A stretch of 64,000 nt of DNA from a virus. The notes below the pieces were generated by a model. That model saw only the letters and a list, made by a program, of their open reading frames with translations. It was not told the origin of the DNA and did not search any database. How positions within the stretch are numbered: position 1 is the first letter of the stretch; the number at the start of each line of letters is the position of its first letter. The position numbers and the translations under genes were made by a program. The stretch covers positions 1 through 64,000 of the IMG/VR virus record IMGVR_UViG_3300046004_001292. The stretch is one strand, 5' to 3'. Positions 1-64,000 of this stretch are shown here, piece by piece.

Positions 1-38
1 GAGCCGACCATTTACCAACACATCACGGAGAAGCAACC

Positions 39-344
39 ATGGCATCAACGCCAGAAGCACTGGTCAAAAAGAAGATCAGAAAAATACTTGACGCCGAGGG
101 CGTCTACTACGCCATGCCTATCGGCACGGGCTACGGCAACAGCGGCGTGCCCGACTTCCTGTGCTGCATTGGGGGGCGCTTTGTAGCCATCGAAGCCAAG
201 GCAGGCAAAGGTACAACCACCGCGCTGCAAGACGACAACATACGAAGAATCCGCGACGCGAAGGGCGCTGCCATGATTCTTAACGAAGAAAACCTTTACA
301 CGCTGGAGCCGTTGATTCACTTCATACGGGGGCGCGATGAATAA
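39..344 (+). CDS. VRR-NUC domain nuclease, 101 aa
   Basis: Short stand-alone VRR-NUC (PD-(D/E)XK superfamily) nuclease. The visible core is a G-x-PD turn (SGVPDF, about residues 35-40) followed by a beta strand carrying E-x-K (AIEAKAG, about 50-56), the metal-binding and catalytic residues of the fold. Phage versions of this size are usually annotated as DNA repair or junction-processing nucleases; the substrate cannot be told from sequence. The start is preceded by the leader GGAGAAGCAACC that recurs elsewhere in the window. The stop overlaps the next gene by 8 bp, so it begins the replication operon as seen here; upstream sequence is outside the window. Confidence 0.85.
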   Translation: MASTPEALVKKKIRKILDAEGVYYAMPIGTGYGNSGVPDFLCCIGGRFVAIEAKAGKGTTTALQDDNIRRIRDAKGAAMILNEENLYTLEPLIHFIRGRDE

Positions 345-624
345 AGACATTGCAAACAAAGCGGTGGAGGCCATCACCAAGGCCGCGCAGGACATGACCA
401 CGCAACAGAAGGAACACTTCGCCAGCGTGCTGACGTTGCTGGCAACGTGTTATGGAAAAGATGCGACGTTCGGCGGCGTGTTGATCCTGTCTGACGGCGC
501 AAAGAGCGTCCTTGTCGGCATCAACGCCAACGAGTTTGAAGTGGCGGGCCTTATCAGCGAAGCCCACGAACTTATCGTCAGCGAAATCAAAGTAGAGGCT
601 CCCGACCACGGGATGTACAACTGA
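337..624 (+). CDS. Hypothetical protein, 95 aa
   Basis: Not recognised. A small soluble protein with a predicted helical N-terminus rich in Lys, Ala and Thr and a beta-rich middle. Its ATG lies inside the end of the VRR-NUC gene (8 bp overlap) and its stop overlaps the polymerase start (TGATG), so it is translationally coupled to both and should be made with the replication proteins. Confidence 0.7.
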   Translation: MNKDIANKAVEAITKAAQDMTTQQKEHFASVLTLLATCYGKDATFGGVLILSDGAKSVLVGINANEFEVAGLISEAHELIVSEIKVEAPDHGMYN

Positions 625-2651
625 TGGCAAAACCATACGACACGATCATTGCAATCGACTTCGAGACGCGCTGGGACAAAGAAAGTTTCACGCTCTCCAA
701 AATGACAACAGAGGAATATATTCGTGACCCACGTTTTAAAGCATTCGGCGCTTGCGCCAAAGAGTTCGGAGCAACAGGCAAAGCGCCTTGGATCAGGCAC
801 GACGACTTGCAAGACTACTTCAACAGCATCGACTGGAGCCGCACAGCCGTGCTCGCACACAACGCGCAGTTCGATGTCTCGATCATGGAGTGGGTCTACG
901 GCGCACGCCCGTGTTTTATCTTTGACAGCCTCTCTATGGCTCGCGCCTTGCGCGGGGTCGAAGTAGGCAACTCGTTGCAGAAGCTGGCCAGTGACTTCGG
1001 CCTGCCCGACAAAGGCAAAGCGGTGCACAGCACCAACGGCATGCTTGAGCTGGACCCGAAGACTGAGCAGGAGCTGGCCGCGTACTGTGCGCATGATGTG
1101 TATTTGTGCGAGCAGGTGTTCAGCAAACTGATGATGCGCCTTGACCCCGCGACGGGCATGTCCAACGGGCTGTACCCCACCAAGGAGCTGCGCCTGATCG
1201 ACATGACGCTCAAGATGTACACGCGCCCGGTGCTGGAGCTGGACCAGAGCATGCTCACTGACGCGTTGTACGATGAAAAGGAAAAACGTGAAGCACTCCT
1301 ACAAAAGATCGGTGTTGACGAATCTTCACTTGCGTCAAATAAGCAGTTTGCCGAAGTCCTGCGCGGACTCGGCATGCCCCCGCCCTACAAGAAGAGCAAG
1401 ACGACTGGCAAACAGACGCTTGCTCTTGCAAAGAATGACGCGCTTTTTCAAGCGATGCTCAACGGGGACAACGAAGACGTTGCCGCTTTGTGTGAGGCTC
1501 GCCTCAAAGTTAAATCGACCACTGAGCGTACGCGGGCGCAGCGGTTTCTGGACATCTCGAAGCGCGGAAGACTACCTGTTCCGCTCTCGTACTACGGTGC
1601 CAAGTCCGGGCGCTGGACGGCCAGCAAAGGCAGCGCCATCAACATGCAGAACCTCAAGCGAGGATCGTTCTTGCGCAAAGCTATTATGGCTCCCGAAGCG
1701 CACCAACTGGTCGTCGGTGATCTGTCACAGATTGAACCGCGAGTTCTTGCGTGGCTGGCTGATTACGAGGACATGCTACTCATCTTCCGGCAAGGCGGTG
1801 ATCCTTACGCAGCGTTCGGCGCTCAGATGTTCAACATACCGGGCCTTACAAAAGAGTCACACCCTGATCTCCGCCAGTCGGCGAAGTCCGCGCTTCTGGG
1901 CTGTGGTTACGGACTGGGCTGGGCTTCATTTGCCGCCCAGCTACTCGTGGGTTTCCTCGGTGCGCCGCCTCAACGCTACAACAAAGACTTTGCAAAGAAG
2001 CTCGGCGTTACCGCGACGTACATACAGAAGTTTCTTGAGTGGGACGACAACGTCAAGAAGATGACGGAGATTCCGCACACCTGCACAGACGACGAGCTGC
2101 TGGTGCACTGCGTAGCGGCCAAGATGATCATCGACAAGTACCGCGCCACGGCGTGGCCTGTGGTGGCGTTCTGGGATATGTGCGGCTCGTTGATCGAGCG
2201 CTCACTTTACGGCGGCAACGAATTCACGTATAAATGCGTCACCTTCCGCAAAGAAGAAATCGTTCTGCCCAACGGCATGAGCCTGTTGTACCCCAACCTG
2301 AGACAAGTCAGGGAGAAGGTCAAGGACGAGGACGACAACGAGAAGGAAGGCGGCTTGCAGTGGGTGTACGGCGATGACGCAACGAAGCTGTATGCTGGTA
2401 AGATAACGAACAACATCGTGCAGGGCGTAGCCCGCATTGTGATGACTGACGGCATGCTGCGCGTAGACAAGAAGTACCCTGTGAAGGGCACCGTGCACGA
2501 CGAGCTAATTGCTGTGGTGCCGGACGATGAAGTTGATTTCGCTAAGACTTGGGTCTTGGCGCAAATGACTATGGAGCCGAAGTATTTGCCGGGGATTCCT
2601 CTGGCCGCTGACGGTGGCGCACACCGTCGATATGGGTTGGCCAAAAACTGA
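624..2651 (+). CDS. Family A DNA polymerase with 3'-5' exonuclease
   Basis: Replicative DNA polymerase of the T7/PolA type, 675 aa. The N-terminal proofreading exonuclease has DxE at D12/E14, the ExoII Asp in the NAQFD stretch (D84) and ExoIII Y-x3-D (Y152, D156). The polymerase domain has motif A (GDLSQIEPR, about 365-373), motif B (R-x3-K-x7-YG, about 416-430) and motif C (VHDEL, about 623-627). There is no 5'-3' exonuclease domain, as usual for phage members. All catalytic positions I looked for are intact. It sits at the head of a module that also supplies helicases, a primase and a putative ssDNA-binding protein. Confidence 0.95.
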   Translation: MAKPYDTIIAIDFETRWDKESFTLSKMTTEEYIRDPRFKAFGACAKEFGATGKAPWIRHDDLQDYFNSIDWSRTAVLAHNAQFDVSIMEWVYGARPCFIFDSLSMARALRGVEVGNSLQKLASDFGLPDKGKAVHSTNGMLELDPKTEQELAAYCAHDVYLCEQVFSKLMMRLDPATGMSNGLYPTKELRLIDMTLKMYTRPVLELDQSMLTDALYDEKEKREALLQKIGVDESSLASNKQFAEVLRGLGMPPPYKKSKTTGKQTLALAKNDALFQAMLNGDNEDVAALCEARLKVKSTTERTRAQRFLDISKRGRLPVPLSYYGAKSGRWTASKGSAINMQNLKRGSFLRKAIMAPEAHQLVVGDLSQIEPRVLAWLADYEDMLLIFRQGGDPYAAFGAQMFNIPGLTKESHPDLRQSAKSALLGCGYGLGWASFAAQLLVGFLGAPPQRYNKDFAKKLGVTATYIQKFLEWDDNVKKMTEIPHTCTDDELLVHCVAAKMIIDKYRATAWPVVAFWDMCGSLIERSLYGGNEFTYKCVTFRKEEIVLPNGMSLLYPNLRQVREKVKDEDDNEKEGGLQWVYGDDATKLYAGKITNNIVQGVARIVMTDGMLRVDKKYPVKGTVHDELIAVVPDDEVDFAKTWVLAQMTMEPKYLPGIPLAADGGAHRRYGLAKN

Positions 2652-2666
2652 CCAAGGAGAGCAACT

Positions 2667-2969
2667 ATGATGATCCCGACCAGCATCAAGATCGGCAAGA
2701 CACGATACCCCGTGGTGCAGCCGTTCGCAATGATTCCCCCCACACACGCGGGCAGCGTGACGTACGGACACAACATCCGTGTTGCGTTGACGATGCGCAC
2801 GGGGAGCCGACTTGTTGTACGTTCAGATCGCCAACGCAGCGAGACTTTCTGGCACGAGGTGACGCACGCCATCTTGCACGACATGGGCAGCAAGCTCGAA
2901 GCCAACGAACAGTTTGTCACTGCGTTTTCCAAGAGGCTCAACGATGCGATACGTTCCGCAAAGTTTTGA
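2667..2969 (+). CDS. Small HExxH metallopeptidase-like protein
   Basis: 100 aa. The notable motif is WHEVTHAILHD (about residues 68-78), a zinc-binding HExxH of the zincin type, reminiscent of the ImmA/IrrE or SprT-like classes but much shorter than either. The protein begins with a beta-rich stretch and ends with Lys/Arg residues. Function is unknown; a peptidase or a degenerate zinc-binding scaffold are both possible. It follows the polymerase with a good Shine-Dalgarno (AAGGAGAG), and its last 26 bp overlap the next gene. Confidence 0.65.
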   Translation: MMIPTSIKIGKTRYPVVQPFAMIPPTHAGSVTYGHNIRVALTMRTGSRLVVRSDRQRSETFWHEVTHAILHDMGSKLEANEQFVTAFSKRLNDAIRSAKF

Positions 2970-3207
2970 AGAGCAGACCAAGGTCGACGTCATGGAGCTG
3001 TTGGGCTGGACAGTCACACACCCGGCCTTTGACTCTGAGCACACAAAGCGGGGCTGGTTGTACGCAAACCCGCCAGCCACAGTCCGAGACAACTACCCAA
3101 TTCCTGTGATAGCGGACAGCTTTGAAGACGCGTTCAACTATTTTTTACGGAACAAAGACAGATATGAAAAAACCAGCATGGTCTCACTCCTCCCTCAAAG
3201 ACTTTGA
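2944..3207 (+). CDS. Hypothetical protein, 87 aa
   Basis: Not recognised. I chose the ATG at 2944 (MRYVPQSFEEQTKVD) over an upstream in-frame start, because it gives a short overlap with the preceding gene. The protein contains aromatic and acidic patches and no obvious motif. Its 3' end overlaps the start of the PD-(D/E)XK nuclease by 44 bp, so the two are probably co-translated. Confidence 0.55.
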   Translation: MRYVPQSFEEQTKVDVMELLGWTVTHPAFDSEHTKRGWLYANPPATVRDNYPIPVIADSFEDAFNYFLRNKDRYEKTSMVSLLPQRL

Positions 3208-3829
3208 GGGCTGCGCACGGCGCTACCACGAGGTCAAGGTCTTGAAGAAGTACCCCTTCCAAGAGACCGAGGCCACGCGCTACGGCAACCAAGTGCACGA
3301 GTCGCTTGAGCTGTATGTCCGGGACGGCAAGCCGATCCCACCCGAGCACGCGCAGTTCAAGGACGTGGCCGACTCGCTCATCAAGAAGCCCGGGCGCAAG
3401 CTGGCTGAGTTCGAGATGGCGCTGACCGTGGACTTGAAGCCCACCGGCTGGAAAGAAAAGGACGTGTGGGTGCGCGGCATTGCCGACATCCTGATTGTTG
3501 ACGACGACAACCTGACGGCGTGGGTGGGCGACTACAAGACGGGCAACAACAAGTACCCTGATCGTGACCAGCTCGTGCTCATGTCCTGCATGGTGTTCGA
3601 GTACTTCCCGCACATCCGCAAAGTCAACTCGGCCTTGCTCTTCATCGTGAAAAACAGTATGGTCAAGTTGCAGATGACGCGTGATCAGAAGGCTGCGGCG
3701 TGGTGGCGCTACCGTGAGCGCACGGCGCGGCTCGAAGCGTCTTTTGCCAACGACGTGTGGAACCCAAACCAAACGCCGCTGTGTGGCTGGTGCCAAGTCA
3801 CTGGCTGCGAATTCAACCCCAAACATTAA
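3164..3829 (+). CDS. PD-(D/E)XK nuclease, Cas4/RecB-like, probable Fe-S
   Basis: 221 aa. N-terminal SHSSLKDFEGC-x-RRY is the typical opening of Cas4/AddB-type nucleases. It is followed by the HES helix (about residue 45), a conserved Asp in GIADILIVDDD and the GDYKTG strand (about 119-124), which supplies the D and K of the PD-(D/E)XK site. One Cys near the N-terminus (C17) and a C-terminal C-x2-C-x4-C (C207, C210, C215) match the layout that binds a 4Fe-4S cluster in Cas4-like exonucleases. A role in end resection or recombination during replication is likely. The start at 3164 aligns with the family opening; the longer in-frame start at 3122 looks unnecessary. Confidence 0.85.
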   Translation: MKKPAWSHSSLKDFEGCARRYHEVKVLKKYPFQETEATRYGNQVHESLELYVRDGKPIPPEHAQFKDVADSLIKKPGRKLAEFEMALTVDLKPTGWKEKDVWVRGIADILIVDDDNLTAWVGDYKTGNNKYPDRDQLVLMSCMVFEYFPHIRKVNSALLFIVKNSMVKLQMTRDQKAAAWWRYRERTARLEASFANDVWNPNQTPLCGWCQVTGCEFNPKH

Positions 3830-3839
3830 GGAGCCTGAA

Positions 3840-4100
3840 ATGCCCTACAAGAACCCCGAAGACCGCGCTGCATACCCAGCGTACGATCAGAAACCCGCCG
3901 TGAAGAAAGCCCGTGCCCAGCGCAACAAAGCGCGGCGCATGCTGGAGGCCGAAGGCGTTGTGCACAAAGGCGACGGCAAAGACGTTGACCACAAGAAACC
4001 ACTGTCCAAGGGCGGCACCACGACGCGCAAGAACCTCACGGTGAAGCCCGCAAGTGCCAATCGTTCGTACGCTCGCAAGAGCGACCACTCGATCAAGTGA
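3840..4100 (+). CDS. HNH endonuclease-like protein, 86 aa
   Basis: Small basic protein whose centre reads DVDHKKPLSKGG-x5-NLTV (D50, H51, N65), the DH...N pattern of HNH endonucleases. The Cys pairs seen in many HNH proteins are absent and there is no clear final His, so the metal site may be partial. ATG 3840 follows an AAGGAG Shine-Dalgarno; the larger frame open upstream overlaps the nuclease gene and was not used. The stop overlaps the next gene as TGATG. It could be a homing-type nuclease or a nicking enzyme of the replication module. Confidence 0.7.
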   Translation: MPYKNPEDRAAYPAYDQKPAVKKARAQRNKARRMLEAEGVVHKGDGKDVDHKKPLSKGGTTTRKNLTVKPASANRSYARKSDHSIK

Positions 4101-4486
4101 TGCCCAGTATCTACACCCCGCCCCCTGCGGGCGGTCTTGTCAGTTCTGCCGGACACACCCTGACCGCGCCCATCAGTGGTGCAACCTTCGCTTTTCACAA
4201 CAGCGGTAACGACTTTGCCTCAAAAGTTTTTCGTGCGCCTGATGGCATCATTTCAAACGACGTGGAGGTGAACATGGAAGACCTTGAAAGCCTGCCGTTC
4301 AGCACACCGATAGAGACGCTGATCAATCTCTGGGTAGCACGTTATGGAAACGAATGGGTAGACGTCAAAGACGTGCTTGCCGAGGAGTTCTACGGACTCA
4401 CCTACAAGCGGCTCAAATCTATGGGCAAACTTGAAACACATTACCTGACGAACCGGGCGCGGTTCGTATGTAGAAAACCAATATAG
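4100..4486 (+). CDS. Hypothetical protein, first of a tandem paralogue pair
   Basis: 128 aa from ATG 4100 (a GTG at 4097 is also in frame). The C-terminal 70 residues resemble the C-terminal part of the next gene: a hydrophobic/aromatic block F-x-x-P-(I/L)-x3-L-(I/V)-x-LW, then a G-(N/D)-x-W segment, then FY and a helix with R-LK or R-LN. The first 58 residues are not shared. A very good Shine-Dalgarno (GGAGGT at 4264) precedes ATG 4274, so a 70-aa form starting there may be the real or an additional product. Function unknown. Confidence 0.6.
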   Translation: MPSIYTPPPAGGLVSSAGHTLTAPISGATFAFHNSGNDFASKVFRAPDGIISNDVEVNMEDLESLPFSTPIETLINLWVARYGNEWVDVKDVLAEEFYGLTYKRLKSMGKLETHYLTNRARFVCRKPI

Positions 4487-4495
4487 GAGTGCAAC

Positions 4496-4864
4496 ATGAG
4501 TTTGATGAACAGTGTATTTGGCGGGGCCTACCCCGGATCGCAGGCGGACTACGAGGAGCACCTGCGGCAGCTGCGCAGAGTTGACGCAGCACAGCAAAAG
4601 CAGCAATACGCAGCGCAACAAGGACTGGGGGGCATGAAACAAAAGCTGCCAAGGCTCAACCCCAACGAGATTGAGGCGTTTAACGTCCCGCTGGCGCAAC
4701 TTGTCACGTTGTGGCGGATCAAGCACGGGGATGCGTGGTACGACGCAGAACATCCTCGACCAGAACCCGGCAAAGACTTCTACACGGACGCTTTTGACCG
4801 TTTGAACAAAGCCAACATGTTTGAGATGTTTGAAGGTTGGTATCGTTTGAAAGAAGACGCGTAA
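4496..4864 (+). CDS. Hypothetical protein, second of a tandem paralogue pair
   Basis: 122 aa. The N-terminal half is Gln-rich and probably helical (about residues 18-45). The C-terminal half matches the preceding gene (see there), so this looks like an old tandem duplication with diverged N-termini. The Shine-Dalgarno TAGGAG precedes ATG 4496. The stop TAA overlaps the helicase start (TAATG), implying coupling. The pair may supply a small accessory factor for the helicase, but that is only inference from position. Confidence 0.65.
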   Translation: MSLMNSVFGGAYPGSQADYEEHLRQLRRVDAAQQKQQYAAQQGLGGMKQKLPRLNPNEIEAFNVPLAQLVTLWRIKHGDAWYDAEHPRPEPGKDFYTDAFDRLNKANMFEMFEGWYRLKEDA

Positions 4865-6426
4865 TGCAGATCATTGACAACAAGGCGCTGGTGGTGCGCA
4901 CACGCAACCCACACAAGTACAGCGTCATCCCAAAACACAAAGTGCTCTCTGAGCACGACGGCACATATGAAGTGGCCGTGTACTGGGGACTGGACGAGAT
5001 GCGCGTGCTGCGCAACCTCGGCGTGAAGAACGCACCATCCCCCATCACACGCAAATACGCATGGCCCGGCCGATACAAGCCGATGGATCACCAAGTCGAC
5101 ACAGCCAGCTTCCTCACGCTGTACCGCCGCGCATTCTGTTTCAACGACCCCGGCACCGGCAAGACGCTGAGCGCACTGTGGGCAGCGGACTACCTCATGA
5201 AGCGCGGTGACGTGCGGCGTGTGCTGATCCTGTGCCCCCTGTCGATCATGCACAGCGCGTGGATGGGGGACATCAACAGCAGCATCATCCACCGCTCCGC
5301 TGTGGTGGCCCACCATGCGCAGGCATCGCGCCGCATCGAGATGATCCAGAAGAACTACGAGATCGTCATTGCCAACTATGACGGCCTGAACCTGATCGCC
5401 AGCGAGATCAATGCAGATGGTCGCTTCGATCTGGTCATCGTAGACGAAGCCAACGCGTACAAGAACCCGGGCACGCGGCGCTGGAAGGCGCTGAACTCGA
5501 TCCTCAAGCCCGAGACGTACCTGTGGATGATGACGGGCACACCGGCCTCGCAGTCCCCCGTGGATGCGTACGGCTTGGCCAAGCTGGTGAACCCCGGTGG
5601 CGTGCCCAAGTTCTTCACGGCGTGGCGCGACAAGGTGATGAACAAGCTGACCATGTTCAAGTGGGCAGCCAAGCCCGATGCACGCGACACAGTGTTCAGC
5701 GCCTTGCAGCCAGCAATACGTTTCACAAAAGCGCAGTGCCTTGACCTGCCCCCGGTGCTGACCGTGACGCGTGAAGTGCCGATGACCCCGCAGCAGAACA
5801 AGTACTACAAGATGCTCAAGGAGCAGCTCATGGTGCGCGCAGCGGGTGAGACGATCAGCGCCGTCAATGCGGGTGTGGCCGTCAACAAGCTGTTGCAGAT
5901 TTCGTGCGGCGCGGCATACACCGACGACAAAGAAGTTGTGGAGTTCGATGCAGCTCCGCGCTTGAGCGTGTTGGAGGAAGTGCTGGAGGAGACGGACCGC
6001 AAGGTCATCATCTTCGCGCTGTTTCGCAGCAGCATCGACACCATCGTGCGCCACCTGACCAAGAAGGGTTACGCCGTTGAGCAAATCCACGGCGACGTGA
6101 ACGCGTCCAAACGTGGGCGCATCATTCACGACTTCCAGAACACGCCCACCATCCAAGTGCTGGTCATGCAGCCTGCGGCCACTGCCCACGGCATTACCTT
6201 AACGGCAGCTGACACGGTGGTGTTCTTTGGCCCGCTCATGAGCGTGGAGCAATACATCCAGTGCATCGCCCGAGCTGACCGCAAGGGGCAGGACTCCGAC
6301 AAAGTCACCGTGGTGCACATCGAGTCGAGCCCCATCGAGAAGAAACTTTTTGGGGCCATGAAAACCAAGGTTTCTGACAACACGTTGCTGGTTGGCCTGT
6401 TCGACAGCGAAGTGAAAAATTCTTAA
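4864..6426 (+). CDS. SNF2-family DNA helicase/translocase
   Basis: 520 aa with all the SWI2/SNF2 landmarks. Walker A is DPGTGKT (about 95-101), preceded by the Q-like YKPMDHQ. Walker B is IVDEAN (about 192-197, a DEAN variant of DEAH). Motif III is MTGTPASQ. In the second RecA lobe there is a conserved ATAHGITLTAADTVVF block and motif VI CIARADRKGQ (about 467-476). Phage members are thought to remodel protein-DNA complexes or help replication and recombination. ATG 4864 overlaps the stop of the preceding gene. No extra nuclease or zinc domain is fused. Confidence 0.92.
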   Translation: MQIIDNKALVVRTRNPHKYSVIPKHKVLSEHDGTYEVAVYWGLDEMRVLRNLGVKNAPSPITRKYAWPGRYKPMDHQVDTASFLTLYRRAFCFNDPGTGKTLSALWAADYLMKRGDVRRVLILCPLSIMHSAWMGDINSSIIHRSAVVAHHAQASRRIEMIQKNYEIVIANYDGLNLIASEINADGRFDLVIVDEANAYKNPGTRRWKALNSILKPETYLWMMTGTPASQSPVDAYGLAKLVNPGGVPKFFTAWRDKVMNKLTMFKWAAKPDARDTVFSALQPAIRFTKAQCLDLPPVLTVTREVPMTPQQNKYYKMLKEQLMVRAAGETISAVNAGVAVNKLLQISCGAAYTDDKEVVEFDAAPRLSVLEEVLEETDRKVIIFALFRSSIDTIVRHLTKKGYAVEQIHGDVNASKRGRIIHDFQNTPTIQVLVMQPAATAHGITLTAADTVVFFGPLMSVEQYIQCIARADRKGQDSDKVTVVHIESSPIEKKLFGAMKTKVSDNTLLVGLFDSEVKNS

Positions 6427-6435
6427 AGAAAGGAG

Positions 6436-6463
6436 TTGCATGCGAAAAAAACACATGTATGAT
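6436..6463 (+). promoter_or_regulatory. Candidate sigma70-type promoter
   Basis: TTGCAT (6436-6441), 16-bp spacer rich in A, then TATGAT (6458-6463). It sits in the only sizeable gap of the left module, upstream of the coiled-coil and ssDNA-binding genes, so it could give those abundant proteins their own transcript. Sequence match only. Confidence 0.45.
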
Positions 6464-6506
6464 GTCAAATCTTAGACAAACCCCCCACCGCTTTTAGGAG
6501 AAGCAA

Positions 6507-6974
6507 ATGACTGAAATAGACGACGAAGCCCCCACCGCGAGCACCACGGCCGAGCGCCGAGCTGAAGCTGAAGCATTGGCCGCTGTCCCCATGGACAGAC
6601 TGGCCAAGGTGTACCGCAAGATGGCTGCCAAGATTCAGGAACTGACCACTGAATACGACGCGGCAGTCGAAGAAATCAAACGCCAACAAGACGCTGTGAA
6701 GACGGCGCTCAAGGACCAGATGCTCGTGATGGGTGTCAGCTCCGTGCGCACCGAGAACGGCACTGTGGTGTTGTCCACCAAGACACGCTACAACACACAA
6801 GACTGGGACTCGTTCAAAGAGTTCATCAAAGAGCACGACGCCATCGACTTGTTGGAGAAGCGCATTGCGCAGACCAACATGGGCACGTTCTTGGAAGAGA
6901 ACCCCGGTGTTGTCCCGCCCGGTCTCAACTCGATGACCGAGTACGCAATCAGTGTGCGCAAGCCCACAAAGTAA
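6507..6974 (+). CDS. Coiled-coil protein upstream of the SSB-like gene
   Basis: 155 aa, not assigned. Residues about 12-75 are strongly helical and charged (AERRAEAEALAA, then KMAAKIQELTTEYDAAVEEI), typical of a coiled coil. The second half holds a beta hairpin (SSVRTENGTVVLSTKTRY) and a conserved-looking ending. The Shine-Dalgarno leader GGAGAAGCAA lies directly before the ATG. Position beside an SSB-like gene suggests a DNA-metabolism role; a Gam- or recombination-mediator-like function is possible but unproven. Confidence 0.75.
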   Translation: MTEIDDEAPTASTTAERRAEAEALAAVPMDRLAKVYRKMAAKIQELTTEYDAAVEEIKRQQDAVKTALKDQMLVMGVSSVRTENGTVVLSTKTRYNTQDWDSFKEFIKEHDAIDLLEKRIAQTNMGTFLEENPGVVPPGLNSMTEYAISVRKPTK

Positions 6975-6994
6975 ATTTCAACAGGAGAATCAAA

Positions 6995-7972
6995 GTGAGT
7001 AACGTAACGCTCTTCAACCCTTCCCAAGTCCCCGCCTTTGCCAAAGCGCGTGGTGAACTGTCGGCCATGGCCAAAGCCCTTGCGGGTGGCGGTGGTGGTG
7101 GCAAGCGTGTGTCCATCAAAGGCGGCGTGTTCCGTCTGGTCAACAACGGCAAAGAGATTGCTGCCATCGACGAGCGCTATCTCGACGTGGTGGTCGTCAA
7201 CGCTGCGCCCAAGGTGTCCCGCGTGTTCTACATGGCCAAGTACGATGCCGAGAATCCAGCACCTCCAGATTGCTGGTCGGCTGACGGCGAGAAGCCAAGC
7301 CCTGACAGCGAGAACAAGCAAGCCTCGACCTGCTCCGAGTGCCCACAGAACATTGCTGGCTCTGGCCAAGGCCAAAGCCGCGCATGCCGCTACCAACAGC
7401 GTCTGGCCGTCGTGCTGGCCAATGACCAAGAAGGTGATGTGCTGCAACTGGCGCTGCCAGCAACTTCGATCTTCGGCAAAGAGACTGGCGACAACCGCCC
7501 ACTGCAAGCGTACGCTCGCTACTTGGCCGCACAGAACATTGACCCGTCCGAAGTTGTGACGCGCATGAAGTTCGACACAGCGTCCGAGTCGCCCAAGCTG
7601 TTCTTCAAGGCCATGCGCTGGTTGACCGACGACGAGTACCCGAACATCAAGGAGCAAGGCGCTTGCGATGACGCCATCAAGGCGATCACCATGAGCGTGG
7701 CCAAGATGGATAACGTGTCCAAGCCTGCCGATCCAAGCATTGGCGGTGAACGCCCTGCAGCAAGCAAGGCCAAGGCCGAGGCAGCGCCCGAAACTGATGA
7801 CGAAGCCCCAGCTCCACCACCCAAGGCCAAAGCGAAAGCCAAGCCCAAGGCGGAGCCGGTTGCCGAAGAACCAGAAGAGCCAGTCGTGCGCACGGAAGAA
7901 AAGAAGCCGAGCGCTGTACCAGCAGCCAAGTCCAACTTGGCTTCCATGGTCGATGACTGGGACGACGAGTAA
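6995..7972 (+). CDS. Putative ssDNA-binding protein
   Basis: 325 aa, GTG start with Shine-Dalgarno AGGAG at 6983. The core (about 40-225) is beta-rich and has four Cys (C93, C113, C116, C131) that could bind zinc. A long Ala/Pro/Lys/Glu linker (about 250-310) leads to a strongly acidic, Trp-containing tail ending DDWDDE, the hallmark of SSB tails that recruit replication partners. A Gly run at about 31-36 is unusual. The assignment rests on tail, size and location between helicase and primase genes, not on a recognised OB-fold signature. Confidence 0.6.
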   Translation: MSNVTLFNPSQVPAFAKARGELSAMAKALAGGGGGGKRVSIKGGVFRLVNNGKEIAAIDERYLDVVVVNAAPKVSRVFYMAKYDAENPAPPDCWSADGEKPSPDSENKQASTCSECPQNIAGSGQGQSRACRYQQRLAVVLANDQEGDVLQLALPATSIFGKETGDNRPLQAYARYLAAQNIDPSEVVTRMKFDTASESPKLFFKAMRWLTDDEYPNIKEQGACDDAIKAITMSVAKMDNVSKPADPSIGGERPAASKAKAEAAPETDDEAPAPPPKAKAKAKPKAEPVAEEPEEPVVRTEEKKPSAVPAAKSNLASMVDDWDDE

Positions 7973-7982
7973 TTAAACAGGA

Positions 7983-7998
7983 GGGGGCTTCGGCCCCC
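7983..7998 (+). promoter_or_regulatory. GC hairpin with TTCG loop over a ribosome binding site
   Basis: GGGGGC-TTCG-GCCCCC, a perfect 6-bp stem closed by a C(UUCG)G tetraloop. Its 5' arm shares bases with the AGGAGG Shine-Dalgarno (7979-7984) of the HTH gene starting at 8006. No T-run follows, so it is not a normal terminator. It may mask the ribosome site, or shorten the 21-nt gap between that site and the ATG. Confidence 0.6.
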
Positions 7999-8005
7999 GC
8001 ACAAC

Positions 8006-8284
8006 ATGGCATATTCCCAACAAGTGATTGACGCGGTTCAGAGCGCCCCCAAGACGCTGGGCAACCAGCTTGGGCGCTGGGCCGTGTATCTCAACTTCCC
8101 CGTGACCAAGATTTCGGAGCTGACCGGCGTGTCCCGTCAGACGATCTACAACTGGTTCGGCGGCGGTGAAGTATTCGTGGCGTACCGGCCAACGGTGACG
8201 TCTCTCGTTCAAATTTTGCAGTCTTCCGGCACGGCCGAGGAGGCATGGAGTAAAGCATGCAAGGCATTCGACCACAACAGCTGA
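8006..8284 (+). CDS. Small helix-turn-helix DNA-binding protein
   Basis: 92 aa. Residues about 34-52 (TKISELTGVSRQTIYNWF) form a clear helix-turn-helix of the Cro/XRE or Fis-like kind; the rest is helical. Probably a transcription regulator of the phage. Its translation start lies just after a very stable UUCG hairpin, so expression may be controlled post-transcriptionally. It overlaps the next small gene by 28 bp. Confidence 0.75.
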   Translation: MAYSQQVIDAVQSAPKTLGNQLGRWAVYLNFPVTKISELTGVSRQTIYNWFGGGEVFVAYRPTVTSLVQILQSSGTAEEAWSKACKAFDHNS

Positions 8285-8397
8285 CCGACCAAGAGCTTCT
8301 GGACTACGCGCACCTGACCGGTTACGACAAGCTGCCCCCAGAGTGGGTAGAGGAAATCTGCAAGCGCTTCGCCGCACTGCTGGACGACGGCAAGTAA
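8257..8397 (+). CDS. Small hypothetical protein, 46 aa
   Basis: Short frame with a good Shine-Dalgarno (GGAG at 8247, six bases before ATG). The product is acidic and helical, with LTDQELLDYAHLTG and PPEWVEEICKRF blocks, a pattern seen in short phage proteins that follow a regulator. It fills the space between the HTH gene and the primase. Confidence 0.6.
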   Translation: MQGIRPQQLTDQELLDYAHLTGYDKLPPEWVEEICKRFAALLDDGK

Positions 8398-8415
8398 CCC
8401 AACCCAAGGATTTTT

Positions 8416-11376
8416 ATGACACCGCTGGAGTTCTTAGCGGCTGTTTTGCCGTCCCCGGGTCACGGGTACTATTGCGCGGCAGAACTGAGCACAACAAAGA
8501 AGGAGCACAAATATGCTGAAGACATCGAGGGGCTCGACCCCGCCATAAACAAGTGGCACGCCGCAAACAAGGACGTCTACTTCGCGCTGGCCACGTTCGA
8601 GAAGTCCGGCTCACGCTTGGCTGACAACGCGCAGTTCGTGAAGGCCCTGTTTGTTGACATGGACGGGTACGCGTCCAAGAAGGCCGCAGCATTGGCGCTC
8701 AGTGAGTTTCTGGACAAGACAGGCTTGGCCGCGCTGGGCACCCCGTGGGTGGTGGGTTCGGGCGGTGGGCTGCACTGCTACTGGCCGCTGGACAAAGAGG
8801 TCGACATTACCTCTTGGAAACCTGTTGCTGAGAACTTCAAACGGCTGTGCAAGCAAGAAGACCTGCGCATCGACATGACGGTGACAGCCGACTCGGCCCG
8901 CGTTCTGCGCGTGCCGGGCACAACCAACTTCAAGAAGAAGTACGACACACCCCGCCCTGTGAAGCTCATGAGCACAGGCGACACCTTCTCGCTGGAGCAG
9001 ATAGAAACTGTCATCAATGACGTTCTGGTGCCCGAGATGCAAGCGCCAAAGTTCGAGGCCATTCCCGGACGGCGGCTCAAACGCGAACCCAACGCAGCGC
9101 AGATCAAGCTCATGCAAAACAGCGTGACGCTGTTTGAAAACATCCACGCCCGCACCGAGGCTGGCGTGGGCTGTGCACAGTTGGCCAACTACATTGCCAA
9201 CCCCAAGGAAGACGGCCTTGAGCCGATCTGGCGCGGGATGCTTTCATGGACCAAGGTCTGTGAGGACGGCGAAGACTGGTCCAAGTGGTTGAGCGACCTG
9301 CACCCCTATCCCGCCGAGCGCATGCGCCAGAAGCTGGCCGAGATTAAAGGGCCGTACCCCTGCACGAAGATGGACGGCGAGAACCCGGGGCTGTGCAATA
9401 GCTGCCCCCACTTTGGCAAGATCACCAACCCCTTGGCGCTCGGGCGCGAGGTCAAGACCGACAACACTGAGAAAGACGTTGTGGTGGACTACGAAGCGCC
9501 CAACGTGCCGGACGATGTGGACTTGATGTTCGACATGCCCGACGAGGCCACGGACATCGACATGGGGGAGGACTCCCCACACCAGAAGGTCAGAAGGCCC
9601 AAGGCCCCGCGTGGATTCAGCTACGGCACCAACGGCGGCGTCTACTGTGAGCGCGAGGACAAGGACGGCGAAGGCAAGAAGTTCACCAAGCAGATTCAGG
9701 TGCTGGCCTACGACATGTTTGTCGTGGACATGCTCAAGCAAGAGACCGACTACGTTGTGCACCTTGTGGCGCTGCACCCCATGGGGGCCAAGAACGTGAC
9801 GATGCCCAGCAAGCACGTGGTGTCCAAGGACGAGACTGTGAAGTTCTTGGCCAGCCAGAACATTATTGCCAGCTACGGCAAGGGCAACGACCAGAACCTG
9901 TTTGATTACGTCAGGGCCTGCGTGGAAGAGGCTTCACTGGCCAAGAAGGCTGTGGACATACCGCTGCAGTGCGGCTGGCAAAAGGACGGCTCGTTCGTCT
10001 ACAACTACCGCGTGTTCACGCCTGACGGCCGCGAGCTGACGGTGCCCATGCCCGGCTTGGAGAACATCAACAAGAACACCAGCAGCAGCGGCACGCTCGA
10101 CGACTGGCGGCAGTTCTGGGACTTGATGGCCAAGCGCAAGATGAATACCATGCTGGCCATGTGCCTTGACAGCTTCGGCTGCTCGTTGATGCGCTTCTCG
10201 GAGTACGAAGGCTTTGTCTGGCACATCGGCTCCACGGAGTCAGGCACGGGTAAGTCACTCACGCTGAGCGCCAAGGCGGGCGTCTGGGGGCACCCGATCC
10301 ACTACCGCACAGGCAAGGGCACATCCCCCGTGGCCATGCAACAACGCGCAGGCCTGCTCAACAGCATGCCGCTCCTGATCGACGAGATCACCAGCAAGGC
10401 GCGTGGTGATCTGGAGTGGGCACCGACCTTCATCTTCGACCTGACAGAAGGCCAAGGCAAGGAGCGCATGGAGTCCGGCTCCAACAAGGAGCGCGTCAAC
10501 AACAGCACATGGAAGCTGACATGCACGATGACCTCCAACACACACCTGACCGACTATATGTCGGGTGCACGCAAGCACAGCTCCAACGGCGAGATGCTGC
10601 GCATGCTGGAGTGGACCCCCAACCAAGCGCTCAAGTGGGCCGACGAGGACCGTGAAGCGCTCAAGAAGATCAAGACAAACTACGGTGTGGCTGGCGAAGC
10701 GTGGGTCCGCTGGATGGTCAAGAACCAAGACGCGTGCGCAGCGATGTGGAAACGCATGCACGAGCGCCTCAAGAACGAGTTTGAGTTCGTGGACGACGAG
10801 CGCTACTGGCATGCAGGCTGCACGGCCATCTTGGTGGCCGCAATGCTGACGGGTCCGAAGTATGCCAACTTGTTGAACGTGCCGGTCACTGGCGTGCTCG
10901 AAGCCCTGCGGGAACTGGTCAAGAGCGCTCGGAGCACTTTGCGGCGCAGCGTGCGCACGGCGGAGGACGTGCTCAACGCCTACACCCGGGACAACTACGG
11001 CAGCTTCGTGGTGCTGTGGAAGACCGACGACAAGCGCATCCTCACCGCATGGGGCACCGGGGACACCGTGGAGAAGTCGATCACGCGCAACAAAGTGCTG
11101 GGCCGCATTGAGCACAACACGTTGCAGACAGGCTTTGTCGAGTACTTTATTGAGGAGCAACTGCTCAAGCAGCACTGCGTTTCAATGAGCTTCGGCTACG
11201 CCGACTTCAAGAAGCAGCTCGAAGCCAAGGTCGGCTGGCACGTCAGCTACACGAAGAAGGACATGCTGGCCAAGACCAACGGACCCAACATGCGCGTCAA
11301 CGTGATGCACATCAGCCGCAGGGCGGACGACATTGATGAAGCTGAACTACCCTTGGTCCCGCCTGCAGCCGGGTGA
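8416..11376 (+). CDS. Primase-polymerase fused to superfamily 3-like/DUF927 helicase
   Basis: 986 aa. The N-terminal part resembles archaeo-eukaryotic primases (prim-pol): D-x-D in LFVDMDGY (D81, D83), a GSGGGLHCYWPL strand with H120, and RVLRVPGTTNFK near 165-176. A Cys-bearing middle (PGLCNSCPHF) may bind metal. The C-terminal ATPase has Walker A STESGTGKS (about 604-612) and Walker B LLIDEIT (about 652-658), in the style of DUF927 helicases. It should both prime and unwind at the phage fork, working with the family A polymerase. An acidic tail follows. The family's usual length is 750-1000 aa. Confidence 0.88.
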   Translation: MTPLEFLAAVLPSPGHGYYCAAELSTTKKEHKYAEDIEGLDPAINKWHAANKDVYFALATFEKSGSRLADNAQFVKALFVDMDGYASKKAAALALSEFLDKTGLAALGTPWVVGSGGGLHCYWPLDKEVDITSWKPVAENFKRLCKQEDLRIDMTVTADSARVLRVPGTTNFKKKYDTPRPVKLMSTGDTFSLEQIETVINDVLVPEMQAPKFEAIPGRRLKREPNAAQIKLMQNSVTLFENIHARTEAGVGCAQLANYIANPKEDGLEPIWRGMLSWTKVCEDGEDWSKWLSDLHPYPAERMRQKLAEIKGPYPCTKMDGENPGLCNSCPHFGKITNPLALGREVKTDNTEKDVVVDYEAPNVPDDVDLMFDMPDEATDIDMGEDSPHQKVRRPKAPRGFSYGTNGGVYCEREDKDGEGKKFTKQIQVLAYDMFVVDMLKQETDYVVHLVALHPMGAKNVTMPSKHVVSKDETVKFLASQNIIASYGKGNDQNLFDYVRACVEEASLAKKAVDIPLQCGWQKDGSFVYNYRVFTPDGRELTVPMPGLENINKNTSSSGTLDDWRQFWDLMAKRKMNTMLAMCLDSFGCSLMRFSEYEGFVWHIGSTESGTGKSLTLSAKAGVWGHPIHYRTGKGTSPVAMQQRAGLLNSMPLLIDEITSKARGDLEWAPTFIFDLTEGQGKERMESGSNKERVNNSTWKLTCTMTSNTHLTDYMSGARKHSSNGEMLRMLEWTPNQALKWADEDREALKKIKTNYGVAGEAWVRWMVKNQDACAAMWKRMHERLKNEFEFVDDERYWHAGCTAILVAAMLTGPKYANLLNVPVTGVLEALRELVKSARSTLRRSVRTAEDVLNAYTRDNYGSFVVLWKTDDKRILTAWGTGDTVEKSITRNKVLGRIEHNTLQTGFVEYFIEEQLLKQHCVSMSFGYADFKKQLEAKVGWHVSYTKKDMLAKTNGPNMRVNVMHISRRADDIDEAELPLVPPAAG

Positions 11377-11530
11377 GGGCTTTTTCGTCCCGGCCATTGA
11401 TACGGAGAAAGCCCGAGAACTCGGGTTGCGCTCAGCGGTAGCTCAGCGCCTCCGTATCAAAGCCGTGGCCGTCATCAAGGACGGGATGCTCGGGGTTTGG
11501 TTTTACCGCCCCCCTCGCCCACCTCACTGA
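11336..11530 (+). CDS. Small hypothetical protein, 64 aa
   Basis: Begins inside the last 41 bp of the primase gene and ends the plus-strand module. Basic, with LGLRSAVAQRLRIKAVAVIKDG near the centre, of which the hydrophobic part could be a strand pair. Its stop overlaps the last 7 bp of the opposing 2619-residue gene, so the two modules converge without a spacer. No clear Shine-Dalgarno is visible, hence moderate confidence. Confidence 0.5.
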   Translation: MKLNYPWSRLQPGEGFFVPAIDTEKARELGLRSAVAQRLRIKAVAVIKDGMLGVWFYRPPRPPH

Positions 11531-14500
11531 TCCTGCACTTGCCGCACACGCTGGGTGAAGCGCTTCGCCGCCTCGTCCGCCGCTTTCTCAAGGTTGTCGA
11601 TCCGCACCCGCTTCTCGGCGGCAGTCAGGTCACTGCGCTCCTGAGTTCTGCGCAGGTCCGCGTTGATGCGCCCCACCAACTGGCGGTATTGCCCGGCAGC
11701 CGAGGCCACGGCCAGACGCGCACGGTTCTCGTCACGGTAGGCCACGGCGTCTTCCCGGCGACCTTCTGCCACGAGCTTGTTGAGCGTCGTCTTGGCGGTC
11801 ATGGCCTTCTCTGCCATCTCGTACGCAACGTCCTTGTCGCCTCCGCCGTACTTCTTCTGGAAGGCAGGGCCAAGCACAGGCAGCTCGGACAAGCGCTTCT
11901 CTGGGGCCTCGCCCTTGCCTTCCCGGGCAAACAACCCGTTGGTGGTAGCAACAACAGCCAGCGGCAGCACGCCAAAATAGCCGCGCACAATGTGCTCGAT
12001 CTGGATGGGAGACAAGATAGGCAGCGCCTTGCTCATCGCCTTGGCCAGCTCCGTGGTGTTGGCGTTGTAGCGCTCCTCGGTGTCCATGCCTTGGAAGCGG
12101 CGGGACTCGATGTCGCTGCCTGACATGAAGTTCTTGTTGGTCCAGACCTCGAACGCAGGCTTGACGATCTGTGGGATGCCCATGGACGAGTACCCGGGGA
12201 TCGAGTTCAAGAACATGTCCTTGAGCGCCTTCCACTGCTCTTTGCTGTCGGTCTCGGCACGCATGCCGTCCACAGCGGCCACGGCCAGCGAGTAGAAGTA
12301 ACCGGCTTCAAACGGGATGGGCAGTTTGATTGGCTCGTCCAGCCCGGGGATTGGCAAGAAGAAGTTGGTGTACTTGTCCCGTGGGCGTGCGTTGCGGAAG
12401 GTCTCGTCATCTTCCATGGCCATGGCGTAGACGAGGCCGGTGGCCACCAACAGCATGGCGTTGTTGAAGAACTTGCGCTTGATCTGTTGCTGCTCCTCAA
12501 ACGGCATGTTGCCACGCGCTGCCTTGAACAGCACGTTCAGACCCTGAATCTGGGCGTTGAAGAACGGGATCAATCGGCTGGCGTACTGCAGCGTTGGAGA
12601 CAGGCCGCGCTTGTAGAAGTTCATGGACTCCATGGTCATCATGTCGGCTTCGACATCGGACAGACCGTTGGCCTCGGCGTTCTCGTACACCAGTGAGCGT
12701 GTGGCGGCATCGGCACGCAGCGCGGCACGGTCAGCCGCAGCAAACACCTTGTCCATCACGCTCTGGTCTTTGCCGCTGGCGATCTGCAGCGCCATCTTTT
12801 TCATGTCCGAAGTGTCGCCCGCAAAGATGCCGGACTGCACCAAGCCCTTTTCCAGCAGCTTCATCTGAGCGTCACTGGTGCCCCGGTTCATGCGCACGAA
12901 CTCTTTGCCCGCCTTGAGCACGGCAGTGAACGCGTTGTAGTTCAGGCCACCCGTGAACGCAGCGGCCATGGGGTCACGGATCAACTGGCGCGCAATGTAC
13001 AGCGGCGTGCGGGTCACGCCCGAGCGCAGCAGATCGGCAGCCACGCCGCCCAGCTTCAAGAACTCGGGCAGCGCCAGATGTGAGCCTTCCAAGCTCTGCA
13101 CCAACAACTCAGCAGGAACGCCTTCGGCCGCAGTGCCCTTGGTCTCCACCTTGAGCCAGCGCTCGCCTGTGTCCTTCTCGTTGTTGGGGTCGGGCTCTTG
13201 CTTGAAACGGATCACGCCCGGGTCAGCCGGACCGGTGCCGGAGTGAATCTGCATCACGTCCGACTTCTTGCCCATGGCCTGCAACGCGTAGGCCACGTTC
13301 TTTGTGGCCATGTTGGTCAGCGCCATGTCGGTCAGCAAGAACGTGTTCAGCGGCAGCGACTCGTTGAGCGGCAAGATTTTGGTCTCACCACCTTTGAGCG
13401 ACGCGAGGTACGGCTGGCGGCGGATGTCACCGATCGAGACCATCACGTTGTTGCCAAAGTTCAGCTCGGCCATGCCGTTGTCCTTGACGCGGTAGTAGGG
13501 CACGTAGTCCCCACCGGCCAGCAACTTCTCAGCAACCTGTTTTGGAATGGCACCAGAAGCGGCCAAGAAGCTGATCTGCCCCTTGTTGTAGGCGTTGTAC
13601 GCCCGGCGCACGGCTTCGAGTGACTTCTCCAGCGCTGGGTCAGCTTCGACAGCCGCCATGGCAGCGTCCAGCTTCTCTTGCGTCACGCCCAGTTCCCCGA
13701 GGTCCAGCTTCGACAGGCCTTTGTTGGCTGCGCGCTGGGCGATCATGTACGTGGTGGCCACGTCGATCTTGCTCTGGGTGTCGGTGCCGGGCATGTCTGC
13801 GATGGCGTCGAACACATCCTTGGCGCTGTGCTTGTTGGTGCTGCGCACGCCGTAGAAGCCCTTGGCATCTTTGTACAGCTCCAGCGGGCCCATGCTCATG
13901 ACGGTGTACGCCACGGGCATCTTCTGGTCGGCCTTCAGCACGTTGTACATGGCCTGCGTGAACTTGGTGTCGTCACCCATTTCGGCAGCGCCCGCCTTGA
14001 ACACCTCACGCAGCCCGGCACGCATGTCCACACCCTGCATCTCAGCCTGCAGCGCCACGGAGTCACCCAGCTTTTGCTTGAGCGTTTTGGGCTGGGCCAC
14101 GATGTCCCGAGACAGCGCCTCGATGGCATTGGCAGATGTTTCGGGCTCTGCCCGCATAGGGCTTACGTCCGCCAAGAAACCACCAGCGGGGGCTTTGCCG
14201 CTGTAAATTTCATTTTTGGTTACATCCAAAACTTCTTCGGTAAGCGCCACAGCTTCTGCAAACAGCGACTGCGCAGCTTTACCCGGCATGTTAAAGAATT
14301 GCGCCAGTGTTTCAACAAAGCGTGTGAAGATGCTCTTGCGTGGTTTGCTTGAAGGGATTTCTGCCAGCAGCTTCTGGAACTCACGGTTTGCAAAAAGTTC
14401 GGCCACAAACTCTTTGTGGTTTGTGAGTCCGTAAATTCCGGCAGGAGTTTGCGCCAGCCCCATCTTGTGGTTGCGAAAATATGCGCGCCCTTCGGGTGTA

Positions 14501-17500
14501 GCCAACCAAGACGCCGTTTGCTGCCGCAGCGACTCCATTTGGTCTGCCAAATCAGTGCGTAGTTGCATGCCCCGTACCGTGGCCGCATGTGTAAGCTCGT
14601 GCAACAAAACTTTGTTGGCGCTCATCCCCGCTGTAACAGGGGCGCGAGTGTAAATCACGTCGTGGCGTGAACTGTAAATACCTGCAGCGTTTCCCTTGAG
14701 CAGCCGATCAATTGCGTAAACCCGCCCTGCCCCTTCTTGTACAGGCGCTGCAGCAAACACGTCTGCGAGTTTCTCAAACAGCGCACGAACTTGCGGCGAC
14801 GTTGTGCGTTTTGCGCCGTACCGAGCCGCTTCGGCAAACGTCATCCCGTGGAAAGGAGCGTCTTTGACGAACGTCGTGCCTAAGTTTTTTGCAACTTGAT
14901 CTGAGGTGTAGTCTTCCGCCGTGTTACGTACGGGCTTTTGCGTAGGGGCTATCGCCGCTTTTTTAGCAAGCAGTGTTTTTACGGGTACACGCGGTGCTAC
15001 TTTTGGCTCAGTGTCCGAAAAATCTTCAACTCGCATTTTCCTAAGTTCGGCCAGCAGTTGCGTATCCTCCGCAACGTATTCCCGATACTTTGGGTTACCG
15101 GAAAAAACTTCGAGGTCGGACTTTGTTTCCGCAATTGCTTTTGCTAGTGCGTCACGAATCTTTTCTGAAAAAGGAATTGCGCGGCGATCTCGGCCTACTT
15201 GGCGTTGGACCGCAACCGCTGCTGCGGCTTCCGCTGTGTCGTCTGTTGGGAGTGCGCCTTTGTAATACACGGGGATGTATTTGAGTCTTAGAGCCTCTGA
15301 GGAACGCAACAAGTCTTGCGCTAACCTTTCTCGCGCACGCGCTTGCATTTTTTCAAGCGTTGTCGGGCCACCAATCTCAACGGCAGCGCCGCCGGGCTCA
15401 CCCTTGCCTTCAAACAAAGTCTTCTGAGGCTGGCGTGCTTTGGCTGCTTGCGAGCGTGTAAGAGGTTCGCCGGATGTTGATGCGCCGGTTGTGCGCACAC
15501 TTGCGTCTTCTACGCGCCGCGCACTTGCTTGCTCGCGCTCTTCAGCAGTGGGCTTGGCCCGGACTTTTGCTGCGGAGGGTGCTTCAAGTTCGATGCGTCC
15601 TTCCGAGATCATGCCGGACAACCACTCTTCCCGCGCAATCACGTCTGCCAGTTGTTTGATCTGCGACTTCATGCCGACCCAGATAACGTCAGTGTTGCTC
15701 AGCTCCGCTTTTGCTCGTGCAAGTTCGGCCTCCGCCACGTCCAGCTTAGGGCCAAGGGCATCGCGCTCTGTCGCAGACTTAGCCTGCTTGTACGCTTTGG
15801 CCAACGCATCGCGCAGATTTTGTTTGGGCTCCACCATGTCCCGGCCAAGCGCGGCTTTAGATTTGTCTTGCGACTGCTTGATGGTTTTTTCGAGCGCCGT
15901 GATGCGCGCGCGATAACCGCCCAAAACCCGAGCAGGGTCGCCGCCGATGGCTATTTTTTCGCCAGCGGTCAGGTCTGGCAGTGTGCCGCCTTTTTCTCGT
16001 GCAAGCAGCTGGGCTTCGGTCAGCGCAGGGTACTGCGTGGCCTTGTCGTACAGCGGCAGGTTGTTGAGCGCCTGTTCTGCAGGTTTGATGCGCCCCGCTG
16101 CCACCTGCGCGTTGCGTTCAGCTTGGCGAACAGCCTCGTCAGCGCGTTTCTTGTCAGCGGCGTCTTTGCGCATACGGTTCTGCAGCTCTTTGTTCTCCTC
16201 CTGCAAAACGCCCAGCTCTGTCTGCACCGCCCGCAACTCTTGCTTGGCTTGGTCGATTCGCTCGACCGAAGGAGCCTTGTCAATAAGTGCGGTCAGCTTT
16301 TGAACGGCTGCAAAAGACTGCAACTGCCCATCCAACACCGACAGCGCGGAGTTGAGAAGCGCCATGTCTGTTTGAGCGTCTTGTAGCTGTGCATTGACGG
16401 CGTCAATGTTTGCCACCAGCTCTTGCACACCACCTTCGTTGTAGCCTTGTTCGATGACTTGCTTACGCGCTTGCTTGAGGTCTTCAATTGCGCCAGCCAA
16501 CACCATGCGGTCCACCGTGGACTTACCGGCTGCCGCACGGATGTCCGCCATGTCGCGTTTGGCTTTGGCCACGTCTTTGTTGGCTTTTATGATTGCGTCA
16601 GCGTTGCGGTACTCGGCGTACTGCTTGAGGATGTCCTCAATTTCGGCCACGAGCGCGTTGGCACGTTTTTCCAAAGCAGGGATAGCCTGCGCGCGCTTGG
16701 CAATTTCTTCGTCGCGTCGCAGTTGCTGGCGCAAGTTCTGCACAAACTTGCTCTTCATGAACATCTGGAATGCGCCACGATTGCCTTTGATGGCCCCGAG
16801 CTTTTCTTGCTCTTCTGGGAACAGCGACTTCTGCCCGGTATCGACTCGCGCAGCCTCTTCCTGCATGCGCAGCGGCTCGCTCAACTCGCGTGCCAGAGAC
16901 AACTCGCCCGCGCGCGCAGAAGGACCACGCAGCGTTGAAGGTTGTGTGTCCGCCACGCGCTTGGTAACGTCGGCTGCGCCCCGCACGCCTGTGCGGCGGT
17001 CTTCGACATCTGGTTGGGCAATAGGCGTCTTCAATCCTGACGCTGCTTGGCCCGGTTGTGCTCCAGTGATCTGGCGCACTTGGCTGGTGCCTGCTTCTGT
17101 TGGCGCGGTAGTGGACGCCTGCGCTTGCTGTTCTGCCGAAGGGGGGAAAGTTTGCAGGTCCAGTGTGCGGCTCTGACCTTTACGCGGCACGCCTTCCGCA
17201 CCGCTTTCAATCTTGGCCAACTGTTCGTCCAACAAAACAAAATAGTCAGCCCCCGACTGCGGCAACGCTTTCTCGGCGCGGAGCAAGAGGTCTGCTGCTT
17301 CAGGAGACAGGTCATAAGCGGCCAGCACACGGTTGAGCCGGTCTGCCAACTCTTCCCGGGTAACGGGTGCGGTGCCTTCGTTGCGGCCACGAAGTTTGAA
17401 TTCAGCGCCGGGTACTCGGCGCAAGTTGCGGGCTTTTTCTTCCTCGGCCGTGAACGTGACGTCGTCGCCTGTCAGCTTCTGCTGCATCTGCCCCATGGCA

Positions 17501-19383
17501 GCGGACCCGGCCGGTGCGGATTGCTCGGTGCCAAAAAGGCTGAACTGATCGGACAGGTTTGCCCCCAACGAGTACGGCGTGGTCTCGTCAAACACACCGC
17601 GAGACCCGGCTTGTGGAGCGCCCATCCGTTGCAAGCCAGCAAACTCTCCGCCAAGCGCTTGCTCGCGCTGCGCCTCTTGGATGTCGCGCTCGGTTTGCGC
17701 ACGTTGCTCTTCCAGCGCGGCCTGCTCTTCCGCTTCCACACCTGCTACGCGTTGTTGACTTGCGGCGGTGCCCAGACGCCCCTGTGCGGCGCGGGTCTTC
17801 TCGTACTCCTTGATCTGCAACGCCAAGCCGCCCAAAAGCGTTTCGTTCTGGCGTTTTGTCAGGCCGGGCATAGGCGTGCGTGTCTGCACTACATCCATAG
17901 CTTTCAGCGGGTCCACCATCAAGTAGCTGGCGTAGTCTGCAACAGTTGGGGGCGTGATCATCTGCTGGTCAGCCAGCGCTTTTTGCTGCGCCACGTACTC
18001 TTGCACGGGATCAACGCGCTGTGCCATGGCAAACGGGTCGCCTTCAACCGGGGCAACTTTCTTCGGCACCCCCACACCCTGCTGCGCAGACGCTTGCTCA
18101 GCGGCGTATTCTTCAGGCGACAGCCCGGCAACACGCGCTTCTTCGGCGGCAGCGGCTTGCTCTTGCGCAGCACGGGCTCGGATGGGTGCGGTGCGGCGGT
18201 ACTCGGGCACGATGTCTTTGAGCTGCGCGTTGATTTCCTTGATCGCCTTCTGGGCGTCGGCGTACTCGGCCTTCTCGACCGGTGTGGCATCTTTGCCCGG
18301 TGTTTTGAGCGCGGCCTTGCGTGCTTGGAATTCTGCCAACAACGTGTCGTACTCTTGGCCAACCCGCAGAGCGTGGTCTGGGGTCTGGCGCTGGGCTTCC
18401 GCTGCTTGCTCTGCAACACGTTGCTGTTCGGCGGCTTGCTGGGCCAACACGCTGCGCTCCTCGCGCTCGGCCTTGGCTGCCTGTGTCTGGGCCCCGCTGC
18501 GCTCGATGTACCGACCTGCAGGTGCAAGCGTGCCGCCCAGCACCGCGCCGCCGATAAAGCTGTCGATGTACTCTTTGCGGGCTTCGGGGTCAGCGATGTT
18601 CAGGCCTGCTTGCAAACGCTCCAGCGTCTGCTGGGCAACCTCTGTGATGCCTTCACGGCCCATGGCCATGCCCGTCTTGGCGGTGTAGTCCATGGCGGCT
18701 TTGCCCAGCGTCTGGCTGGCGATGGCCTTGGCCTGCTCTGTCGTCAGCTTGGAGCCCACGGAGCCAAACAACTTGCCCACACCGGGCAGCAACGCCATGG
18801 CGGCAGTGTCGATCAGCGCTTGAGGGACGGCTGCGGCAGCCGCTTTGCCAAGGCTGGCTTCTTCCAGTGACTTGCCGGTGTCCATCTGCCGCGCCAAGTT
18901 GGAGCCTGTGAACTGGCCCGTGGACACAGCGCCTGCGCCCAGCAAACCCAAGCCAGCAGCAACCGGGGCAGTAACCGGCGCGGCCAAAGCGGCAAGGCCT
19001 GCGGCTGCCGGGGCAGCCATGTACGGCAGGGAGCCGCCAAGGGTCTCTTTAAACTTCTGGAAGGGGGCTTCGGTCCAGCCTTCTTCGGTGGGAGTGAAGC
19101 GCTCTTGTGCGCGTTTCTGCGCAGCCTCGTACTCCTTTTGGGCCTCGGCCTCGCTCTTGACGCCCAGCTTGCCTTTGAGCAACTCAAACTCACCGCCCAG
19201 TCGGGTGGCACCGGCAGACATCGCGGCCTTGAACCCCTTGGTGTCTTGCTTGGGTTTAGCTTCTTCTTCTAACCCGAAAGCCTCGGGGTACATGCGCTGC
19301 GCCCGCTCCCATGTTTGCGCGGGGGTTTCTCCCTCACGAATTGCTACAGTTGTGCCGTCGGGTAGAGGGATTGCTTTTGCCAT
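11524..19383 (-). CDS. Giant polyvalent-like virion/ejection protein with zincin motif
   Basis: 2619 aa. The N-terminal ~110-230 residues contain long Ala/Gly hydrophobic stretches (glycine-zipper style, MAAPAAAGLAALAAP) able to enter membranes. Residues about 300-1150 are Glu/Gln/Arg-rich coiled coil. Around residue 1590 there is a zinc-protease motif LLHELTHAAT, followed about 65 residues later by KEFVAELFAN, a likely third ligand. The C-terminal third has the IPIPFEAGYFYSLAVAAVDGM style seen in 'large polyvalent protein' domains (LPD38-like, from memory). Such proteins are thought to be injected with the DNA and act early in the host. It is the last gene of the minus-strand transcript and has no separate transglycosylase motif that I could see. 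Confidence 0.8.
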   Translation of the reverse strand: MAKAIPLPDGTTVAIREGETPAQTWERAQRMYPEAFGLEEEAKPKQDTKGFKAAMSAGATRLGGEFELLKGKLGVKSEAEAQKEYEAAQKRAQERFTPTEEGWTEAPFQKFKETLGGSLPYMAAPAAAGLAALAAPVTAPVAAGLGLLGAGAVSTGQFTGSNLARQMDTGKSLEEASLGKAAAAAVPQALIDTAAMALLPGVGKLFGSVGSKLTTEQAKAIASQTLGKAAMDYTAKTGMAMGREGITEVAQQTLERLQAGLNIADPEARKEYIDSFIGGAVLGGTLAPAGRYIERSGAQTQAAKAEREERSVLAQQAAEQQRVAEQAAEAQRQTPDHALRVGQEYDTLLAEFQARKAALKTPGKDATPVEKAEYADAQKAIKEINAQLKDIVPEYRRTAPIRARAAQEQAAAAEEARVAGLSPEEYAAEQASAQQGVGVPKKVAPVEGDPFAMAQRVDPVQEYVAQQKALADQQMITPPTVADYASYLMVDPLKAMDVVQTRTPMPGLTKRQNETLLGGLALQIKEYEKTRAAQGRLGTAASQQRVAGVEAEEQAALEEQRAQTERDIQEAQREQALGGEFAGLQRMGAPQAGSRGVFDETTPYSLGANLSDQFSLFGTEQSAPAGSAAMGQMQQKLTGDDVTFTAEEEKARNLRRVPGAEFKLRGRNEGTAPVTREELADRLNRVLAAYDLSPEAADLLLRAEKALPQSGADYFVLLDEQLAKIESGAEGVPRKGQSRTLDLQTFPPSAEQQAQASTTAPTEAGTSQVRQITGAQPGQAASGLKTPIAQPDVEDRRTGVRGAADVTKRVADTQPSTLRGPSARAGELSLARELSEPLRMQEEAARVDTGQKSLFPEEQEKLGAIKGNRGAFQMFMKSKFVQNLRQQLRRDEEIAKRAQAIPALEKRANALVAEIEDILKQYAEYRNADAIIKANKDVAKAKRDMADIRAAAGKSTVDRMVLAGAIEDLKQARKQVIEQGYNEGGVQELVANIDAVNAQLQDAQTDMALLNSALSVLDGQLQSFAAVQKLTALIDKAPSVERIDQAKQELRAVQTELGVLQEENKELQNRMRKDAADKKRADEAVRQAERNAQVAAGRIKPAEQALNNLPLYDKATQYPALTEAQLLAREKGGTLPDLTAGEKIAIGGDPARVLGGYRARITALEKTIKQSQDKSKAALGRDMVEPKQNLRDALAKAYKQAKSATERDALGPKLDVAEAELARAKAELSNTDVIWVGMKSQIKQLADVIAREEWLSGMISEGRIELEAPSAAKVRAKPTAEEREQASARRVEDASVRTTGASTSGEPLTRSQAAKARQPQKTLFEGKGEPGGAAVEIGGPTTLEKMQARARERLAQDLLRSSEALRLKYIPVYYKGALPTDDTAEAAAAVAVQRQVGRDRRAIPFSEKIRDALAKAIAETKSDLEVFSGNPKYREYVAEDTQLLAELRKMRVEDFSDTEPKVAPRVPVKTLLAKKAAIAPTQKPVRNTAEDYTSDQVAKNLGTTFVKDAPFHGMTFAEAARYGAKRTTSPQVRALFEKLADVFAAAPVQEGAGRVYAIDRLLKGNAAGIYSSRHDVIYTRAPVTAGMSANKVLLHELTHAATVRGMQLRTDLADQMESLRQQTASWLATPEGRAYFRNHKMGLAQTPAGIYGLTNHKEFVAELFANREFQKLLAEIPSSKPRKSIFTRFVETLAQFFNMPGKAAQSLFAEAVALTEEVLDVTKNEIYSGKAPAGGFLADVSPMRAEPETSANAIEALSRDIVAQPKTLKQKLGDSVALQAEMQGVDMRAGLREVFKAGAAEMGDDTKFTQAMYNVLKADQKMPVAYTVMSMGPLELYKDAKGFYGVRSTNKHSAKDVFDAIADMPGTDTQSKIDVATTYMIAQRAANKGLSKLDLGELGVTQEKLDAAMAAVEADPALEKSLEAVRRAYNAYNKGQISFLAASGAIPKQVAEKLLAGGDYVPYYRVKDNGMAELNFGNNVMVSIGDIRRQPYLASLKGGETKILPLNESLPLNTFLLTDMALTNMATKNVAYALQAMGKKSDVMQIHSGTGPADPGVIRFKQEPDPNNEKDTGERWLKVETKGTAAEGVPAELLVQSLEGSHLALPEFLKLGGVAADLLRSGVTRTPLYIARQLIRDPMAAAFTGGLNYNAFTAVLKAGKEFVRMNRGTSDAQMKLLEKGLVQSGIFAGDTSDMKKMALQIASGKDQSVMDKVFAAADRAALRADAATRSLVYENAEANGLSDVEADMMTMESMNFYKRGLSPTLQYASRLIPFFNAQIQGLNVLFKAARGNMPFEEQQQIKRKFFNNAMLLVATGLVYAMAMEDDETFRNARPRDKYTNFFLPIPGLDEPIKLPIPFEAGYFYSLAVAAVDGMRAETDSKEQWKALKDMFLNSIPGYSSMGIPQIVKPAFEVWTNKNFMSGSDIESRRFQGMDTEERYNANTTELAKAMSKALPILSPIQIEHIVRGYFGVLPLAVVATTNGLFAREGKGEAPEKRLSELPVLGPAFQKKYGGGDKDVAYEMAEKAMTAKTTLNKLVAEGRREDAVAYRDENRARLAVASAAGQYRQLVGRINADLRRTQERSDLTAAEKRVRIDNLEKAADEAAKRFTQRVRQVQDQ

Positions 19384-19404
19384 GATGTGCTCGAATTGTG
19401 TCGG

Positions 19405-19442
19405 CTAAAAACAGCCCTGCGGTCGCCGTACTCCGCAGGGCT
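19405..19442 (-). terminator. Rho-independent terminator after an ejection-type gene
   Basis: On the minus strand AGCCCTGCGG pairs with CCGCAGGGCT (10-bp stem, 10-nt loop, 19413-19442), followed by GTTTTTAG. It lies between the 578-aa gene and the giant gene, so it should reduce read-through into the latter. Confidence 0.8.
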
Positions 19443-19448
19443 TGCTGA

Positions 19449-21185
19449 TTATGGGCGAGTCGGTTTGTCGATGTCAACCGCAGCCGGGGGCGCATAGAAC
19501 GCGGCAGATGTGCGACGGAACTGGTCCAGTGTGAGTGGCTTTTCCATGTTCTTTTCACGACGACCGTTTTCTTCCAAGAACAGTTTGAGCAACTGCGTGC
19601 CTTGCTTGTCGCCCGTAAGTTCTTTGTACTTGGTCATACCGGAGGCAAAGCGCTCCGCATCTGTCGTACCCGTTCCCAAAAGCATTGCTGCGCGGGCCTC
19701 TGCAGGAAGCGCCCCTGCCCGGGCGTTTGCGCCGCGCTCTTGCATGGCCGCAATGCTTTCGCGTGAAGCCAGCTCCGCCTTCTTCTCTTGTCCCGACATG
19801 TACGATGTGAACGTAGCCTCCGCCTGTTTCCTGTTCATACCGTATACGTCTTTGGCAAAACCAAAAACCATCTTTTGGCCTTCAAGAATGGCGCTGTCAC
19901 GATCTTTTTCTAGCGCACGAATCTCACGGCTGTTGAGGTCTTTCCGGTTCAGACGCAGCTCAGAGATTCGGTCGTTGGCCTCATCCAAACGCTCCTGCGC
20001 TGCGCGCAGGTCTTTGATACCGGCGGCGTACTGGGCCGTACCGACCTGCGCACCTTTACCGATGGCCTCCATCAGCTTGCCCGGAGTGGACATGATTGCA
20101 AGACCTGCGTTGAGTAGGGCCAGTCCGGTGTTTTCATTTTTCTGCGCCGCAAGGCCCTTGGCGCGTTCAACAAGTCGATCGGAACGGTCTTTGTACACAT
20201 CCCCCTCAGACTCAATTTCTTTTTTGCGATCGTCAAGGCGCTGCTGCACTTGCATGTCCGCTTTGTTTCTGATTTCAACAAGCTGGTTGCTCAGTTCCCC
20301 GATTTTGTAGTTCGAGTCTCCCATGGCCTCCGCTTGCGCTTTCCGAATAGCGTCCATGCTAAACGGGTCAGCAGCAGGGCGTGCGGCAGGAGCGCCGATG
20401 CCCGAAACCTTGCGGCCCGTGTCAGCTTTGGCGGCTGCAGGCGCGGTGGGTTTTGGCTTGTCTGCGGCTTGCTTTGCTGCGCGCTCTGTCATGTACAGGT
20501 TGGACGCAGCGTCGAACTGCGCCATGTCTTGCGCGGCACTGGCGTTGGCAGCGGCAGCGGTGTCGGCTTTTCCAATACGTGCTTGGTCTTCGGCCGACAA
20601 AGGTTGCCCTTTAAGCGCGCGGATACGTGCCTCTTGCACACGCTTGGCTTCGGTTGATTCGCCAAATTCCCTTGCCCAACGACGGAACAGTGGCTCGTCT
20701 TCTGCAGTGCGCGGCTGTGTTTGAAAGATGCTTGTGCCCGCAACAAAACCGGGGATGTCGCCTGTCAGCGACTGCGCGCCCCCACCAGCCTGATACCGTG
20801 CCACACCGCCCTCGGCCATCATCATGACGGGCTCTTGGCTGTAAGCCATACCGCCTTCGTCGTAGCCGTCATAGCCCGCGATGCCGCCGTCAGCCATCTG
20901 CTGCATGTTCTGTGCAGGTAGAGCCGCAAGCCCACCATCGGCCATCATGACCGGCTCTTGGGGAGCCATCTGGGCGATGGCCGCGTCAGCGACTTTGGGT
21001 TGCGGCTGCATACCTTGCATAGCTTGGCCAGCGGCACGCAGCTCTTTGCGGCGGTTGGATTCGGATGCAGCAAGCGACACGATGTACGGGTCATTCTTGT
21101 GCATCTGCGCGTAGTTCTGCAGCGCCGAATCCGGCTGCAGTTTGGCCAGCATGGATGTGAGCTGGTTGACGTTGATTCCTGCCAT
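19449..21185 (-). CDS. Internal virion/ejection-type protein, 578 aa
   Basis: N-terminal helix, then a low-complexity part with repeated DGG turns (MADGGLAAL, MADGGIAGY, MAEGGVARY at about 80-135). An Ala/Lys/Pro linker and a long coiled coil (about 290-430) follow, then a helical end. This is the style of proteins found downstream of the nozzle gene in short-tailed marine and freshwater phages, where they are presumed to be core or DNA-ejection proteins. Two sister genes of similar composition lie directly upstream. No enzyme motif was seen. Confidence 0.6.
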   Translation of the reverse strand: MAGINVNQLTSMLAKLQPDSALQNYAQMHKNDPYIVSLAASESNRRKELRAAGQAMQGMQPQPKVADAAIAQMAPQEPVMMADGGLAALPAQNMQQMADGGIAGYDGYDEGGMAYSQEPVMMMAEGGVARYQAGGGAQSLTGDIPGFVAGTSIFQTQPRTAEDEPLFRRWAREFGESTEAKRVQEARIRALKGQPLSAEDQARIGKADTAAAANASAAQDMAQFDAASNLYMTERAAKQAADKPKPTAPAAAKADTGRKVSGIGAPAARPAADPFSMDAIRKAQAEAMGDSNYKIGELSNQLVEIRNKADMQVQQRLDDRKKEIESEGDVYKDRSDRLVERAKGLAAQKNENTGLALLNAGLAIMSTPGKLMEAIGKGAQVGTAQYAAGIKDLRAAQERLDEANDRISELRLNRKDLNSREIRALEKDRDSAILEGQKMVFGFAKDVYGMNRKQAEATFTSYMSGQEKKAELASRESIAAMQERGANARAGALPAEARAAMLLGTGTTDAERFASGMTKYKELTGDKQGTQLLKLFLEENGRREKNMEKPLTLDQFRRTSAAFYAPPAAVDIDKPTRP

Positions 21186-21194
21186 GATTTTTCC

Positions 21195-22211
21195 TTATGC
21201 CATGTTGGCGATTGCCAAATCGGCCAGACCAGAACCTACGTAACCGCCACCGGCAAACGCGCCCAGCCTGCTTGCGCCAAGAGCTGCGGTGCCCAAACCG
21301 ACGGCTTGCGACATCGTGGATGGTGGGGGTGTGAACATCGACTGCGACTGCTGTGTCAGAGGCAGGCCACGGATCATGTCGGACATAAAGCCCAACTGCT
21401 GGTACGGGCGCTGCTGCGCGTTCAGGAAGTCTTGGTACTGTGCGCCGAGGATGTTCTGCACCTGCTGTTGCTGCTGCCCGCCGTACTGGTTCTGCAGCTT
21501 GTTGATGTCCAGCATCTGCCCGGTGTACTGCCCGCCAAGCGTGCCAAGTTGACCGGCTGCCCCCAGCGCCAGTTGACCGCCTTGCATACCGAGGCCCGCA
21601 CCGTACTGCGAAGACTGCTCGCGCAACTGCGCGGCTTGTTGTGCAGCTTGCTGCTCAGCGTTGAACTGGCTCATGGCTTGGCTATAGGCGTCCTGTGTGC
21701 CCTTGTTCTGGATGTCGCCCATCTGCATGGCCAGATTGCGCTGAGCCTCGGCGTTCTCGATGGCTTGGCGGGCACCACCAAACGCACCAGCCCCTGCAGC
21801 TTTGGCACCGCGCTGAGTGCCCGCAATGTCTGCTTGGCGCTGCGCTTCGCGCTTGTTGATGTCCACCACCTGCTGCATGTACGGCGACATGTACTTGTCC
21901 GCAGCGCCGGGCTGCGTGAAGCTCTGCGACTGGTATTGCGATGGGCCGTACTGCGTGCCCAGCCCGCGCTGCGCTGCCAACTGGGCAAGACCTGTGGCCT
22001 GCTCGATCTGAGCGGCTGGGGCCATGGAGCCGATGTTTGCAAACGACTGTTGCTGCAGGGGGTTGAACTGCGCATAGCGCTCGCCTTGGTACTGCAGGTA
22101 CGGGTTGGACGACAGGTCTGTAAGACCGGCTGCCTGCCCCAGAAGCGTTTCCGCATAGGGCTTGAGTACGTCGGAAAAACCGTACTGCGTTTCGGTGGTT
22201 GTGGTTGCCAT
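21195..22211 (-). CDS. Gln/Ala-rich ejection-type virion protein, 338 aa
   Basis: Gln, Ala and Gly dominate (AEQQAAQQAAQLREQ, GGQQQQQVQN). The middle is probably a long helix, and the end is Gly/Ala-rich (LGAFAGGGYVGSGLADL), which could insert in a membrane. Composition and place between two other ejection-type genes suggest an internal virion protein analogous in role, not in sequence, to T7 gp14. Spacing to both neighbours is under 12 bp. Confidence 0.55.
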   Translation of the reverse strand: MATTTTETQYGFSDVLKPYAETLLGQAAGLTDLSSNPYLQYQGERYAQFNPLQQQSFANIGSMAPAAQIEQATGLAQLAAQRGLGTQYGPSQYQSQSFTQPGAADKYMSPYMQQVVDINKREAQRQADIAGTQRGAKAAGAGAFGGARQAIENAEAQRNLAMQMGDIQNKGTQDAYSQAMSQFNAEQQAAQQAAQLREQSSQYGAGLGMQGGQLALGAAGQLGTLGGQYTGQMLDINKLQNQYGGQQQQQVQNILGAQYQDFLNAQQRPYQQLGFMSDMIRGLPLTQQSQSMFTPPPSTMSQAVGLGTAALGASRLGAFAGGGYVGSGLADLAIANMA

Positions 22212-22220
22212 GACTGTTCC

Positions 22221-24671
22221 TCAAGCAGGGAGATGTTTGTCGGCGCGGCTGTTGGCCGCTACGCGGTTCTTGCCGGTGGTCTTGCCCCGGGCTCTTTGCA
22301 CACGGTCCATCATGGCGTACAGCTTGCGCGCACCTGCTTCTGTGGAGCCGTTGCCCAGTTCAGAGACGATGCGCGCAGGCACCACGAACTCACCGTCGGC
22401 CAAGCGTGCGGGTTGCTTGCCGCCAATTGTTGCAGGGATGTCGTCAGACACGCCGTCACCGGGGCCGCGCAGCAAGCGCCCGCCATCAGAGTAGCCGCCG
22501 AGGTTGTACTGGGAGGCCGCGCCACCGCCAGCCAACGCACCCAGACCGCCAAGGGCCATGCGGCGTGGCATCAAGCCCCCATTCTTTGCGGTGTCTCCGG
22601 CGGAACTTGCTGGTGGAGTCACGGTCGTCACAAGGGCTTCAGTAACCCATTTACGGTCCGTCGGGTTCCACACCCACTTCTTGCCTGCAGGAGGTGCCGT
22701 CTTGGGCGTAGCGTTCGGGTTGGTCAACTCGTCTGCCACCTTGGGGCCCTTGTAGGGGTTGTCCATGCCCACTGACTCCCAGTAGGGTTTGGCAATTGGC
22801 GTGTTTGGCGGCAAGTACGGATTGGTTGGGTACGGGCCTTGGCCCATGAGGTACTGGTGCGCCTGCAGCGAGCCGCCAGTCATCACGTCTTCTGGGCGTG
22901 GGGTGACCGGTACGGGTGGGCGAGGATTTGTTGGGCCGGGGGTTGTTGGGCCGGGCGTTGTTCCGCCACCGCCACCGCCACCGGGACGTGGAATGGGGTC
23001 TGCGCCAGCGCCGGTACGCATCAAGTTGCGGCGGGCCAGACGTTCATTTTCTTCACGGGCCTGTGTCAGCACGCGAGGGTCGGTGTAGGGGTCAATGCCT
23101 TGCTTCTTGTACACGTCTGCCAGCGTGCCCTGACCCAGCGGGTTGGGCTGCTTCAGCATGTTGTCGAGGTACGCCTTGTCGTTGGTTGTTGCTTTGTAGT
23201 CGCTCATGCCGCCAAACGATGGGGCTGCGCCTGCCTGCAAGAAAATGTTTTGGTAGCCCTTTTCTGAGCCACCCATGGCCGTGGCGATGTCTTTGACGTT
23301 GACGCCGTACTGGTTCATCAGCTCCATCATTCTCTGGGGGTCGTCGCGGTTGTCCAGAAACCCAGCGCGGATGGCCTGCACCTGCTCGGGGCTGTATGCC
23401 TGCGAATAACCCTGCTCCACAGTGCCTGCGCTGACAGTTGGGCGAGAGTCGTACCCGCCGCCACCAACAACCGGGCCAGTGGGTGCATCCGCCACATTAG
23501 AGCCGGGAGCAGAGCCCACGTTGCCGTATGCACGGGCTCGTTCGACATCGGCGTTGCTCACACCGTATTGGGCCTGCGCAGCAGCAAGCGCTTCGGCTGA
23601 CGGGTTTGTTTGCAAGTATGCGTTGATGCTGGCCAGTTGCTCTTCGGTCATTCCGCCGTCAGCAAAAGCAATCGCTCCGCCGTTGGCGAGGGCCATCAAA
23701 CCGCCAGCTTTGCGGCCGATCGGCGTGCGGGCGTTGGGGTCGCGGGCGTTGGTGTACTCTGACAGGTTGCGTGTGCCCCACTCACTGGCTTTGACAGGGT
23801 CGAAGTACTCGTATTTGCCAGTGCGCCAGTCGTAGCGGGCCGGGCGGATGTAGCCGGGGTCACGCTTGGTTTCAGGCAAGCCTTCTTCGTCTTCCGGTGC
23901 CATCAGGGCGGATGCGCCTGCGGCATACAGCGCCTTCTTGTTGGCCTTGGCAAACTCGCCAAACGTACCCTTGTCGTAGATGCTCTGCGCGCCTTGCTTC
24001 AACGCTTCCAGCCCTGTGGGTGGTGCGGCACTCTGGAACCCGGCCGTTGCAATTTGTTCTGCCACGGGCATTTGAGTGGTGGTCGCAATCTCAACCGGCG
24101 TAGCGCCCGCACTCATCAACGCTTGTTGTTGCGCAGAGGCTGCTTCAGCGGCTCCGGCGGTTCCGGTCGTACTTGCTGTTGTAGTAGCCGTGGCAGGCAT
24201 GCCCGCACCAGCGAGTTCCGCCGGAGTAGCGCCCGCACTGATCAGTGCTTGATTCTGAGCAGAAGTTGCGGCGGACTGTTTCATCGCCTCCTGTGCGGCA
24301 ACTTCGCTCACACCCGCGTTGGCCAGACTGCCAGCCAAACCCGCCCCACCGTACGCACCCAGCCCGGCCAAGAGGCCTTCTTTCAAGCTGCCTTTGGCCA
24401 AGCCGTAACCGGCACCAACAACGCCCGCTGACATCATGGCCGACAAGCCGAAGCCTGCAGGGCCCAGTGCCGCGCCCAAAATCACCGGGAGCAAGGACTT
24501 CAGCTTGAACGCTTCGGGCAGGCCGGTCTCGGGGTTGATGGTCAGTTTTTCGCCGTGGGCGCGAGCAAGCGCGTGCAGGCCAGAAACCTCGCTGGGTGCC
24601 ATGTGCACCAGCATCGTGTCGCCATAACGTCCCTTGGAGGACATGTCTTGGGCAAGGGCGTGTAAGCTCAT
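22221..24671 (-). CDS. Ejection-type virion protein with membrane-active region, 816 aa
   Basis: Residues about 55-125 are an unbroken Gly/Ala/Leu hydrophobic tract (LLPVILGAALGPAGFGLSAM and on) able to span membranes. Two copies of a short unit, ALISAGATPAEL and ALMSAGATPVEI, follow. Near 345 is GGLMALANGGAIAFADGG. A Pro/Gly-rich linker (about 580-625) precedes a C-terminal block with YSDGGRLLRGPGDGVSDDIP, then LADGEFVVPARIVSELGNGS, which looks conserved. It starts just below a 102-aa gene and is presumed to be packaged in the particle for DNA delivery. Confidence 0.6.
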   Translation of the reverse strand: MSLHALAQDMSSKGRYGDTMLVHMAPSEVSGLHALARAHGEKLTINPETGLPEAFKLKSLLPVILGAALGPAGFGLSAMMSAGVVGAGYGLAKGSLKEGLLAGLGAYGGAGLAGSLANAGVSEVAAQEAMKQSAATSAQNQALISAGATPAELAGAGMPATATTTASTTGTAGAAEAASAQQQALMSAGATPVEIATTTQMPVAEQIATAGFQSAAPPTGLEALKQGAQSIYDKGTFGEFAKANKKALYAAGASALMAPEDEEGLPETKRDPGYIRPARYDWRTGKYEYFDPVKASEWGTRNLSEYTNARDPNARTPIGRKAGGLMALANGGAIAFADGGMTEEQLASINAYLQTNPSAEALAAAQAQYGVSNADVERARAYGNVGSAPGSNVADAPTGPVVGGGGYDSRPTVSAGTVEQGYSQAYSPEQVQAIRAGFLDNRDDPQRMMELMNQYGVNVKDIATAMGGSEKGYQNIFLQAGAAPSFGGMSDYKATTNDKAYLDNMLKQPNPLGQGTLADVYKKQGIDPYTDPRVLTQAREENERLARRNLMRTGAGADPIPRPGGGGGGGTTPGPTTPGPTNPRPPVPVTPRPEDVMTGGSLQAHQYLMGQGPYPTNPYLPPNTPIAKPYWESVGMDNPYKGPKVADELTNPNATPKTAPPAGKKWVWNPTDRKWVTEALVTTVTPPASSAGDTAKNGGLMPRRMALGGLGALAGGGAASQYNLGGYSDGGRLLRGPGDGVSDDIPATIGGKQPARLADGEFVVPARIVSELGNGSTEAGARKLYAMMDRVQRARGKTTGKNRVAANSRADKHLPA

Positions 24672-24672
24672 G

Positions 24673-24981
24673 TCAGACCTTTATTTTCAGTACTGTTGTG
24701 GCGCTGTCGTAGTAGACAGACCCCACACGGAGGTTAGCGTAGTCCGCATCGGTAGGCAAGCTGGCAATGAACGCCCCGGGAGTCGTCGGATCGGGTTGCG
24801 AAAAGCTCAACCCTGAGATGATTTCCGTGCCGTTGCGCTGCGTGGCTCCTGCCATTGGACCCGGAGAAACGAGCTGGTTGAAGAACAAGCGCATCACGTT
24901 GGTGAGCCTGTCCATGTATTGACGATTGTATTCCTCTGGGGCCAGCGGAAGGTTGGGAGAGGTCGTATTAGATTGAGCCAC
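24673..24981 (-). CDS. Hypothetical virion-associated protein, 102 aa
   Basis: Not assigned. An N-terminal helix (EEYNRQYMDRLTNVMRLFFNQL, residues about 17-38) is followed by a small beta-rich end, VGSVYYDSATTVLKIKV. A short protein of this look commonly sits next to the nozzle gene in such phages, so a structural role is likely. It lies between the nozzle gene and the 816-aa gene with 3-bp gaps. Confidence 0.6.
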   Translation of the reverse strand: MAQSNTTSPNLPLAPEEYNRQYMDRLTNVMRLFFNQLVSPGPMAGATQRNGTEIISGLSFSQPDPTTPGAFIASLPTDADYANLRVGSVYYDSATTVLKIKV

Positions 24982-24984
24982 AGG

Positions 24985-26844
24985 TTATCTCCTACCGTCA
25001 GGGCGAATGTCCATACGTGGTGCACCGAGCTGCCACGTGGTGCCAACTTGGCTGGAGTCCAGCTTGAAAATCAGCTGCCGACCGCGCACCCGGGTGTAAA
25101 TCTGCCCGGTGAACTCCTCGGTGATCACGTACGTGCTGCCTTTGACCACGGCCTGACCGGCAGAAGCGGTGACCCCGGAGCCCGAGTTTGTGAGCCCTTG
25201 CAGGGTCATTGTGACCTGCGGGGCGGGGGAGGGCGAGGAGCCGCCAAACGTCAAGTCCGGGAGCACGCGCCAGACAAACCCGAAGTTGTGGCCGTCACCA
25301 ATGTCAAACTCCGAAGACGAGATGTTCGACACAATGGGGGCGGGCATCGCTGTGGAGTTGTCGTCCACGCCGTCTTCGTGGTTGACGATGTTGTTGATGT
25401 AGGTTGCGGCAATCGGGTACGGCTGCAGGCCGGTGTCCAGCCACGCGGTGCGGCCCATGGTGCCGTAGTACCAGATTTTTTCGAGGTAGTTGTAGATGAC
25501 ATACCTGTCCACCACGGTGGAACCGGCCGAGCAGTAGAACCACCAGACCTCGTTGAAACCCTCGTTGGTGCCAGCAAACACCTGCGCGGCCTGATCTTGG
25601 TTGAAGTCACTGAACACGTAGCGGCGCAGGTCGCAATTGAGCGTCTGCACCCGGCCGTCGTACGCGTAGAACTTGTCCACGCCCATCCAGTAAATCACGC
25701 CAGAAGCCAGCGCCACGGCGTTGGGGCCCGCGATGGAGATGTTGTCCGCAAGCAATTGCGTGCCCCAGACATAGGGTGGCCCAAGGTACTGCAGCGAATA
25801 CAGCGCCTGATCGGTGAACGTGACGATTTCCTGCCGGGTCTGGATGGCCGTGACAATTTCAGAGCCGTGTGACAGCCGGATGCTGCCTGCTTGGTTGGTG
25901 ATGGCCGGAGCCCACGTAAAAGGGTCTTCCTGATCCGACCAGCGGATCAGCATGGGGTCGATCGTTGCCGCGCCGTAATCGTTGGTGCCAAACACCAGCA
26001 CAAAGCGGGACGAGTCCGATACGATGATTTTGTTTTGAAACAGCGGCGTGTCTGCGTCACCTGACACGGTCAAGTTGACCCCCCGAACAGTAACTCCGGC
26101 TGAAGCGTCCCAGTAGTAAATGCCCCCGCCGCGCGGCCCAAAGATTAAATCTTCGCCAAAATTGAACTGGTTCCACAACTGCAAGGGGATCGGGTCTGCC
26201 GCTCCTGTCCCCCACGGGCCAGCACCCCAACCACCTGCGCCCCACCCAACAAGCGGGATTTGAATATCGGGGCCCGTGTTAAGTTGGTACGCAGCAACGA
26301 CCGCTGCCCCGCCGCCGGGAGAACCTGACACGTCAGTGGCGTTGGCCACCGCAGAAACTGTGATGGTGTAGCTGTTTGCGCTCAGGACGGTGACTTGGTG
26401 CTCCGCATTCAGCACGCCCGCTGTGATGTTGCCGCCAAGGCCTGCTGCCCCGCTGAAGGTCACAAAATCCCCAGTGAGGCAGCCATGTGCGGTGTCCGTG
26501 ACGGTGATGACGCTGGAGCCCAGCGTGGCCACGAACGGGTTGTTGTTGATGGTGGGTGTGGCGCGGATTGGCGTGATGTCGTAGTACTGCCCGCCCAGAT
26601 TGATGTAAAACTTCAGGTTTGTACCCACGCCCAGCAGGTTGGCTCCGCCAAGGGTGATCCAGTTCCACAGCGACCGGCAAACGCCCAAAAACGTGAACGC
26701 GCTGAAGCGTGTCCAGCCACCAATCTTCTCAGGGTTGCCTTGGCGAAAGCGCACCTTGTCGCACTCGTACCAACCCCCTTCGGTGGTGTACCGTGTGTTT
26801 TCCCGGTTGACCCCGGGTTTGAACAGTATTTTCTGAAGTGGCAT
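24985..26844 (-). CDS. Tail nozzle / tail tubular B-like protein
   Basis: 619 aa, beta-rich throughout, as expected of propeller-type nozzle (T7 gp12) or P22 gp10-like stabilisation proteins. The N-terminus KPGVNRENTRY followed by CDKVRFRQGNPEKIGGW is the recurring opening of this phage family. Later segments such as VSDSSRFVLVFGTND, MLIRWSDQEDPFTW and VIYWMGVDKFYAYDG look like repeated propeller blades. Residues about 105-185 form an insert of Thr/Val/Gly-rich beta structure. It should close the head-tail channel together with the adaptor encoded further upstream. Confidence 0.75.
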   Translation of the reverse strand: MPLQKILFKPGVNRENTRYTTEGGWYECDKVRFRQGNPEKIGGWTRFSAFTFLGVCRSLWNWITLGGANLLGVGTNLKFYINLGGQYYDITPIRATPTINNNPFVATLGSSVITVTDTAHGCLTGDFVTFSGAAGLGGNITAGVLNAEHQVTVLSANSYTITVSAVANATDVSGSPGGGAAVVAAYQLNTGPDIQIPLVGWGAGGWGAGPWGTGAADPIPLQLWNQFNFGEDLIFGPRGGGIYYWDASAGVTVRGVNLTVSGDADTPLFQNKIIVSDSSRFVLVFGTNDYGAATIDPMLIRWSDQEDPFTWAPAITNQAGSIRLSHGSEIVTAIQTRQEIVTFTDQALYSLQYLGPPYVWGTQLLADNISIAGPNAVALASGVIYWMGVDKFYAYDGRVQTLNCDLRRYVFSDFNQDQAAQVFAGTNEGFNEVWWFYCSAGSTVVDRYVIYNYLEKIWYYGTMGRTAWLDTGLQPYPIAATYINNIVNHEDGVDDNSTAMPAPIVSNISSSEFDIGDGHNFGFVWRVLPDLTFGGSSPSPAPQVTMTLQGLTNSGSGVTASAGQAVVKGSTYVITEEFTGQIYTRVRGRQLIFKLDSSQVGTTWQLGAPRMDIRPDGRR

Positions 26845-26875
26845 CGTTTACCTCGGCTTTGCGGCATTTTCGCAC

Positions 26876-27394
26876 TTAACTCAGGAACAGCGCAATCTCA
26901 GCCTCCCGGCGCTTGACCAGCCCGGGGAGAACCTTGCCGCCGCCCTTGGTCCACGCCCGGAACGCCTCGGCTGCGCCGTCCCAATCACCCCGGTTGGCCT
27001 TCATGCGGATGGTGCTGCGCTGGAGGTTGCCTAGCCCGAAGTTGAACGATATAGATACCAAAGCGTCAAAGCTGCCTTGCCTGCCAACAACGCCGGGAAC
27101 AAGACGAAGAACACCCCGTTCAAAAGTTCCGACATCAACACGGAATAGTTCGTCGATCTCTTCTTTCGTCCAGACACGGTTGTCCTCCGGTTTCAGTGGC
27201 ATTTCCTTGCGGATCATGGGGGTTGGCTTGCCTTCGACACGCATCACGGGGAGCCTGATCTGCTCTTGGTACAGGACATGGCCGTAGCCAATCGTCCAGA
27301 TGTGCGCTGGGCACAAGTAAGGCCGAGAGCGTTTACCCTCGAACCGGTGCATCAGGTCTTCGCCTGCCCTGCTCAATTTCACTTCTTGCTCCAC
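26876..27394 (-). CDS. Endolysin, GH24 lysozyme with E-C-T site
   Basis: 172 aa, T4-type lysozyme fold that cuts peptidoglycan glycan strands. E19 in HRFEG is the general acid. The usual Asp eight residues on is replaced by Cys (C28), followed five residues later by T34 and the IGYGH signature, an E-x8-C-x5-T site also known in other phage endolysins. Later FGLGN and GLVKRREAE are typical of the family. No signal peptide or SAR anchor is visible, so export should depend on a holin; the gene upstream, overlapping by 16 bp, is the best candidate. Confidence 0.9.
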   Translation of the reverse strand: MEQEVKLSRAGEDLMHRFEGKRSRPYLCPAHIWTIGYGHVLYQEQIRLPVMRVEGKPTPMIRKEMPLKPEDNRVWTKEEIDELFRVDVGTFERGVLRLVPGVVGRQGSFDALVSISFNFGLGNLQRSTIRMKANRGDWDGAAEAFRAWTKGGGKVLPGLVKRREAEIALFLS

Positions 27395-27885
27395 TGGCGG
27401 CTACCAAACCAGAACCCAATGATGCCGCCCAGCATGGCCATCTCATCAGCGCTGAAAATCAGGTCTGAGTAGCGGATGATGTCGTCAATGCTGGTGATCA
27501 GACCCGGCTGCTGGTACAGGTACCAAGCCATAAAGGCGTTGATGCAAACCAGCTCGGCCACAAAGATGTAGGTCACCGTTGGGCGCACAGTGCCCACGTA
27601 GTTGGAGACCCATGTGGAGGCCTTCTCAAGCACCTTGGCGTCATGCTCAAGAGCCGCCTCGGTCATCCGGGCGTCGGTCTCCATGGCAACTTGATCGGTG
27701 CGGACCTCTTCGATCTTCAGTTGGGCGGCAAAACCCTGCGCGGCCATAGCCAGCTCACGCTCGTTTTGAAGTGCAGCCAGCCGAAGCTCGTGCGCTTGGT
27801 CGGCCTTGTTCTGGAAGAATTCCAGAAGTTTTGGGAGACCGGAGATCAGCAAACCCCCAAGAGTTGAAAACAGTGAAAGCATCAA
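27379..27885 (-). CDS. Probable holin, GTA-type 3TM
   Basis: 168 aa. There is a short amphipathic N-terminal segment, then a Gln/Glu/Ala-rich coiled region (about 28-90). Next come a membrane segment at 103-124 (after TWVSNYVGTVRP) and a final hydrophobic segment ending GFWFGSRQWSKK (about 150-168). The RP before the membrane span and the terminal G-F-x-F-G-S-R match holins of the GTA 3TM class. It overlaps the endolysin gene and lies in a cluster of membrane proteins, consistent with timing of lysis. Confidence 0.65.
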   Translation of the reverse strand: MMLSLFSTLGGLLISGLPKLLEFFQNKADQAHELRLAALQNERELAMAAQGFAAQLKIEEVRTDQVAMETDARMTEAALEHDAKVLEKASTWVSNYVGTVRPTVTYIFVAELVCINAFMAWYLYQQPGLITSIDDIIRYSDLIFSADEMAMLGGIIGFWFGSRQWSKK

Positions 27886-28499
27886 TGACCCCTTTTAACA
27901 AGCATGTTTGCTGCAATGTCCAGCATGGAGTGGACGTGCTCCATGTTCTGCGGCTGCTCTACCCAGCCAGCCGTAATCTGCCCAATGAACCTGCTGCGAT
28001 CTGGCGGTATGCTGATACGGCAGGTGAACGAAACGCCCTGCGCAATATACCAAATGCCCAACTCCGACTGCGCCCTCAGATATGGACTGCACGGCGTCTC
28101 ACCCGCCATCAACTTCACCACGTCGTTGTTGTTTGCCACGTTTGTTGTGAACAGGCCAACATCCAAACCTTCCATCTCCTTACTGCGCCCGTCCTTGGTG
28201 TACAGGCGGTACAAGACCCGTGTGCCAAAAATTGGGTTGACCTTGAAGATGGCAACAAACTTGGCGTCGGTCTGTTTGAACAAAACACTTGCCGCATCGT
28301 CAACCCGATCTTCATGGATCACGGGCATCTTTTTGTTCTCTTGGTAAGCACCAATCAACACCGTCTGGTTCTGCCAGACAAAGTACCCGGCAAACGCAAC
28401 CAGACCCATGACGAGGATGGCGACCAGCTTAAAGGGCGAATCAACATAAGCCAGCACCTTGTCCAGCACGCCAAGAGCTTTATCGCCAGAATCCGCCAT
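27882..28499 (-). CDS. Single-span membrane protein of the lysis cluster, 205 aa
   Basis: One membrane segment at about 24-42 (LVAILVMGLVAFAGYFVWQ) with a short charged N-terminus, followed by a 160-residue soluble domain with three Cys. This is a bitopic protein, topology probably N-in. Its stop overlaps the holin start (ATGA), and its own start lies inside the small membrane gene upstream. It could be an i-spanin-like or superinfection-type protein, but the soluble part is not coiled-coil, so no function is assigned. Confidence 0.6.
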   Translation of the reverse strand: MADSGDKALGVLDKVLAYVDSPFKLVAILVMGLVAFAGYFVWQNQTVLIGAYQENKKMPVIHEDRVDDAASVLFKQTDAKFVAIFKVNPIFGTRVLYRLYTKDGRSKEMEGLDVGLFTTNVANNNDVVKLMAGETPCSPYLRAQSELGIWYIAQGVSFTCRISIPPDRSRFIGQITAGWVEQPQNMEHVHSMLDIAANMLVKRGH

Positions 28500-28587
28500 T
28501 CAAACTCCAGATCAACACTTTGGCGCACCACACCGCCAGCCCAACAATAAGGGCCGCTGCAAAGAATGCTACGGCCCAGTCTTTCAT
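28480..28587 (-). CDS. Tiny membrane protein, 35 aa
   Basis: Short frame overlapping the lipoprotein stop (ATGA) and the following gene by 20 bp. The product is nearly all membrane span (AVAFFAAALIVGLAVW, residues about 5-20) with a short tail containing Lys and Trp. The tight overlaps on both sides argue it is translated. It could be a second small holin or antiholin, or a membrane partner of the lipoprotein. Confidence 0.5.
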   Translation of the reverse strand: MKDWAVAFFAAALIVGLAVWCAKVLIWSLNGGFWR

Positions 28588-29183
28588 GGCACCGTGGCGG
28601 GGGTGGTTGTGGTCGTTGTGGTGTTGGTGCTGGTCACCACAGTTGGAGTAGCCGTATTGTCAGTAATACTGCCACCAGCAAGGCGACCACTGTTGCCAGA
28701 GTTTGACCCACTGTTTGCTCCTATTGAGTAAGAACCTGCGCCGATTACACCATTTCCACCAATAGTCGTCACGTTGGCTGCTGGCGCTTGAATCTTGGAT
28801 GCAATGCCGACAAACGCTGCGTTGGTGCTGACACCCAGAGCTGTTGCATTGTCAGACTGGCGCATGCCCAGCGTGGTCTGCTTGTTCACGGTATACACCT
28901 GCCCGATGGTTGGCAGCAACAAGCCGGTCCACTGCATGGCGTAGTCGGCCCACGACTTGGGAGCAGCAATCTGAGCGTTCTGCTGACCGCCGCCCATCTG
29001 CAAGGACATGACCGCCGCAACCTTGGCCGTGGTGTCGCCTTGACGGGCGATATCAGCCAGAGCTTGGTAACGCGCCGTTTGGGCCGCTGCTTGCGCTTTG
29101 TGGGCGTCAGCATAGGCTTGGTACTCGGCAGTGGCGCAGCCTGTCAGGGACAGGGCGCAGAGGATGATGGCGATCAGTTTCAT
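28584..29183 (-). CDS. Phage lipoprotein, 199 aa
   Basis: Signal peptide with lipobox LTGC (Cys16), so the mature protein should be a lipoprotein in the inner or outer membrane. After a helical Ala/Gln-rich stretch (about 20-60) the sequence turns Gly/Ser/Thr-rich and ends in a run of Thr. Such lipoproteins in lysis clusters can act as outer-membrane spanin subunits, though this one is longer than most. It lies between the cupin gene and the small membrane gene with 4-bp overlaps. Confidence 0.75.
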   Translation of the reverse strand: MKLIAIILCALSLTGCATAEYQAYADAHKAQAAAQTARYQALADIARQGDTTAKVAAVMSLQMGGGQQNAQIAAPKSWADYAMQWTGLLLPTIGQVYTVNKQTTLGMRQSDNATALGVSTNAAFVGIASKIQAPAANVTTIGGNGVIGAGSYSIGANSGSNSGNSGRLAGGSITDNTATPTVVTSTNTTTTTTTPATVP

Positions 29184-29500
29184 GGTTGCTCCTGTTGGTA
29201 GTCCATCGGCCCGACCGGCGCACTCAAGTCGGGATTCTTGATGATGTTGAAAATGCGCGTGTTGTCTTCGAGGGCCATCAATTCATGAGGCTCTCCGGCG
29301 CGGAAATCCAAAAGCTGCCCAGCGGTTGCCTCCAGCGACCAGTCATGGGAGTACGCCTTGAGCTTTCCACGGGCAACAATGGTGATGTGCGCGGTCTCCT
29401 CGGTATGGTTGTGCTTTGGCAGCACATCCCCCGCTTTCTCGAAGTCGTACTTAAAGCCTCGGATTGACCCGAGGTCTTTAAGAGGCTTAATCGACAACAT
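29180..29500 (-). CDS. Cupin-fold protein, 106 aa
   Basis: A single cupin barrel. Motif 1 is H30-N-H32-TEE-TAH38 followed by G45; motif 2 is G61-QLLDF-x-x-GEPH72. The metal-binding histidines look intact. Cupins can be dioxygenases, isomerases, sugar-binding or purely structural proteins; no choice is possible from sequence. It is sandwiched between a fibre-associated gene (14-bp overlap) and the lipoprotein (4-bp overlap), suggesting it acts on a virion or surface molecule rather than in metabolism. Confidence 0.75.
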   Translation of the reverse strand: MLSIKPLKDLGSIRGFKYDFEKAGDVLPKHNHTEETAHITIVARGKLKAYSHDWSLEATAGQLLDFRAGEPHELMALEDNTRIFNIIKNPDLSAPVGPMDYQQEQP

Positions 29501-29927
29501 TTGGCGTGCTTCCCGGTGCGGCAGTGTCGCCTGTTGGTGTGACTTGCACCCAAGACAATGTGGCCTCGTCCCACTCGTAATACGGCGGATTGTTTGGTAC
29601 CGGCATCGGGATTGGAGCTTCCCACAAATAAGAGAAACTGTTCATCACCCACGACGGGTACGGGGATGGCGGGGTAAAACCAGCGCCTTCTGGGCCATCA
29701 GGAAGCCATGTGTATCCGATACCTGCAAAGTTTTTGCGAAACGCTTTGGATTGGTCTGGATCAGGCGTATTGGTGTTGGGGGTGTAATAAATACCGCCCC
29801 GGGTGTTATAGCTGGTCTGCACAAAAGTGGCCGGGTCTCCCCAGTTCCCTGTGTCGATCTCAGCTTGGTCAATGACCAGCACACGCCGAACAATGTTGTT
29901 CTCGTCGATTTGGGCAAATTGGCTCAT
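29487..29927 (-). CDS. Fibre-associated small protein, 146 aa
   Basis: N-terminus MSQFAQIDENNIVRRVLVID, then WGDPATFVQTSYNTRGGIYY, an FRKNFAGIGYTW stretch and a PPSPYPSWV segment. I recall very similar short proteins in cyanophage and marine or freshwater phage tail-fibre loci, where they are listed as fibre or structural proteins. The role here is inferred from that and from the adjacent adhesin gene, which overlaps it by 4 bp. Confidence 0.6.
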   Translation of the reverse strand: MSQFAQIDENNIVRRVLVIDQAEIDTGNWGDPATFVQTSYNTRGGIYYTPNTNTPDPDQSKAFRKNFAGIGYTWLPDGPEGAGFTPPSPYPSWVMNSFSYLWEAPIPMPVPNNPPYYEWDEATLSWVQVTPTGDTAAPGSTPNVVD

Positions 29928-30892
29928 GCTACGTATGTCCCAGAAGATGTGAAGGTATGGTAGGTGTACCCGCCTGCAGAGGTAACGGTTCCGCCTGTAC
30001 CGCGCTGTGCTCCGAGGTAACGAATAATCACGACGCCAGAACCACCAGCATTCGCCCCCGGGTAGTTAGCATTTCCGAAGCCGCCACCACCGCCGCCAGT
30101 GTTTGCAGAACCGCTTGCAGGAGATGTATTAAATCCGCCGCCAATAGCGCCGCCTCCGGAACCACCCGATCCTCTTCCACAATAAAAGTTACCGCCACCG
30201 CCACCGCCACCAGCATAAGTAGTGCCGTTACTCCATGCCGTTCCGCCTCCGCCATTACCGGCACTGCCAAAAGCGTTACCACTACCCCCCACCGCTCCCG
30301 CGCCGCCGCCACCGCCACCAGCCAAAGCGGAGTTTCCGCAGCAATCAGTAAAGTTTGAGCTGCTCCCACCGTTATTGCCCTGACCTGCAATCCCCGCTGC
30401 GCCCGCAAAAGCAAGAACAGCGCTTGCGCCGCCACCAGAACCTCCCGAATTGCCGCTTGCTGATGCTCCGCCACCCGTCCCGCCGCCAGTGGAGGTGATT
30501 GTCAAAAAGGAAGTGTTGGAGCCGTTTGCACCGGATGCCCCGCCACTACCTACAGTTACTGCGTTTGAGGAGCCAGAATTTATGCTGCCCGATGCCGTGC
30601 GATAGCCTCCTGCGCCGCCGCCACCACTACCGCCGCCACCGTAGTTAGATTGAAAGATACCACCGCCCGCCCCGCCAGCAACAACCAAATACTCAATGGT
30701 GTAAGCGTTCGACTTCCCGTAAAGCGAATTCATGCTCCATGAGGTGCCGCTTCCGCCAACACCCGCAAGAGTGCGGACTGCTGCATCGTTCATTGAGATA
30801 GTCGCGGTCAGGCTCAGACCGAGTTCTTGAGCGACACTGACTGGGCTTGATGTGCCTCCCATGTTCAGGGGGCCGCTTGCTGGCATTACCAT
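29924..30892 (-). CDS. Glycine-rich tail adhesin, 322 aa
   Basis: Gly accounts for roughly a third of residues, in runs such as GGGGSGGGG and GGGSSSNFTD, with short hydrophobic breaks. This composition fits a polyglycine-II bundle like that of gp38-type adhesins at fibre tips. The N-terminal ~60 residues (MNDAAVRTLAGVGGSGTSW) likely attach it to the fibre, and the C-terminal VVIIRYLGAQRGTGG and TYHTFTSSGTY are the usual ending of such proteins. It is probably the host-recognition tip, so it should vary strongly between relatives. A DCCGN segment in the middle could form a disulphide. Confidence 0.7.
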   Translation of the reverse strand: MVMPASGPLNMGGTSSPVSVAQELGLSLTATISMNDAAVRTLAGVGGSGTSWSMNSLYGKSNAYTIEYLVVAGGAGGGIFQSNYGGGGSGGGGAGGYRTASGSINSGSSNAVTVGSGGASGANGSNTSFLTITSTGGGTGGGASASGNSGGSGGGASAVLAFAGAAGIAGQGNNGGSSSNFTDCCGNSALAGGGGGGAGAVGGSGNAFGSAGNGGGGTAWSNGTTYAGGGGGGGNFYCGRGSGGSGGGAIGGGFNTSPASGSANTGGGGGGFGNANYPGANAGGSGVVIIRYLGAQRGTGGTVTSAGGYTYHTFTSSGTYVA

Positions 30893-30901
30893 GTTCGCTC
30901 C

Positions 30902-31783
30902 TTATGGGGTGCCGTAGGCGGTGATGTTGTCTTTGGCGATCAGAGCGCCTGCGCTGCTGAACGAGGCAACCACGGTGCCGCCGTACTTGATCACGAGCTT
31001 ACCGCCTTCTTCCATGATTGTGAAGTTGGTTGTTGTCAGGCTTGTGACGGAGCCGCCCAGCGTGATGTTGCCCGTGGATGTCACCGTGCCCGAAAGCGTC
31101 AGGCCGTTGGCGGAGCCAGTACCTGCAACCGAAGTCACAGTACCTGTGGCTGTACCAGCGCCGATGGCTGTGCGGAAGTCCGATGCACTCAGAGACGAGA
31201 CGGTGTTGTCCGCATTGAAGCGTGGGAATGTCACCGCGCTTGGATTGGTGATCGTGAAGAGGTTGCCGCCCAGCGTTGTTGCGCCGAAGTTGGTCCGTGC
31301 CGCTGATGCAGTTGACGCGCCTGATCCACCAGAGGCAACAGGCAGGGCCGTCAGCAAAGTCAAGGAAGACAGAAAGCTGATCTGCTCGCCCACATCCGTG
31401 CCGTTGTTGTACACCACCGTGCGCGTGCCGGGAGGGACTGCCACACCGGTCAGGCCCGAGACCTTGACCGTCACAGCGAAGCTGGAGCCGTTGATGATCA
31501 GGTAGGGCTTCTGGATGGCCGGGACGTTGATCGTGCCCGCAGCAGACACCGCGCCAGAGGCAATGTTCAAACACAGTGCCCGGGCATCCTGCGCCGCCGT
31601 GGTGTTGGCCAGCGTCAGTGTTGCCACGTTGGCCGTAAAGTCGCCGGAGTCCAGAGTGGCCATGCCCACAATGGCCTGCTCGATGGCAGTACCAATGTTG
31701 GAGTTGGTCGTGGTGCCCCAAGCGCCTGACTGCTCACCGTTGCCGATCAGCTCAAACTTGAGGTTGGAGAAGGTGCTTGACAT
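30902..31783 (-). CDS. Tail fibre-like protein, 293 aa
   Basis: Beta-rich, Thr/Ser/Gly/Val-rich protein. The N-terminal FELIGNGEQSGAWGTTTNSNI is a recurrent opening of phage tail proteins. The middle carries short repeats (GTATGTVTSVAGTGSANG) and the C-terminus ends near KDNITAYGTP. It lies between the S74 fibre and the adhesin, consistent with a distal fibre segment or connector. Confidence 0.65.
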   Translation of the reverse strand: MSSTFSNLKFELIGNGEQSGAWGTTTNSNIGTAIEQAIVGMATLDSGDFTANVATLTLANTTAAQDARALCLNIASGAVSAAGTINVPAIQKPYLIINGSSFAVTVKVSGLTGVAVPPGTRTVVYNNGTDVGEQISFLSSLTLLTALPVASGGSGASTASAARTNFGATTLGGNLFTITNPSAVTFPRFNADNTVSSLSASDFRTAIGAGTATGTVTSVAGTGSANGLTLSGTVTSTGNITLGGSVTSLTTTNFTIMEEGGKLVIKYGGTVVASFSSAGALIAKDNITAYGTP

Positions 31784-31785
31784 GA

Positions 31786-34050
31786 TTATCCTTTCGCCTC
31801 AAGGGCGGCTACACGGGCTTCAAGTTCGTTGATTGCGGCCAACAGCAAGGGCACAAGGCGTTCGTACCGAACCGTCAAATACTTGTCGTCGATAGGGGCT
31901 GGAGCAACAACCTCCGGCATGATGGCCTGCACCTGTTGAGCGGAAACACCGACTTCACGGACAGAGACATACCCGAGCGCCTGAGCAGTTTCATTGGCAT
32001 GGTAGTAGAAGCTGTCTAGTGTGCGAACCTTGGCCAGTGCATTCTCAATACTGCCAATACGGGTCTTCAGCCGATCGTCAGAGTAGTACGCCGTGACGTT
32101 GTTGGTTGCGCGAATTTCACCAGCGGTGCCAGACGCCGCAGTGCCAACACCCAAGGAAGCCAACTGCGTGTTTGTGTTTGTTGCTTGCCGGGAGTCGCTC
32201 AAGCGAGAGTCGTTTCCTTGACAGGCAGTGCCCGAAGAGGTGCCGTACGAAACGGTGGCAGTTACCGCAGCGGAGCCATTGAAGCTCGTGCCCGTAAGGC
32301 CTGTGCCGAGGGTCAGTGCATTGGTTGTATTAGCTGTTACCGTGATGTTTGCGGAGCCGTTAAACGACACGCTGTTGATGGTTCTGGCCGTTTGAAGTGT
32401 TGTTGCAGTGCTGGCATTCCCGCTCAACGCCGCAGTAATCGTGCCCGCGCTGAAGTTGCCTGAGCCATCACGAGCTACAACTTTACCTGCTGTGTTGGCA
32501 TCTGTAGCATCCACTGCCGCAGTGACTGCGCCAGAGCCGTTGTAGCTTGTACCGGTCAGATACGAACCCAATGTCAAAGCGTTCAGGTTGCTGCCCAAAG
32601 CCACGCCCGAGATCGTGCCAGCACTCCATGTAAACGCTGAGCCGTTCCAGTTCAGGACTTGGTTGGATGCCGAAGGCGCTGTGGCAAAGCCTGTGGTGCC
32701 CGAGCCGGTCTGGTATGCGATCCGGTTGGCCGCGCCGCCTGCAAGGTTGGTCGCTGTGGTCGCGCTGGTTGCTGCACCGCTCAGTGTGGCAGTAATGGTC
32801 CCTGCGCTGAAGTTGCCCGAAGCGTCACGCGCCACAACCTTGGAGGCCGTGTTTGCATCCGTGGCATCCACAGCAAAGGTGCGGGCTGCTGAGCCATCAA
32901 ACGTGCCCGCAGCGGTCAGGAATGTGCCTGCCGTCAGGGCGTTGGCCACCGATCCGGCTTGGCCTGAGATGTTGCCCGACACCGCTGCACCCGAGATGGC
33001 GATGGCCGTGGGGGTGACGCCCGTGACTTGACCCTGTGCGTTCGTGGTGATCACCGGGACAGAAGATGCTGAGCCGTACGTGCCCGCAGTGCCAGTGTTG
33101 GTGATGCTGAACTGTGTGCCGGAGAGGGTCAGGCCCGTGCCTGCGCTGTAAATCTGCGCTGAGCTGATCTGGGCAAACGTGATGTTGGTTGTGCCAAACG
33201 TGATGACACCCGTCGTGTTGCAGGTGTATGTCTCGCCAGCGCCGGTTGTACCCTGCTGCACGAAAAACGTGGAGCCCTCGCTCAACGTGTCAGGACCAGC
33301 AAAACCGAAAGTGTCTGTGTCGTCTGAGCGCGTCAACACCCAGTTGGTTGAGCCCGAACCCACATCAGTGACCACATAGACACCGTTTTGGGTCTGCGTG
33401 GTTTGCTGGTACACCAGCACGCGGTCTGCTACGCTAACCGTCACACCGTCGATCACCAAAGCAGCTTGAGTGCCTGCGTTGGTCAAGGTTGCGCCCACAC
33501 CGGCTGTGCCGTTGTTGTAGGTTGCGTTCAGGTTGATCGGTGATTCCACCCGCACTGGCTGGTGGAAATGGATGCCAGAAGCTACCAGCGTATCCACATA
33601 GTTCTTGTTGACCAGATCATTGCCCGTGGCTGGAGTGGTTGTGATCGTGCCTGCAGTGATGTTGGCCGTGGTGATATTGGCGGTGCTTGCGCCCAAGGTG
33701 CCGATGTCCAGCGCTGTGACGGCGGAGCCCGCTGCGTCCAGATACACCGAACGCGACGATGGGTAGGTGACAAACACGTCCTTGGAGCCAGCGGCAAAAT
33801 CTACCAGCGAGCCAGCATTGCTGGACGAAACCACGGTCGTGCGTGACAGGGTTGTGCCAGAAGAGGTGTATGTGCCAACACCCACCTCCCAAGCGCCCGT
33901 GGCAGCATCCACGATGGCATAAAAGGTTTGGTTGCCGTTACCAACAGCGGCAAAGGATTGGAACCCTGCGGCTGCGCCAGCCAACGTAACCGTGCCGGTG
34001 CCGGTTGTTGTGGTTGTTTCCTTGACGCGATCTTTGAGTGCCAATGCCAT
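31786..34050 (-). CDS. Tail fibre with S74 intramolecular chaperone, 754 aa
   Basis: Long beta-helical fibre. The shaft (about 100-640) has repeated units with a V-x-A-T/D-D-A-N-T-A-x-K-V-V-A-R-D block, ending DASGNFSAGTITA or DGSGNFSAGTITA. The C-terminal 98 residues are a peptidase S74 chaperone of autocleavage: the YYSDDRLK motif (S657, K662) is the Ser-Lys dyad, followed by GVSAQQVQAIMPEVV and a helical ending. In known members the trimeric chaperone cuts itself off after folding the shaft. It should be the main side fibre; the neighbours supply attachment and tip. Confidence 0.85.
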   Translation of the reverse strand: MALALKDRVKETTTTTGTGTVTLAGAAAGFQSFAAVGNGNQTFYAIVDAATGAWEVGVGTYTSSGTTLSRTTVVSSSNAGSLVDFAAGSKDVFVTYPSSRSVYLDAAGSAVTALDIGTLGASTANITTANITAGTITTTPATGNDLVNKNYVDTLVASGIHFHQPVRVESPINLNATYNNGTAGVGATLTNAGTQAALVIDGVTVSVADRVLVYQQTTQTQNGVYVVTDVGSGSTNWVLTRSDDTDTFGFAGPDTLSEGSTFFVQQGTTGAGETYTCNTTGVITFGTTNITFAQISSAQIYSAGTGLTLSGTQFSITNTGTAGTYGSASSVPVITTNAQGQVTGVTPTAIAISGAAVSGNISGQAGSVANALTAGTFLTAAGTFDGSAARTFAVDATDANTASKVVARDASGNFSAGTITATLSGAATSATTATNLAGGAANRIAYQTGSGTTGFATAPSASNQVLNWNGSAFTWSAGTISGVALGSNLNALTLGSYLTGTSYNGSGAVTAAVDATDANTAGKVVARDGSGNFSAGTITAALSGNASTATTLQTARTINSVSFNGSANITVTANTTNALTLGTGLTGTSFNGSAAVTATVSYGTSSGTACQGNDSRLSDSRQATNTNTQLASLGVGTAASGTAGEIRATNNVTAYYSDDRLKTRIGSIENALAKVRTLDSFYYHANETAQALGYVSVREVGVSAQQVQAIMPEVVAPAPIDDKYLTVRYERLVPLLLAAINELEARVAALEAKG

Positions 34051-34059
34051 TTTTAATCC

Positions 34060-34710
34060 TTACGACGGTAGTTGCGTCCAGCCGGGAGACTGGTCGGTGT
34101 CAATTGTTGCCCAGACCAACTCCCCGCCGATGTTAATGTAGAGTTGTACACCTGTTGGGTACACGTTGGCTTCCTTGACAACGCCCAGAGTGCTCAAAGC
34201 ACTGACGGCTTCCGCAATTGACACATTCACACTAAGCTGGGCCACTTGGGCCGTAGTACCCGTAGCGCTTTCTGCAATGGCCACAGAGACCAGAAGGCCC
34301 CGGTTTGAAGAGTCCGCTCCAGTGGCTGCTTCGGCCTGCGCGGCCAAGACTGTACCTGCTGCAGTCTGCGTTGCTGTGCCGGTGGTGCTCTCCGCCTGCG
34401 CTGCCAAGAAGGTGCCAATGGCCGTCTGGGCTGCTGCAGCCCCGGCCTGTTCCAGAGCGTTGGCCACCATGGTGGCAATAACGGACTGGGCATCTGCGGC
34501 AGCGGCTGTCTCTGCCTGTGTCGCCACCATGGTGGCAATGACGGACTGGGCATCTTGGGCGGTTGCACCCTCATCTACCCTCTTCCCGCGAATAACGCTT
34601 GGGGCCTCAGACAACTCGGACGCTGTAGCGGCGTCCGAAACAGAGACGGCAAACGTGTTCCCGCCTAAAGAGGCGAAGGGTGCTTGGGCAAAAGTGACAT
34701 CACCAAACAC
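34060..34710 (-). CDS. Ala/Thr-rich repeat protein of the fibre region, 216 aa
   Basis: Two near-perfect copies of DAQSVIATMVA (about residues 53-85), then related blocks AQTAIGTFLAAQAE and TQTAAGTVLAAQAE, point to a series of roughly 20-residue units. After them come AVSALSTLG and a beta-rich end with TGVQLYINIGGELVWATIDTDQSPGW. This looks like a structural fibre or tail-appendage protein; homologues were not recognised. Confidence 0.6.
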   Translation of the reverse strand: MFGDVTFAQAPFASLGGNTFAVSVSDAATASELSEAPSVIRGKRVDEGATAQDAQSVIATMVATQAETAAAADAQSVIATMVANALEQAGAAAAQTAIGTFLAAQAESTTGTATQTAAGTVLAAQAEAATGADSSNRGLLVSVAIAESATGTTAQVAQLSVNVSIAEAVSALSTLGVVKEANVYPTGVQLYINIGGELVWATIDTDQSPGWTQLPS

Positions 34711-34721
34711 CGCACGTCCTA

Positions 34722-35300
34722 TCAGGCTGCGTCAAGCGAGAAAGAGTAGGTGACGTTCAGCGTATCGCCGCTGTCCACAGTCTTGTCACCGCCAGTGAAG
34801 TCACCGGCCGAGAACAAGATGCCGGATGTGCCGCTGCTAACGCTGGTCAAAAACGCGCCCGCAACCACAGTGCTGTTCACCAACATAGCAAACGAGCTGG
34901 CACTGGCGGAGTTGGAAATCACCGATGGGTCAGCCGTGGTGGCCGTGCCAAATGTCACCGCCTTGCGGTTGCCGGTGTAGGCAGTGCCGGGAACTAGCTC
35001 TGTCCAGCCTGCGTGCGAGGCCAGTGTGTCGCCAGCGGCAAACGATGTGCCGGAGCCGGGACCCTCAACCAAACCCAGATACCAAGCAGCGGTGTAGCCA
35101 GAAGCAGCAAAATACTTGCTGTTCATGTCCTGCAAGCCTTGGTTAACCACGAGGTTGTGGAAGGTGTCCGACCACTTCTCTTTTCCGTCTGCGCCCACGC
35201 AAGTGACGGTAAATACGCCGCCAGCGCCAACACGTTCAGTGCCTGCGCGTTGCGTGATCAGGCCTGCTGTAACGCTGTCTGAAGCTTTGCTGTTTTCCAT
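34722..35300 (-). CDS. Tail structural protein, 192 aa
   Basis: Beta-rich sequence with Thr, Gly and Ser. The C-terminal GGDKTVDSGDTLNVTYSFS resembles the C-terminal FGADKTVNNDTFQVIF of the following gene, so the two are probably paralogous folds. WKDTF-like WSDTFHNLVVNQG near residue 43 is a motif I associate with short tail proteins. The role in the tail is inferred from context. Confidence 0.6.
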   Translation of the reverse strand: MENSKASDSVTAGLITQRAGTERVGAGGVFTVTCVGADGKEKWSDTFHNLVVNQGLQDMNSKYFAASGYTAAWYLGLVEGPGSGTSFAAGDTLASHAGWTELVPGTAYTGNRKAVTFGTATTADPSVISNSASASSFAMLVNSTVVAGAFLTSVSSGTSGILFSAGDFTGGDKTVDSGDTLNVTYSFSLDAA

Positions 35301-35309
35301 GATGTGTCC

Positions 35310-35756
35310 TTATGAAATACGCACGATAGCGCTGTTGGCATCGGCAGTTGGGAAAATGACTTGGAAGGTGTCGTTGTTCACGGTCTTGTCTGCGCCGAAA
35401 TCTAGCACAGCCACGGACTTGTTGCCCTCGGTGCTGTTGTAGATCAGTGCTGCACGAGCCGTGAATGTTGCGCCCGTCCAAGAGGTGTTGGCAAAGCTGA
35501 AGTAGGCTGTTGGCGTACCCGCCAAGTTGTTGGCTGCCACAGGGGTCACCGTGATGGTCAGCGTGTTGCCGCCCGCCGTGTAGCCAGTACCAACGACTTC
35601 GCCCGATGTGGTGTACGCCGCAGTGGCGTAGCCAAGATCGGCGGCAGCCGTGTACAGCGCGATCTTGAATGTGTCGGGCGATGTGGGTCCAAAGTTGTGG
35701 ATGCCCTGCGGCAGCTCCACTTTGAACGACGTAGTTGCGGTTTGTAGAATTGCCAT
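35310..35756 (-). CDS. Tail structural protein, 148 aa
   Basis: Beta sandwich-like composition, N-terminal FKVELPQGIHNFGPTSPDTF and a middle AYFSFANTSWTGATFTARAA. The ending shares a pattern with the preceding larger protein (D-KTV-x3-DT-x-x-V). Commonly such small proteins follow the adaptor gene in phages of this kind. Tight spacing on both sides indicates one transcript. Confidence 0.6.
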   Translation of the reverse strand: MAILQTATTSFKVELPQGIHNFGPTSPDTFKIALYTAAADLGYATAAYTTSGEVVGTGYTAGGNTLTITVTPVAANNLAGTPTAYFSFANTSWTGATFTARAALIYNSTEGNKSVAVLDFGADKTVNNDTFQVIFPTADANSAIVRIS

Positions 35757-35757
35757 A

Positions 35758-36438
35758 TCAGGTCACCCCATTGTTTTGCGGTAGGGGTGGTGCACGGAAC
35801 TGACCGCTTCTGTAAGCGTCGGAACGCTCAAGCCCATCCCCCAGACGTTTGGCCAGCATCATAGCTTCTTTGAACTTGCCGTCGTAGAGCTGCATCAAGT
35901 CGGTTTCACCCTTCATGTAGGTGTACGCCTCAACCAGCGAACCGTACAACAGCACGCTGTCAAAGTTGTCACCCAGCCACGAAGTGCCCTCATCAACGAT
36001 CGATGGGGGGTAGTAGAAGTAATGCAACTCGGCCGTATACGTGCCGTTGGGTGTAGGGCCCAAGATAAACGTCAACTCATTGATGTCACTGGACTGTGGG
36101 CCAAACAGCGCGTAGTACTTGGGGAAGCCCACGGCGGAAGGTACGGGGTACGCCTGCCGGATGAAGTTCACATCCTTGTTGAGCAGGTACTCGTACGCCC
36201 CCGTGACGTTGTCCACCACGGCCAGTGAGTAGACCGACAGAAAGTCGCTCGGGCAAGCCAGATACTTGTTGGCCGCAGTCGTCGTGCCCGTGACGTTTTT
36301 GCGAAGCGAAGGGAACTGCACCATGTTGAAGATGCGCTGCTCAGCCTGCTTCACAAACACGGGGACCTCCGCCTCAAAGGCGGTGTCTTGGTTGTCTGTG
36401 TAGGCGATGATCGCCGCCTTCAACTGGGTGTAGTTCAT
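35758..36438 (-). CDS. Head-tail adaptor-like protein, 226 aa
   Basis: Mainly helical N-terminus (MNYTQLKAAIIAYTDNQDTAF, then EQRIFNMVQFPSLRKNV) and a longer beta-rich core with CPSDFLSVYSLAV and ILGPTPNGTYTAELHYFYYP. This is the arrangement of phage adaptor proteins that plug the portal ring (DnaT-like or gp4-type). A second adaptor-like gene of similar size lies 0.8 kb away, so one probably serves at the portal and the other in the tail, but I cannot say which. Confidence 0.65.
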   Translation of the reverse strand: MNYTQLKAAIIAYTDNQDTAFEAEVPVFVKQAEQRIFNMVQFPSLRKNVTGTTTAANKYLACPSDFLSVYSLAVVDNVTGAYEYLLNKDVNFIRQAYPVPSAVGFPKYYALFGPQSSDINELTFILGPTPNGTYTAELHYFYYPPSIVDEGTSWLGDNFDSVLLYGSLVEAYTYMKGETDLMQLYDGKFKEAMMLAKRLGDGLERSDAYRSGQFRAPPLPQNNGVT

Positions 36439-36445
36439 TCAGTCC

Positions 36446-36646
36446 TCACGCCATGGGCCCACGGGCCATCGTGCCTTTGGTAGCCGCGCCAGTGCCACGA
36501 ATTTTGATACCGCTGGTTTTGACGCCGGGATACTCGTTGCTGTGGTTGTTGGCCACGGACACGTTGGTGTCCCTCATCGCCTTCATGGCGTTGGTCTTGG
36601 GCAGCACAGCAGGCTGCGCGGCTTTGGGTTGTTTGTATGTTGCCAT
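36446..36646 (-). CDS. Small basic virion-region protein, 66 aa
   Basis: Basic protein with NNHSNEYPGVKTSGIKIRGTGAATKG shape in its second half; the block GVKTSGIKIRGTGAATKG looks conserved in related phages from memory. It ends ARGPMA. Probably one of the small structural or DNA-associated proteins of the head region. Its ATG lies one base after the stop of the next upstream gene. Confidence 0.6.
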   Translation of the reverse strand: MATYKQPKAAQPAVLPKTNAMKAMRDTNVSVANNHSNEYPGVKTSGIKIRGTGAATKGTMARGPMA

Positions 36647-36647
36647 A

Positions 36648-36812
36648 TCAACCCCCCTTGCGGCCGGGAGACTTCTGGTTGGCGACTTTGGCCAAGTTGC
36701 GTCCCATCTTCAGCATGTCGCTGTTGGTCTTGCCACCAGCACGCAGCTTGGTGGGCTTTGCACCGGGGTGCAGGTTTGCTTCGTGCTTGCGCACTGCGGT
36801 TTTTGCGTCCAT
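36648..36812 (-). CDS. Small basic protein, 54 aa
   Basis: Short frame with a good Shine-Dalgarno (AGGAG, minus strand) before ATG 36812. The product is rich in Lys, Arg and Gly (about 11 Lys and 4 Arg in 54 residues) and ends SPGRKGG. It may bind DNA or RNA, or be a small capsid-associated peptide. It fits exactly between the zinc-ribbon gene and the 66-aa gene. Confidence 0.65.
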   Translation of the reverse strand: MDAKTAVRKHEANLHPGAKPTKLRAGGKTNSDMLKMGRNLAKVANQKSPGRKGG

Positions 36813-36813
36813 G

Positions 36814-37206
36814 TCAGACTCCTATCTGTACCGTTACTGTACCAACTTCCACGTTCAACGCCAAATAGTTCGGCGTCAACGCGTTATCAAAGAACCGGGA
36901 CCCGCCAACCGGGTTCCAGCCCCACTGAATGTCTCTCGATCCGCCGGTCAGGTTACCCGCCGCGTTCGGCCCGGCCGTCACGTACGTGGTGTCCCGGCGG
37001 GGGTTGCGCACGGCCTGCGGATCATCTACCGGGTACATCCCCAGCAACAGCTGTGGGTGGTCCGGGTCCCAGCACGTGTCGCACACCATGAGGTTGTACC
37101 GCTTGGTCTTGATGACCTCTGTGCGCAACGAGGTCAGTTTGAAGCGAAAGCCACAACGATCGCACTGGGCGATCGAGTTCTTGGCGCTGGCAAACCGATT
37201 ACCCAT
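36814..37206 (-). CDS. Zinc-ribbon virion-region protein, 130 aa
   Basis: N-terminal zinc ribbon with C15-x2-C18 and C42-x2-C45 (QCDRCGF and VCDTCWD), then a Pro/Arg-rich linker and a beta-rich end (LALNVEVGTVTVQIGV). The start overlaps the adaptor stop by 1 bp. The ribbon probably binds zinc for structural stability; the gene's position within the tail block suggests it is part of the particle. Confidence 0.65.
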   Translation of the reverse strand: MGNRFASAKNSIAQCDRCGFRFKLTSLRTEVIKTKRYNLMVCDTCWDPDHPQLLLGMYPVDDPQAVRNPRRDTTYVTAGPNAAGNLTGGSRDIQWGWNPVGGSRFFDNALTPNYLALNVEVGTVTVQIGV

Positions 37207-37904
37207 TACGTCCCGCTCCCAATGAACATCTGACGCGGCACAAACCGCACAGACGCCTTCTCGCGATCTTCATCAGAGGCCAGTTGCCAAGCCTCATCGT
37301 ACTGCTGTTTCAAAACACCCATACGATCGGCACCGCCGGGCACCTTCAGGGCCAAGTAGTAGGCCAAGCCTGCCACCATGCAGGGGACAAACCGGAAGGG
37401 CATGTCCATCGTGTTGACGCCGTTGCCAGCGTCTTGGATGCGCTTCATGCGCCAGTACACGAACGTGTAGGGCTGCGAGTTGTCCGGGACTGGCCAGACG
37501 GTGATGCGCGGGGTGTTCAAGCGCTCAATCCAGACCTGAATGGGTCGGGCTTGCTGCAGCTTGTTGGGGATGGTGGCGTAGGTGGAGACGCTGATCCGGG
37601 TAATGGTCAGGTCCGCCTGCGTCGAGGCGCTGCCCGCGCCCGTGCGAACCACATGCTCCAGCAGGTCCACTGTGTCGGCCGGAAGGTCGTATGTTGCCGT
37701 GCCTGCCACCAGATTGATGGAGCCCTGCTCGAACGTCCACATGTTGACGCCACGGTTGGCCCAGTCGGCAAACATCAGGTTCAGCGATCGGCGGGCCGTG
37801 CGCAGGTCGTAACCCGTACGCATCTCCGAACCCACGCGCTCGAACGCCTCCTCGACGATCTCCGTCAAATCGAGGTTGAATGCAGAGGTGCCAGAAGTTG
37901 CCAT
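37206..37904 (-). CDS. Head-tail adaptor / tail tubular A-like protein, 232 aa
   Basis: N-terminal DLTEIVEEAFERVG and RTARRSLNLMFADWANRGVNMW, then a beta-rich core and a helical C-terminus. This matches the fold pattern of P22 gp4/T7 gp11-type adaptors, which dock under the portal. The conserved DWANRG-x-NMW motif is one I recognise from this family. It should form the dodecameric ring onto which the nozzle protein attaches. Confidence 0.75.
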   Translation of the reverse strand: MATSGTSAFNLDLTEIVEEAFERVGSEMRTGYDLRTARRSLNLMFADWANRGVNMWTFEQGSINLVAGTATYDLPADTVDLLEHVVRTGAGSASTQADLTITRISVSTYATIPNKLQQARPIQVWIERLNTPRITVWPVPDNSQPYTFVYWRMKRIQDAGNGVNTMDMPFRFVPCMVAGLAYYLALKVPGGADRMGVLKQQYDEAWQLASDEDREKASVRFVPRQMFIGSGT

Positions 37905-38930
37905 TTAGAACGCCCCGCCTTGGTAGCCCATGGGCTGTTGTTGCTGCTGCGGTTGCTGGATTGGCAGTTGCATTGGTTGCTGTTGCTGCATTGAGCGGTT
38001 TTGCGTCTGTTGGCCAAAACCACCAAAGCCGCCGCCACCCATGAACGGGTTCTGCATCTGCTGGCCGTAGCCGCCCATGCCGCCAAAACCACCAAAGCCG
38101 CCACCGCCCATGAAGGGGTTCATTTGCTGTTGGCCAAAGCCGCCCATGCCCCCGCCCATGAAGGGGTTCATCTGTTGTTGGCCAAAGCCACCGTAGCCGC
38201 CAAAGCCGCCCCCGCCCATGAAGGGGTTCATCTGCTGGCCAAAGCCGCCCATGAACGGGTTCATTTGCTGTTGGCCAAAACCACCAAAGCCGCCGCCACC
38301 CATGAAGGGATTCATCTGCTGTTGGCCAAAACCACCAAAGCCGCCACCGCCCATGAAGGGGTTCTGCTGCTGTTGGCCAAAGCCGTTGTAGCGGCCACCC
38401 AAAGGCCTGTTTTGGCGGGATGGGCGGCTCATCTGCTGCTGGGGATCGTAATCGCTGCGCGGGCCATCGGCAGATAGTAGGGGTCCCCGACCGTCATAGG
38501 TTCCCATCATGCCGGGCGTGTCCCGACCATCCCGGTACGTGCCTGTGGTTTCATCAAAGTCGGGAGTGCCCCCAATGTAGCCAAGGTCGTTGTTCTGCGT
38601 AGGTGGTGGGTTCTTTATGCGGTGTGGGCCGCGAGGACCAAACATAACGGGGTCGCTGCCCTCAAACGGCAGGGGTGTTGTTCCGCCGGTTTGCGGAGGG
38701 TAACCCGGGGGGCGCATGCCGCCATCGCCGTCCATGATGACCGGCTCTTGGCCATATCCCGGAGGCAGTTTGTTGGTGGGGCGGTTTGTCGTCCCACCCA
38801 GCATGCCCGGTTGCCGCTGGCTGTAACGGGGATCGTCTGACGACAAAGGGCGCAGGTCGCGGGACTCTGCGCCAGTTGCAGGGTTGTATTGCGAGCCGCC
38901 GTACACGGGGCCGGATGGGTACTGGTACAT
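37905..38930 (-). CDS. Gly/Gln/Met-rich repeat protein, 341 aa
   Basis: The first half is Pro/Gly/Asp-rich without clear fold. Residues about 182-306 contain seven NPFMGG copies in units of up to 17 residues of the type FGQQQMNPFMGGGGFGG, with some units shortened. Such low-complexity proteins could condense DNA or form flexible linkers. It lies between the adaptor gene and small basic proteins, touching both. Confidence 0.65.
   Translation of the reverse strand: MYQYPSGPVYGGSQYNPATGAESRDLRPLSSDDPRYSQRQPGMLGGTTNRPTNKLPPGYGQEPVIMDGDGGMRPPGYPPQTGGTTPLPFEGSDPVMFGPRGPHRIKNPPPTQNNDLGYIGGTPDFDETTGTYRDGRDTPGMMGTYDGRGPLLSADGPRSDYDPQQQMSRPSRQNRPLGGRYNGFGQQQQNPFMGGGGFGGFGQQQMNPFMGGGGFGGFGQQQMNPFMGGFGQQMNPFMGGGGFGGYGGFGQQQMNPFMGGGMGGFGQQQMNPFMGGGGFGGFGGMGGYGQQMQNPFMGGGGFGGFGQQTQNRSMQQQQPMQLPIQQPQQQQQPMGYQGGAF
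38011..38384 (-). repeat. Coding tandem repeats, NPFMGG units
   Basis: Degenerate tandem repeats up to 51 bp long (on the plus strand CCCATGAAGGGGTTCAT followed by TTGGCCAAA-type blocks), seven NPFMGG copies in frame, several with deletions of whole codons. They encode the low-complexity part of the 341-aa protein. Confidence 0.85.
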
Positions 38931-39163
38931 TATCTGAACCTCGCGGTTTTTGCTGCCACTTTGGGCGGCTGTTTCACAAACTGCTTGCCCACGGCTTTAC
39001 CCGCACGCTTGGCTTTTGTGGTGGCCGCATACTCTGCGGGGCTGAGCGATTTTATCGCCTTCTCTGGCAAATAACGCTCCCCCGTCTTGGAAGACGGCTT
39101 CCCACTCTTGGTGCGCCACTTCTGGTCGCCCCAGTCTTTGAGGGATTGCTGGGGCGCTTTCAT
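38930..39163 (-). CDS. Small basic protein, 77 aa
   Basis: Basic sequence with KDWGDQKWRTKSGKPSSKTG, then RYLPEKAIKSLSPAEYAAT and a Lys/Ala-rich end. I recall closely similar short proteins in many environmental phages (hypothetical family). It starts with TAATG overlap at the end of the gene before it. A DNA- or virion-associated role is plausible from charge. Confidence 0.65.
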   Translation of the reverse strand: MKAPQQSLKDWGDQKWRTKSGKPSSKTGERYLPEKAIKSLSPAEYAATTKAKRAGKAVGKQFVKQPPKVAAKTARFR

Positions 39164-39564
39164 TACACCATCCGACCTTTGGTCTTACCGCGTTGAGCGC
39201 AGCCATCGGCGCGTTTGGAGGCAGAAACAACCCCGCCTTTTTTCATGCCGCGAGCTTCCCGGCGTTCTTCCGCAGCGGCTTCTTTACGAGCTTGGCGCAC
39301 GGTCGGATCGTCCGCAGATTCCCCGACGGTTTTATCACCTGCACGCCACACTTTGTCTTGTGCTTTGCCTGCAGCATAACGTGCGCCAGCGCTGCGGGAA
39401 GTACCGTACCCACCATCGTCCTGACCCACCATACGTGCCAGTTTACGCCCCGTAGGCTCTTTCATGGCGTTGCGATCTTCGTTAAAAACGAGACCTAGCT
39501 CCGTAAAATCTTCAAGGCGCTTCTCTTCCTTGAGCCGCTTGGCGTTTGGGGTTTCTTTAGTCAC
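39163..39564 (-). CDS. Basic protein with ADGC-tail motif, 133 aa
   Basis: I chose GTG 39564 because GGAGGT lies seven bases upstream and the start overlaps the previous stop by 8 bp; the ATG further upstream has no such site. Strongly charged (RLKEEKRLEDF, RQARKEAAAEERREAR). The C-terminus KRADGCAQRGKTKGRMV is shared in pattern with the 109-aa protein two genes upstream. Function unknown; the charge pattern suggests nucleic acid contact. Confidence 0.65.
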   Translation of the reverse strand: MTKETPNAKRLKEEKRLEDFTELGLVFNEDRNAMKEPTGRKLARMVGQDDGGYGTSRSAGARYAAGKAQDKVWRAGDKTVGESADDPTVRQARKEAAAEERREARGMKKGGVVSASKRADGCAQRGKTKGRMV

Positions 39565-39832
39565 GGTAGCCACCTCCGGCTGCTTTGTATTTCTTGGCCA
39601 CAAGCTGCGCTTTGCGGGCTGACCACTGGCCTGCCCCGGTGCCCTGCGTTGCAGCAGCTTTGACTTGGCTCACGATACGCTTGCGCAGATCGGGCTTGGT
39701 GTAGTTGCCAGCCGCATTGACTTTGCCGCCTTCAGCGTACTGCGTGAAGTCGGTGTCATCCCGGCGTGCTTTTTTCACGCCTTTGGGCATCTTGGAAGGG
39801 AGCACTGCCCCCATGCCGCGACTGGCCATCAT
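39557..39832 (-). CDS. Small basic protein, 91 aa
   Basis: Starts MMASRGMGAVLPSKMPKG at 39832 (a second ATG follows directly). Contains a DDTDFTQYAEGGKVNAAGNY segment and ends GQWSARKAQLVAKKYKAAGG. The SARKAQ-x-x-AKKYK tail is, from memory, typical of short virion-region proteins in environmental phages. Spacing to neighbours is one base on one side and an 8-bp overlap on the other. Confidence 0.65.
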   Translation of the reverse strand: MMASRGMGAVLPSKMPKGVKKARRDDTDFTQYAEGGKVNAAGNYTKPDLRKRIVSQVKAAATQGTGAGQWSARKAQLVAKKYKAAGGGYRD

Positions 39833-39833
39833 G

Positions 39834-40163
39834 TCAGCAGGCCTTGCCGCCCATGGCCATCTTGACCATGGTGCCCTTGGTGTGACCCTTGGACACGCAG
39901 CCGTCGGCACGCGTGACGCCGCCCTTGGCCATTTTTTTCATCGGCATGTCCGCTTTAGCACCTGCCTTGTTTTTCGCAATCATCGCTTTGAAAGCGGGGT
40001 TCATTTTCGTTGCCATATCGCCACCTTTTGAAAATTTGCGGCCCTTGTCCGCGTTGGAAAAATCTTTGCCCACGGACTGTGGGACACCTGTTTTCTTCGC
40101 AAAGGCTGGGTTGTTGGCCACAGCCGCCATGAAGTTGTGTTGCTTTTTACTCGTGCTGGGCAT
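39834..40163 (-). CDS. Small basic protein with ADGC-tail motif, 109 aa
   Basis: Start at 40163 (MPSTSKKQHNFMAAVANNPA) chosen because it begins with the conserved-looking SKKQHNFMAAVANNPAFAKK opening. Later GKDFSNADKG is typical. The C-terminal ADGCVSKGHTKGTMV matches the pattern in the 133-aa neighbour. Lys-rich and single-Cys. Possibly a minor head protein. Confidence 0.65.
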   Translation of the reverse strand: MPSTSKKQHNFMAAVANNPAFAKKTGVPQSVGKDFSNADKGRKFSKGGDMATKMNPAFKAMIAKNKAGAKADMPMKKMAKGGVTRADGCVSKGHTKGTMVKMAMGGKAC

Positions 40164-40392
40164 TGCCGCCTCGCAGGTTGTCAATCTTGCGCTCCAGCCG
40201 ATCAAACCGGTCCATCAACTGCTGCATGTCGGCCCGGAACTCCGAGCGCGTGATGTGATCCCGTGCCACTTCCTCGCGGGTGCGGTTGAGCAGAATGCCA
40301 AGACGATTGATCTCGGCAAACCTTTCTTTCAAAACGAACCCCAGCATGGCCACAACGGCTGTGAGCACAAGGTTCCAGACCATCATTTCCAT
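40147..40392 (-). CDS. Small membrane plus coiled-coil protein, 81 aa
   Basis: Hydrophobic N-terminus (VWNLVLTAVVAMLGFVL, residues about 5-21) followed by a charged helix with heptad-like spacing (RTREEVARDHITRSEFRADM). A bitopic protein with a cytoplasmic or periplasmic coiled coil. Such proteins are found in phage head loci and sometimes near lysis genes; it could be an i-spanin-like subunit, but no partner lies next to it. Confidence 0.6.
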   Translation of the reverse strand: MEMMVWNLVLTAVVAMLGFVLKERFAEINRLGILLNRTREEVARDHITRSEFRADMQQLMDRFDRLERKIDNLRGGNAQHE

Positions 40393-40393
40393 G

Positions 40394-40648
40394 TCAGCAC
40401 TTCCACGCCCGCAGGCTCTTGTTGATGCGGGAGTTCGGGTCCTTCTTGGCCTTCTCTCCGGTCAGCTTCTCTTTCATGCCTTCCATACGGGCACAAAAAG
40501 AGTCGCGGCGTTTGCCGCCCTCTGGCTGGGGAGCCTTCAGGCCGGGTTTGCCGGGGTTGGCCTTGTTGTACGAGGCGCGCCCTTTCGCGTTCAGGCCACC
40601 CTTTTCGGATTTGCCTTCTTTGCGTGTCCATGCAGGCGACTTAGCCAT
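40394..40648 (-). CDS. Conserved small basic protein, 84 aa
   Basis: N-terminus KEGKSEKGGLNAKGRASYNK, followed by NPGKPGLKAPQPEGG, RRDSFCARMEGMKEKLT and ending NSRINKSLRAWKC. I recognise this short family from many environmental phage and bacterial genomes (DUF6321-like, from memory); its function is unknown. Two Cys near the C-terminus. Overlaps the next gene by 8 bp. Confidence 0.75.
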   Translation of the reverse strand: MAKSPAWTRKEGKSEKGGLNAKGRASYNKANPGKPGLKAPQPEGGKRRDSFCARMEGMKEKLTGEKAKKDPNSRINKSLRAWKC

Positions 40649-40922
40649 AGAACACCGTGATTTTTGCGGCGGCTGGGAGCGTCACATGGACGTTCGTACG
40701 AAACAAAATCCCTTGGCCGGGAAGTGGCATCGTGATTGGTTGCGTGCCCGTTGCAATGTTGAACTGCAACAAGATGGTGCCGCCTGCGCCGCCATCACGA
40801 AAAATAACATCCCCGGCGGTTCCGCCAGAAATGCAGTGATAGGCTCTGACGCGAGTGCGGTACGCCACCACGGTAGCCGTAGCTTCGGTGTGTACCGATA
40901 GGACGTCGGTTTGCATCGTCAT
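40641..40922 (-). CDS. Small beta-rich structural protein, 93 aa
   Basis: Begins MTMQTDVLSVHTEATATVVA and contains repeated beta strands (GGAGGTILLQFNIA, ending TLPAAAKITVFYG). Start at ATG 40922, preceded by AGGAGATTG on the minus strand. Position just upstream of the basic-protein run suggests a decoration or minor virion protein. No relatives recognised by name. Confidence 0.6.
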   Translation of the reverse strand: MTMQTDVLSVHTEATATVVAYRTRVRAYHCISGGTAGDVIFRDGGAGGTILLQFNIATGTQPITMPLPGQGILFRTNVHVTLPAAAKITVFYG

Positions 40923-40965
40923 AATCAATCTCCTGTTTTGCAGAGGCCGAGGCCCCCGAGACTAA

Positions 40966-41202
40966 TTAACCGGCGGAAACTTTGAGGGTGCCTGCATCGT
41001 TCCAGAGACGGCCAGCAACTGTGGGGTCTGCTGTTGGCAGTGCGGTCATGGAGATGGATGCGTTGGTCAGCGATGCGACGCCAGAAGCTGTCAGCGTGGT
41101 AGCTGCAACAGCGCCGGTAACGGTGCCAGTGACGTTGCCAGTGATGTTGCCCTCAAAACCGTTGTCGGATTTGACGGGACCGGAGAAGGTAGTGCGTGCC
41201 AT
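40966..41202 (-). CDS. Small Gly/Thr/Val repeat protein, 78 aa
   Basis: Contains GNITGNVTGTVTGAV, a (G-x-x-T/V) repeat with beta-strand propensity, then ASISMTALPTADPTVAGRLWNDAGTLKVS. The ending is a very common closing segment of phage head-fibre or decoration proteins. First gene after the terminator that follows the capsid gene, so it may have its own promoter in the preceding gap. Confidence 0.65.
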   Translation of the reverse strand: MARTTFSGPVKSDNGFEGNITGNVTGTVTGAVAATTLTASGVASLTNASISMTALPTADPTVAGRLWNDAGTLKVSAG

Positions 41203-41349
41203 GATGGGTTCCTCATGCGGTTAAGGCGTATCTGTCTGCATGACGTCGGCCCGGAGCCGTCAGATACACCGGAAAGTCCGGGGAGTGTGGGCAATATAAC
41301 CCAAAAGAAAAGGGCCCACAAGGGGCCCTTCTCATTTAAGCCCAAGGGC
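41203..41349. other. Gap between capsid gene and next minus-strand gene
   Basis: 147 bp holding the terminator at 41303-41330 and a 5-bp inverted repeat CCGGA..TCCGG. A clear promoter for the downstream minus-strand genes could not be picked out, although one is expected after a terminator. Confidence 0.5.
41303..41330 (-). terminator. Rho-independent terminator after the capsid gene
   Basis: Minus strand: AAGGGCCC pairs with GGGCCCTT (41310-41317 with 41323-41330, 5-nt loop), followed by TTTCTTTT. It lies 20 bp past the capsid stop and would keep terminase-to-capsid messages separate from the tail genes. Confidence 0.8.
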
Positions 41350-42282
41350 TTAGGACGAACCGGAGCTGCCCCAGATACCCAATGGGTCAGACCAGCCGAA
41401 CGAATAACGCTCGCGGGCCTTGTAGCGGACGTTGCCGGTGTCGAAATCACCATCCATCGAGGTGGCCAAGGCGGCGCGCTCGAAGTGCTTCAGGCCGTTT
41501 GGAACGTCTGTGGTCAGGAACCAAGCGTTGTTGTCGGTCAAGAAGTGGTTGACGGTGTAGCCACCGGAGATGGTGCCCATCTGCTTCAACGCGTTGATGT
41601 CGTTGTCGGCAGTGCCCACACGCAGTTCGGTGTCCAGCAAGCGCTTGGCAACGAACATCAGTGATGGAGGGATCACCAGCTTGACTGGCTTGGCTGCAAT
41701 CAGCAGTTGACGCTCGTCCGTCCAAGCAGCGATCTGGATCGTTGCGTTTTCCAGCGACGTCTCGTTCAAGTCCACACCAGTTGTTGGGCTGTTGTAGTTC
41801 ACGCCGCCGCCCACGAGTGGGTGGCCAACGCGAGTGCCGGAGCTGTTGTTGCCGAACAAGGAGACGCCGTCGCCGCCGGGGGCAGCACCGGAGAAGCCAG
41901 TGTTCAACACGGACGCAGCTTTGACCTGCTTGGTGTAGGCCATGCCACGGGCCAGTGCCTTGGTGTAGCGGGCGGACAAGCTGTCGTACAGGTTGTCTTC
42001 CACAGCTTCTTCAGTGATGGAGAAGCCCAGAGCGATGGTTTCGTGGGTGTAGCGAGCAGTGAAGGCTTCTTGCGCGTTGTCGTAAGCGATGGCGGAGCCT
42101 TCGTTCTTGACAGGTGCAGCACCAAAGCCGGACAGCTTGGTTTCTTCTTCGAACGAACGCTCAGATTTCTCTGTTTCGTACAGTTCTTTGTGCTCTTCGC
42201 CGTAGCGTTTGTACTCCAAACCGAACAAGGCGTTCAGGCCGGGGAGCAGCTCTTTGAGCAGTTGTGCGCGTGAAATTGCCAT
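41350..42282 (-). CDS. Major capsid protein, 310 aa
   Basis: Typical layout for a HK97-like capsid subunit: helical N-terminus (MAISRAQLLKELLPGLNALF), a spine-helix-like ALGFSITEEAVEDNLYDSLS and a beta-rich end. A conserved block with PVKLVIPPSLMFVAKRLLDTE and GGYTVNHFLTDNNAWFLTTD is one I associate with phage major capsid proteins of this group. It is followed by a terminator and preceded by a scaffold gene two positions away, as expected for a highly expressed head gene. Confidence 0.8.
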   Translation of the reverse strand: MAISRAQLLKELLPGLNALFGLEYKRYGEEHKELYETEKSERSFEEETKLSGFGAAPVKNEGSAIAYDNAQEAFTARYTHETIALGFSITEEAVEDNLYDSLSARYTKALARGMAYTKQVKAASVLNTGFSGAAPGGDGVSLFGNNSSGTRVGHPLVGGGVNYNSPTTGVDLNETSLENATIQIAAWTDERQLLIAAKPVKLVIPPSLMFVAKRLLDTELRVGTADNDINALKQMGTISGGYTVNHFLTDNNAWFLTTDVPNGLKHFERAALATSMDGDFDTGNVRYKARERYSFGWSDPLGIWGSSGSS

Positions 42283-42295
42283 GGTGAGTTACTCC

Positions 42296-42898
42296 TTACA
42301 GGCCGACGTTGTTCAGGTACGAGTGTGCACTGGGGTTGAACTTAACCAACACATCAGTGAACGCATCGCCGGGAGTGGACGCAAAGCCCACGATACGGAA
42401 GGCTGCAGCGGTGGTCACCACAGTGGCATCCAATGCGCTGTTCGACACGCCAGTCTGGGTAGAACCAGTGCTGGTGCTCTGCGCAGCGGCAAAGAAGGTG
42501 TTGGTGCCCAACACGGTCTGTGCGCCGGAGCCGTCCAACTGTGCTTGGAACACGACGTTGGGGTCAGTGATGACCTTGGCCGACACCACGCCGGTTGTGC
42601 CGGAGGGGTAGAACTGGCTGAAGATCAACTGGCCTTGGGCGTTGAAGTACTCGCAGCCGACGAACACGCCGATTGCGCCAATACCGTTGCCGCCAAGGTT
42701 GTTGGTGGTGATGTCAGCGCCAGTGGCGGTAGACAGGGCCAAATAGCCGTCAGCGCCAATGATGACGACTTGGCCATAGAAGAGGTTGGTGGCTTCGCCA
42801 GCGGGGTCAATCAGAAAAGTCTGAGTTGCACCAGCATAAGGCATGCCATCAACGCGATTTACGGGGCGCAGCCCGTAGGGAGAAGCGGTTGTTGCCAT
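42296..42898 (-). CDS. Capsid decoration-like protein, 200 aa
   Basis: Opens MATTASPYGLRPVNRVDGMPY and is beta-rich with Gly, Thr and Ala. The segment GNGIGAIGVFVGCEYFNAQGQ contains one Cys. The opening A-S-P-Y-G-L-x-P is, from memory, common in the second capsid-cluster protein of such phages. It sits between the scaffold-proximal gene and the capsid gene. A head decoration or vertex role is probable. Confidence 0.65.
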   Translation of the reverse strand: MATTASPYGLRPVNRVDGMPYAGATQTFLIDPAGEATNLFYGQVVIIGADGYLALSTATGADITTNNLGGNGIGAIGVFVGCEYFNAQGQLIFSQFYPSGTTGVVSAKVITDPNVVFQAQLDGSGAQTVLGTNTFFAAAQSTSTGSTQTGVSNSALDATVVTTAAAFRIVGFASTPGDAFTDVLVKFNPSAHSYLNNVGL

Positions 42899-42912
42899 TT
42901 AAGGACTCCTTG

Positions 42913-43371
42913 TTACTTTGAACCAGAACCAAAACCGCCACCGCGACTGGTCGTTGACTTGCGGTCAGCGAAAAGTGGCATGCGGGGGTCGTTGTTTCGC
43001 ATGAAGCTGTTGTCGACAGATTCCATCTGGGCCTGCGCTTGTTTGGCGTAATACTCGTCCCGGGCCTGTGCGCGTTCACGCGGCATCTTGCAGAGCATGA
43101 GGCCACCGAGTTCGACGTTTCCGGTCTTTGCATTTCCTTCAAGCATGAGCTCAGGATGGTCGACTGCTTTCACCGGTTCCCAGCCTTCACGCATCTTGGT
43201 AGACACGTTCGTGTTCTGGGCTTCGCCAAGCACGTGTGTCGCAATCCAGCGATAAACGTAACCGGGCTCAGGTGTCGGATCGGGCAGTGCGCTCGGAGGT
43301 GTGTAAACGATCCGAGAAGTTTTATCGCGTGCCTCAAGGGCGCGGGGGTTCCGGTTGAGTGTTTCAGCCAT
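42913..43371 (-). CDS. Capsid-cluster protein, 152 aa
   Basis: N-terminus MAETLNRNPRALEARDKTSR, then PGYVYRWIATHVLGEAQNTN and EGWEPVKAVDHPELM. The C-terminus is Ser/Gly-rich. It overlaps the scaffold gene by 8 bp. The protein is conserved in shape between scaffold and capsid genes of comparable phages from memory; no function is known. Possibly a minor head component. Confidence 0.6.
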   Translation of the reverse strand: MAETLNRNPRALEARDKTSRIVYTPPSALPDPTPEPGYVYRWIATHVLGEAQNTNVSTKMREGWEPVKAVDHPELMLEGNAKTGNVELGGLMLCKMPRERAQARDEYYAKQAQAQMESVDNSFMRNNDPRMPLFADRKSTTSRGGGFGSGSK

Positions 43372-44305
43372 TCGATTTCTCCAGTTTTGCTACTTCAGCA
43401 GCGTATTGCTGCGGGGTCAGTCCGTACTTTTTTGCCAGCGCAACTTGCGTCGGTGTTAGCTGGACTTTTCGGGCTCCAGTCGAACGGGTCGCTGGGGCCA
43501 CGACAGAAGCAGGTCGTCGGGAGCCATCGCCGGTCTTCGGCCGGTCTTCATTTCCGAACACGTCCGGGAATGTCGACTTCATGCGAGCGTCGATTCGCTC
43601 GAAGTATTCGTCAGAGCGGGGATCAAGCCCCGTGTTCACTAGCTTTTGGTGCAGCCCTAGTGCGAAGCTGGTGTGTTCTTCAAAACCTGACGCCCCAAAC
43701 CACTGGTTTTTTGCCTGCCAGCGCAGAGTCTTTTCGTCGACTTGAGGTGCAGCGTCTTGCTGTTGATACGTTTGTACCGCAGGTTCGTCCACCTGTAAAG
43801 GGGTGTGACGGAAATTTTTTGCAGCTTCCGCACGCATCTTGGCGTCCATCAACGCTTCTTGCGCAGCGATCATGGCTTCTGTGTCAAAGGACTCGTTGGC
43901 TTCTTTCAAAGCGCGCTTGGCCTTGTCGACTTCGTTGTCTGCAATGTGTTTGACAGAGGCGGCGTAGTGCTCGGAGCCGTTGTTCACGTACTGCTTGAGC
44001 TTGTTGTTCTCCGCCATCATGTGCTGTGCAAGGCGCTCCAGCTCCTGCTTCTCGCGCAAGAGCGACTCCTTGGCCCGGCGCTCATCGTGGCGTGCGTGGG
44101 TCAGGTCCTTGATGCGCTTCTTGACGTTGTCGGAGTAGTTTTCGATCTCCTCGTCAGTGGGGTCGGCCACTTCGCGGTCCAGCGGCTTGCGGCCACGGTC
44201 CCGCTCAGGGGTGTCGTCGACGATCTCAATCTCGACGTCGGTGTCTGTGACTACCTCGACGTTGGTCTCATCGACCTCGTCGGGGAACTTGTAGGACTCA
44301 GCCAT
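43364..44305 (-). CDS. Scaffolding protein, 313 aa
   Basis: Acidic N-terminus (VEIEIVDDTPERDRG), a strong coiled coil (about 65-185, including LLREKQELERLAQHMM and KRALKEANESFDTEAM), a hinge and a basic C-terminus with KKYGLTPQQYAAEVAKLEK. This is the standard plan of phage scaffolds, whose basic tail binds the capsid. ATG 44305 is preceded by AAGGAGTAAAA; the longer in-frame start lacks one. No protease domain was seen nearby. Confidence 0.75.
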   Translation of the reverse strand: MAESYKFPDEVDETNVEVVTDTDVEIEIVDDTPERDRGRKPLDREVADPTDEEIENYSDNVKKRIKDLTHARHDERRAKESLLREKQELERLAQHMMAENNKLKQYVNNGSEHYAASVKHIADNEVDKAKRALKEANESFDTEAMIAAQEALMDAKMRAEAAKNFRHTPLQVDEPAVQTYQQQDAAPQVDEKTLRWQAKNQWFGASGFEEHTSFALGLHQKLVNTGLDPRSDEYFERIDARMKSTFPDVFGNEDRPKTGDGSRRPASVVAPATRSTGARKVQLTPTQVALAKKYGLTPQQYAAEVAKLEKSNG

Positions 44306-44315
44306 TTTTACTCCT

Positions 44316-44750
44316 TCATGCGCGGGTGTAGCCGCGAGGGTCTTGCACAACACATTCAATTTGGTCGTCGTTCAGAATCCTGAACTCCTTGCCAAACACC
44401 TTGAAACGCGTACCGGTGTAGGTACGCACGAGCACAAAGTCGCCCTCTTTGCACCACGCTCCCGACGGGAACTTGGCAGGGTCTTTGTACGCGTCTGGGC
44501 CAACACGCAAAACAAACAACACGGTTGTGGCGTGTTCTTCGGCGCGCAGGGTGGCGGCATCTCGAACGAGGTCGAGCGATGTGCCAGCGATCTTTTCATC
44601 GACGTTGGGGACAATGCACAGCAGCTTGTAGCCCGTCGGAACCGGCAGTGCTGACGCTTTTTCGTCGCTGCTGGCCGCTTCGTCTGGGGCGTCAATTGGC
44701 TGGATGTGTTTGGGCAAAGTGATGCCCGGAGGCAGAATGATTTCACTCAT
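44316..44750 (-). CDS. GroES-like co-chaperonin, 144 aa
   Basis: The region from about 40 to 140 has the GroES beta-barrel pattern: PTGYKLLCIVPNVDEKIAGT, then VLFVLRVGPDAYKDP, GAWCKEGDFVLVRTYTGTRF and a final DQIECVVQDP. The mobile-loop part (about 55-75) differs from bacterial GroES. Phage co-chaperonins (T4 gp31 is the model) replace host GroES so that the host GroEL can fold a large capsid protein. Start at 44750 chosen because it overlaps the previous stop by 8 bp. It lies directly between portal and scaffold genes, fitting such a role. Confidence 0.75.
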   Translation of the reverse strand: MSEIILPPGITLPKHIQPIDAPDEAASSDEKASALPVPTGYKLLCIVPNVDEKIAGTSLDLVRDAATLRAEEHATTVLFVLRVGPDAYKDPAKFPSGAWCKEGDFVLVRTYTGTRFKVFGKEFRILNDDQIECVVQDPRGYTRA

Positions 44751-44937
44751 CTGATTTCTCAACTTTCTCTGCAAGGTCTAGGAGATGACGCTCTGCGGTC
44801 GCAAGACCCTGAATGATTCCGCAGAGTTTTTGGTATTCGTCAAAGTTGCGGCATGCACCACTGGCCAAGTCATCGGCGTAGTTGTTCATGTCGGTGCGTA
44901 ATTTCTCGCGCAATACGCGTGCGAAGTCTTGGATCAT
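44743..44937 (-). CDS. Small helical protein, 64 aa
   Basis: Acidic, fully helical in appearance (MIQDFARVLREKLRTDMNNY, then GLATAERHLLDLAEKVEK) with two Cys (CRNF and LCGI). Overlaps the portal stop by 4 bp and the GroES-like gene by 8 bp. Unknown role; perhaps a small portal- or packaging-associated factor. Confidence 0.65.
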   Translation of the reverse strand: MIQDFARVLREKLRTDMNNYADDLASGACRNFDEYQKLCGIIQGLATAERHLLDLAEKVEKSDE

Positions 44938-47483
44938 TGATCAGATTTTCCAGTTGGTTTTTGGGACTGGGCCAGCAGCTGCGCGGCGCGCAGTCGCTGC
45001 TCCGCTTGGCTCTTGGCGACATCGACGCCAATCTTCAGGCCTGCTTGGCGCTCGGCCGCGTCGGCTTTGGCTTTGCTTTCCTGAATCTGTGCACCCACGC
45101 GCAGGGACTCCAGCTCCAACTGGCCGCTGACTTTCTCCTGCTCGAGCTCTTGCTTGTCGGAGGTCGCAGCTGCGTTGATGGCCATCTGCTGCTGCTTGAG
45201 TTGAAACTCCTGCTGGGCCAACTGCATCTTGGCCATCTCCACTTGGCTCTTGACCTGCACTTCTTGCTGCTTGATCTGCAGCTCCTGCATCTGCATCTGC
45301 AACACGGGGTCCTGCATCTGCTGCTGGGCCTGCGCCTGCTGGGCCTGCGCTTGGCTTTGCTGCACCACCTGCTGCGCGGCCTGCGCCATCATGCCGGACA
45401 GGGCGATCTCGATCTCCGGTGGCAGCTTGTCGTCCTCGGGTGGCAGGGGCATACCCAACTGAGCCTCGATCTGCTGGCGCATCTTGAAGCCCAAGTGCTC
45501 GGAGATGTGTGCCTGCATCTCCGCCATGATCTTCTGGGCCTGCGGGTTCTGGCCAATCACCTGCGCAACCATGGGGTCCTGCATCATCATGTTGTGCACG
45601 GCCATGTGGGCGTCGTGGTTCTGGTGCAAGAAGGCCTTGACTGGCTTGCCGCGCAGGATGGCTTGGTTCTCGGACACGGGGTCCACCGGCTTCATGTCGT
45701 CTTCGATCGGCACGAGCTTGTTGGCTTCCTTGATGCCCAACACCTCCAGCATGCCACGGTGCAGCGCGGGCAGGTCGTAGATGTCCGGTGCCATCTGGGC
45801 CATCTGGATCACCGCTTGGTACTGCACCACGCGCTGGCTCAAAGTGGCCGCGTTGGGGTCCGACACTGGCAGGATGTCGACATGTCGGTAGTCCGCCGCC
45901 TTGGCGCGCGGGCCCTCTTCGCCGTCGGGCTCGTACGAGTACTCGTCGTCCGTGTAGTCGCGGATGATGGCTGCCAACAACTGCAGCTCTTCCTTGAGGG
46001 CGTAGTGCACACGCGCCTGCACGGCAGTCATCACTTTCAACTGGCGCTCAAGCAGCGCCAGCGTGGAGCCCACGGGTGCGTTGGCACCCATGTCGCTGAT
46101 CTTCATGTCGGCTGTCGCGGCGAACCGGCGACCTTCCTCGACCACGTTGCCCAGCAGCGCCATGAGAACTTGGCTCGGCTCCTTGTAGGGCAGCGGCATG
46201 ATGTTGTCGCGGATGGCACCGGAGCCCACGTCCACGTCGCGCCACTCGCCCGGGGCGATCGGAGTGTCATCTCCCTTGATGCGCAGGCCGCGAGTCTTCA
46301 GGCCACCGGGCAAGTTGGACAACGTGCCGGAGTCGATCAACTGACGCATCAAACTGGTGGCCGACTTGGCGAACCCGCCGATCAGGTGGAACAGGCCAAA
46401 GCCATACGCACCAAAGCCGGGGATGTACTGGTAGTGCACAAAGTGCTGGCGCTTGAGCCTGAGCGGGTCGTCTTCGCGCCAGTTGCGGCGCACGGACAGC
46501 ACTGTGTTGGTCCCCCGGATGAAGGTCACCACGTACGGCAGCGCGATGCCGGTGGGCTCGCCATCGTCCTCGTCCTCGAACCCTTTGAGGTCCAAGTCCA
46601 CGTGGCACTCGTACAGCGTGAAGCGCTCGTCGTTCAGATCGCTGAACCCGGTCTCCTTGTCCTTGGCCTTGTTGATCTCGTCGATGGCCTTGTCGGGGTC
46701 ACCCAGATCGGTGTCCACATAGAACCCGGCCTGCTGCAGTTTGATGATCTCGTTCTTGGTCTTGCGCATCACGTGTGTGACGCGGTAGCACGACTGTATG
46801 TCTGAGGTGCCGTAGGGCAGCAAGATGTCCTCGGCCGGGATGAAGACCGACACCTGACGGTCAAGGCTGGGGTCAAAATAGACCTTCTTGAACGCCGAGC
46901 CGGTGGCCGGGAGGCTCCACAGCATGCGCTCGTGCTCCGCGCGGAACTCCTTCATCACCTCCGTGAGCTGGAAGTTCATGTCGGCTGCCACGCGCTGCGC
47001 GGCCTCCTTCTTCTCGGAGGTCTCCTTGCCCACGATCTTGGTGCGCACCGGGCCAGCGGCCGGGAACGTCTCGGTGATGGTCTCTGACTGGAACCTGACA
47101 ACAGCCTCGGTGATCATCGGGTGAAACACCCCGCTGGCCCCGTTCCACGGCTCCGTGCGCTCCTCCATGTTCAGGCCCAAGAGCTTGAGGCCCTCGGTGT
47201 AGGCCTTCTCCCAGTCTTTGCGGCTGCCGCGATCGTTGTCAATGTCGCTGGACAAGTCCCCCGCCACCGTGGTCAGCGCGCCCTCGGCCATGTACTCGGC
47301 CAAGTTGGCGTCAAAGTCATCGGCCGAAGGCTCGGCCTTGGCGATCTCGAGCTCCATGTCGCCCATGTCGATGCGCACGGCTTCCGGGTCTACGATCTCA
47401 ATCTCGATGGGGTCCAGCCCTTCGGCGGCTGCCGCAATGCCCGTGGGCTGCTGGAACAGCGCCTTGTCGATATTCGTGGCCAT
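44934..47483 (-). CDS. Portal protein, 849 aa
   Basis: Long portal of the P22/large podovirus kind. The N-terminus is acidic. The core, near residues 120-500, contains PWNGASGVFHPMITEAVVRF, AAQRVAADMNFQLTEVMKEF and VFIPAEDILLPYGTSD. A long Gln-rich C-terminal coiled coil (about 680-840; PVLQMQMQELQIKQQEVQVK) resembles the barrel extension of P22 gp1. It forms the dodecameric entry for DNA and binds the terminase, encoded upstream. 849 aa is longer than the P22 portal (725), with the excess in the Gln-rich tail. Confidence 0.8.
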   Translation of the reverse strand: MATNIDKALFQQPTGIAAAAEGLDPIEIEIVDPEAVRIDMGDMELEIAKAEPSADDFDANLAEYMAEGALTTVAGDLSSDIDNDRGSRKDWEKAYTEGLKLLGLNMEERTEPWNGASGVFHPMITEAVVRFQSETITETFPAAGPVRTKIVGKETSEKKEAAQRVAADMNFQLTEVMKEFRAEHERMLWSLPATGSAFKKVYFDPSLDRQVSVFIPAEDILLPYGTSDIQSCYRVTHVMRKTKNEIIKLQQAGFYVDTDLGDPDKAIDEINKAKDKETGFSDLNDERFTLYECHVDLDLKGFEDEDDGEPTGIALPYVVTFIRGTNTVLSVRRNWREDDPLRLKRQHFVHYQYIPGFGAYGFGLFHLIGGFAKSATSLMRQLIDSGTLSNLPGGLKTRGLRIKGDDTPIAPGEWRDVDVGSGAIRDNIMPLPYKEPSQVLMALLGNVVEEGRRFAATADMKISDMGANAPVGSTLALLERQLKVMTAVQARVHYALKEELQLLAAIIRDYTDDEYSYEPDGEEGPRAKAADYRHVDILPVSDPNAATLSQRVVQYQAVIQMAQMAPDIYDLPALHRGMLEVLGIKEANKLVPIEDDMKPVDPVSENQAILRGKPVKAFLHQNHDAHMAVHNMMMQDPMVAQVIGQNPQAQKIMAEMQAHISEHLGFKMRQQIEAQLGMPLPPEDDKLPPEIEIALSGMMAQAAQQVVQQSQAQAQQAQAQQQMQDPVLQMQMQELQIKQQEVQVKSQVEMAKMQLAQQEFQLKQQQMAINAAATSDKQELEQEKVSGQLELESLRVGAQIQESKAKADAAERQAGLKIGVDVAKSQAEQRLRAAQLLAQSQKPTGKSDQ

Positions 47484-47497
47484 GATTTAAATCTTTC

Positions 47498-49027
47498 TTA
47501 GTAGTACGCCGCCCGGCGGGATGCGTAGAAGCGCTCTTCTTGCTCGTCGGTGTCCAGCGGGATGAACCCGCCCCGGCGAAAGCGTAACAGCGCCTGAGAT
47601 GTGGTGTCAACGAAGTCATCGTTCTCTCCGTTGGGAAAGGATGCGACCTCCTCGATCACCTCGCGGGCCCACCGCTTGTCCGGTGCCCAGACCGAGCCAG
47701 AGGCAAACAGGTCAGACACCGCGTTGAGCCGGACGATTTTATCGTTGCCCCGGCTGGGGCTGAACTCCTCGACCGGGATGCCCACGGCCCTGAGTTCTTG
47801 GATCAGCGGCGCGCCAGCGGCCTTCTTCTCCACAATGAACGCGTCGGGCTCCCACTCCTTGTAGTGCTTGAGCGCGATCACCTTGAGCTCCGGGAAGGCC
47901 ATGCGGTCCTTGAACGCGTCCAGCAAGATGACCTGCGCCTTGTCGTTCTCTTCCTCGTTGTAGAACACCCCCCACGTGGTGCACGCGGAATAGTCAGCCG
48001 TGTTGCTGGTCTCAAACGCCGTGTCCCAGCTCTGGATGATGTAGTCGCAGCGCGGCGGCTCGTCTTTCTCCCACACGCGCCACGACTTGCGCGAGATGAT
48101 GGCTGCGTTGTTGCTGGTGGGCTGCTGCATGTACTGGGCGTTCCAGTACTGGGGGTCGATCGACGCCTTTGTCGCCTTGAGGGTGGCCAGCGGCCACTGC
48201 TCGGGCCACAGGGACTTCTCGTTCTCCGTGTCCTCGTGCAAGATGGCCGGAAGCTCCACGATCTCCCACGGCTCGGACGCCGGGTTCTTGGCCTGATAGT
48301 CAATCAAGCGCCCTGTCAGGTCCAGCTTGCCCCAGCGCGTCATCACGATGATGATCGCCCCGCCCGGCATCAGTCGCTGGAGCGGGCCCGTCTGGAACCA
48401 AGACCACGCAGTGTCGAAAGCCAGCCGTGAGTTGGCCTTGACGTCCTGCTCCGAGTGAGGATCGTCAATAACGAACAGATCAGCACCACGACCAGCAAGA
48501 GCGCCCCCTACGCCTGCGGCGTAGTATTGGCCCCCGGCTGAAGTGCTCCACTTGCCTGCCGCTTTTTGATCGTCTGCCACCAGCGTTCGGGGGAAAAGGC
48601 CATGGTAATCCTCGTCAGCGAGCAAATTTCGCACCCGTCGGCCGAAATCTTCCGACAAACCAGCGGTGTGGGTGCCCATGATGATCTTCTTCTCGGGGAA
48701 ATTGCCCAAAAAGAAGGCAGGAAACAGGTACGAGCTGAATTCTGACTTGCCCATACGCGGCGCGATGTTGATGATCACCCGTTTCTTGGTCCCGGCGATC
48801 ACTTCCGCGAAGATTTTGGCCAGTTTTCTGTGGTGGGGGCCGATTTTGAAGCCCGGGTACACCGCTTTGGCAAACTCGATCATGTCCGACCGGGCCAAAT
48901 TCTTCTGCTTGTGCGCCTGTGCCTTGTCCAGCAGCTCCAACGCCTCCAGCTTCTCGGCCGCAGACAGCTTGCCGAGGTTTTTGAACAGCGCCTGCGCTTG
49001 CTCAGGCGTCAATGTCGCTGGTGTCAT
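47498..49027 (-). CDS. terL: Terminase large subunit
   Basis: 509 aa packaging motor. The ATPase half has Walker A PRMGKS (about 90-95) with the lead-in INIA, and Walker B LFVIDDP (about 184-190). The nuclease half has QSWDTAF (D335), FIVEKKAAGAPLIQEL and a final ENDDFVDTTSQALLRF, with acidic residues in the RNase-H-like pattern. Overlaps the small subunit gene by 26 bp. It cuts and packages DNA through the portal; cutting mode (headful, cos or direct repeats) cannot be judged here. Confidence 0.9.
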   Translation of the reverse strand: MTPATLTPEQAQALFKNLGKLSAAEKLEALELLDKAQAHKQKNLARSDMIEFAKAVYPGFKIGPHHRKLAKIFAEVIAGTKKRVIINIAPRMGKSEFSSYLFPAFFLGNFPEKKIIMGTHTAGLSEDFGRRVRNLLADEDYHGLFPRTLVADDQKAAGKWSTSAGGQYYAAGVGGALAGRGADLFVIDDPHSEQDVKANSRLAFDTAWSWFQTGPLQRLMPGGAIIIVMTRWGKLDLTGRLIDYQAKNPASEPWEIVELPAILHEDTENEKSLWPEQWPLATLKATKASIDPQYWNAQYMQQPTSNNAAIISRKSWRVWEKDEPPRCDYIIQSWDTAFETSNTADYSACTTWGVFYNEEENDKAQVILLDAFKDRMAFPELKVIALKHYKEWEPDAFIVEKKAAGAPLIQELRAVGIPVEEFSPSRGNDKIVRLNAVSDLFASGSVWAPDKRWAREVIEEVASFPNGENDDFVDTTSQALLRFRRGGFIPLDTDEQEERFYASRRAAYY

Positions 49028-49610
49028 CAGGCGTTGGGGGTGTGGTGTTGATTTCGACGATGTCCGTCACGTCAGCGTCGGACACATCCATGAACTTGGC
49101 CAGCTTTTCCTTGAGGCGCTTGTCGATCTCGTCCTCGGTCATGTCCGTTTTCTTGACCTCGATCTTGTCGGTGAACAGCCCCACCTCCGTGACCTTGCCC
49201 AGTAGGCCGAGCGCCTTCAAGCGGATGTTGGGGTTGGCGTTGTTGGTCTCCTCGACCAGCTTGGCCACCGTGTAACCGCGAAGTTCCTTGGCCTGCTCGA
49301 TGAACTCCCAGTCGTAGGCCGTCAGCATGCCCGTGATGTGGCGCACAGCCTCTGGCGTCTTGAGCTGGACCAGCGCAGCCTTCTGCTCGGTCGTGTCGGT
49401 GTTGGTGGTCAGGGCCTGAAACGCTTTGCGCGCGTCCGCCTTCTCCAGTGCATCAATGACTTCGTCGTCCGGTGGAGCGCCCAGCTCCTGCAACCAACTG
49501 GCGGTTGAAACCTGCGCAGCCAAGACTTCTCCCGGCTCAGCGTCGGCCAGTCTCGTCATGATCCCGGGCGGTGTTGGCTCCGGGTTGAATTGCACCAAGT
49601 GTTCAAACAT
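49002..49610 (-). CDS. Terminase small subunit-like protein, 202 aa
   Basis: Mainly helical. The segment VRHITGMLTAYDWEFIEQAKEL is followed by LRGYTVAKLVEETNNANPNIRLKALGLLG in several pieces, then VGLFTDKIEVKK. This arrangement is seen in T7 gp18-like DNA maturase A proteins. The C-terminus is very acidic. First gene of the minus-strand late module, directly upstream of TerL with overlap, so it should recognise the packaging site. Confidence 0.7.
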   Translation of the reverse strand: MFEHLVQFNPEPTPPGIMTRLADAEPGEVLAAQVSTASWLQELGAPPDDEVIDALEKADARKAFQALTTNTDTTEQKAALVQLKTPEAVRHITGMLTAYDWEFIEQAKELRGYTVAKLVEETNNANPNIRLKALGLLGKVTEVGLFTDKIEVKKTDMTEDEIDKRLKEKLAKFMDVSDADVTDIVEINTTPPTPDDTSDIDA

Positions 49611-49885
49611 ATTGCGTAGGCCGTGTAACCTCGTTGGGCGTAATGTACACCCATTTTTGGAACGTGTGGGGCGTGTCTAGTGTTTGACAGGGGTTTCTTG
49701 GGTCTTTTTTAAAAAATTGGAGTGGGGCGCATTTCTTGCGCAAGGGGGTGGGTTTGTCAAAGTTTTTACAAAGTGCTGGGAGCGGGTGCCAAACAGTGTT
49801 CTTGCAAGCTCGCCCTGTCTGCTGCATAAAGGCTTGGTGGGGGGTGGGTGGGGTCTGCGGTACGCCGTTTGCCCCTTCTGATACG

Positions 49886-49907
49886 TACCAAAATACACCC
49901 TTTGGTA
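49886..49907 (+). promoter_or_regulatory. Inverted repeat overlapping promoter, likely operator
   Basis: TACCAAA (49886-49892) and TTTGGTA (49901-49907), perfect 7-bp arms with 8 bp between. The right arm runs into the -10 element, so a bound repressor would block RNA polymerase. Confidence 0.55.
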
Positions 49908-49911
49908 TAAT
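49903..49911 (+). promoter_or_regulatory. Extended -10 promoter TGnTATAAT
   Basis: TGGTATAAT is a perfect extended -10 consensus. No good -35 is visible, as is usual for extended -10 promoters. It would start transcription about 65 bp before the first accessory gene at 49984. Confidence 0.7.
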
Positions 49912-49983
49912 AGAGGCATCGGTTAGGGATTGGCCCTGACCGATACGGGCCACACCGGCCCACATCATTGGAGTTACTGAATC

Positions 49984-50415
49984 ATGAACTGCTCTATCAA
50001 AACTGTAGCCGCTGGCTACGCTGCATTCCTCAAGGCTGGCACGTCATACGGTGCTGCATTACAGGCCGCTGTACGTGAGACATCCGTGTCTCACCCTGAG
50101 TTGCTGGCAGCACTGGCCAAGGTGCACGCCAAGCACTATGCGTGCAATACGACTTGGAGCGCCAAGGGTACAGCCGTGTTTCACACTGGCCCTGAGTCAA
50201 CACGTGAGACGCGTCACGTTGCTGCCCAGAAGTCTTGGAGTCGTAACGTCGGGGTTCACTTCAGCACTGGTGAGACAGCCCGGTCTCACCATCACCAACC
50301 CGTTGCCGTGAAGCGTGCCAAGGTCAACGCCATCGTTGACGTGTGCGCTGGTTTGACCAAGGCCGAAGTCGTGGCTTTGCTGGCCGCTGTGCGCGAGACT
50401 ATCAAGTTTGAGTAA
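49984..50415 (+). CDS. Hypothetical basic protein with palindrome-derived RET segments, 143 aa
   Basis: First gene after the extended -10 promoter, with Shine-Dalgarno TTGGAG. Rich in Ala, His, Val and Lys. It contains VRETSVSH (about 30-37), TRETRHV (about 73-79), TGETARSH (about 95-102) and VRETIKF at the end; the first three lie on copies of the palindrome GTGAGAC-N-GTCTCAC. It is not clear whether the palindrome invaded a gene or the protein uses these repeats. Between them are helical parts. Function unknown; early expression is likely from its position. Confidence 0.7.
   Translation: MNCSIKTVAAGYAAFLKAGTSYGAALQAAVRETSVSHPELLAALAKVHAKHYACNTTWSAKGTAVFHTGPESTRETRHVAAQKSWSRNVGVHFSTGETARSHHHQPVAVKRAKVNAIVDVCAGLTKAEVVALLAAVRETIKFE
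50075..50094 (+). repeat. Palindromic element copy A (inside coding region)
   Basis: GTGAGAC, 6-bp spacer, GTCTCAC, perfect arms, inside the gene at 49984. Confidence 0.85.
50204..50217 (+). repeat. Degenerate palindromic element copy B
   Basis: GTGAGAC followed by GCGTCAC; the right arm lacks two bases. Inside the same gene. Confidence 0.5.
50270..50289 (+). repeat. Palindromic element copy C (inside coding region)
   Basis: GTGAGAC, 6-bp spacer, GTCTCAC. Encodes GETARSH in the gene at 49984. Confidence 0.85.
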
Positions 50416-50509
50416 CCGATTGGTTTTTTCAATCGACTCTGCATTCGAGGGGTGGCCGTTGTTCCGCCCACTGTCAACCCAGCAAAGCGCCAGCGAGCTG
50501 GCACCAACC

Positions 50510-50535
50510 GCCCGGCTTGTCCGGGCTTTCTTTTA
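50510..50535 (+). terminator. Rho-independent terminator
   Basis: GCCCGG, 5-nt loop, CCGGGC, then TTTCTTTT. It ends the transcript of the first accessory gene; a palindromic element follows within 15 bp. Confidence 0.8.
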
Positions 50536-50538
50536 TCC

Positions 50539-50557
50539 GTGAGACACAGCGTCTCAC
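50539..50557 (+). repeat. Palindromic element copy D
   Basis: GTGAGAC, 5-bp spacer, GTCTCAC, 15 bp before the ATG at 50573. Confidence 0.85.
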
Positions 50558-50572
50558 CACTTGGAGCACACC

Positions 50573-50764
50573 ATGAGCAACCGTAACCGTTACACCATCA
50601 GCATCCGTGAGACTGAGCGCACCAAGCTGCGCGCCCTGCGTGAGGACTTCGTGCACCTCGCCACCGACAAAGCCTACAAGCGCAAGGTCATCGAAGAGGC
50701 TCGCGCCCGTGACGCTGCATGGGACACCTACAAGGCAGGCACACGCCAGCTCCGCTTCAAGTGA
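50573..50764 (+). CDS. Small charged helical protein, 63 aa
   Basis: Starts MSNRNRYTISIRETERTKLR and is rich in Arg, Lys and Asp with a long helix (DKAYKRKVIEEARARD). It uses ATG 50573 after TTGGAGCACACC; a TTG upstream is in frame but weaker. The N-terminus includes another GTGAGAC half (RET). Perhaps a small DNA- or RNA-binding protein. A palindromic terminator-like element follows it. Confidence 0.65.
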   Translation: MSNRNRYTISIRETERTKLRALREDFVHLATDKAYKRKVIEEARARDAAWDTYKAGTRQLRFK

Positions 50765-50775
50765 AGCGATCCACC

Positions 50776-50800
50776 CCCGTGAGACACCGTGTCTCACGGG
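50776..50800 (+). repeat. Palindromic element copy E with longer arms
   Basis: CCCGTGAGAC, 5-bp spacer, GTCTCACGGG. 10-bp arms, followed by TCTTTGG, so this copy may also act as a weak terminator for the 63-aa gene. Confidence 0.85.
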
Positions 50801-50841
50801 TCTTTGGTAACACGTTGTGGAGAAACTATGCAAATTTTGCA

Positions 50842-50868
50842 TGTCCACTGTTTACAACGCCGTGGACA
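50842..50868 (+). repeat. Inverted repeat site 1, TGTCCAC-N13-GTGGACA
   Basis: Perfect 7-bp arms with 13 bp between, identical in geometry to the site at 51098. Confidence 0.7.
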
Positions 50869-51097
50869 ACACGTGGGCGTCCTGTAACCCGCATGGATAC
50901 TAGCGTCCCACACCCACTGTCCAGAACACTACTATATATAAATAGAGATTTAGAGATATATGTATATATGTGCGTGCAAGTGGACAGAACTTATCCCGTG
51001 GCTTTGTCCAGCTTTGCTCTTTCGGGATTTGATAGTCATGTGGGTCAGCACCCCCCGCAACCCGCATAAACAAAGGCTTTCCGCTGTCCCATTCGGG

Positions 51098-51124
51098 TGT
51101 CCACTTGCTTATAAGAGGTGGACA
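51098..51124 (+). repeat. Inverted repeat site 2, TGTCCAC-N13-GTGGACA
   Basis: Second copy, 256 bp after the first. It overlaps the candidate promoter of the gene at 51160, so it could be an operator. Confidence 0.7.
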
Positions 51125-51133
51125 ATGTACACT
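51105..51133 (+). promoter_or_regulatory. Candidate promoter for the zinc-ribbon gene
   Basis: TTGCTT (51105-51110), 17-bp spacer, TACACT (51128-51133). The spacer and -35 lie within inverted repeat site 2. Confidence 0.4.
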
Positions 51134-51159
51134 TCGTTACATCATCATTGGAGCAAACC

Positions 51160-52029
51160 ATGGAAAACTGTTATCTTTCACCTGCACCGGGCACGCATGC
51201 CGCCATGTGTGCGACCTGCAAAAACATCAAACCACTGGCTGAGTTCAAGCGAGACCTATCCCGAGCACAGGCCAGAGCGCGGGGTTATTCAGGCAACGCC
51301 CCTGTGGAAATCGAGTCATCCATGTGCAAGGCATGCCAACCCCGCGCCAAAGGTTTGAGCGAACTCACGACCAAAGAAATCCACAACCGCGTCAACAGCG
51401 GGGATTTGTACGCCCGCATCGCCAACGCTGAGCTGGAGAAACGCAAGATCAAGGCAACGATCAACAGGCAGATGGCCACCAGCGCCGTGTGGCGTACGGC
51501 CAAGACTGCGCCGTGGACCGAAGTCATGGCGGGAATACGCAAGGAGCTGGCATCCACGCAGCAGCAAGAGAAGCACGTCAAGAACGCTTGGCCTGACCTC
51601 GACCTTACATTCTTTTTGGAATACAAGCTGGTGCTCACCCAGACACGGGAGCGTATCAAGTTCATGTGGCAGGGCAAAGGTCTGCCACCCCAGCACATGC
51701 AGTGGGAGAACTACATTGAGTGGGAAGAGCGCCTGCGCATCAAGCGTTTGTGGGAGACCCTGCCGCCCGAGTACCGCAAACGAGCTCGACTGCCCAGCTT
51801 GGCCACGCACGTGCCCTCACCAGACGAACGTGTGCCGCCCAAAGTGTCCTCACTGGCCAAGGACGGTAGCCCCAAGGCACGGCTTGAGCGAATCAAAGCG
51901 CGGCGCGAGGCGGGCTTGCCCATGCCCCCACCATGGCCCGAGATCAAACAGCCGGTCAAACCACCGGAGGTTTTCGTGCCTGCACCAACCACCACGGACT
52001 GGTCAGCCATACCGTGGGAGGACATGTGA
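51160..52029 (+). CDS. Zinc-ribbon protein, 289 aa
   Basis: N-terminal C17-x2-C20 and C56-x2-C59 (MCATCKNIKPLAEF and MCKACQPR) in the order and spacing of the zinc ribbon preceding endonuclease VII/HNH-like proteins. The catalytic residues of those enzymes were not found further on. The middle is helical and basic, the C-terminus Pro-rich and ends in a Trp/Asp motif (WSAIPWEDM). ATG 51160 follows TTGGAGC; an earlier in-frame start at 51118 lies in the control region. Possibly DNA-binding. Confidence 0.7.
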   Translation: MENCYLSPAPGTHAAMCATCKNIKPLAEFKRDLSRAQARARGYSGNAPVEIESSMCKACQPRAKGLSELTTKEIHNRVNSGDLYARIANAELEKRKIKATINRQMATSAVWRTAKTAPWTEVMAGIRKELASTQQQEKHVKNAWPDLDLTFFLEYKLVLTQTRERIKFMWQGKGLPPQHMQWENYIEWEERLRIKRLWETLPPEYRKRARLPSLATHVPSPDERVPPKVSSLAKDGSPKARLERIKARREAGLPMPPPWPEIKQPVKPPEVFVPAPTTTDWSAIPWEDM

Positions 52030-52041
52030 TCCTTCCCCAAG

Positions 52042-52054
52042 GGAACGGTCATCA
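52042..52054 (+). repeat. Short repeat GGAACGGTCATCA, copy 1
   Basis: 13-bp sequence also at 56300 and 61643. Here it follows a gene end and precedes a palindromic element. Confidence 0.6.
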
Positions 52055-52069
52055 ACCTTTCTTGAACCC

Positions 52070-52088
52070 GTGAGACGCAATGTCTCAC
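52070..52088 (+). repeat. Palindromic element copy F
   Basis: GTGAGAC, 5-bp spacer, GTCTCAC, 49 bp before the next ATG. Confidence 0.85.
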
Positions 52089-52137
52089 AAACCGCTGCCA
52101 GTCGGCCACTGGCAAACAACTTATGGAGAACGCAATC

Positions 52138-52575
52138 ATGAACCTCAACGACATGCCCATCACAATGGCCGAACCCCAACAGCCAGCCCACGCTGTGCAC
52201 CACACGCTCATCGACGCGCTGCTCAACCAGTTCACCATGCACATCGACATGCTGGTGGAGACCAAGTTCCACGCCATGCTGGCCAACCGCAACGCGCTCA
52301 AGCTCATGGACGAGGAGCTGCACAAACGCATCGAGACCATGATCGAGAACCGCATGCTCGACCACGAGGGCAGCAGCGATCACTTGGACGAAGCAAACGT
52401 GGAGCAGCTCGCCGCTGACACCGCACGTGAGACGCTGGCCGAGTACGCCCGCACGCAAAAAGGCTGGGTCACAGAGGATCAGGTCAAGGACATCATCACC
52501 ACGCAAGTGGACGAGGAGCTGGACAACATTGACTGGGACGAGAAGGTCAAAGATGTTCTGCGTGAGATGTTGTGA
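52138..52575 (+). CDS. Helical acidic protein, 145 aa
   Basis: Start at ATG 52138, nine bases after GGAG; an ATG at 52123 is also in frame but has no ribosome site. Mostly helical with many Glu, Asp and Met (DEELHKRIETMIENRMLDHE). No motif recognised. It carries one half of the GTGAGAC sequence in its reading frame (ARETLAEY). The stop overlaps the Shine-Dalgarno of the next gene. Confidence 0.65.
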   Translation: MNLNDMPITMAEPQQPAHAVHHTLIDALLNQFTMHIDMLVETKFHAMLANRNALKLMDEELHKRIETMIENRMLDHEGSSDHLDEANVEQLAADTARETLAEYARTQKGWVTEDQVKDIITTQVDEELDNIDWDEKVKDVLREML

Positions 52576-52585
52576 GGAGATGGCC

Positions 52586-52738
52586 ATGCACGAACTTGAC
52601 AAGGCCATCGACGCCCTCGAAAAAATCATGCGCCATGCGTGGGACATGCTGTCGGAGAAAGACCAGACAGCGCTCGCACGTGCGTATGCCTTCGCGCTGA
52701 TCCGGCGCATAGCTGACAAAGGAATGGAGAGATCATGA
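52586..52738 (+). CDS. Small helical protein, 50 aa
   Basis: ATG 52586 with GAGGAG seven bases before it, whereas the ATG at 52580 lies too close. Entirely helical (MHELDKAIDALEKIMRHAWD). Overlaps the membrane peptide gene (ATGA). No function recognised. Confidence 0.6.
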   Translation: MHELDKAIDALEKIMRHAWDMLSEKDQTALARAYAFALIRRIADKGMERS

Positions 52739-52872
52739 AACGATACACCGGGCCAGCAAAGCCCATCCCCACACACGTGAGACAACCCGTCTCACGCTAC
52801 ATCACGTGCGCCATCTACACGGCGTGCACTGTCGTCCTCTTGTTGGACTTGTTTTATTGGAGAGCAGGATGA
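52735..52872 (+). CDS. Small single-span membrane protein, 45 aa
   Basis: ATGA overlap with the previous gene and with the next. Residues about 22-42 (YITCAIYTACTVVLLLDLFYW) form one membrane segment; the N-terminal 20 residues are basic. A palindromic element lies inside its reading frame (encoding HVRQPVSR). A phage protein for host takeover or a holin-like peptide are possible. Confidence 0.55.
   Translation: MKRYTGPAKPIPTHVRQPVSRYITCAIYTACTVVLLLDLFYWRAG
52777..52795 (+). repeat. Palindromic element copy G
   Basis: GTGAGAC, 5-bp spacer, GTCTCAC, within the 45-aa membrane gene. Confidence 0.85.
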
Positions 52873-53171
52873 AAAGAATCAGCTTGTGGGCACTGCCCGC
52901 GCACATGACAGCCGCACAACCTATGGCGCTGCCGACCAAGACCGTCACGACGGTGGACTACGCCGCAGTGCTCGCGCACTTGCAGGCGCACGGCTTCATG
53001 GTGCTGCACGTACCGGTGGAGAAACTGCGCATCAACAAGTCGGGCATACACGAGGCCCCGGATGTCAAGTGCATCATCAGCGCAGCGGCCATGCGCAAGT
53101 GGCCGAAGCTCAACACGTACCGCATCGACGCCACGCGGTGGCTTATCAAACTACAAGGAGAAAGCAAATGA
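52869..53171 (+). CDS. Hypothetical protein, 100 aa
   Basis: Starts MKRISLWALPAHMTAAQPMA, then a beta/alpha core with LAHLQAHGFMVLHVPVEKLR. Not recognised. The start overlaps the previous stop (ATGA) and has GGAGAG upstream, so this frame is well supported; an earlier in-frame start at 52806 was not used. Confidence 0.65.
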   Translation: MKRISLWALPAHMTAAQPMALPTKTVTTVDYAAVLAHLQAHGFMVLHVPVEKLRINKSGIHEAPDVKCIISAAAMRKWPKLNTYRIDATRWLIKLQGESK

Positions 53172-53443
53172 GATTCAAGATCAGATTCGGCAACGCTGAG
53201 CTGTTGCTCACAGCAGAGCAGCTCGACGCCATGGTGGCCCTTGCTGAGCAGGCAGAGACCATCGAGGAGCACTACGTGGGCAAGCAGACCGGGTACGTAG
53301 GCCACGAGAACAACTACGAGTACCGCTTCGCGCTGTTCGATACGCAGCGCAGCGCCGCAGTGCAGGTCATGTCAACACAGGAGCTAGACAAGTGGCACAC
53401 ACTCAACGCATACCGTCAACAAGCAAAGGAGAATGAGGAATGA
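53168..53443 (+). CDS. Hypothetical protein, 91 aa
   Basis: Begins MRFKIRFGNAELLLTAEQLD, with helix ETIEEHYVGKQTGY and a Tyr-rich block. The start overlaps the previous gene's stop (ATGA) with AAGGAG upstream. Relatives with the MRFKI-x-F opening occur in phages from memory, function unknown. Confidence 0.65.
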   Translation: MRFKIRFGNAELLLTAEQLDAMVALAEQAETIEEHYVGKQTGYVGHENNYEYRFALFDTQRSAAVQVMSTQELDKWHTLNAYRQQAKENEE

Positions 53444-53769
53444 ACCACAAAGACAATCGCGGACATTTTGTCCGCAACTTCGCGGGTGACCGCACAACAA
53501 AAGAGGAGCAAGCAATGACTGAAGAAAAGAAACCCAAGATCGCCCTCACATATGAGGAACGGCAAGCTCTGCCGATCATCCAGAAGCTACTCAAGCGCAA
53601 GCCCGAGGCGTTTGAGCTACTCATGAAGGACATGACCAAAGCCGCCGCAGTCAACGTGCTGCTGACTGCCAAGAAAGAGATGCAAGACCTGCACCTCATG
53701 GCGCAGTCAATGGTGGCCGCTGCAGGAATCGTTGTGAAGATGGATCAACCCAAGGAGAACGAGCAATGA
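53440..53769 (+). CDS. Hypothetical protein, 109 aa, two possible starts
   Basis: ATG 53440 has good overlap and Shine-Dalgarno. A second in-frame ATG at 53515 has its own GAGGAG, and a perfect hairpin GCGGACA-TTT-TGTCCGC (53459-53475) lies between the two. The 84-aa short form starts MTEEKKPKIALTYEERQALP; helical throughout. The hairpin may control which start is used. No function recognised. Confidence 0.6.
   Translation: MNHKDNRGHFVRNFAGDRTTKEEQAMTEEKKPKIALTYEERQALPIIQKLLKRKPEAFELLMKDMTKAAAVNVLLTAKKEMQDLHLMAQSMVAAAGIVVKMDQPKENEQ
53459..53475 (+). promoter_or_regulatory. Hairpin in the 5' part of the 109-aa gene
   Basis: GCGGACA, TTT, TGTCCGC. Perfect 7-bp stem, between two candidate start codons of one frame. 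Confidence 0.5.
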
Positions 53770-53936
53770 AAGCGTACACAGTACACATCCAAGCAATCGA
53801 GTTCTACACCATCGAGGTGCAGGCCAAAGACAAGGAGCAAGCCGAGGAGTACGCATGGCGCTTGTTCCCGCATCACAGCGCCAACTACGGCGAGAACAAC
53901 GTGACCGACATTGAGGAGCACAAAGATGGAAAATGA
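53766..53936 (+). CDS. Small hypothetical protein, 56 aa
   Basis: ATGA overlap at its start. Sequence MKAYTVHIQAIEFYTIEVQA is beta-like, followed by a helix (KDKEQAEEYAWRLFPH). It ends inside the next gene by 11 bp. The DKEQAEEYA stretch occurs in many short phage proteins (from memory), function unknown. Confidence 0.65.
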   Translation: MKAYTVHIQAIEFYTIEVQAKDKEQAEEYAWRLFPHHSANYGENNVTDIEEHKDGK

Positions 53937-54606
53937 AATCGAACAGACAGAGTTCAGCTATCAAGAACTCAGCCAACGTGCCAAGGACAAGGCGTTGCAG
54001 TGGTTCAGCGAATCGCTGGATCACGAATGGTGGGACGGTGTGTACGAGAACGCCAAAGCAGACGGGCCTGAACGTGGCTTCGAGATTGACGACATACGCT
54101 TCTCAGGCTTCTGGTCCCAAGGTGATGGCGCATCGTGGACAGGGGGCGTGCGCATCAAAGAGTTCCTCGACTACCACCTCAAGGAAGATCACCCCGACTA
54201 CGGCCGGTACTTCGTGCTGCAAGCCATCCTCAACGAGGGGTACGACTGGGTCGAGCGCTACACCAACGTCAACCGCAGCGGCTTCCACTACGTGCACGAC
54301 AACATGATGCGCCTTGAGAGCATCAGCTACAGCAACCTCGAATGCCTCGACGAGGACGATGAAGAGCGCTTGCAAGAGGAAGGCCCGCTGCAACGTGCGA
54401 ACGTCTACCAACTGTACAAGGGTGCGGACATCGACCAACTGATCGACGCCCTTGAGACGTGGATACTCGAAGAGGCACAGGCCTACGCACGGCAGATATA
54501 CAAAGACCTTGAGTCCGAGCACGACTACCTCACCAGTGAGGAGTCACTGATCGAAGCCGCCGAAGCCAACGGCTGGATGTTCGACGAGGACGGGGTGTTG
54601 GTATGA
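53926..54606 (+). CDS. Acidic hypothetical protein, 226 aa
   Basis: Starts MENEIEQTEFSYQELSQRAK. The middle IDDIRFSGFWSQGDGASWTG is a conserved block I recall from many phage hypothetical proteins. Rich in Glu, Asp and Tyr, and helical in the second half. No enzymatic motif known to me. Overlaps the next gene by 4 bp. Confidence 0.7.
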   Translation: MENEIEQTEFSYQELSQRAKDKALQWFSESLDHEWWDGVYENAKADGPERGFEIDDIRFSGFWSQGDGASWTGGVRIKEFLDYHLKEDHPDYGRYFVLQAILNEGYDWVERYTNVNRSGFHYVHDNMMRLESISYSNLECLDEDDEERLQEEGPLQRANVYQLYKGADIDQLIDALETWILEEAQAYARQIYKDLESEHDYLTSEESLIEAAEANGWMFDEDGVLV

Positions 54607-54878
54607 CACCAAGCGAGTGGGTCTTGGTCGCGCCGACCATCTTGACGGTAGCGGGTCTGGAGTTCACTGTACACAACCACGGCGAACACATCATCGTGTA
54701 CAACACAGACCGGCTCGGCCGCAGGCACGAGTACCACCTGTGGCCCACCACAGGTACGTGGCGACACAAACCCCCGGGAAACGAATGGGGTACTGGGACC
54801 AACCACACCCATATCAGGAAAAAGTTCGGCGGTGTGCGCGGTCTCGTGCGCTACATGCAAGAAGTTCTTACCGAGTAA
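54603..54878 (+). CDS. Hypothetical protein, 91 aa
   Basis: MTPSEWVLVAPTILTVAGLE opening with possible beta/hydrophobic character, then polar residues with several His and Trp (EYHLWPTTGTWRHKPPGNEW). Not recognised. It is the last gene before the palindromic element at 54885. Confidence 0.6.
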   Translation: MTPSEWVLVAPTILTVAGLEFTVHNHGEHIIVYNTDRLGRRHEYHLWPTTGTWRHKPPGNEWGTGTNHTHIRKKFGGVRGLVRYMQEVLTE

Positions 54879-54884
54879 TCAACC

Positions 54885-54903
54885 GTGAGACATGTCGTCT
54901 CAC
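54885..54903 (+). repeat. Palindromic element copy H
   Basis: GTGAGAC, 5-bp spacer, GTCTCAC, 21 bp before the ATG at 54925. Confidence 0.85.
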
Positions 54904-54924
54904 ACAACACTAGGAGAAGCAACC

Positions 54925-55293
54925 ATGGGATACAGATCAGAAGTAGCGTACGTCATCAAGTTCGACACCATCGAGCATCGTGATGCCTTTGTCACGCTCG
55001 TGCTGGCCAAGAACGACCCGATTGTGACGGAGGCCATCAACGACACGACCCACGATCAAACAGATGACCCCGTCATCACATTCAAGGCGGGCGATGTGAA
55101 GTGGTACGACAGCTACCCCGATGTGCAGGTGCACCACCAAATGATGCGCGACGCGACCGAGCTGTACGAAGCCGAGTGGCGCTTCGTACGCATAGGGGAA
55201 GAGACCACCGACATCGAAGTGCAGGAGGAAGGGCACGAGTTCGAGCTGTGGGAGTACGTCGATCCTGTCAGCTCCATCCGCACAAGTTTTTAA
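54925..55293 (+). CDS. Hypothetical protein, 122 aa
   Basis: Start MGYRSEVAYVIKFDTIEHRD follows the recurrent leader GGAGAAGCAACC. Acidic beta/alpha protein with FVTLVLAKNDPIVTEAIND and ELYEAEWRFVRIGEETTDIE. Proteins opening MGYRSEV are common in phages from memory and have no known function. Confidence 0.7.
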   Translation: MGYRSEVAYVIKFDTIEHRDAFVTLVLAKNDPIVTEAINDTTHDQTDDPVITFKAGDVKWYDSYPDVQVHHQMMRDATELYEAEWRFVRIGEETTDIEVQEEGHEFELWEYVDPVSSIRTSF

Positions 55294-55317
55294 TCACCAA
55301 CCCAAGGAGAAGCAACC

Positions 55318-56283
55318 ATGTTTTCATCATCCATTCACACGCTGCCCAGCATCGAGACGTGGGAGGCAGCACACAGCACGTTCAACAACACGCCGCGCCC
55401 AAAAGGCCCACGCAGCACACAGAAGTGGAACGACAACCAACGCCCGCTCAAGGACAACCGCTCGTGGCACTACCGCATCGAGCGCATCAACGAGGGCGAG
55501 TACTACGATGTGATCCTGCACAGTACCGTGATGGCACGCTACTACAAACCAACAGCAGACGGGCGGCGCGTGCTGTACACCGGGCACCCCTCCAACATGA
55601 GCAAACAGTTCATGCGCCACGTGCTCAATGTGCGCCATCAAAACACGTGGATGACGACGGACGGGCGCACTGTGGCAGTGCCTATCGCCAACAGAGACAG
55701 CATCCCAGACAAAGGCTCCTCGTTCAGCGCTGACCTGTGGCTGGTTAAGCATGAGGTGCTCTACGGCCTGCGCCTCGACGTGGCCAAGTCATCGCACACA
55801 ACACACTACGTCAAGCGCATGAGCCCCGACGACAAGGCCGCGCACAAGCAAGCGCGGGCCAACATGGAGAACCTCATTACGCTGGCCTGCATGCGCATAC
55901 CCGAATTCCTTGGGCGTGTGTACCTCGACTACGACTTGCTCGAACCGTTCCAAGGGGTTGACGTAGATTATGCCGAGCGTGCCGCGTTAGATTCGCTTGC
56001 ATCAGGACAGTTCGCCGCACTCAAGCCGGAGTCACAAGAAAGGCACATCGCTGAGTTCATGCGACTGGCCGAGGATGTGTTCGACTACGAGGCGGTCAAG
56101 GTGGCGGAGCGCTACCCCAACGAATCCATACTGGAACACGTTACAGAGAAGACTCTGGCTGACGCGTTGTGGAGAATAGCCAAGCGAGAGTGCAGCACCC
56201 TCAAGCGCAAGTCCGACGCCATCCAACTGGCCCCGTTCATGGACGTGAAAGACTTCCCCAACACAGCCACGCCCTACCCCTGA
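55318..56283 (+). CDS. Hypothetical protein, 321 aa
   Basis: N-terminal half basic and polar (KGPRSTQKWNDNQRPLKDNR), then YYDVILHSTVMARYYKPTAD and a block KHEVLYGLRLDVAKSSHTTH; the C-terminal half is helical and acidic. No motif recognised. Strong leader GGAGAAGCAACC. The gene lies directly before the promoter region of the ATPase gene; any part in that system is uncertain. Confidence 0.65.
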   Translation: MFSSSIHTLPSIETWEAAHSTFNNTPRPKGPRSTQKWNDNQRPLKDNRSWHYRIERINEGEYYDVILHSTVMARYYKPTADGRRVLYTGHPSNMSKQFMRHVLNVRHQNTWMTTDGRTVAVPIANRDSIPDKGSSFSADLWLVKHEVLYGLRLDVAKSSHTTHYVKRMSPDDKAAHKQARANMENLITLACMRIPEFLGRVYLDYDLLEPFQGVDVDYAERAALDSLASGQFAALKPESQERHIAEFMRLAEDVFDYEAVKVAERYPNESILEHVTEKTLADALWRIAKRECSTLKRKSDAIQLAPFMDVKDFPNTATPYP

Positions 56284-56299
56284 CGTATCAGGGAGAGAA

Positions 56300-56312
56300 G
56301 GAACGGTCATCA
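56300..56312 (+). repeat. Short repeat GGAACGGTCATCA, copy 2
   Basis: Identical to copies at 52042 and 61643. Lies just after the stop of the 321-aa gene. Confidence 0.6.
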
Positions 56313-56329
56313 ATCTTTTTGCAAAGGAG

Positions 56330-56359
56330 TTGTCAAACAATGGACAAATGATATACACT
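56330..56359 (+). promoter_or_regulatory. Candidate sigma70-type promoter for the AAA+ operon
   Basis: TTGTCA (56330-56335), then either TATACA after 16 bp or TACACT after 18 bp. The TGGACAA-x-TACACT look is shared with the promoter before 51160. Confidence 0.45.
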
Positions 56360-56383
56360 ACCTCATCAGTTGTTTTTAACCCC

Positions 56384-56403
56384 GTGAGACCTCTGTGTCT
56401 CAC
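56384..56403 (+). repeat. Palindromic element copy I
   Basis: GTGAGAC, 6-bp spacer, GTCTCAC, 30 bp before the ATPase start, in the likely 5' leader. Confidence 0.85.
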
Positions 56404-56433
56404 ACAATTTTTCATCACTAGGAGTTCTCAATC

Positions 56434-57558
56434 ATGAACAAAATGCTTTCTTTCACTCAAGTCCTCAACCTCATCGCCGCTGTTGGCGACAAGCGTACCG
56501 TCATCGTCGAGGGCGAGAACGGCATAGGCAAGACCGCGCTGTTCCACGCGCTCAAGAAGCACCCCAAGTTCGCTGGCCACATCGCAGTTGACCCCGTCGA
56601 TTGCACACAGTTGTCCGATGGTTCTGTGTGGATGCCTGACCTCGACCGCGAGAACGGCGTGTCACGTGAGTTGCCAAACGAGCGCTTCGGTGTATCGCGC
56701 ACCAATCAGATGGGTGTCAACGATGCCAAGCCAATCATGGTGTTCCTCGACGAGATCGCCAAGGCTCCGCAGTTCATCAAGAACGTGCTGGCCCCGATCA
56801 TCTACGAGCGCCGCGTGGGCAACTACCACATGCCCGAGGGTAGCGTGGTGTTCTGTGCAACCAACTTGGCTGTTGAGGGTCTTGGCGATAGCATTCAAGC
56901 GCACCTGCGCAACCGTCTCGTGTTCGTCAAGATGCGCAAGCCTACCGCTGGCGAGTGGGTGCAGTGGGCCATCGACAAGGGCGTCAACGCTTCGGTGATC
57001 GCGTTCGTCAACAGCTACGCGCAGGTCATGGACTCGTTTCTCGACTACGAGAAGGGCGGCAAGCACGAGGGCAAGCAGCAAGACAAGGACAACGGCTACA
57101 TCTTCAACCCTCGCTCGATGGCACTGGCCTACGCTACGCCGCGCAGCTTGGTTGCAGCGGGTGACGTGCTCGATGCTGGTGACGGTGTGCTCGACGATGA
57201 CACGCTGGAGGCTGCGTTGATCGGTACGCTGGGTGCCACGACTGCCGAGGCGCTGTCTTCATTCGTACGCTTTGGCCGTGACATCTGCTCGCTCGAACGT
57301 GTGCTCAAAGACCCTGCGACTGCGCCGCTGGCCGACAACCCCACTGCTCAGCTTGTGCAGGTGTTCCAGTTCGTCTCACGCGTTGACAACCGCGACGATG
57401 CGGCCAAGGTTGTTGAGTACGTGCTGCGCATGCGCACAGAGATGCAGTCGATCTTCTGCAACAGCGTGGCCAACTCGTCCAACATTGCGCACTATGTGTC
57501 GTTGACGAACTTCGGTTCGCTCTTGGCATCGCACAAGATTTTCTTCAGCACGAAGTAA
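56434..57558 (+). CDS. MoxR/CobS-like AAA+ ATPase
   Basis: 374 aa. Walker A GENGIGKT (27-34), Walker B MVFLDEIAKA (D106/E107), sensor 1 Asn in FCATN (about 144) and arginines RNR near 159 as likely finger. Loop VWMPDLDRENGVSRELP resembles MoxR substrate loops. MoxR ATPases work as hexamers with a VWA-domain partner, supplied two genes on. They remodel or insert metal into client proteins; cobaltochelatase CobS is a related example. It starts the last big operon, after a promoter and a palindromic element. Confidence 0.85.
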   Translation: MNKMLSFTQVLNLIAAVGDKRTVIVEGENGIGKTALFHALKKHPKFAGHIAVDPVDCTQLSDGSVWMPDLDRENGVSRELPNERFGVSRTNQMGVNDAKPIMVFLDEIAKAPQFIKNVLAPIIYERRVGNYHMPEGSVVFCATNLAVEGLGDSIQAHLRNRLVFVKMRKPTAGEWVQWAIDKGVNASVIAFVNSYAQVMDSFLDYEKGGKHEGKQQDKDNGYIFNPRSMALAYATPRSLVAAGDVLDAGDGVLDDDTLEAALIGTLGATTAEALSSFVRFGRDICSLERVLKDPATAPLADNPTAQLVQVFQFVSRVDNRDDAAKVVEYVLRMRTEMQSIFCNSVANSSNIAHYVSLTNFGSLLASHKIFFSTK

Positions 57559-57561
57559 GTC

Positions 57562-57903
57562 ATGAGCACAGTACGCGCAATGAACAAGTACGACTATGTG
57601 GCTGAGAATATAGTCATCGAGGAGCTGCTGCGTACCCCGAAAGGGGCGCTGCGGCTCGACGCTAAAGCGGCGTACAAGGAGGGGTGGGCAATGCTCTCCG
57701 TGTACGCTTACTGGTACGACAAGGTGCTGGCCGGGAAGCTGCTGGCCGGGAAGCCCGCTATGGTTCAACGCATCATCTTGCACCGCATGTTTGTGCCGCG
57801 TGACACGCCCAAGGCGGAGAAGAACCGCATGCTGCGAACCATGTGCGATCTGTTTGCTGTGAAGCACGGCACTGAGTACGCACTGAGGAGTAAGCTGAAA
57901 TGA
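57562..57903 (+). CDS. Hypothetical protein, 113 aa
   Basis: Starts MSTVRAMNKYDYVAENIVIE (a second ATG 18 bp on is possible). Helical with a short repeat GKLLAGKP. Not recognised. It lies between the ATPase and the VWA gene and overlaps the next gene by 4 bp, so it may be a dedicated adaptor of the same system. Confidence 0.6.
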   Translation: MSTVRAMNKYDYVAENIVIEELLRTPKGALRLDAKAAYKEGWAMLSVYAYWYDKVLAGKLLAGKPAMVQRIILHRMFVPRDTPKAEKNRMLRTMCDLFAVKHGTEYALRSKLK

Positions 57904-58250
57904 CGGACTCGCTGTACTCACTGACGCGCCCACGCACCGATCTGTACTGCCGCAACATAGACGGGGACATCGTGATCGTGTCTAGGATATGGAAGGGTGT
58001 TGCCAAGGGCAAGACCGCCGTGTCTCTCTATGTCGGGCGCGGCGTCAAGGACAAGGTGGTGCGCCTGATACACCGTCAAGTCTTCGACAACGCCACGCAC
58101 ACGAAGGCCATGCTAGAGGCAGCGCGTGACACAGTCGCCCACTTGTGGGCGCTCCACTACGGCATAAGCGATTATGTTGTGGTCTACGAAGAACCTCTCA
58201 CCCGAGAGCTATTTCACCCCACTGAACTTCAACAGGAGAAGCAACCATGA
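57900..58250 (+). CDS. Hypothetical protein, 116 aa
   Basis: Starts MTDSLYSLTRPRTDLYCRNI. Beta-rich first half with ISRIWKGVAKGK-like VIVSRIWKGVAKGKTAVSLY, then a helix. No motif recognised. Overlap ATGA with the VWA gene. Confidence 0.6.
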   Translation: MTDSLYSLTRPRTDLYCRNIDGDIVIVSRIWKGVAKGKTAVSLYVGRGVKDKVVRLIHRQVFDNATHTKAMLEAARDTVAHLWALHYGISDYVVVYEEPLTRELFHPTELQQEKQP

Positions 58251-59437
58251 GCTTTGACAAACTTACCCCCAACCAGAAAATCCAAGCGTGCAACATCGAC
58301 GTGATGCGTCACCACAAATTCGCGCTGCTGTCCGGCATCGTGTGCATGGGCAAGTCCGAGGCATGTGATGACATGCCCACTGCTGCAACCAACGGCAAGG
58401 ACAAGATGTACGGCACCGCGTTCATCAGTGACCTGACACGCAAGGAGCTGCGCTTCGTTGTGCTGCACGAGAACTTCCACGTGGCGCTCAAGCACTGCGT
58501 CTTGCCAGCGTACATTGGGTACAGCAAGCGCTTCGGTCCGCAGATCAACAACGCGGCCATGGACTACGTGGTCAACGGCCTGATCGACGAGCTTGACCCT
58601 GACCGCAAGTTCATGGACTTCCCCGCCAAGATCAGCGTCTTGTTCGACGAGAAGTTCAAGGGCATGTCGTACCCGCAGGTGCTGCAAGAGTTGCTCAAGG
58701 ATGCTGACGAAGAGCAACAGCCGCAGGCCATGGACGACCACCAGATGAACGGCGAGGGTGGTGGTGACCCCATGACGCCCGAGGAGTCCGAGAAGCTGGG
58801 CAAGATGGTCGACGATGCCAACCGCCAAGGCGAGTTGCTTGTGCGCAAGATGCGTGGCGATAAAGAGGGTGGCCGTGACATCCTTGGCACAGCGCAGGAG
58901 CGCGTGACCAACTGGCGCGATGCGTTGCAGGACTTCATCAGTTCTGTGTGCGTTGGCGACGAGAACTCACGCTTTTGCCCACCTAACAAGCGCTTGCTTG
59001 CGTCCGGCTTCATCATGCCTTCGCACTTCGACGAGAACATTGGCGAGATCGTCATTGCGTGTGACACGTCAGGCTCCATGCACTGGGCATACCCTGTTGT
59101 GTTCGGTGAGGTGGCGCGTATCGTGCAGAACACACGGCCCGACAGCGTGCGCATGCTGTGGTGGGACACGGAGGTGTGCGGCGATCAAGTGTTCAAGCCC
59201 GAGCAGTACCAAGACATTGCCACGCAGCTTGCACCCAAGGGCGGTGGCGGCACTGTTGTGTCATGTGTTGCTGACTACGTGGCCGAGCACAAGATCAAGG
59301 CCAAGGCTGTCATCATGCTGACCGATGGCTACATCGAGTCCGACTACCGCATGACCGACATGCCGACCTTGTGGGGTGTCGTGGACAACGAAGACTTCAT
59401 GCCACGCGCAGGCAAGGTGTTGAGGATTCGTCCATGA
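58247..59437 (+). CDS. Putative metallopeptidase with VWA-like domain
   Basis: 396 aa. Zinc motif H74-ENF-H78 in VVLHENFHVALKH, followed by AAMDYVVNGLIDEL, as in the DUF2201 N-terminal peptidase family. After a Glu-rich linker (about 160-205) comes a VWA domain whose MIDAS motif D-T-S-G-S lies near 275-279 (IVIACDTSGSM), with further acidic residues in MLTDGYIES. VWA partners of MoxR ATPases bind metal ions and clients; the peptidase may be inactive or a regulated protease. Leader GGAGAAGCAACC. Confidence 0.85.
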   Translation: MSFDKLTPNQKIQACNIDVMRHHKFALLSGIVCMGKSEACDDMPTAATNGKDKMYGTAFISDLTRKELRFVVLHENFHVALKHCVLPAYIGYSKRFGPQINNAAMDYVVNGLIDELDPDRKFMDFPAKISVLFDEKFKGMSYPQVLQELLKDADEEQQPQAMDDHQMNGEGGGDPMTPEESEKLGKMVDDANRQGELLVRKMRGDKEGGRDILGTAQERVTNWRDALQDFISSVCVGDENSRFCPPNKRLLASGFIMPSHFDENIGEIVIACDTSGSMHWAYPVVFGEVARIVQNTRPDSVRMLWWDTEVCGDQVFKPEQYQDIATQLAPKGGGGTVVSCVADYVAEHKIKAKAVIMLTDGYIESDYRMTDMPTLWGVVDNEDFMPRAGKVLRIRP

Positions 59438-59658
59438 GCGAGCCTGAGCTGGTCAAGTGGAAACTGTGTAAACCCGTCACGGTGGACATGTTTGACTTCC
59501 GGGTCAGGCGTGTGCACTTCGGGGCACCTTACATGTACGCAGTGGAGGCCAAGCGCCCCACAAGCGTCGTGTACGTGCTGGCTGAGTTCACCACCAGTGC
59601 GCCTCTCACCAACGCGTTGCGTGATACGTGCATCAACCTTGTGAGGTGTGCAGCATGA
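59434..59658 (+). CDS. Hypothetical protein, 74 aa
   Basis: ATGA overlap on both sides. Beta-rich (VTVDMFDFRVRRVHFGAPYM) with a helical end and three Cys. Unrecognised; coupled to the VWA gene. Confidence 0.6.
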   Translation: MSEPELVKWKLCKPVTVDMFDFRVRRVHFGAPYMYAVEAKRPTSVVYVLAEFTTSAPLTNALRDTCINLVRCAA

Positions 59659-59915
59659 GCAAAGGCATTGACTTCGACTTCCGCCCGAGGGGGCAGTACC
59701 GACGAGGGGAGCGCCCCCTTTTTGTCAGGCCCCCGTTCAACCAATCAGGGCAGATCATCTACGGCACCTACTCGGAGCCGGGCTTTAGCCCACCAGTCGT
59801 GGCATTCATGCACGACTTCTACGCAGTCAGCGCTGACGAGCAACGGCAGATGGTGCAGAGCACGATCTTGCTCTGCGAAATGATGTACCACCAACAACTG
59901 GAGAACCAACCATGA
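59655..59915 (+). CDS. Hypothetical protein, 86 aa
   Basis: N-terminal DFDFRPRGQYRRGERPLFVR is Arg-rich, followed by PPVVAFMHDFYAVSADEQRQ. Unrecognised. ATGA overlaps with both neighbours. Confidence 0.6.
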   Translation: MSKGIDFDFRPRGQYRRGERPLFVRPPFNQSGQIIYGTYSEPGFSPPVVAFMHDFYAVSADEQRQMVQSTILLCEMMYHQQLENQP

Positions 59916-60139
59916 ACCAACCGATACCCAACGCACTGGCCAACACGGTCTTGCTCGCAGATCACGACGAGGCAATACAACGCGCAGTCGTCGATGCAGT
60001 GGAGAAGATCATTGTGAACTACTTACAGCTCAACATGCAAGTAGTCAGCACCAACATTGTCTCGTACCAACAAGCCCACATTGAGCGCATTGCTTTGCGT
60101 GCGCTCAAGTATCACTTCACCAACGCAAGCAACATCTGA
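59912..60139 (+). CDS. Small helical protein, 75 aa
   Basis: MNQPIPNALANTVLLADHDE, then a helix with AVVDAVEKIIVNYLQLNMQV. Fully helical, no motif. Overlaps the previous gene; 15 bp to the next. Confidence 0.6.
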   Translation: MNQPIPNALANTVLLADHDEAIQRAVVDAVEKIIVNYLQLNMQVVSTNIVSYQQAHIERIALRALKYHFTNASNI

Positions 60140-60154
60140 TAAGGAGAACCAACC

Positions 60155-61033
60155 ATGAACACAACTCGCTATAACCTTGATACCTGCGCCATGCTCACCG
60201 AATTCAACGCCAGCGTGTGGACCGCACGCAAGCTGGACAGGGGCGCAACAGACGAGATCGTCACATCCAAGAACGCTGCGGCCAAGGATGCAGCACGCGT
60301 CAACAAGCACCTGCTTGCAGGGCGCACAGAGCTGGAGGTTATTCAACAGATGATTGGCCGTGCTCGCACCTACGTGTACGACCACACGCTGCCATGGTCT
60401 GACTCGGGCCTGCGCTTGCTGCCTACTGCCAACTTCGAGCGCTTCGCTACCAAGATGAACGGCTTCGAGGACGAGTTCGCATTGATGGTCGAGTCGTTCG
60501 TCAACATCTATCCCACGCTCATTACAGCGCAGGCCATGGCCTTGGGTGATATGTTTCAGCGCAACGACTTCCCTTCACAGAACGAGATCATGACCAAGTT
60601 TGCCTTCCGTGTGAACTACCTGCCCGTGCCTACTGCGGGCGACTTCCGTGTGGACGTGGGCAACGCTGCGATGGACGACATCAAGGCCAAGCTGGAGCGC
60701 ATTGCACAAGAGCGTGTGGACGCCGCCATGCAGGACGTACGCCAGCGCCTCGGGGATCATTTGAAGCGCATGTCTGACCGGCTCACCACCGACTACGTTG
60801 AGGGCGAAGCCAAGGCCCGCAGGTTCCACGACAGCCTTGTCGATGGTGCCTTGGAGCTGTGCGACTTGACCAAGACACTCAACGTGGTCAATGATCTGGA
60901 CCTCGAAGCCGCACGCAAAGCCCTTGAGCAGACGCTGTGCGGCGTTGACCCCAAAGACCTGCGCAAAGATGAAGCGCTGCGCCAAGACACCAAGAAAGCC
61001 GTTGATGACATCCTCAACAAATTCTCCTTTTAA
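60155..61033 (+). CDS. Helical protein of the AAA+/VWA system, DUF3150-like
   Basis: 292 aa, almost wholly alpha-helical with a strong coiled coil near 175-240 (KAKLERIAQERVDAAMQDVR). N-terminal SVWTARKLDRGATDEIVTSK and AGRTELEVIQQMIGRARTYV resemble, from memory, DUF3150-type proteins that accompany MoxR ATPase and VWA genes in bacteria. If so it is the third member of a trio. Leader GGAGAACCAACC. Its end overlaps the next gene's likely start. Confidence 0.6.
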   Translation: MNTTRYNLDTCAMLTEFNASVWTARKLDRGATDEIVTSKNAAAKDAARVNKHLLAGRTELEVIQQMIGRARTYVYDHTLPWSDSGLRLLPTANFERFATKMNGFEDEFALMVESFVNIYPTLITAQAMALGDMFQRNDFPSQNEIMTKFAFRVNYLPVPTAGDFRVDVGNAAMDDIKAKLERIAQERVDAAMQDVRQRLGDHLKRMSDRLTTDYVEGEAKARRFHDSLVDGALELCDLTKTLNVVNDLDLEAARKALEQTLCGVDPKDLRKDEALRQDTKKAVDDILNKFSF

Positions 61034-61484
61034 GTTGGAAGACTTGAAGATAGACACGGTGCCATTAGCTAGGGGTTTCCTACCGCAAGCGACTTGGTAC
61101 GCACGCTTCGTTCTTGCTGATACGAGACGGATCGCGGAGCTGACATCGTGGCGCGACAAGATAGGCGTTGTTGGCCATATCGAGTTGGCTGGCCGCTCTT
61201 GGCTCAACCCGGACAAAGTCGGATACAGCGCACGTATCGGGAGCTTCAGCGTGCGTGTTGAGCTTAGAGACTATGTTATCGACGACGCGCTGAACTTAGA
61301 GGACGCGTTGTGGTTCGCATGCAGGGAACTCAACCCAATGCTGGAGACGTTCACCACGTTGTTCGGCATCAAGAACGACATCGACATCGTTGTCGAACAC
61401 GGGCTTCGGCCTGTCAACAAGCTGTTGCACAACATCGTGCAACCTTTTAGGCAAACAACTCCGAAAGGAAGGTTCACACTATGA
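61005..61484 (+). CDS. Hypothetical protein, 159 aa, uncertain start
   Basis: The first in-frame ATG giving a modest overlap is 61005; TTG codons at 61035 and 61044 are alternatives, none with a good ribosome site. The protein has GFLPQATWYARFVLADTRRI, then VVGHIELAGRSWL. Not recognised. It may be coupled to the helical protein upstream. Confidence 0.55.
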   Translation: MTSSTNSPFKLEDLKIDTVPLARGFLPQATWYARFVLADTRRIAELTSWRDKIGVVGHIELAGRSWLNPDKVGYSARIGSFSVRVELRDYVIDDALNLEDALWFACRELNPMLETFTTLFGIKNDIDIVVEHGLRPVNKLLHNIVQPFRQTTPKGRFTL

Positions 61485-61642
61485 ACACGAAATTCTTGAC
61501 CCTCGCCCGTAAGAACTTCTGCAACGACTGGGCACCAGTCCATGTGCAGCGACACAACATGCGCCAGTGGGCTCGCTCGCTGCGCCTGCTCGGAAACAAG
61601 TGGCTGCTTGCCACCCCCATCAATCAACCCGCAACCAAGTAA
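61481..61642 (+). CDS. Small basic protein, 53 aa
   Basis: Frame MNTKFLTLARKNFCNDWAPV, rich in Arg, Asn and Trp, likely helical. GAAAGGAAGG lies upstream as a ribosome site. The start overlaps the preceding stop (ATGA). Not recognised. Confidence 0.55.
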   Translation: MNTKFLTLARKNFCNDWAPVHVQRHNMRQWARSLRLLGNKWLLATPINQPATK

Positions 61643-61655
61643 GGAACGGTCATCA
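61643..61655 (+). repeat. Short repeat GGAACGGTCATCA, copy 3
   Basis: Here it ends in the ATG of the winged-helix gene, so it acts as a ribosome-binding leader, unlike the other two copies. Confidence 0.6.
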
Positions 61656-62233
61656 TGCCAGACATCAAAACCGCGCTTGAGCAAGCGCTCGCAAAAGCTC
61701 AACACGCAACCCAGCTCCCTACCGATTGGGACGACGAAGGCGGCGAAGCCGCTATCGAATCCATCACCACCAAAGCTAAGGAGGCAACCATGCCCAGACA
61801 ATTCTTCACCACAACCAACAACGTGACACGCGCCACGTTCGACTTCGTACTCAACAACCCCGGCAAGACCCGCAAGGAAATTCTCAACGCGCTCGCTGCG
61901 CAAGGCTACAAACAGGGCTCCACGTCCTCACTGATAGGCCAGTTCACAAAGCAGGGGTACATCGTCAACCGTGACGGCTTTATGTTTGCACAACAGGCGG
62001 AGTACAAGCCCTTGAAGACATCGCAGCGCAAGGCCGCGCAAACCCCCGCACCAAAGGCAGCACCAAAGGCATCACCAAAAGCCACACCGAAGGCAGCACC
62101 AAAGCCAAAAGCCAAACCAGAACCCGCGCCGCAGATCAACGCTGCGTGGGATGCCGAGACCCTGCTCAACAACCTGAGCATCAAGCAAGCGCGTGCGCTA
62201 TACGATGAGCTGCGCAAAATCTTCGGAGGCTGA
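61655..62233 (+). CDS. Winged-helix protein with Lys/Ala/Pro tail
   Basis: 192 aa. Residues about 55-112 (FDFVLNNPGKTRKEILNALA, then TSSLIGQFTKQGYIV) look like a winged helix of the MarR or histone-H1 type. Residues about 128-160 are a repeat of PKAAPKASPKATPKA, strongly basic, then a final helix ALYDELRKIFGG. This is the plan of linker histones, though homology is unproven. A second start at ATG 61790 has the strong site AAGGAGG, so a 147-aa form may be made. A DNA-packaging or regulatory role is likely. Confidence 0.65.
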   Translation: MPDIKTALEQALAKAQHATQLPTDWDDEGGEAAIESITTKAKEATMPRQFFTTTNNVTRATFDFVLNNPGKTRKEILNALAAQGYKQGSTSSLIGQFTKQGYIVNRDGFMFAQQAEYKPLKTSQRKAAQTPAPKAAPKASPKATPKAAPKPKAKPEPAPQINAAWDAETLLNNLSIKQARALYDELRKIFGG

Positions 62234-62234
62234 C

Positions 62235-62327
62235 ATGAGCGAATGCCAACACCGCTGGGAGCCCGTCGAGGGGCCGGGTATGTACAAGTGCGCCCGATGC
62301 GGCGCGTTCAGGAGGATCATCAAATGA
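62235..62327 (+). CDS. Tiny zinc-finger-like protein, 30 aa
   Basis: C4, H6 and C19-x2-C22 could bind one zinc. ATG 62235 is preceded by GGAGG. The end overlaps the next gene (ATGA). A stand-alone zinc knuckle of unknown role. Confidence 0.5.
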   Translation: MSECQHRWEPVEGPGMYKCARCGAFRRIIK

Positions 62328-62434
62328 ACGAAGACGAAGACAAGCCAACCCCGGCTGACGGGCAGTTGATCTGGATACTGTGGGCCTTCATCACGTTGAT
62401 GCTGGGCCTGTTGACATTGAGGAGTTGTTTATGA
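62324..62434 (+). CDS. Tiny membrane protein, 36 aa
   Basis: Acidic N-terminus then one membrane segment (LIWILWAFITLMLGLLTL). ATGA overlaps on both sides. It might be a small holin-like or host-membrane protein. Confidence 0.5.
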   Translation: MNEDEDKPTPADGQLIWILWAFITLMLGLLTLRSCL

Positions 62435-62946
62435 CCAAAGACGAAGAACTGAGGCAACTGATTGAAGACCTTATCAGCGCGATGGAGTATCACGTTGAGC
62501 AGACAAGGCCAATCCATAGCACCACCGTTGCGCTTCAAGCCGCAAGGGAGGCGCTAAAAACAATGCCAACATCTTTGGTGTGTGATTGCAACCAAGGTCA
62601 GGTGTGCCACGTATGCGACCCAATTACCCCACCCGCACAGCCATCACCTGTGCAGCCTGTGGGGACGTATGGGGAAATCCATGAGTCAATGCAAGCCCTA
62701 TTGAGAAGCGGACTGCAAAGGGATCAGCAAATCTACATGGCGATGAAGGACAGACCCCTCTACACCACCCCACCCGCAGCACCTGTGCCGCTGACGGATG
62801 AGCAGATTGATGAAATAGTTAATCGCTTAGACCCACTATTTCTTGATGTGCCACAAAGTTTTACAACAGACTTTGCCCGCGCCATCGAAGCCGCCCACGG
62901 CATCCGAGCCATCGAAGCCAAACTCAAGGAGAAGAACAATGGATAA
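62431..62946 (+). CDS. Modular hypothetical protein, 171 aa
   Basis: Starts MTKDEELRQLIEDLISAMEY. Two to three modules: a helical start, a Cys-bearing part with VCDCNQGQVCHVC, then TTPPAAPVPLTDEQIDEIVN and a tail ending AKLKEKN. The second and last modules recur in the next gene (TTPPAQ, AKLKEKNT). Similar modular proteins are frequent in beta-proteobacterial phages from memory. Function unknown. Confidence 0.65.
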   Translation: MTKDEELRQLIEDLISAMEYHVEQTRPIHSTTVALQAAREALKTMPTSLVCDCNQGQVCHVCDPITPPAQPSPVQPVGTYGEIHESMQALLRSGLQRDQQIYMAMKDRPLYTTPPAAPVPLTDEQIDEIVNRLDPLFLDVPQSFTTDFARAIEAAHGIRAIEAKLKEKNNG

Positions 62947-63607
62947 AGACGAAGCATTGAAGCTAGCAAAAGAATGTGGCGCAACGACATACACAAACCG
63001 TCACTATCCTGACGCAACAGCCGTGACGTTTAGCCCCATTGCGTGGGAGAAATTCTGCAAGCAAGCCCTTGAAGCACCTGTGCAGCCTGTGGCGTGGGTG
63101 CTGCTCCGTGAAGACGAGGACGGCTTTGAACCTATCCAGTTTTACGGCGGCAAGGAAAAGCCCGAAACAGCGGGGGAACTCAAGCCGCGGTTTACTTTAC
63201 GCCCGGTCTGTTTTGCTGACACCACCCCACCCGCACAGCCAGCACCTACTGTGCAGGAGCCTGTGGCGCTGCATGCAATGGCAAAACGCCGGGTTTTTGA
63301 TGCGATCCGTGGCGCATACGACCTCGGCTACAACGATTCCAGAGGCGCACGAGCAGCTCATGGCGACTCTGCGCCGGGCTACAAAGGCCGAGACGTTGAA
63401 TCGGATCACGGCGGCGCTCTGATTTCTGCATTGGAGCGCTACACCACCCCACCCGCAGCACAGCGACCTTGGGTTGGGCTGACGGATGATGCGAAGCTGG
63501 ACTTAATTAGCGATGCCAAAGGGATTGGCGGTCGTGTTCGATCTGACGCGCAGTTGCTGGTACTGTTGGATATGCAAGAAGCCAAACTCAAGGAGAAGAA
63601 CACATGA
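62939..63607 (+). CDS. Modular hypothetical protein, 222 aa
   Basis: ATG 62939 (MDKDEALKLAKECGATTYTN) overlaps the previous gene by 8 bp. Segments TTPPAQPAPTVQEPVALHAM and YTTPPAAQRPWVGLTDDAKL are linkers shared with the preceding gene, and the ending AKLKEKNT is nearly the same. This suggests shuffling of short modules. No enzyme motif. Confidence 0.65.
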   Translation: MDKDEALKLAKECGATTYTNRHYPDATAVTFSPIAWEKFCKQALEAPVQPVAWVLLREDEDGFEPIQFYGGKEKPETAGELKPRFTLRPVCFADTTPPAQPAPTVQEPVALHAMAKRRVFDAIRGAYDLGYNDSRGARAAHGDSAPGYKGRDVESDHGGALISALERYTTPPAAQRPWVGLTDDAKLDLISDAKGIGGRVRSDAQLLVLLDMQEAKLKEKNT

Positions 63608-63759
63608 CCAAAGAAGACGCACTCAAACTGATCAAGCTGCTGTCCGCGATGGAGTCGTGGGCGTTCAGCACCAAGACCCAACTGCCCGACTACCTGCACG
63701 AAGACCTGTGTCTTGCTGTGGAGAAGTTGGAGAAAATTGTTTTGAAGGAGAAGCCGTGA
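63604..63759 (+). CDS. Small helical protein, 51 aa
   Basis: Begins MTKEDALKLIKLLSAMESWA, like the N-terminal helix of the two preceding proteins (MTKDEELRQL, MDKDEALKLA), and ends VLKEKP. Probably a single-module relative. ATGA overlap with the previous gene and GTGA with the next. Confidence 0.6.
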   Translation: MTKEDALKLIKLLSAMESWAFSTKTQLPDYLHEDLCLAVEKLEKIVLKEKP

Positions 63760-64000
63760 GAAAGCGTAGCAAGTACAAACCCCGGCAGATCATCCCGGAC
63801 ACCATGACGTGGGTGCGGGCGGGCCTGAAAAAAGTTGACGAGATCAGCGCAGGCACCACGCTCAAAATTCGCAACCACGATGCCATGAACAACCTGCGCC
63901 TTGGCGTGGCCGCGCGCTTTGACATCGACGCACTGATTGACGCTGCAAATATCACCGAAGCGCTGGCCAACCGGGGCATAGGTGCGGACTGGAAGCTGGA
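63756..64000 (+). CDS. Hypothetical protein, 5' part (runs off window)
   Basis: GTG start overlapping the previous stop. Visible part is VRKRSKYKPRQIIPDTMTWV, then a stretch with HDAMNNLRLGVAARFDIDAL, similar in style to phage proteins annotated as hypothetical; the rest lies outside the window. Basic N-terminus. Confidence 0.6.
   Translation, partial: MRKRSKYKPRQIIPDTMTWVRAGLKKVDEISAGTTLKIRNHDAMNNLRLGVAARFDIDALIDAANITEALANRGIGADWKL

Follow-up and report, generated by a model that had tools for sequence, protein, structure and literature searches.

A giant phage protein with an LPD38 end and a predicted zincin protease domain related to those of N4 and phiKMV-type ejection proteins

The window, that is the whole stretch of 64,000 nucleotides analysed here, covers positions 1 to 64,000 of the 65,394-bp virus record IMGVR_UViG_3300046004_001292. 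Its minus strand carries a giant gene (11524..19383), present as a single full-length copy in the record. The open reading frame starts with ATG, encodes 2619 amino acids plus a stop and contains no internal stop codon; the 2619-residue frame reported in an earlier note on this DNA is therefore real. Along the minus strand, the gene order is terminase, portal, structural and tail genes, lysozyme, an 816-aa gene, phrog_4287, a 578-aa gene and the giant gene. The latter is the last of the leftward operon and a convergent replication gene faces its end. Homologues of the 578-aa gene, located directly upstream (19449..21185, minus strand), were found in 7 of the 9 related records tested. The phrog_4287 gene, two genes upstream of the giant gene, encodes a 338-aa DNA ejection protein (21195..22211, minus strand; E 2.3e-16) with homologues in 8/9 related records. 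The giant gene occupies the position within the ejection cluster that is typical of podovirus ejection (pilot) proteins, and it sits among late/virion genes as expected of phage polyvalent proteins. The same strand also encodes a 619-aa virion structural protein (24985-26844; phrog_3287, E 8.6e-64) showing a weak match to an endosialidase beta-barrel.

The modules of the giant protein are all given here with their minus-strand positions. The N block (residues 1-300; 18484..19383) is kept in relatives, mostly at 45-95% identity. It contains an Ala/Gly-rich hydrophobic stretch (residues ~112-205; 18769-19050) in which residues 127-145 form one Kyte-Doolittle window above 1.6. The "membrane-active segments" proposed earlier are thereby borne out only in part. 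The variable middle, or cargo (residues 301-1500; 14884..18483), is mostly replaced in relatives and gave no Pfam family above cut-off. It includes a coiled-coil-rich stretch (residues ~905-1330; 15394..16671), the heptad signal being strongest at 869-1120. Significant heptad periodicity at residues ~869-1120 and 2563-2618 agrees with the coiled coils previously noted. Next comes a zincin domain of class A (HExxH type; residues ~1505-1735; 14179..14871). The interval first proposed for a protease, ~1330-1750, does contain this domain but was drawn too wide. The C block (residues about 1741/1752-2619; 11527..14130) is mostly helical and common to all relatives. It bears LPD38 (PF18857; residues 2329-2504; 11872..12399; E 7.7e-27), which substantiates the "polyvalent-type end" and is the sole Pfam match above cut-off in the whole protein.

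Only one enzyme-type domain was recognisable in Pfam and PHROG scans. No polymerase module appeared in these scans, only the zincin stretch matching the N4 family. An NCBIfam scan and a direct search of the whole protein against the PDB gave no match, and no prophage relative sought in bacterial genomes was confirmed. Relatives were found at 26 viral-contig loci, with conserved N and C blocks and a mostly replaced middle. Judged by its sequence, the giant protein belongs to the phage polyvalent proteins, being large and multidomain with LPD38 and a zincin.

Within the zincin domain, HELTHAA occupies residues 1595-1601. The HELTH motif (residues 1595-1599; 14587..14601) would provide two predicted zinc-ligand histidines and the general-base glutamate, and E1658 in NHKEFVAE (14410..14412) is the predicted third zinc ligand. 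H1595, E1596, H1599 and E1658 do not vary across the alignment of the family (81/81 members). Many of these members were fetched by a HEAVHAAT-containing pattern, E1658 being the less biased column. The four residues were also invariant in the first 8-sequence alignment, across phage groups that share little else. In the predicted model, HExxH is carried by helix 88-108 and the glutamate by helix 156-165, which is the arrangement of zincin-like MPTases. Elsewhere in relatives of the giant protein, an HExxH or HExxxH motif is very infrequent. Given the invariance of the predicted ligands and general base, the HELTHAA motif singled out by the earlier note is a genuine zincin site. We infer from the kept general-base glutamate that the domain would cut peptide bonds.

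By profile comparison and predicted structure, the window domain belongs to the zincin family of N4 vRNAP and of phiKMV/PhiM1-type internal core proteins. Against the PDB, our A1 profile retrieved structures of phage ejection proteins, namely 9sfn_G (E 1.6e-53, a match partly built in since the profile includes phiKMV-like rows), 23sg_S (3e-9), PhiM1 gp48 8vb2 (7e-8) and N4 vRNAP 9pnr (0.001). A profile of the C-block relatives alone matched phiKMV-like core proteins at 1e-12 to 1e-13 and, in a single-target search, N4 at 3.5e-6. The window zincin domain by itself matched the PHROG "virion RNA polymerase" with E 2.9e-4. HExxH and HExxxH profiles align with each other (hhalign 93%, E 2.8e-7). 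The predicted fold is closest to N4 vRNAP 9pnt (Z 9.4, 164 residues, 3.8 A), Z values of 8-9 being modest for a model of 1119 residues with a mean pLDDT of 70.6, mostly 75-90 in the zincin part. This fold match lies at 2373-2595 in entry numbering, which disagrees with the 2124-2375 published for C1, although the sequence match is at 2223-2323. M34 peptidases came next and PPEP-3 lower (Z 5.8); the HExxxH model likewise matched M34-type zincins (Z up to 7.4). Plain Foldseek with the whole model gave no PDB match under 0.001. The N block had no match to N4, phiKMV-like proteins or DdrB. When viral contigs were scanned with the zincin alone, taken from the window or from a Rhizobium phage, almost no matches came up, owing to the divergence of the family; the first alignment of zincins had too much diversity to be used for scanning. 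A shared zincin fold does not by itself show a function.

Relatives were also recovered through the C block. An HExxH or HExxxH motif was present in 63/63 testable non-redundant C-block proteins. In all, 64 non-redundant proteins had a recognisable C block and the single motif-less one begins at a contig edge. As these proteins were fetched by whole-protein or C-block similarity, their support is independent of the motif pattern. None of the testable proteins found through the C block alone had lost the general-base glutamate, whether of HExxH or HExxxH type. In 39 of the 63 proteins, the motif lies 122-172 residues before the C block, and hence in the 100-200 residues preceding it, as compared to 0.013 expected per protein. 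The other 24 have it at a greater distance from the C block, on the N-terminal side, some of them with a further domain intervening. The sequences thus point to an obligatory pairing of the zincin motif with the C block, which is new here. At the locus L043 (7682-8611), the intervening domain is ART-PolyVal (E 1.2e-28). Similar WHGS/T-type stretches, below the Pfam cut-off, occur in L012 and L026. In L104, L100, L107, L095 and L101, a leucine/valine-rich repeat-like domain separates a distant HEGTH-type zincin from the C block; it had no clear family match in L104, the one tested.

Pairwise comparison of relatives shows that the protease, of HExxH or HExxxH type, is often replaced wholesale while a cargo of about 80% and a C block of 70-99% identity are kept. 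L020 and L017 have cargo 85% and C block 99% identical, L080 and L075 81% and 91%, and in both pairs the zincins are without match. Between L026 and L043 (cargo 81%, C block 87%), the protease differs completely. The window protein itself keeps its middle in L016 (79% over ~810 aa; C block 70%), yet the zincins do not match. The converse, similar proteases beside unrelated cargo, was also seen. Since the protease differs while cargo and C block are kept, the slot is conserved and its occupant changes. We read this exchange as the result of selection that maintains proteolysis while its specificity changes; host targets or inhibitors would fit.

Phage polyvalent proteins with LPD38 and an MPTase, of both HExxH and HExxxH types, have been described (Iyer et al. 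2017, PMC5512222). The window protein resembles them by its very large size, multidomain organization, virion-gene neighbourhood, zincin-like MPTase and LPD38, and by ART-PolyVal in some relatives. Unlike them, it has no recognisable cargo enzyme, its middle consisting of coiled coil and low-complexity sequence. In the part of that article considered here, no description was found of an obligate C-block/protease pairing or of wholesale exchange. As in N4 gp50 (C1 zincin and C2 helical), a zincin of the same family precedes an extensive helical region at the C-terminus, and the protein would be the largest of several products of neighbouring genes that are ejected from the virion. Unlike gp50, no RNA polymerase module was found, and no similarity could be detected between the sequences of the C block and of N4 vRNAP, C2 domain included. 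The tetrameric ejection proteins phiKMV-like gp37 and PhiM1 gp48 (PDB 9sfn, 8vb2) share the zincin family and an ejection operon but have ~1300 aa, with the domain inserted in the hub and no LPD38 C block detected. The PhiM1 ejection protein was resolved inside the capsid (PMC11440229). Bcep22-like JC1 gp69 (4515 aa) is likewise giant, with a C-terminal LPD38, and is encoded at the end of the virion morphogenesis module; it was found in virions with 51 unique peptides (PMC9144972). It differs by its DarB-type methylase/helicase and transglycosylase domains. In the main text on PTXU04, the virion bands identified are gp7, gp10, gp11 and gp12, none of which is linked here to the PTXU04 giant protein.

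We consider it fairly probable that the protein is a giant ejection (pilot) protein of a podovirus-like phage, made of four modules: the conserved N block with its hydrophobic stretch, the exchangeable coiled-coil-rich middle, the zincin metalloprotease domain and the helical LPD38-bearing C block. By analogy with N4 vRNAP and the phiKMV/PhiM1 tetrameric ejection proteins, it would be packaged in the head, pass down the tail before the DNA does, and refold in the envelope or cytoplasm. We infer packaging and ejection from gene order and from the relatives JC1 gp69, N4 vRNAP and PhiM1 only. After entry, the zincin would hydrolyse a peptide bond, more likely in a host protein hindering entry or early infection than in the giant protein itself. 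The host protein is ranked above self-cleavage on two grounds: virions contain full-length N4 vRNAP, and protease exchange is independent of the cargo and of the C block. Host targeting would rest on this pattern of exchange, which could also arise from co-evolution of protease and inhibitor or of processing. The injected protease read earlier from this DNA is partly supported, by the zincin-type domain, its N4-like fold, the LPD38 end, the last place in the ejection/virion operon and the occurrence in virions of other phages of an LPD38 giant (JC1 gp69) and of related zincin-bearing ejection proteins; the host target attached to it was a guess.

Self-processing, in the head or after ejection, would free the cargo from the C block. 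It has been proposed for polyvalent proteins generally, with P1 DdrB as a precedent (Iyer et al. 2017, PMC5512222), and HExxxH-type relatives bring an argument for it. A motif [FY](SR|RT|RS|AR), such as FSR or YRT, stands just before their protease and at the C-block junction, in 13/13 and 11/13 class D proteins and in 15/24 and 14/24 class B proteins, for background expectations of ~0.03 and 0.014. It could mark a border between modules, form a structural strand or serve as a self-cleavage site. L012, L020, L026, L054, L098 and other HExxxH-type relatives carry it on both sides of the cassette. In P1 DdrB, it is found at residue 720, near a reported 76-kDa product, and also elsewhere. In class A, that of the window, it is present in 0/15 proteins before and 0/15 after the protease, and a shared bracket of class A's own showed a marginal excess equalled by 14/500 shuffles. 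The HExxxH flanking motif does not, therefore, apply to the window protein. Moreover, N4 vRNAP, of the same zincin family, is packaged unprocessed (PMC5512222), and protease type changes beside nearly unchanged cargo, though a cassette with its own sites would fit. Self-processing thus appears rather unlikely here. A zinc-bound structural domain devoid of protease activity and needed only for packaging or refolding is improbable. It would be consistent with the requirement of an N4 region including the MPTase for encapsidation (cited in PMC5512222) and with the fact that no activity report was found for the zincin family. The general-base glutamate, needless at a purely structural site, is however kept across HExxH and HExxxH types. 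The domain may nevertheless have a role in ejectosome assembly.

The preferred reading, an ejected protein with an active zincin, connects the giant "polyvalent" proteins encoded by uncultured phages with the well-studied ejection machines of N4, phiKMV and PhiM1. On this view, the largest ejection protein may contain a protease domain that was largely overlooked or labelled endolysin. We tentatively extend it, with less than even confidence, to podovirus giant ejection proteins at large: one C block would go with an obligatory, swappable protease cassette, its types changing with host adaptation, some cassettes having their own cleavage sites, and the "endolysin-like" domain of phiKMV/PhiM1 would be the same protease. 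The obligate exchangeable slot is worth following, as is the re-reading of that domain, which is probable. A peptidoglycan-degrading domain opening the cell wall during ejection would agree with the endolysin/exotransglycosidase-like assignment of PhiM1 Asp268-Asp528 from BLASTP and DALI (PMC11440229) and with GenBank names such as "internal virion protein with endolysin domain". We regard it as very improbable, and as the weakest of the rivals because this PhiM1 stretch bears the zincin signature; the predicted fold of the window domain also resembles zincin peptidases. For the zincin stretch of phiKMV-like proteins, the endolysin label is probably wrong. Indeed, both HEAAH (at 385) and, downstream of it, an HEF glutamate lie inside Asp268-Asp528 of PhiM1 gp48 (L182:4198-7989), and this stretch scores 46.8 bits with the zincin profile.
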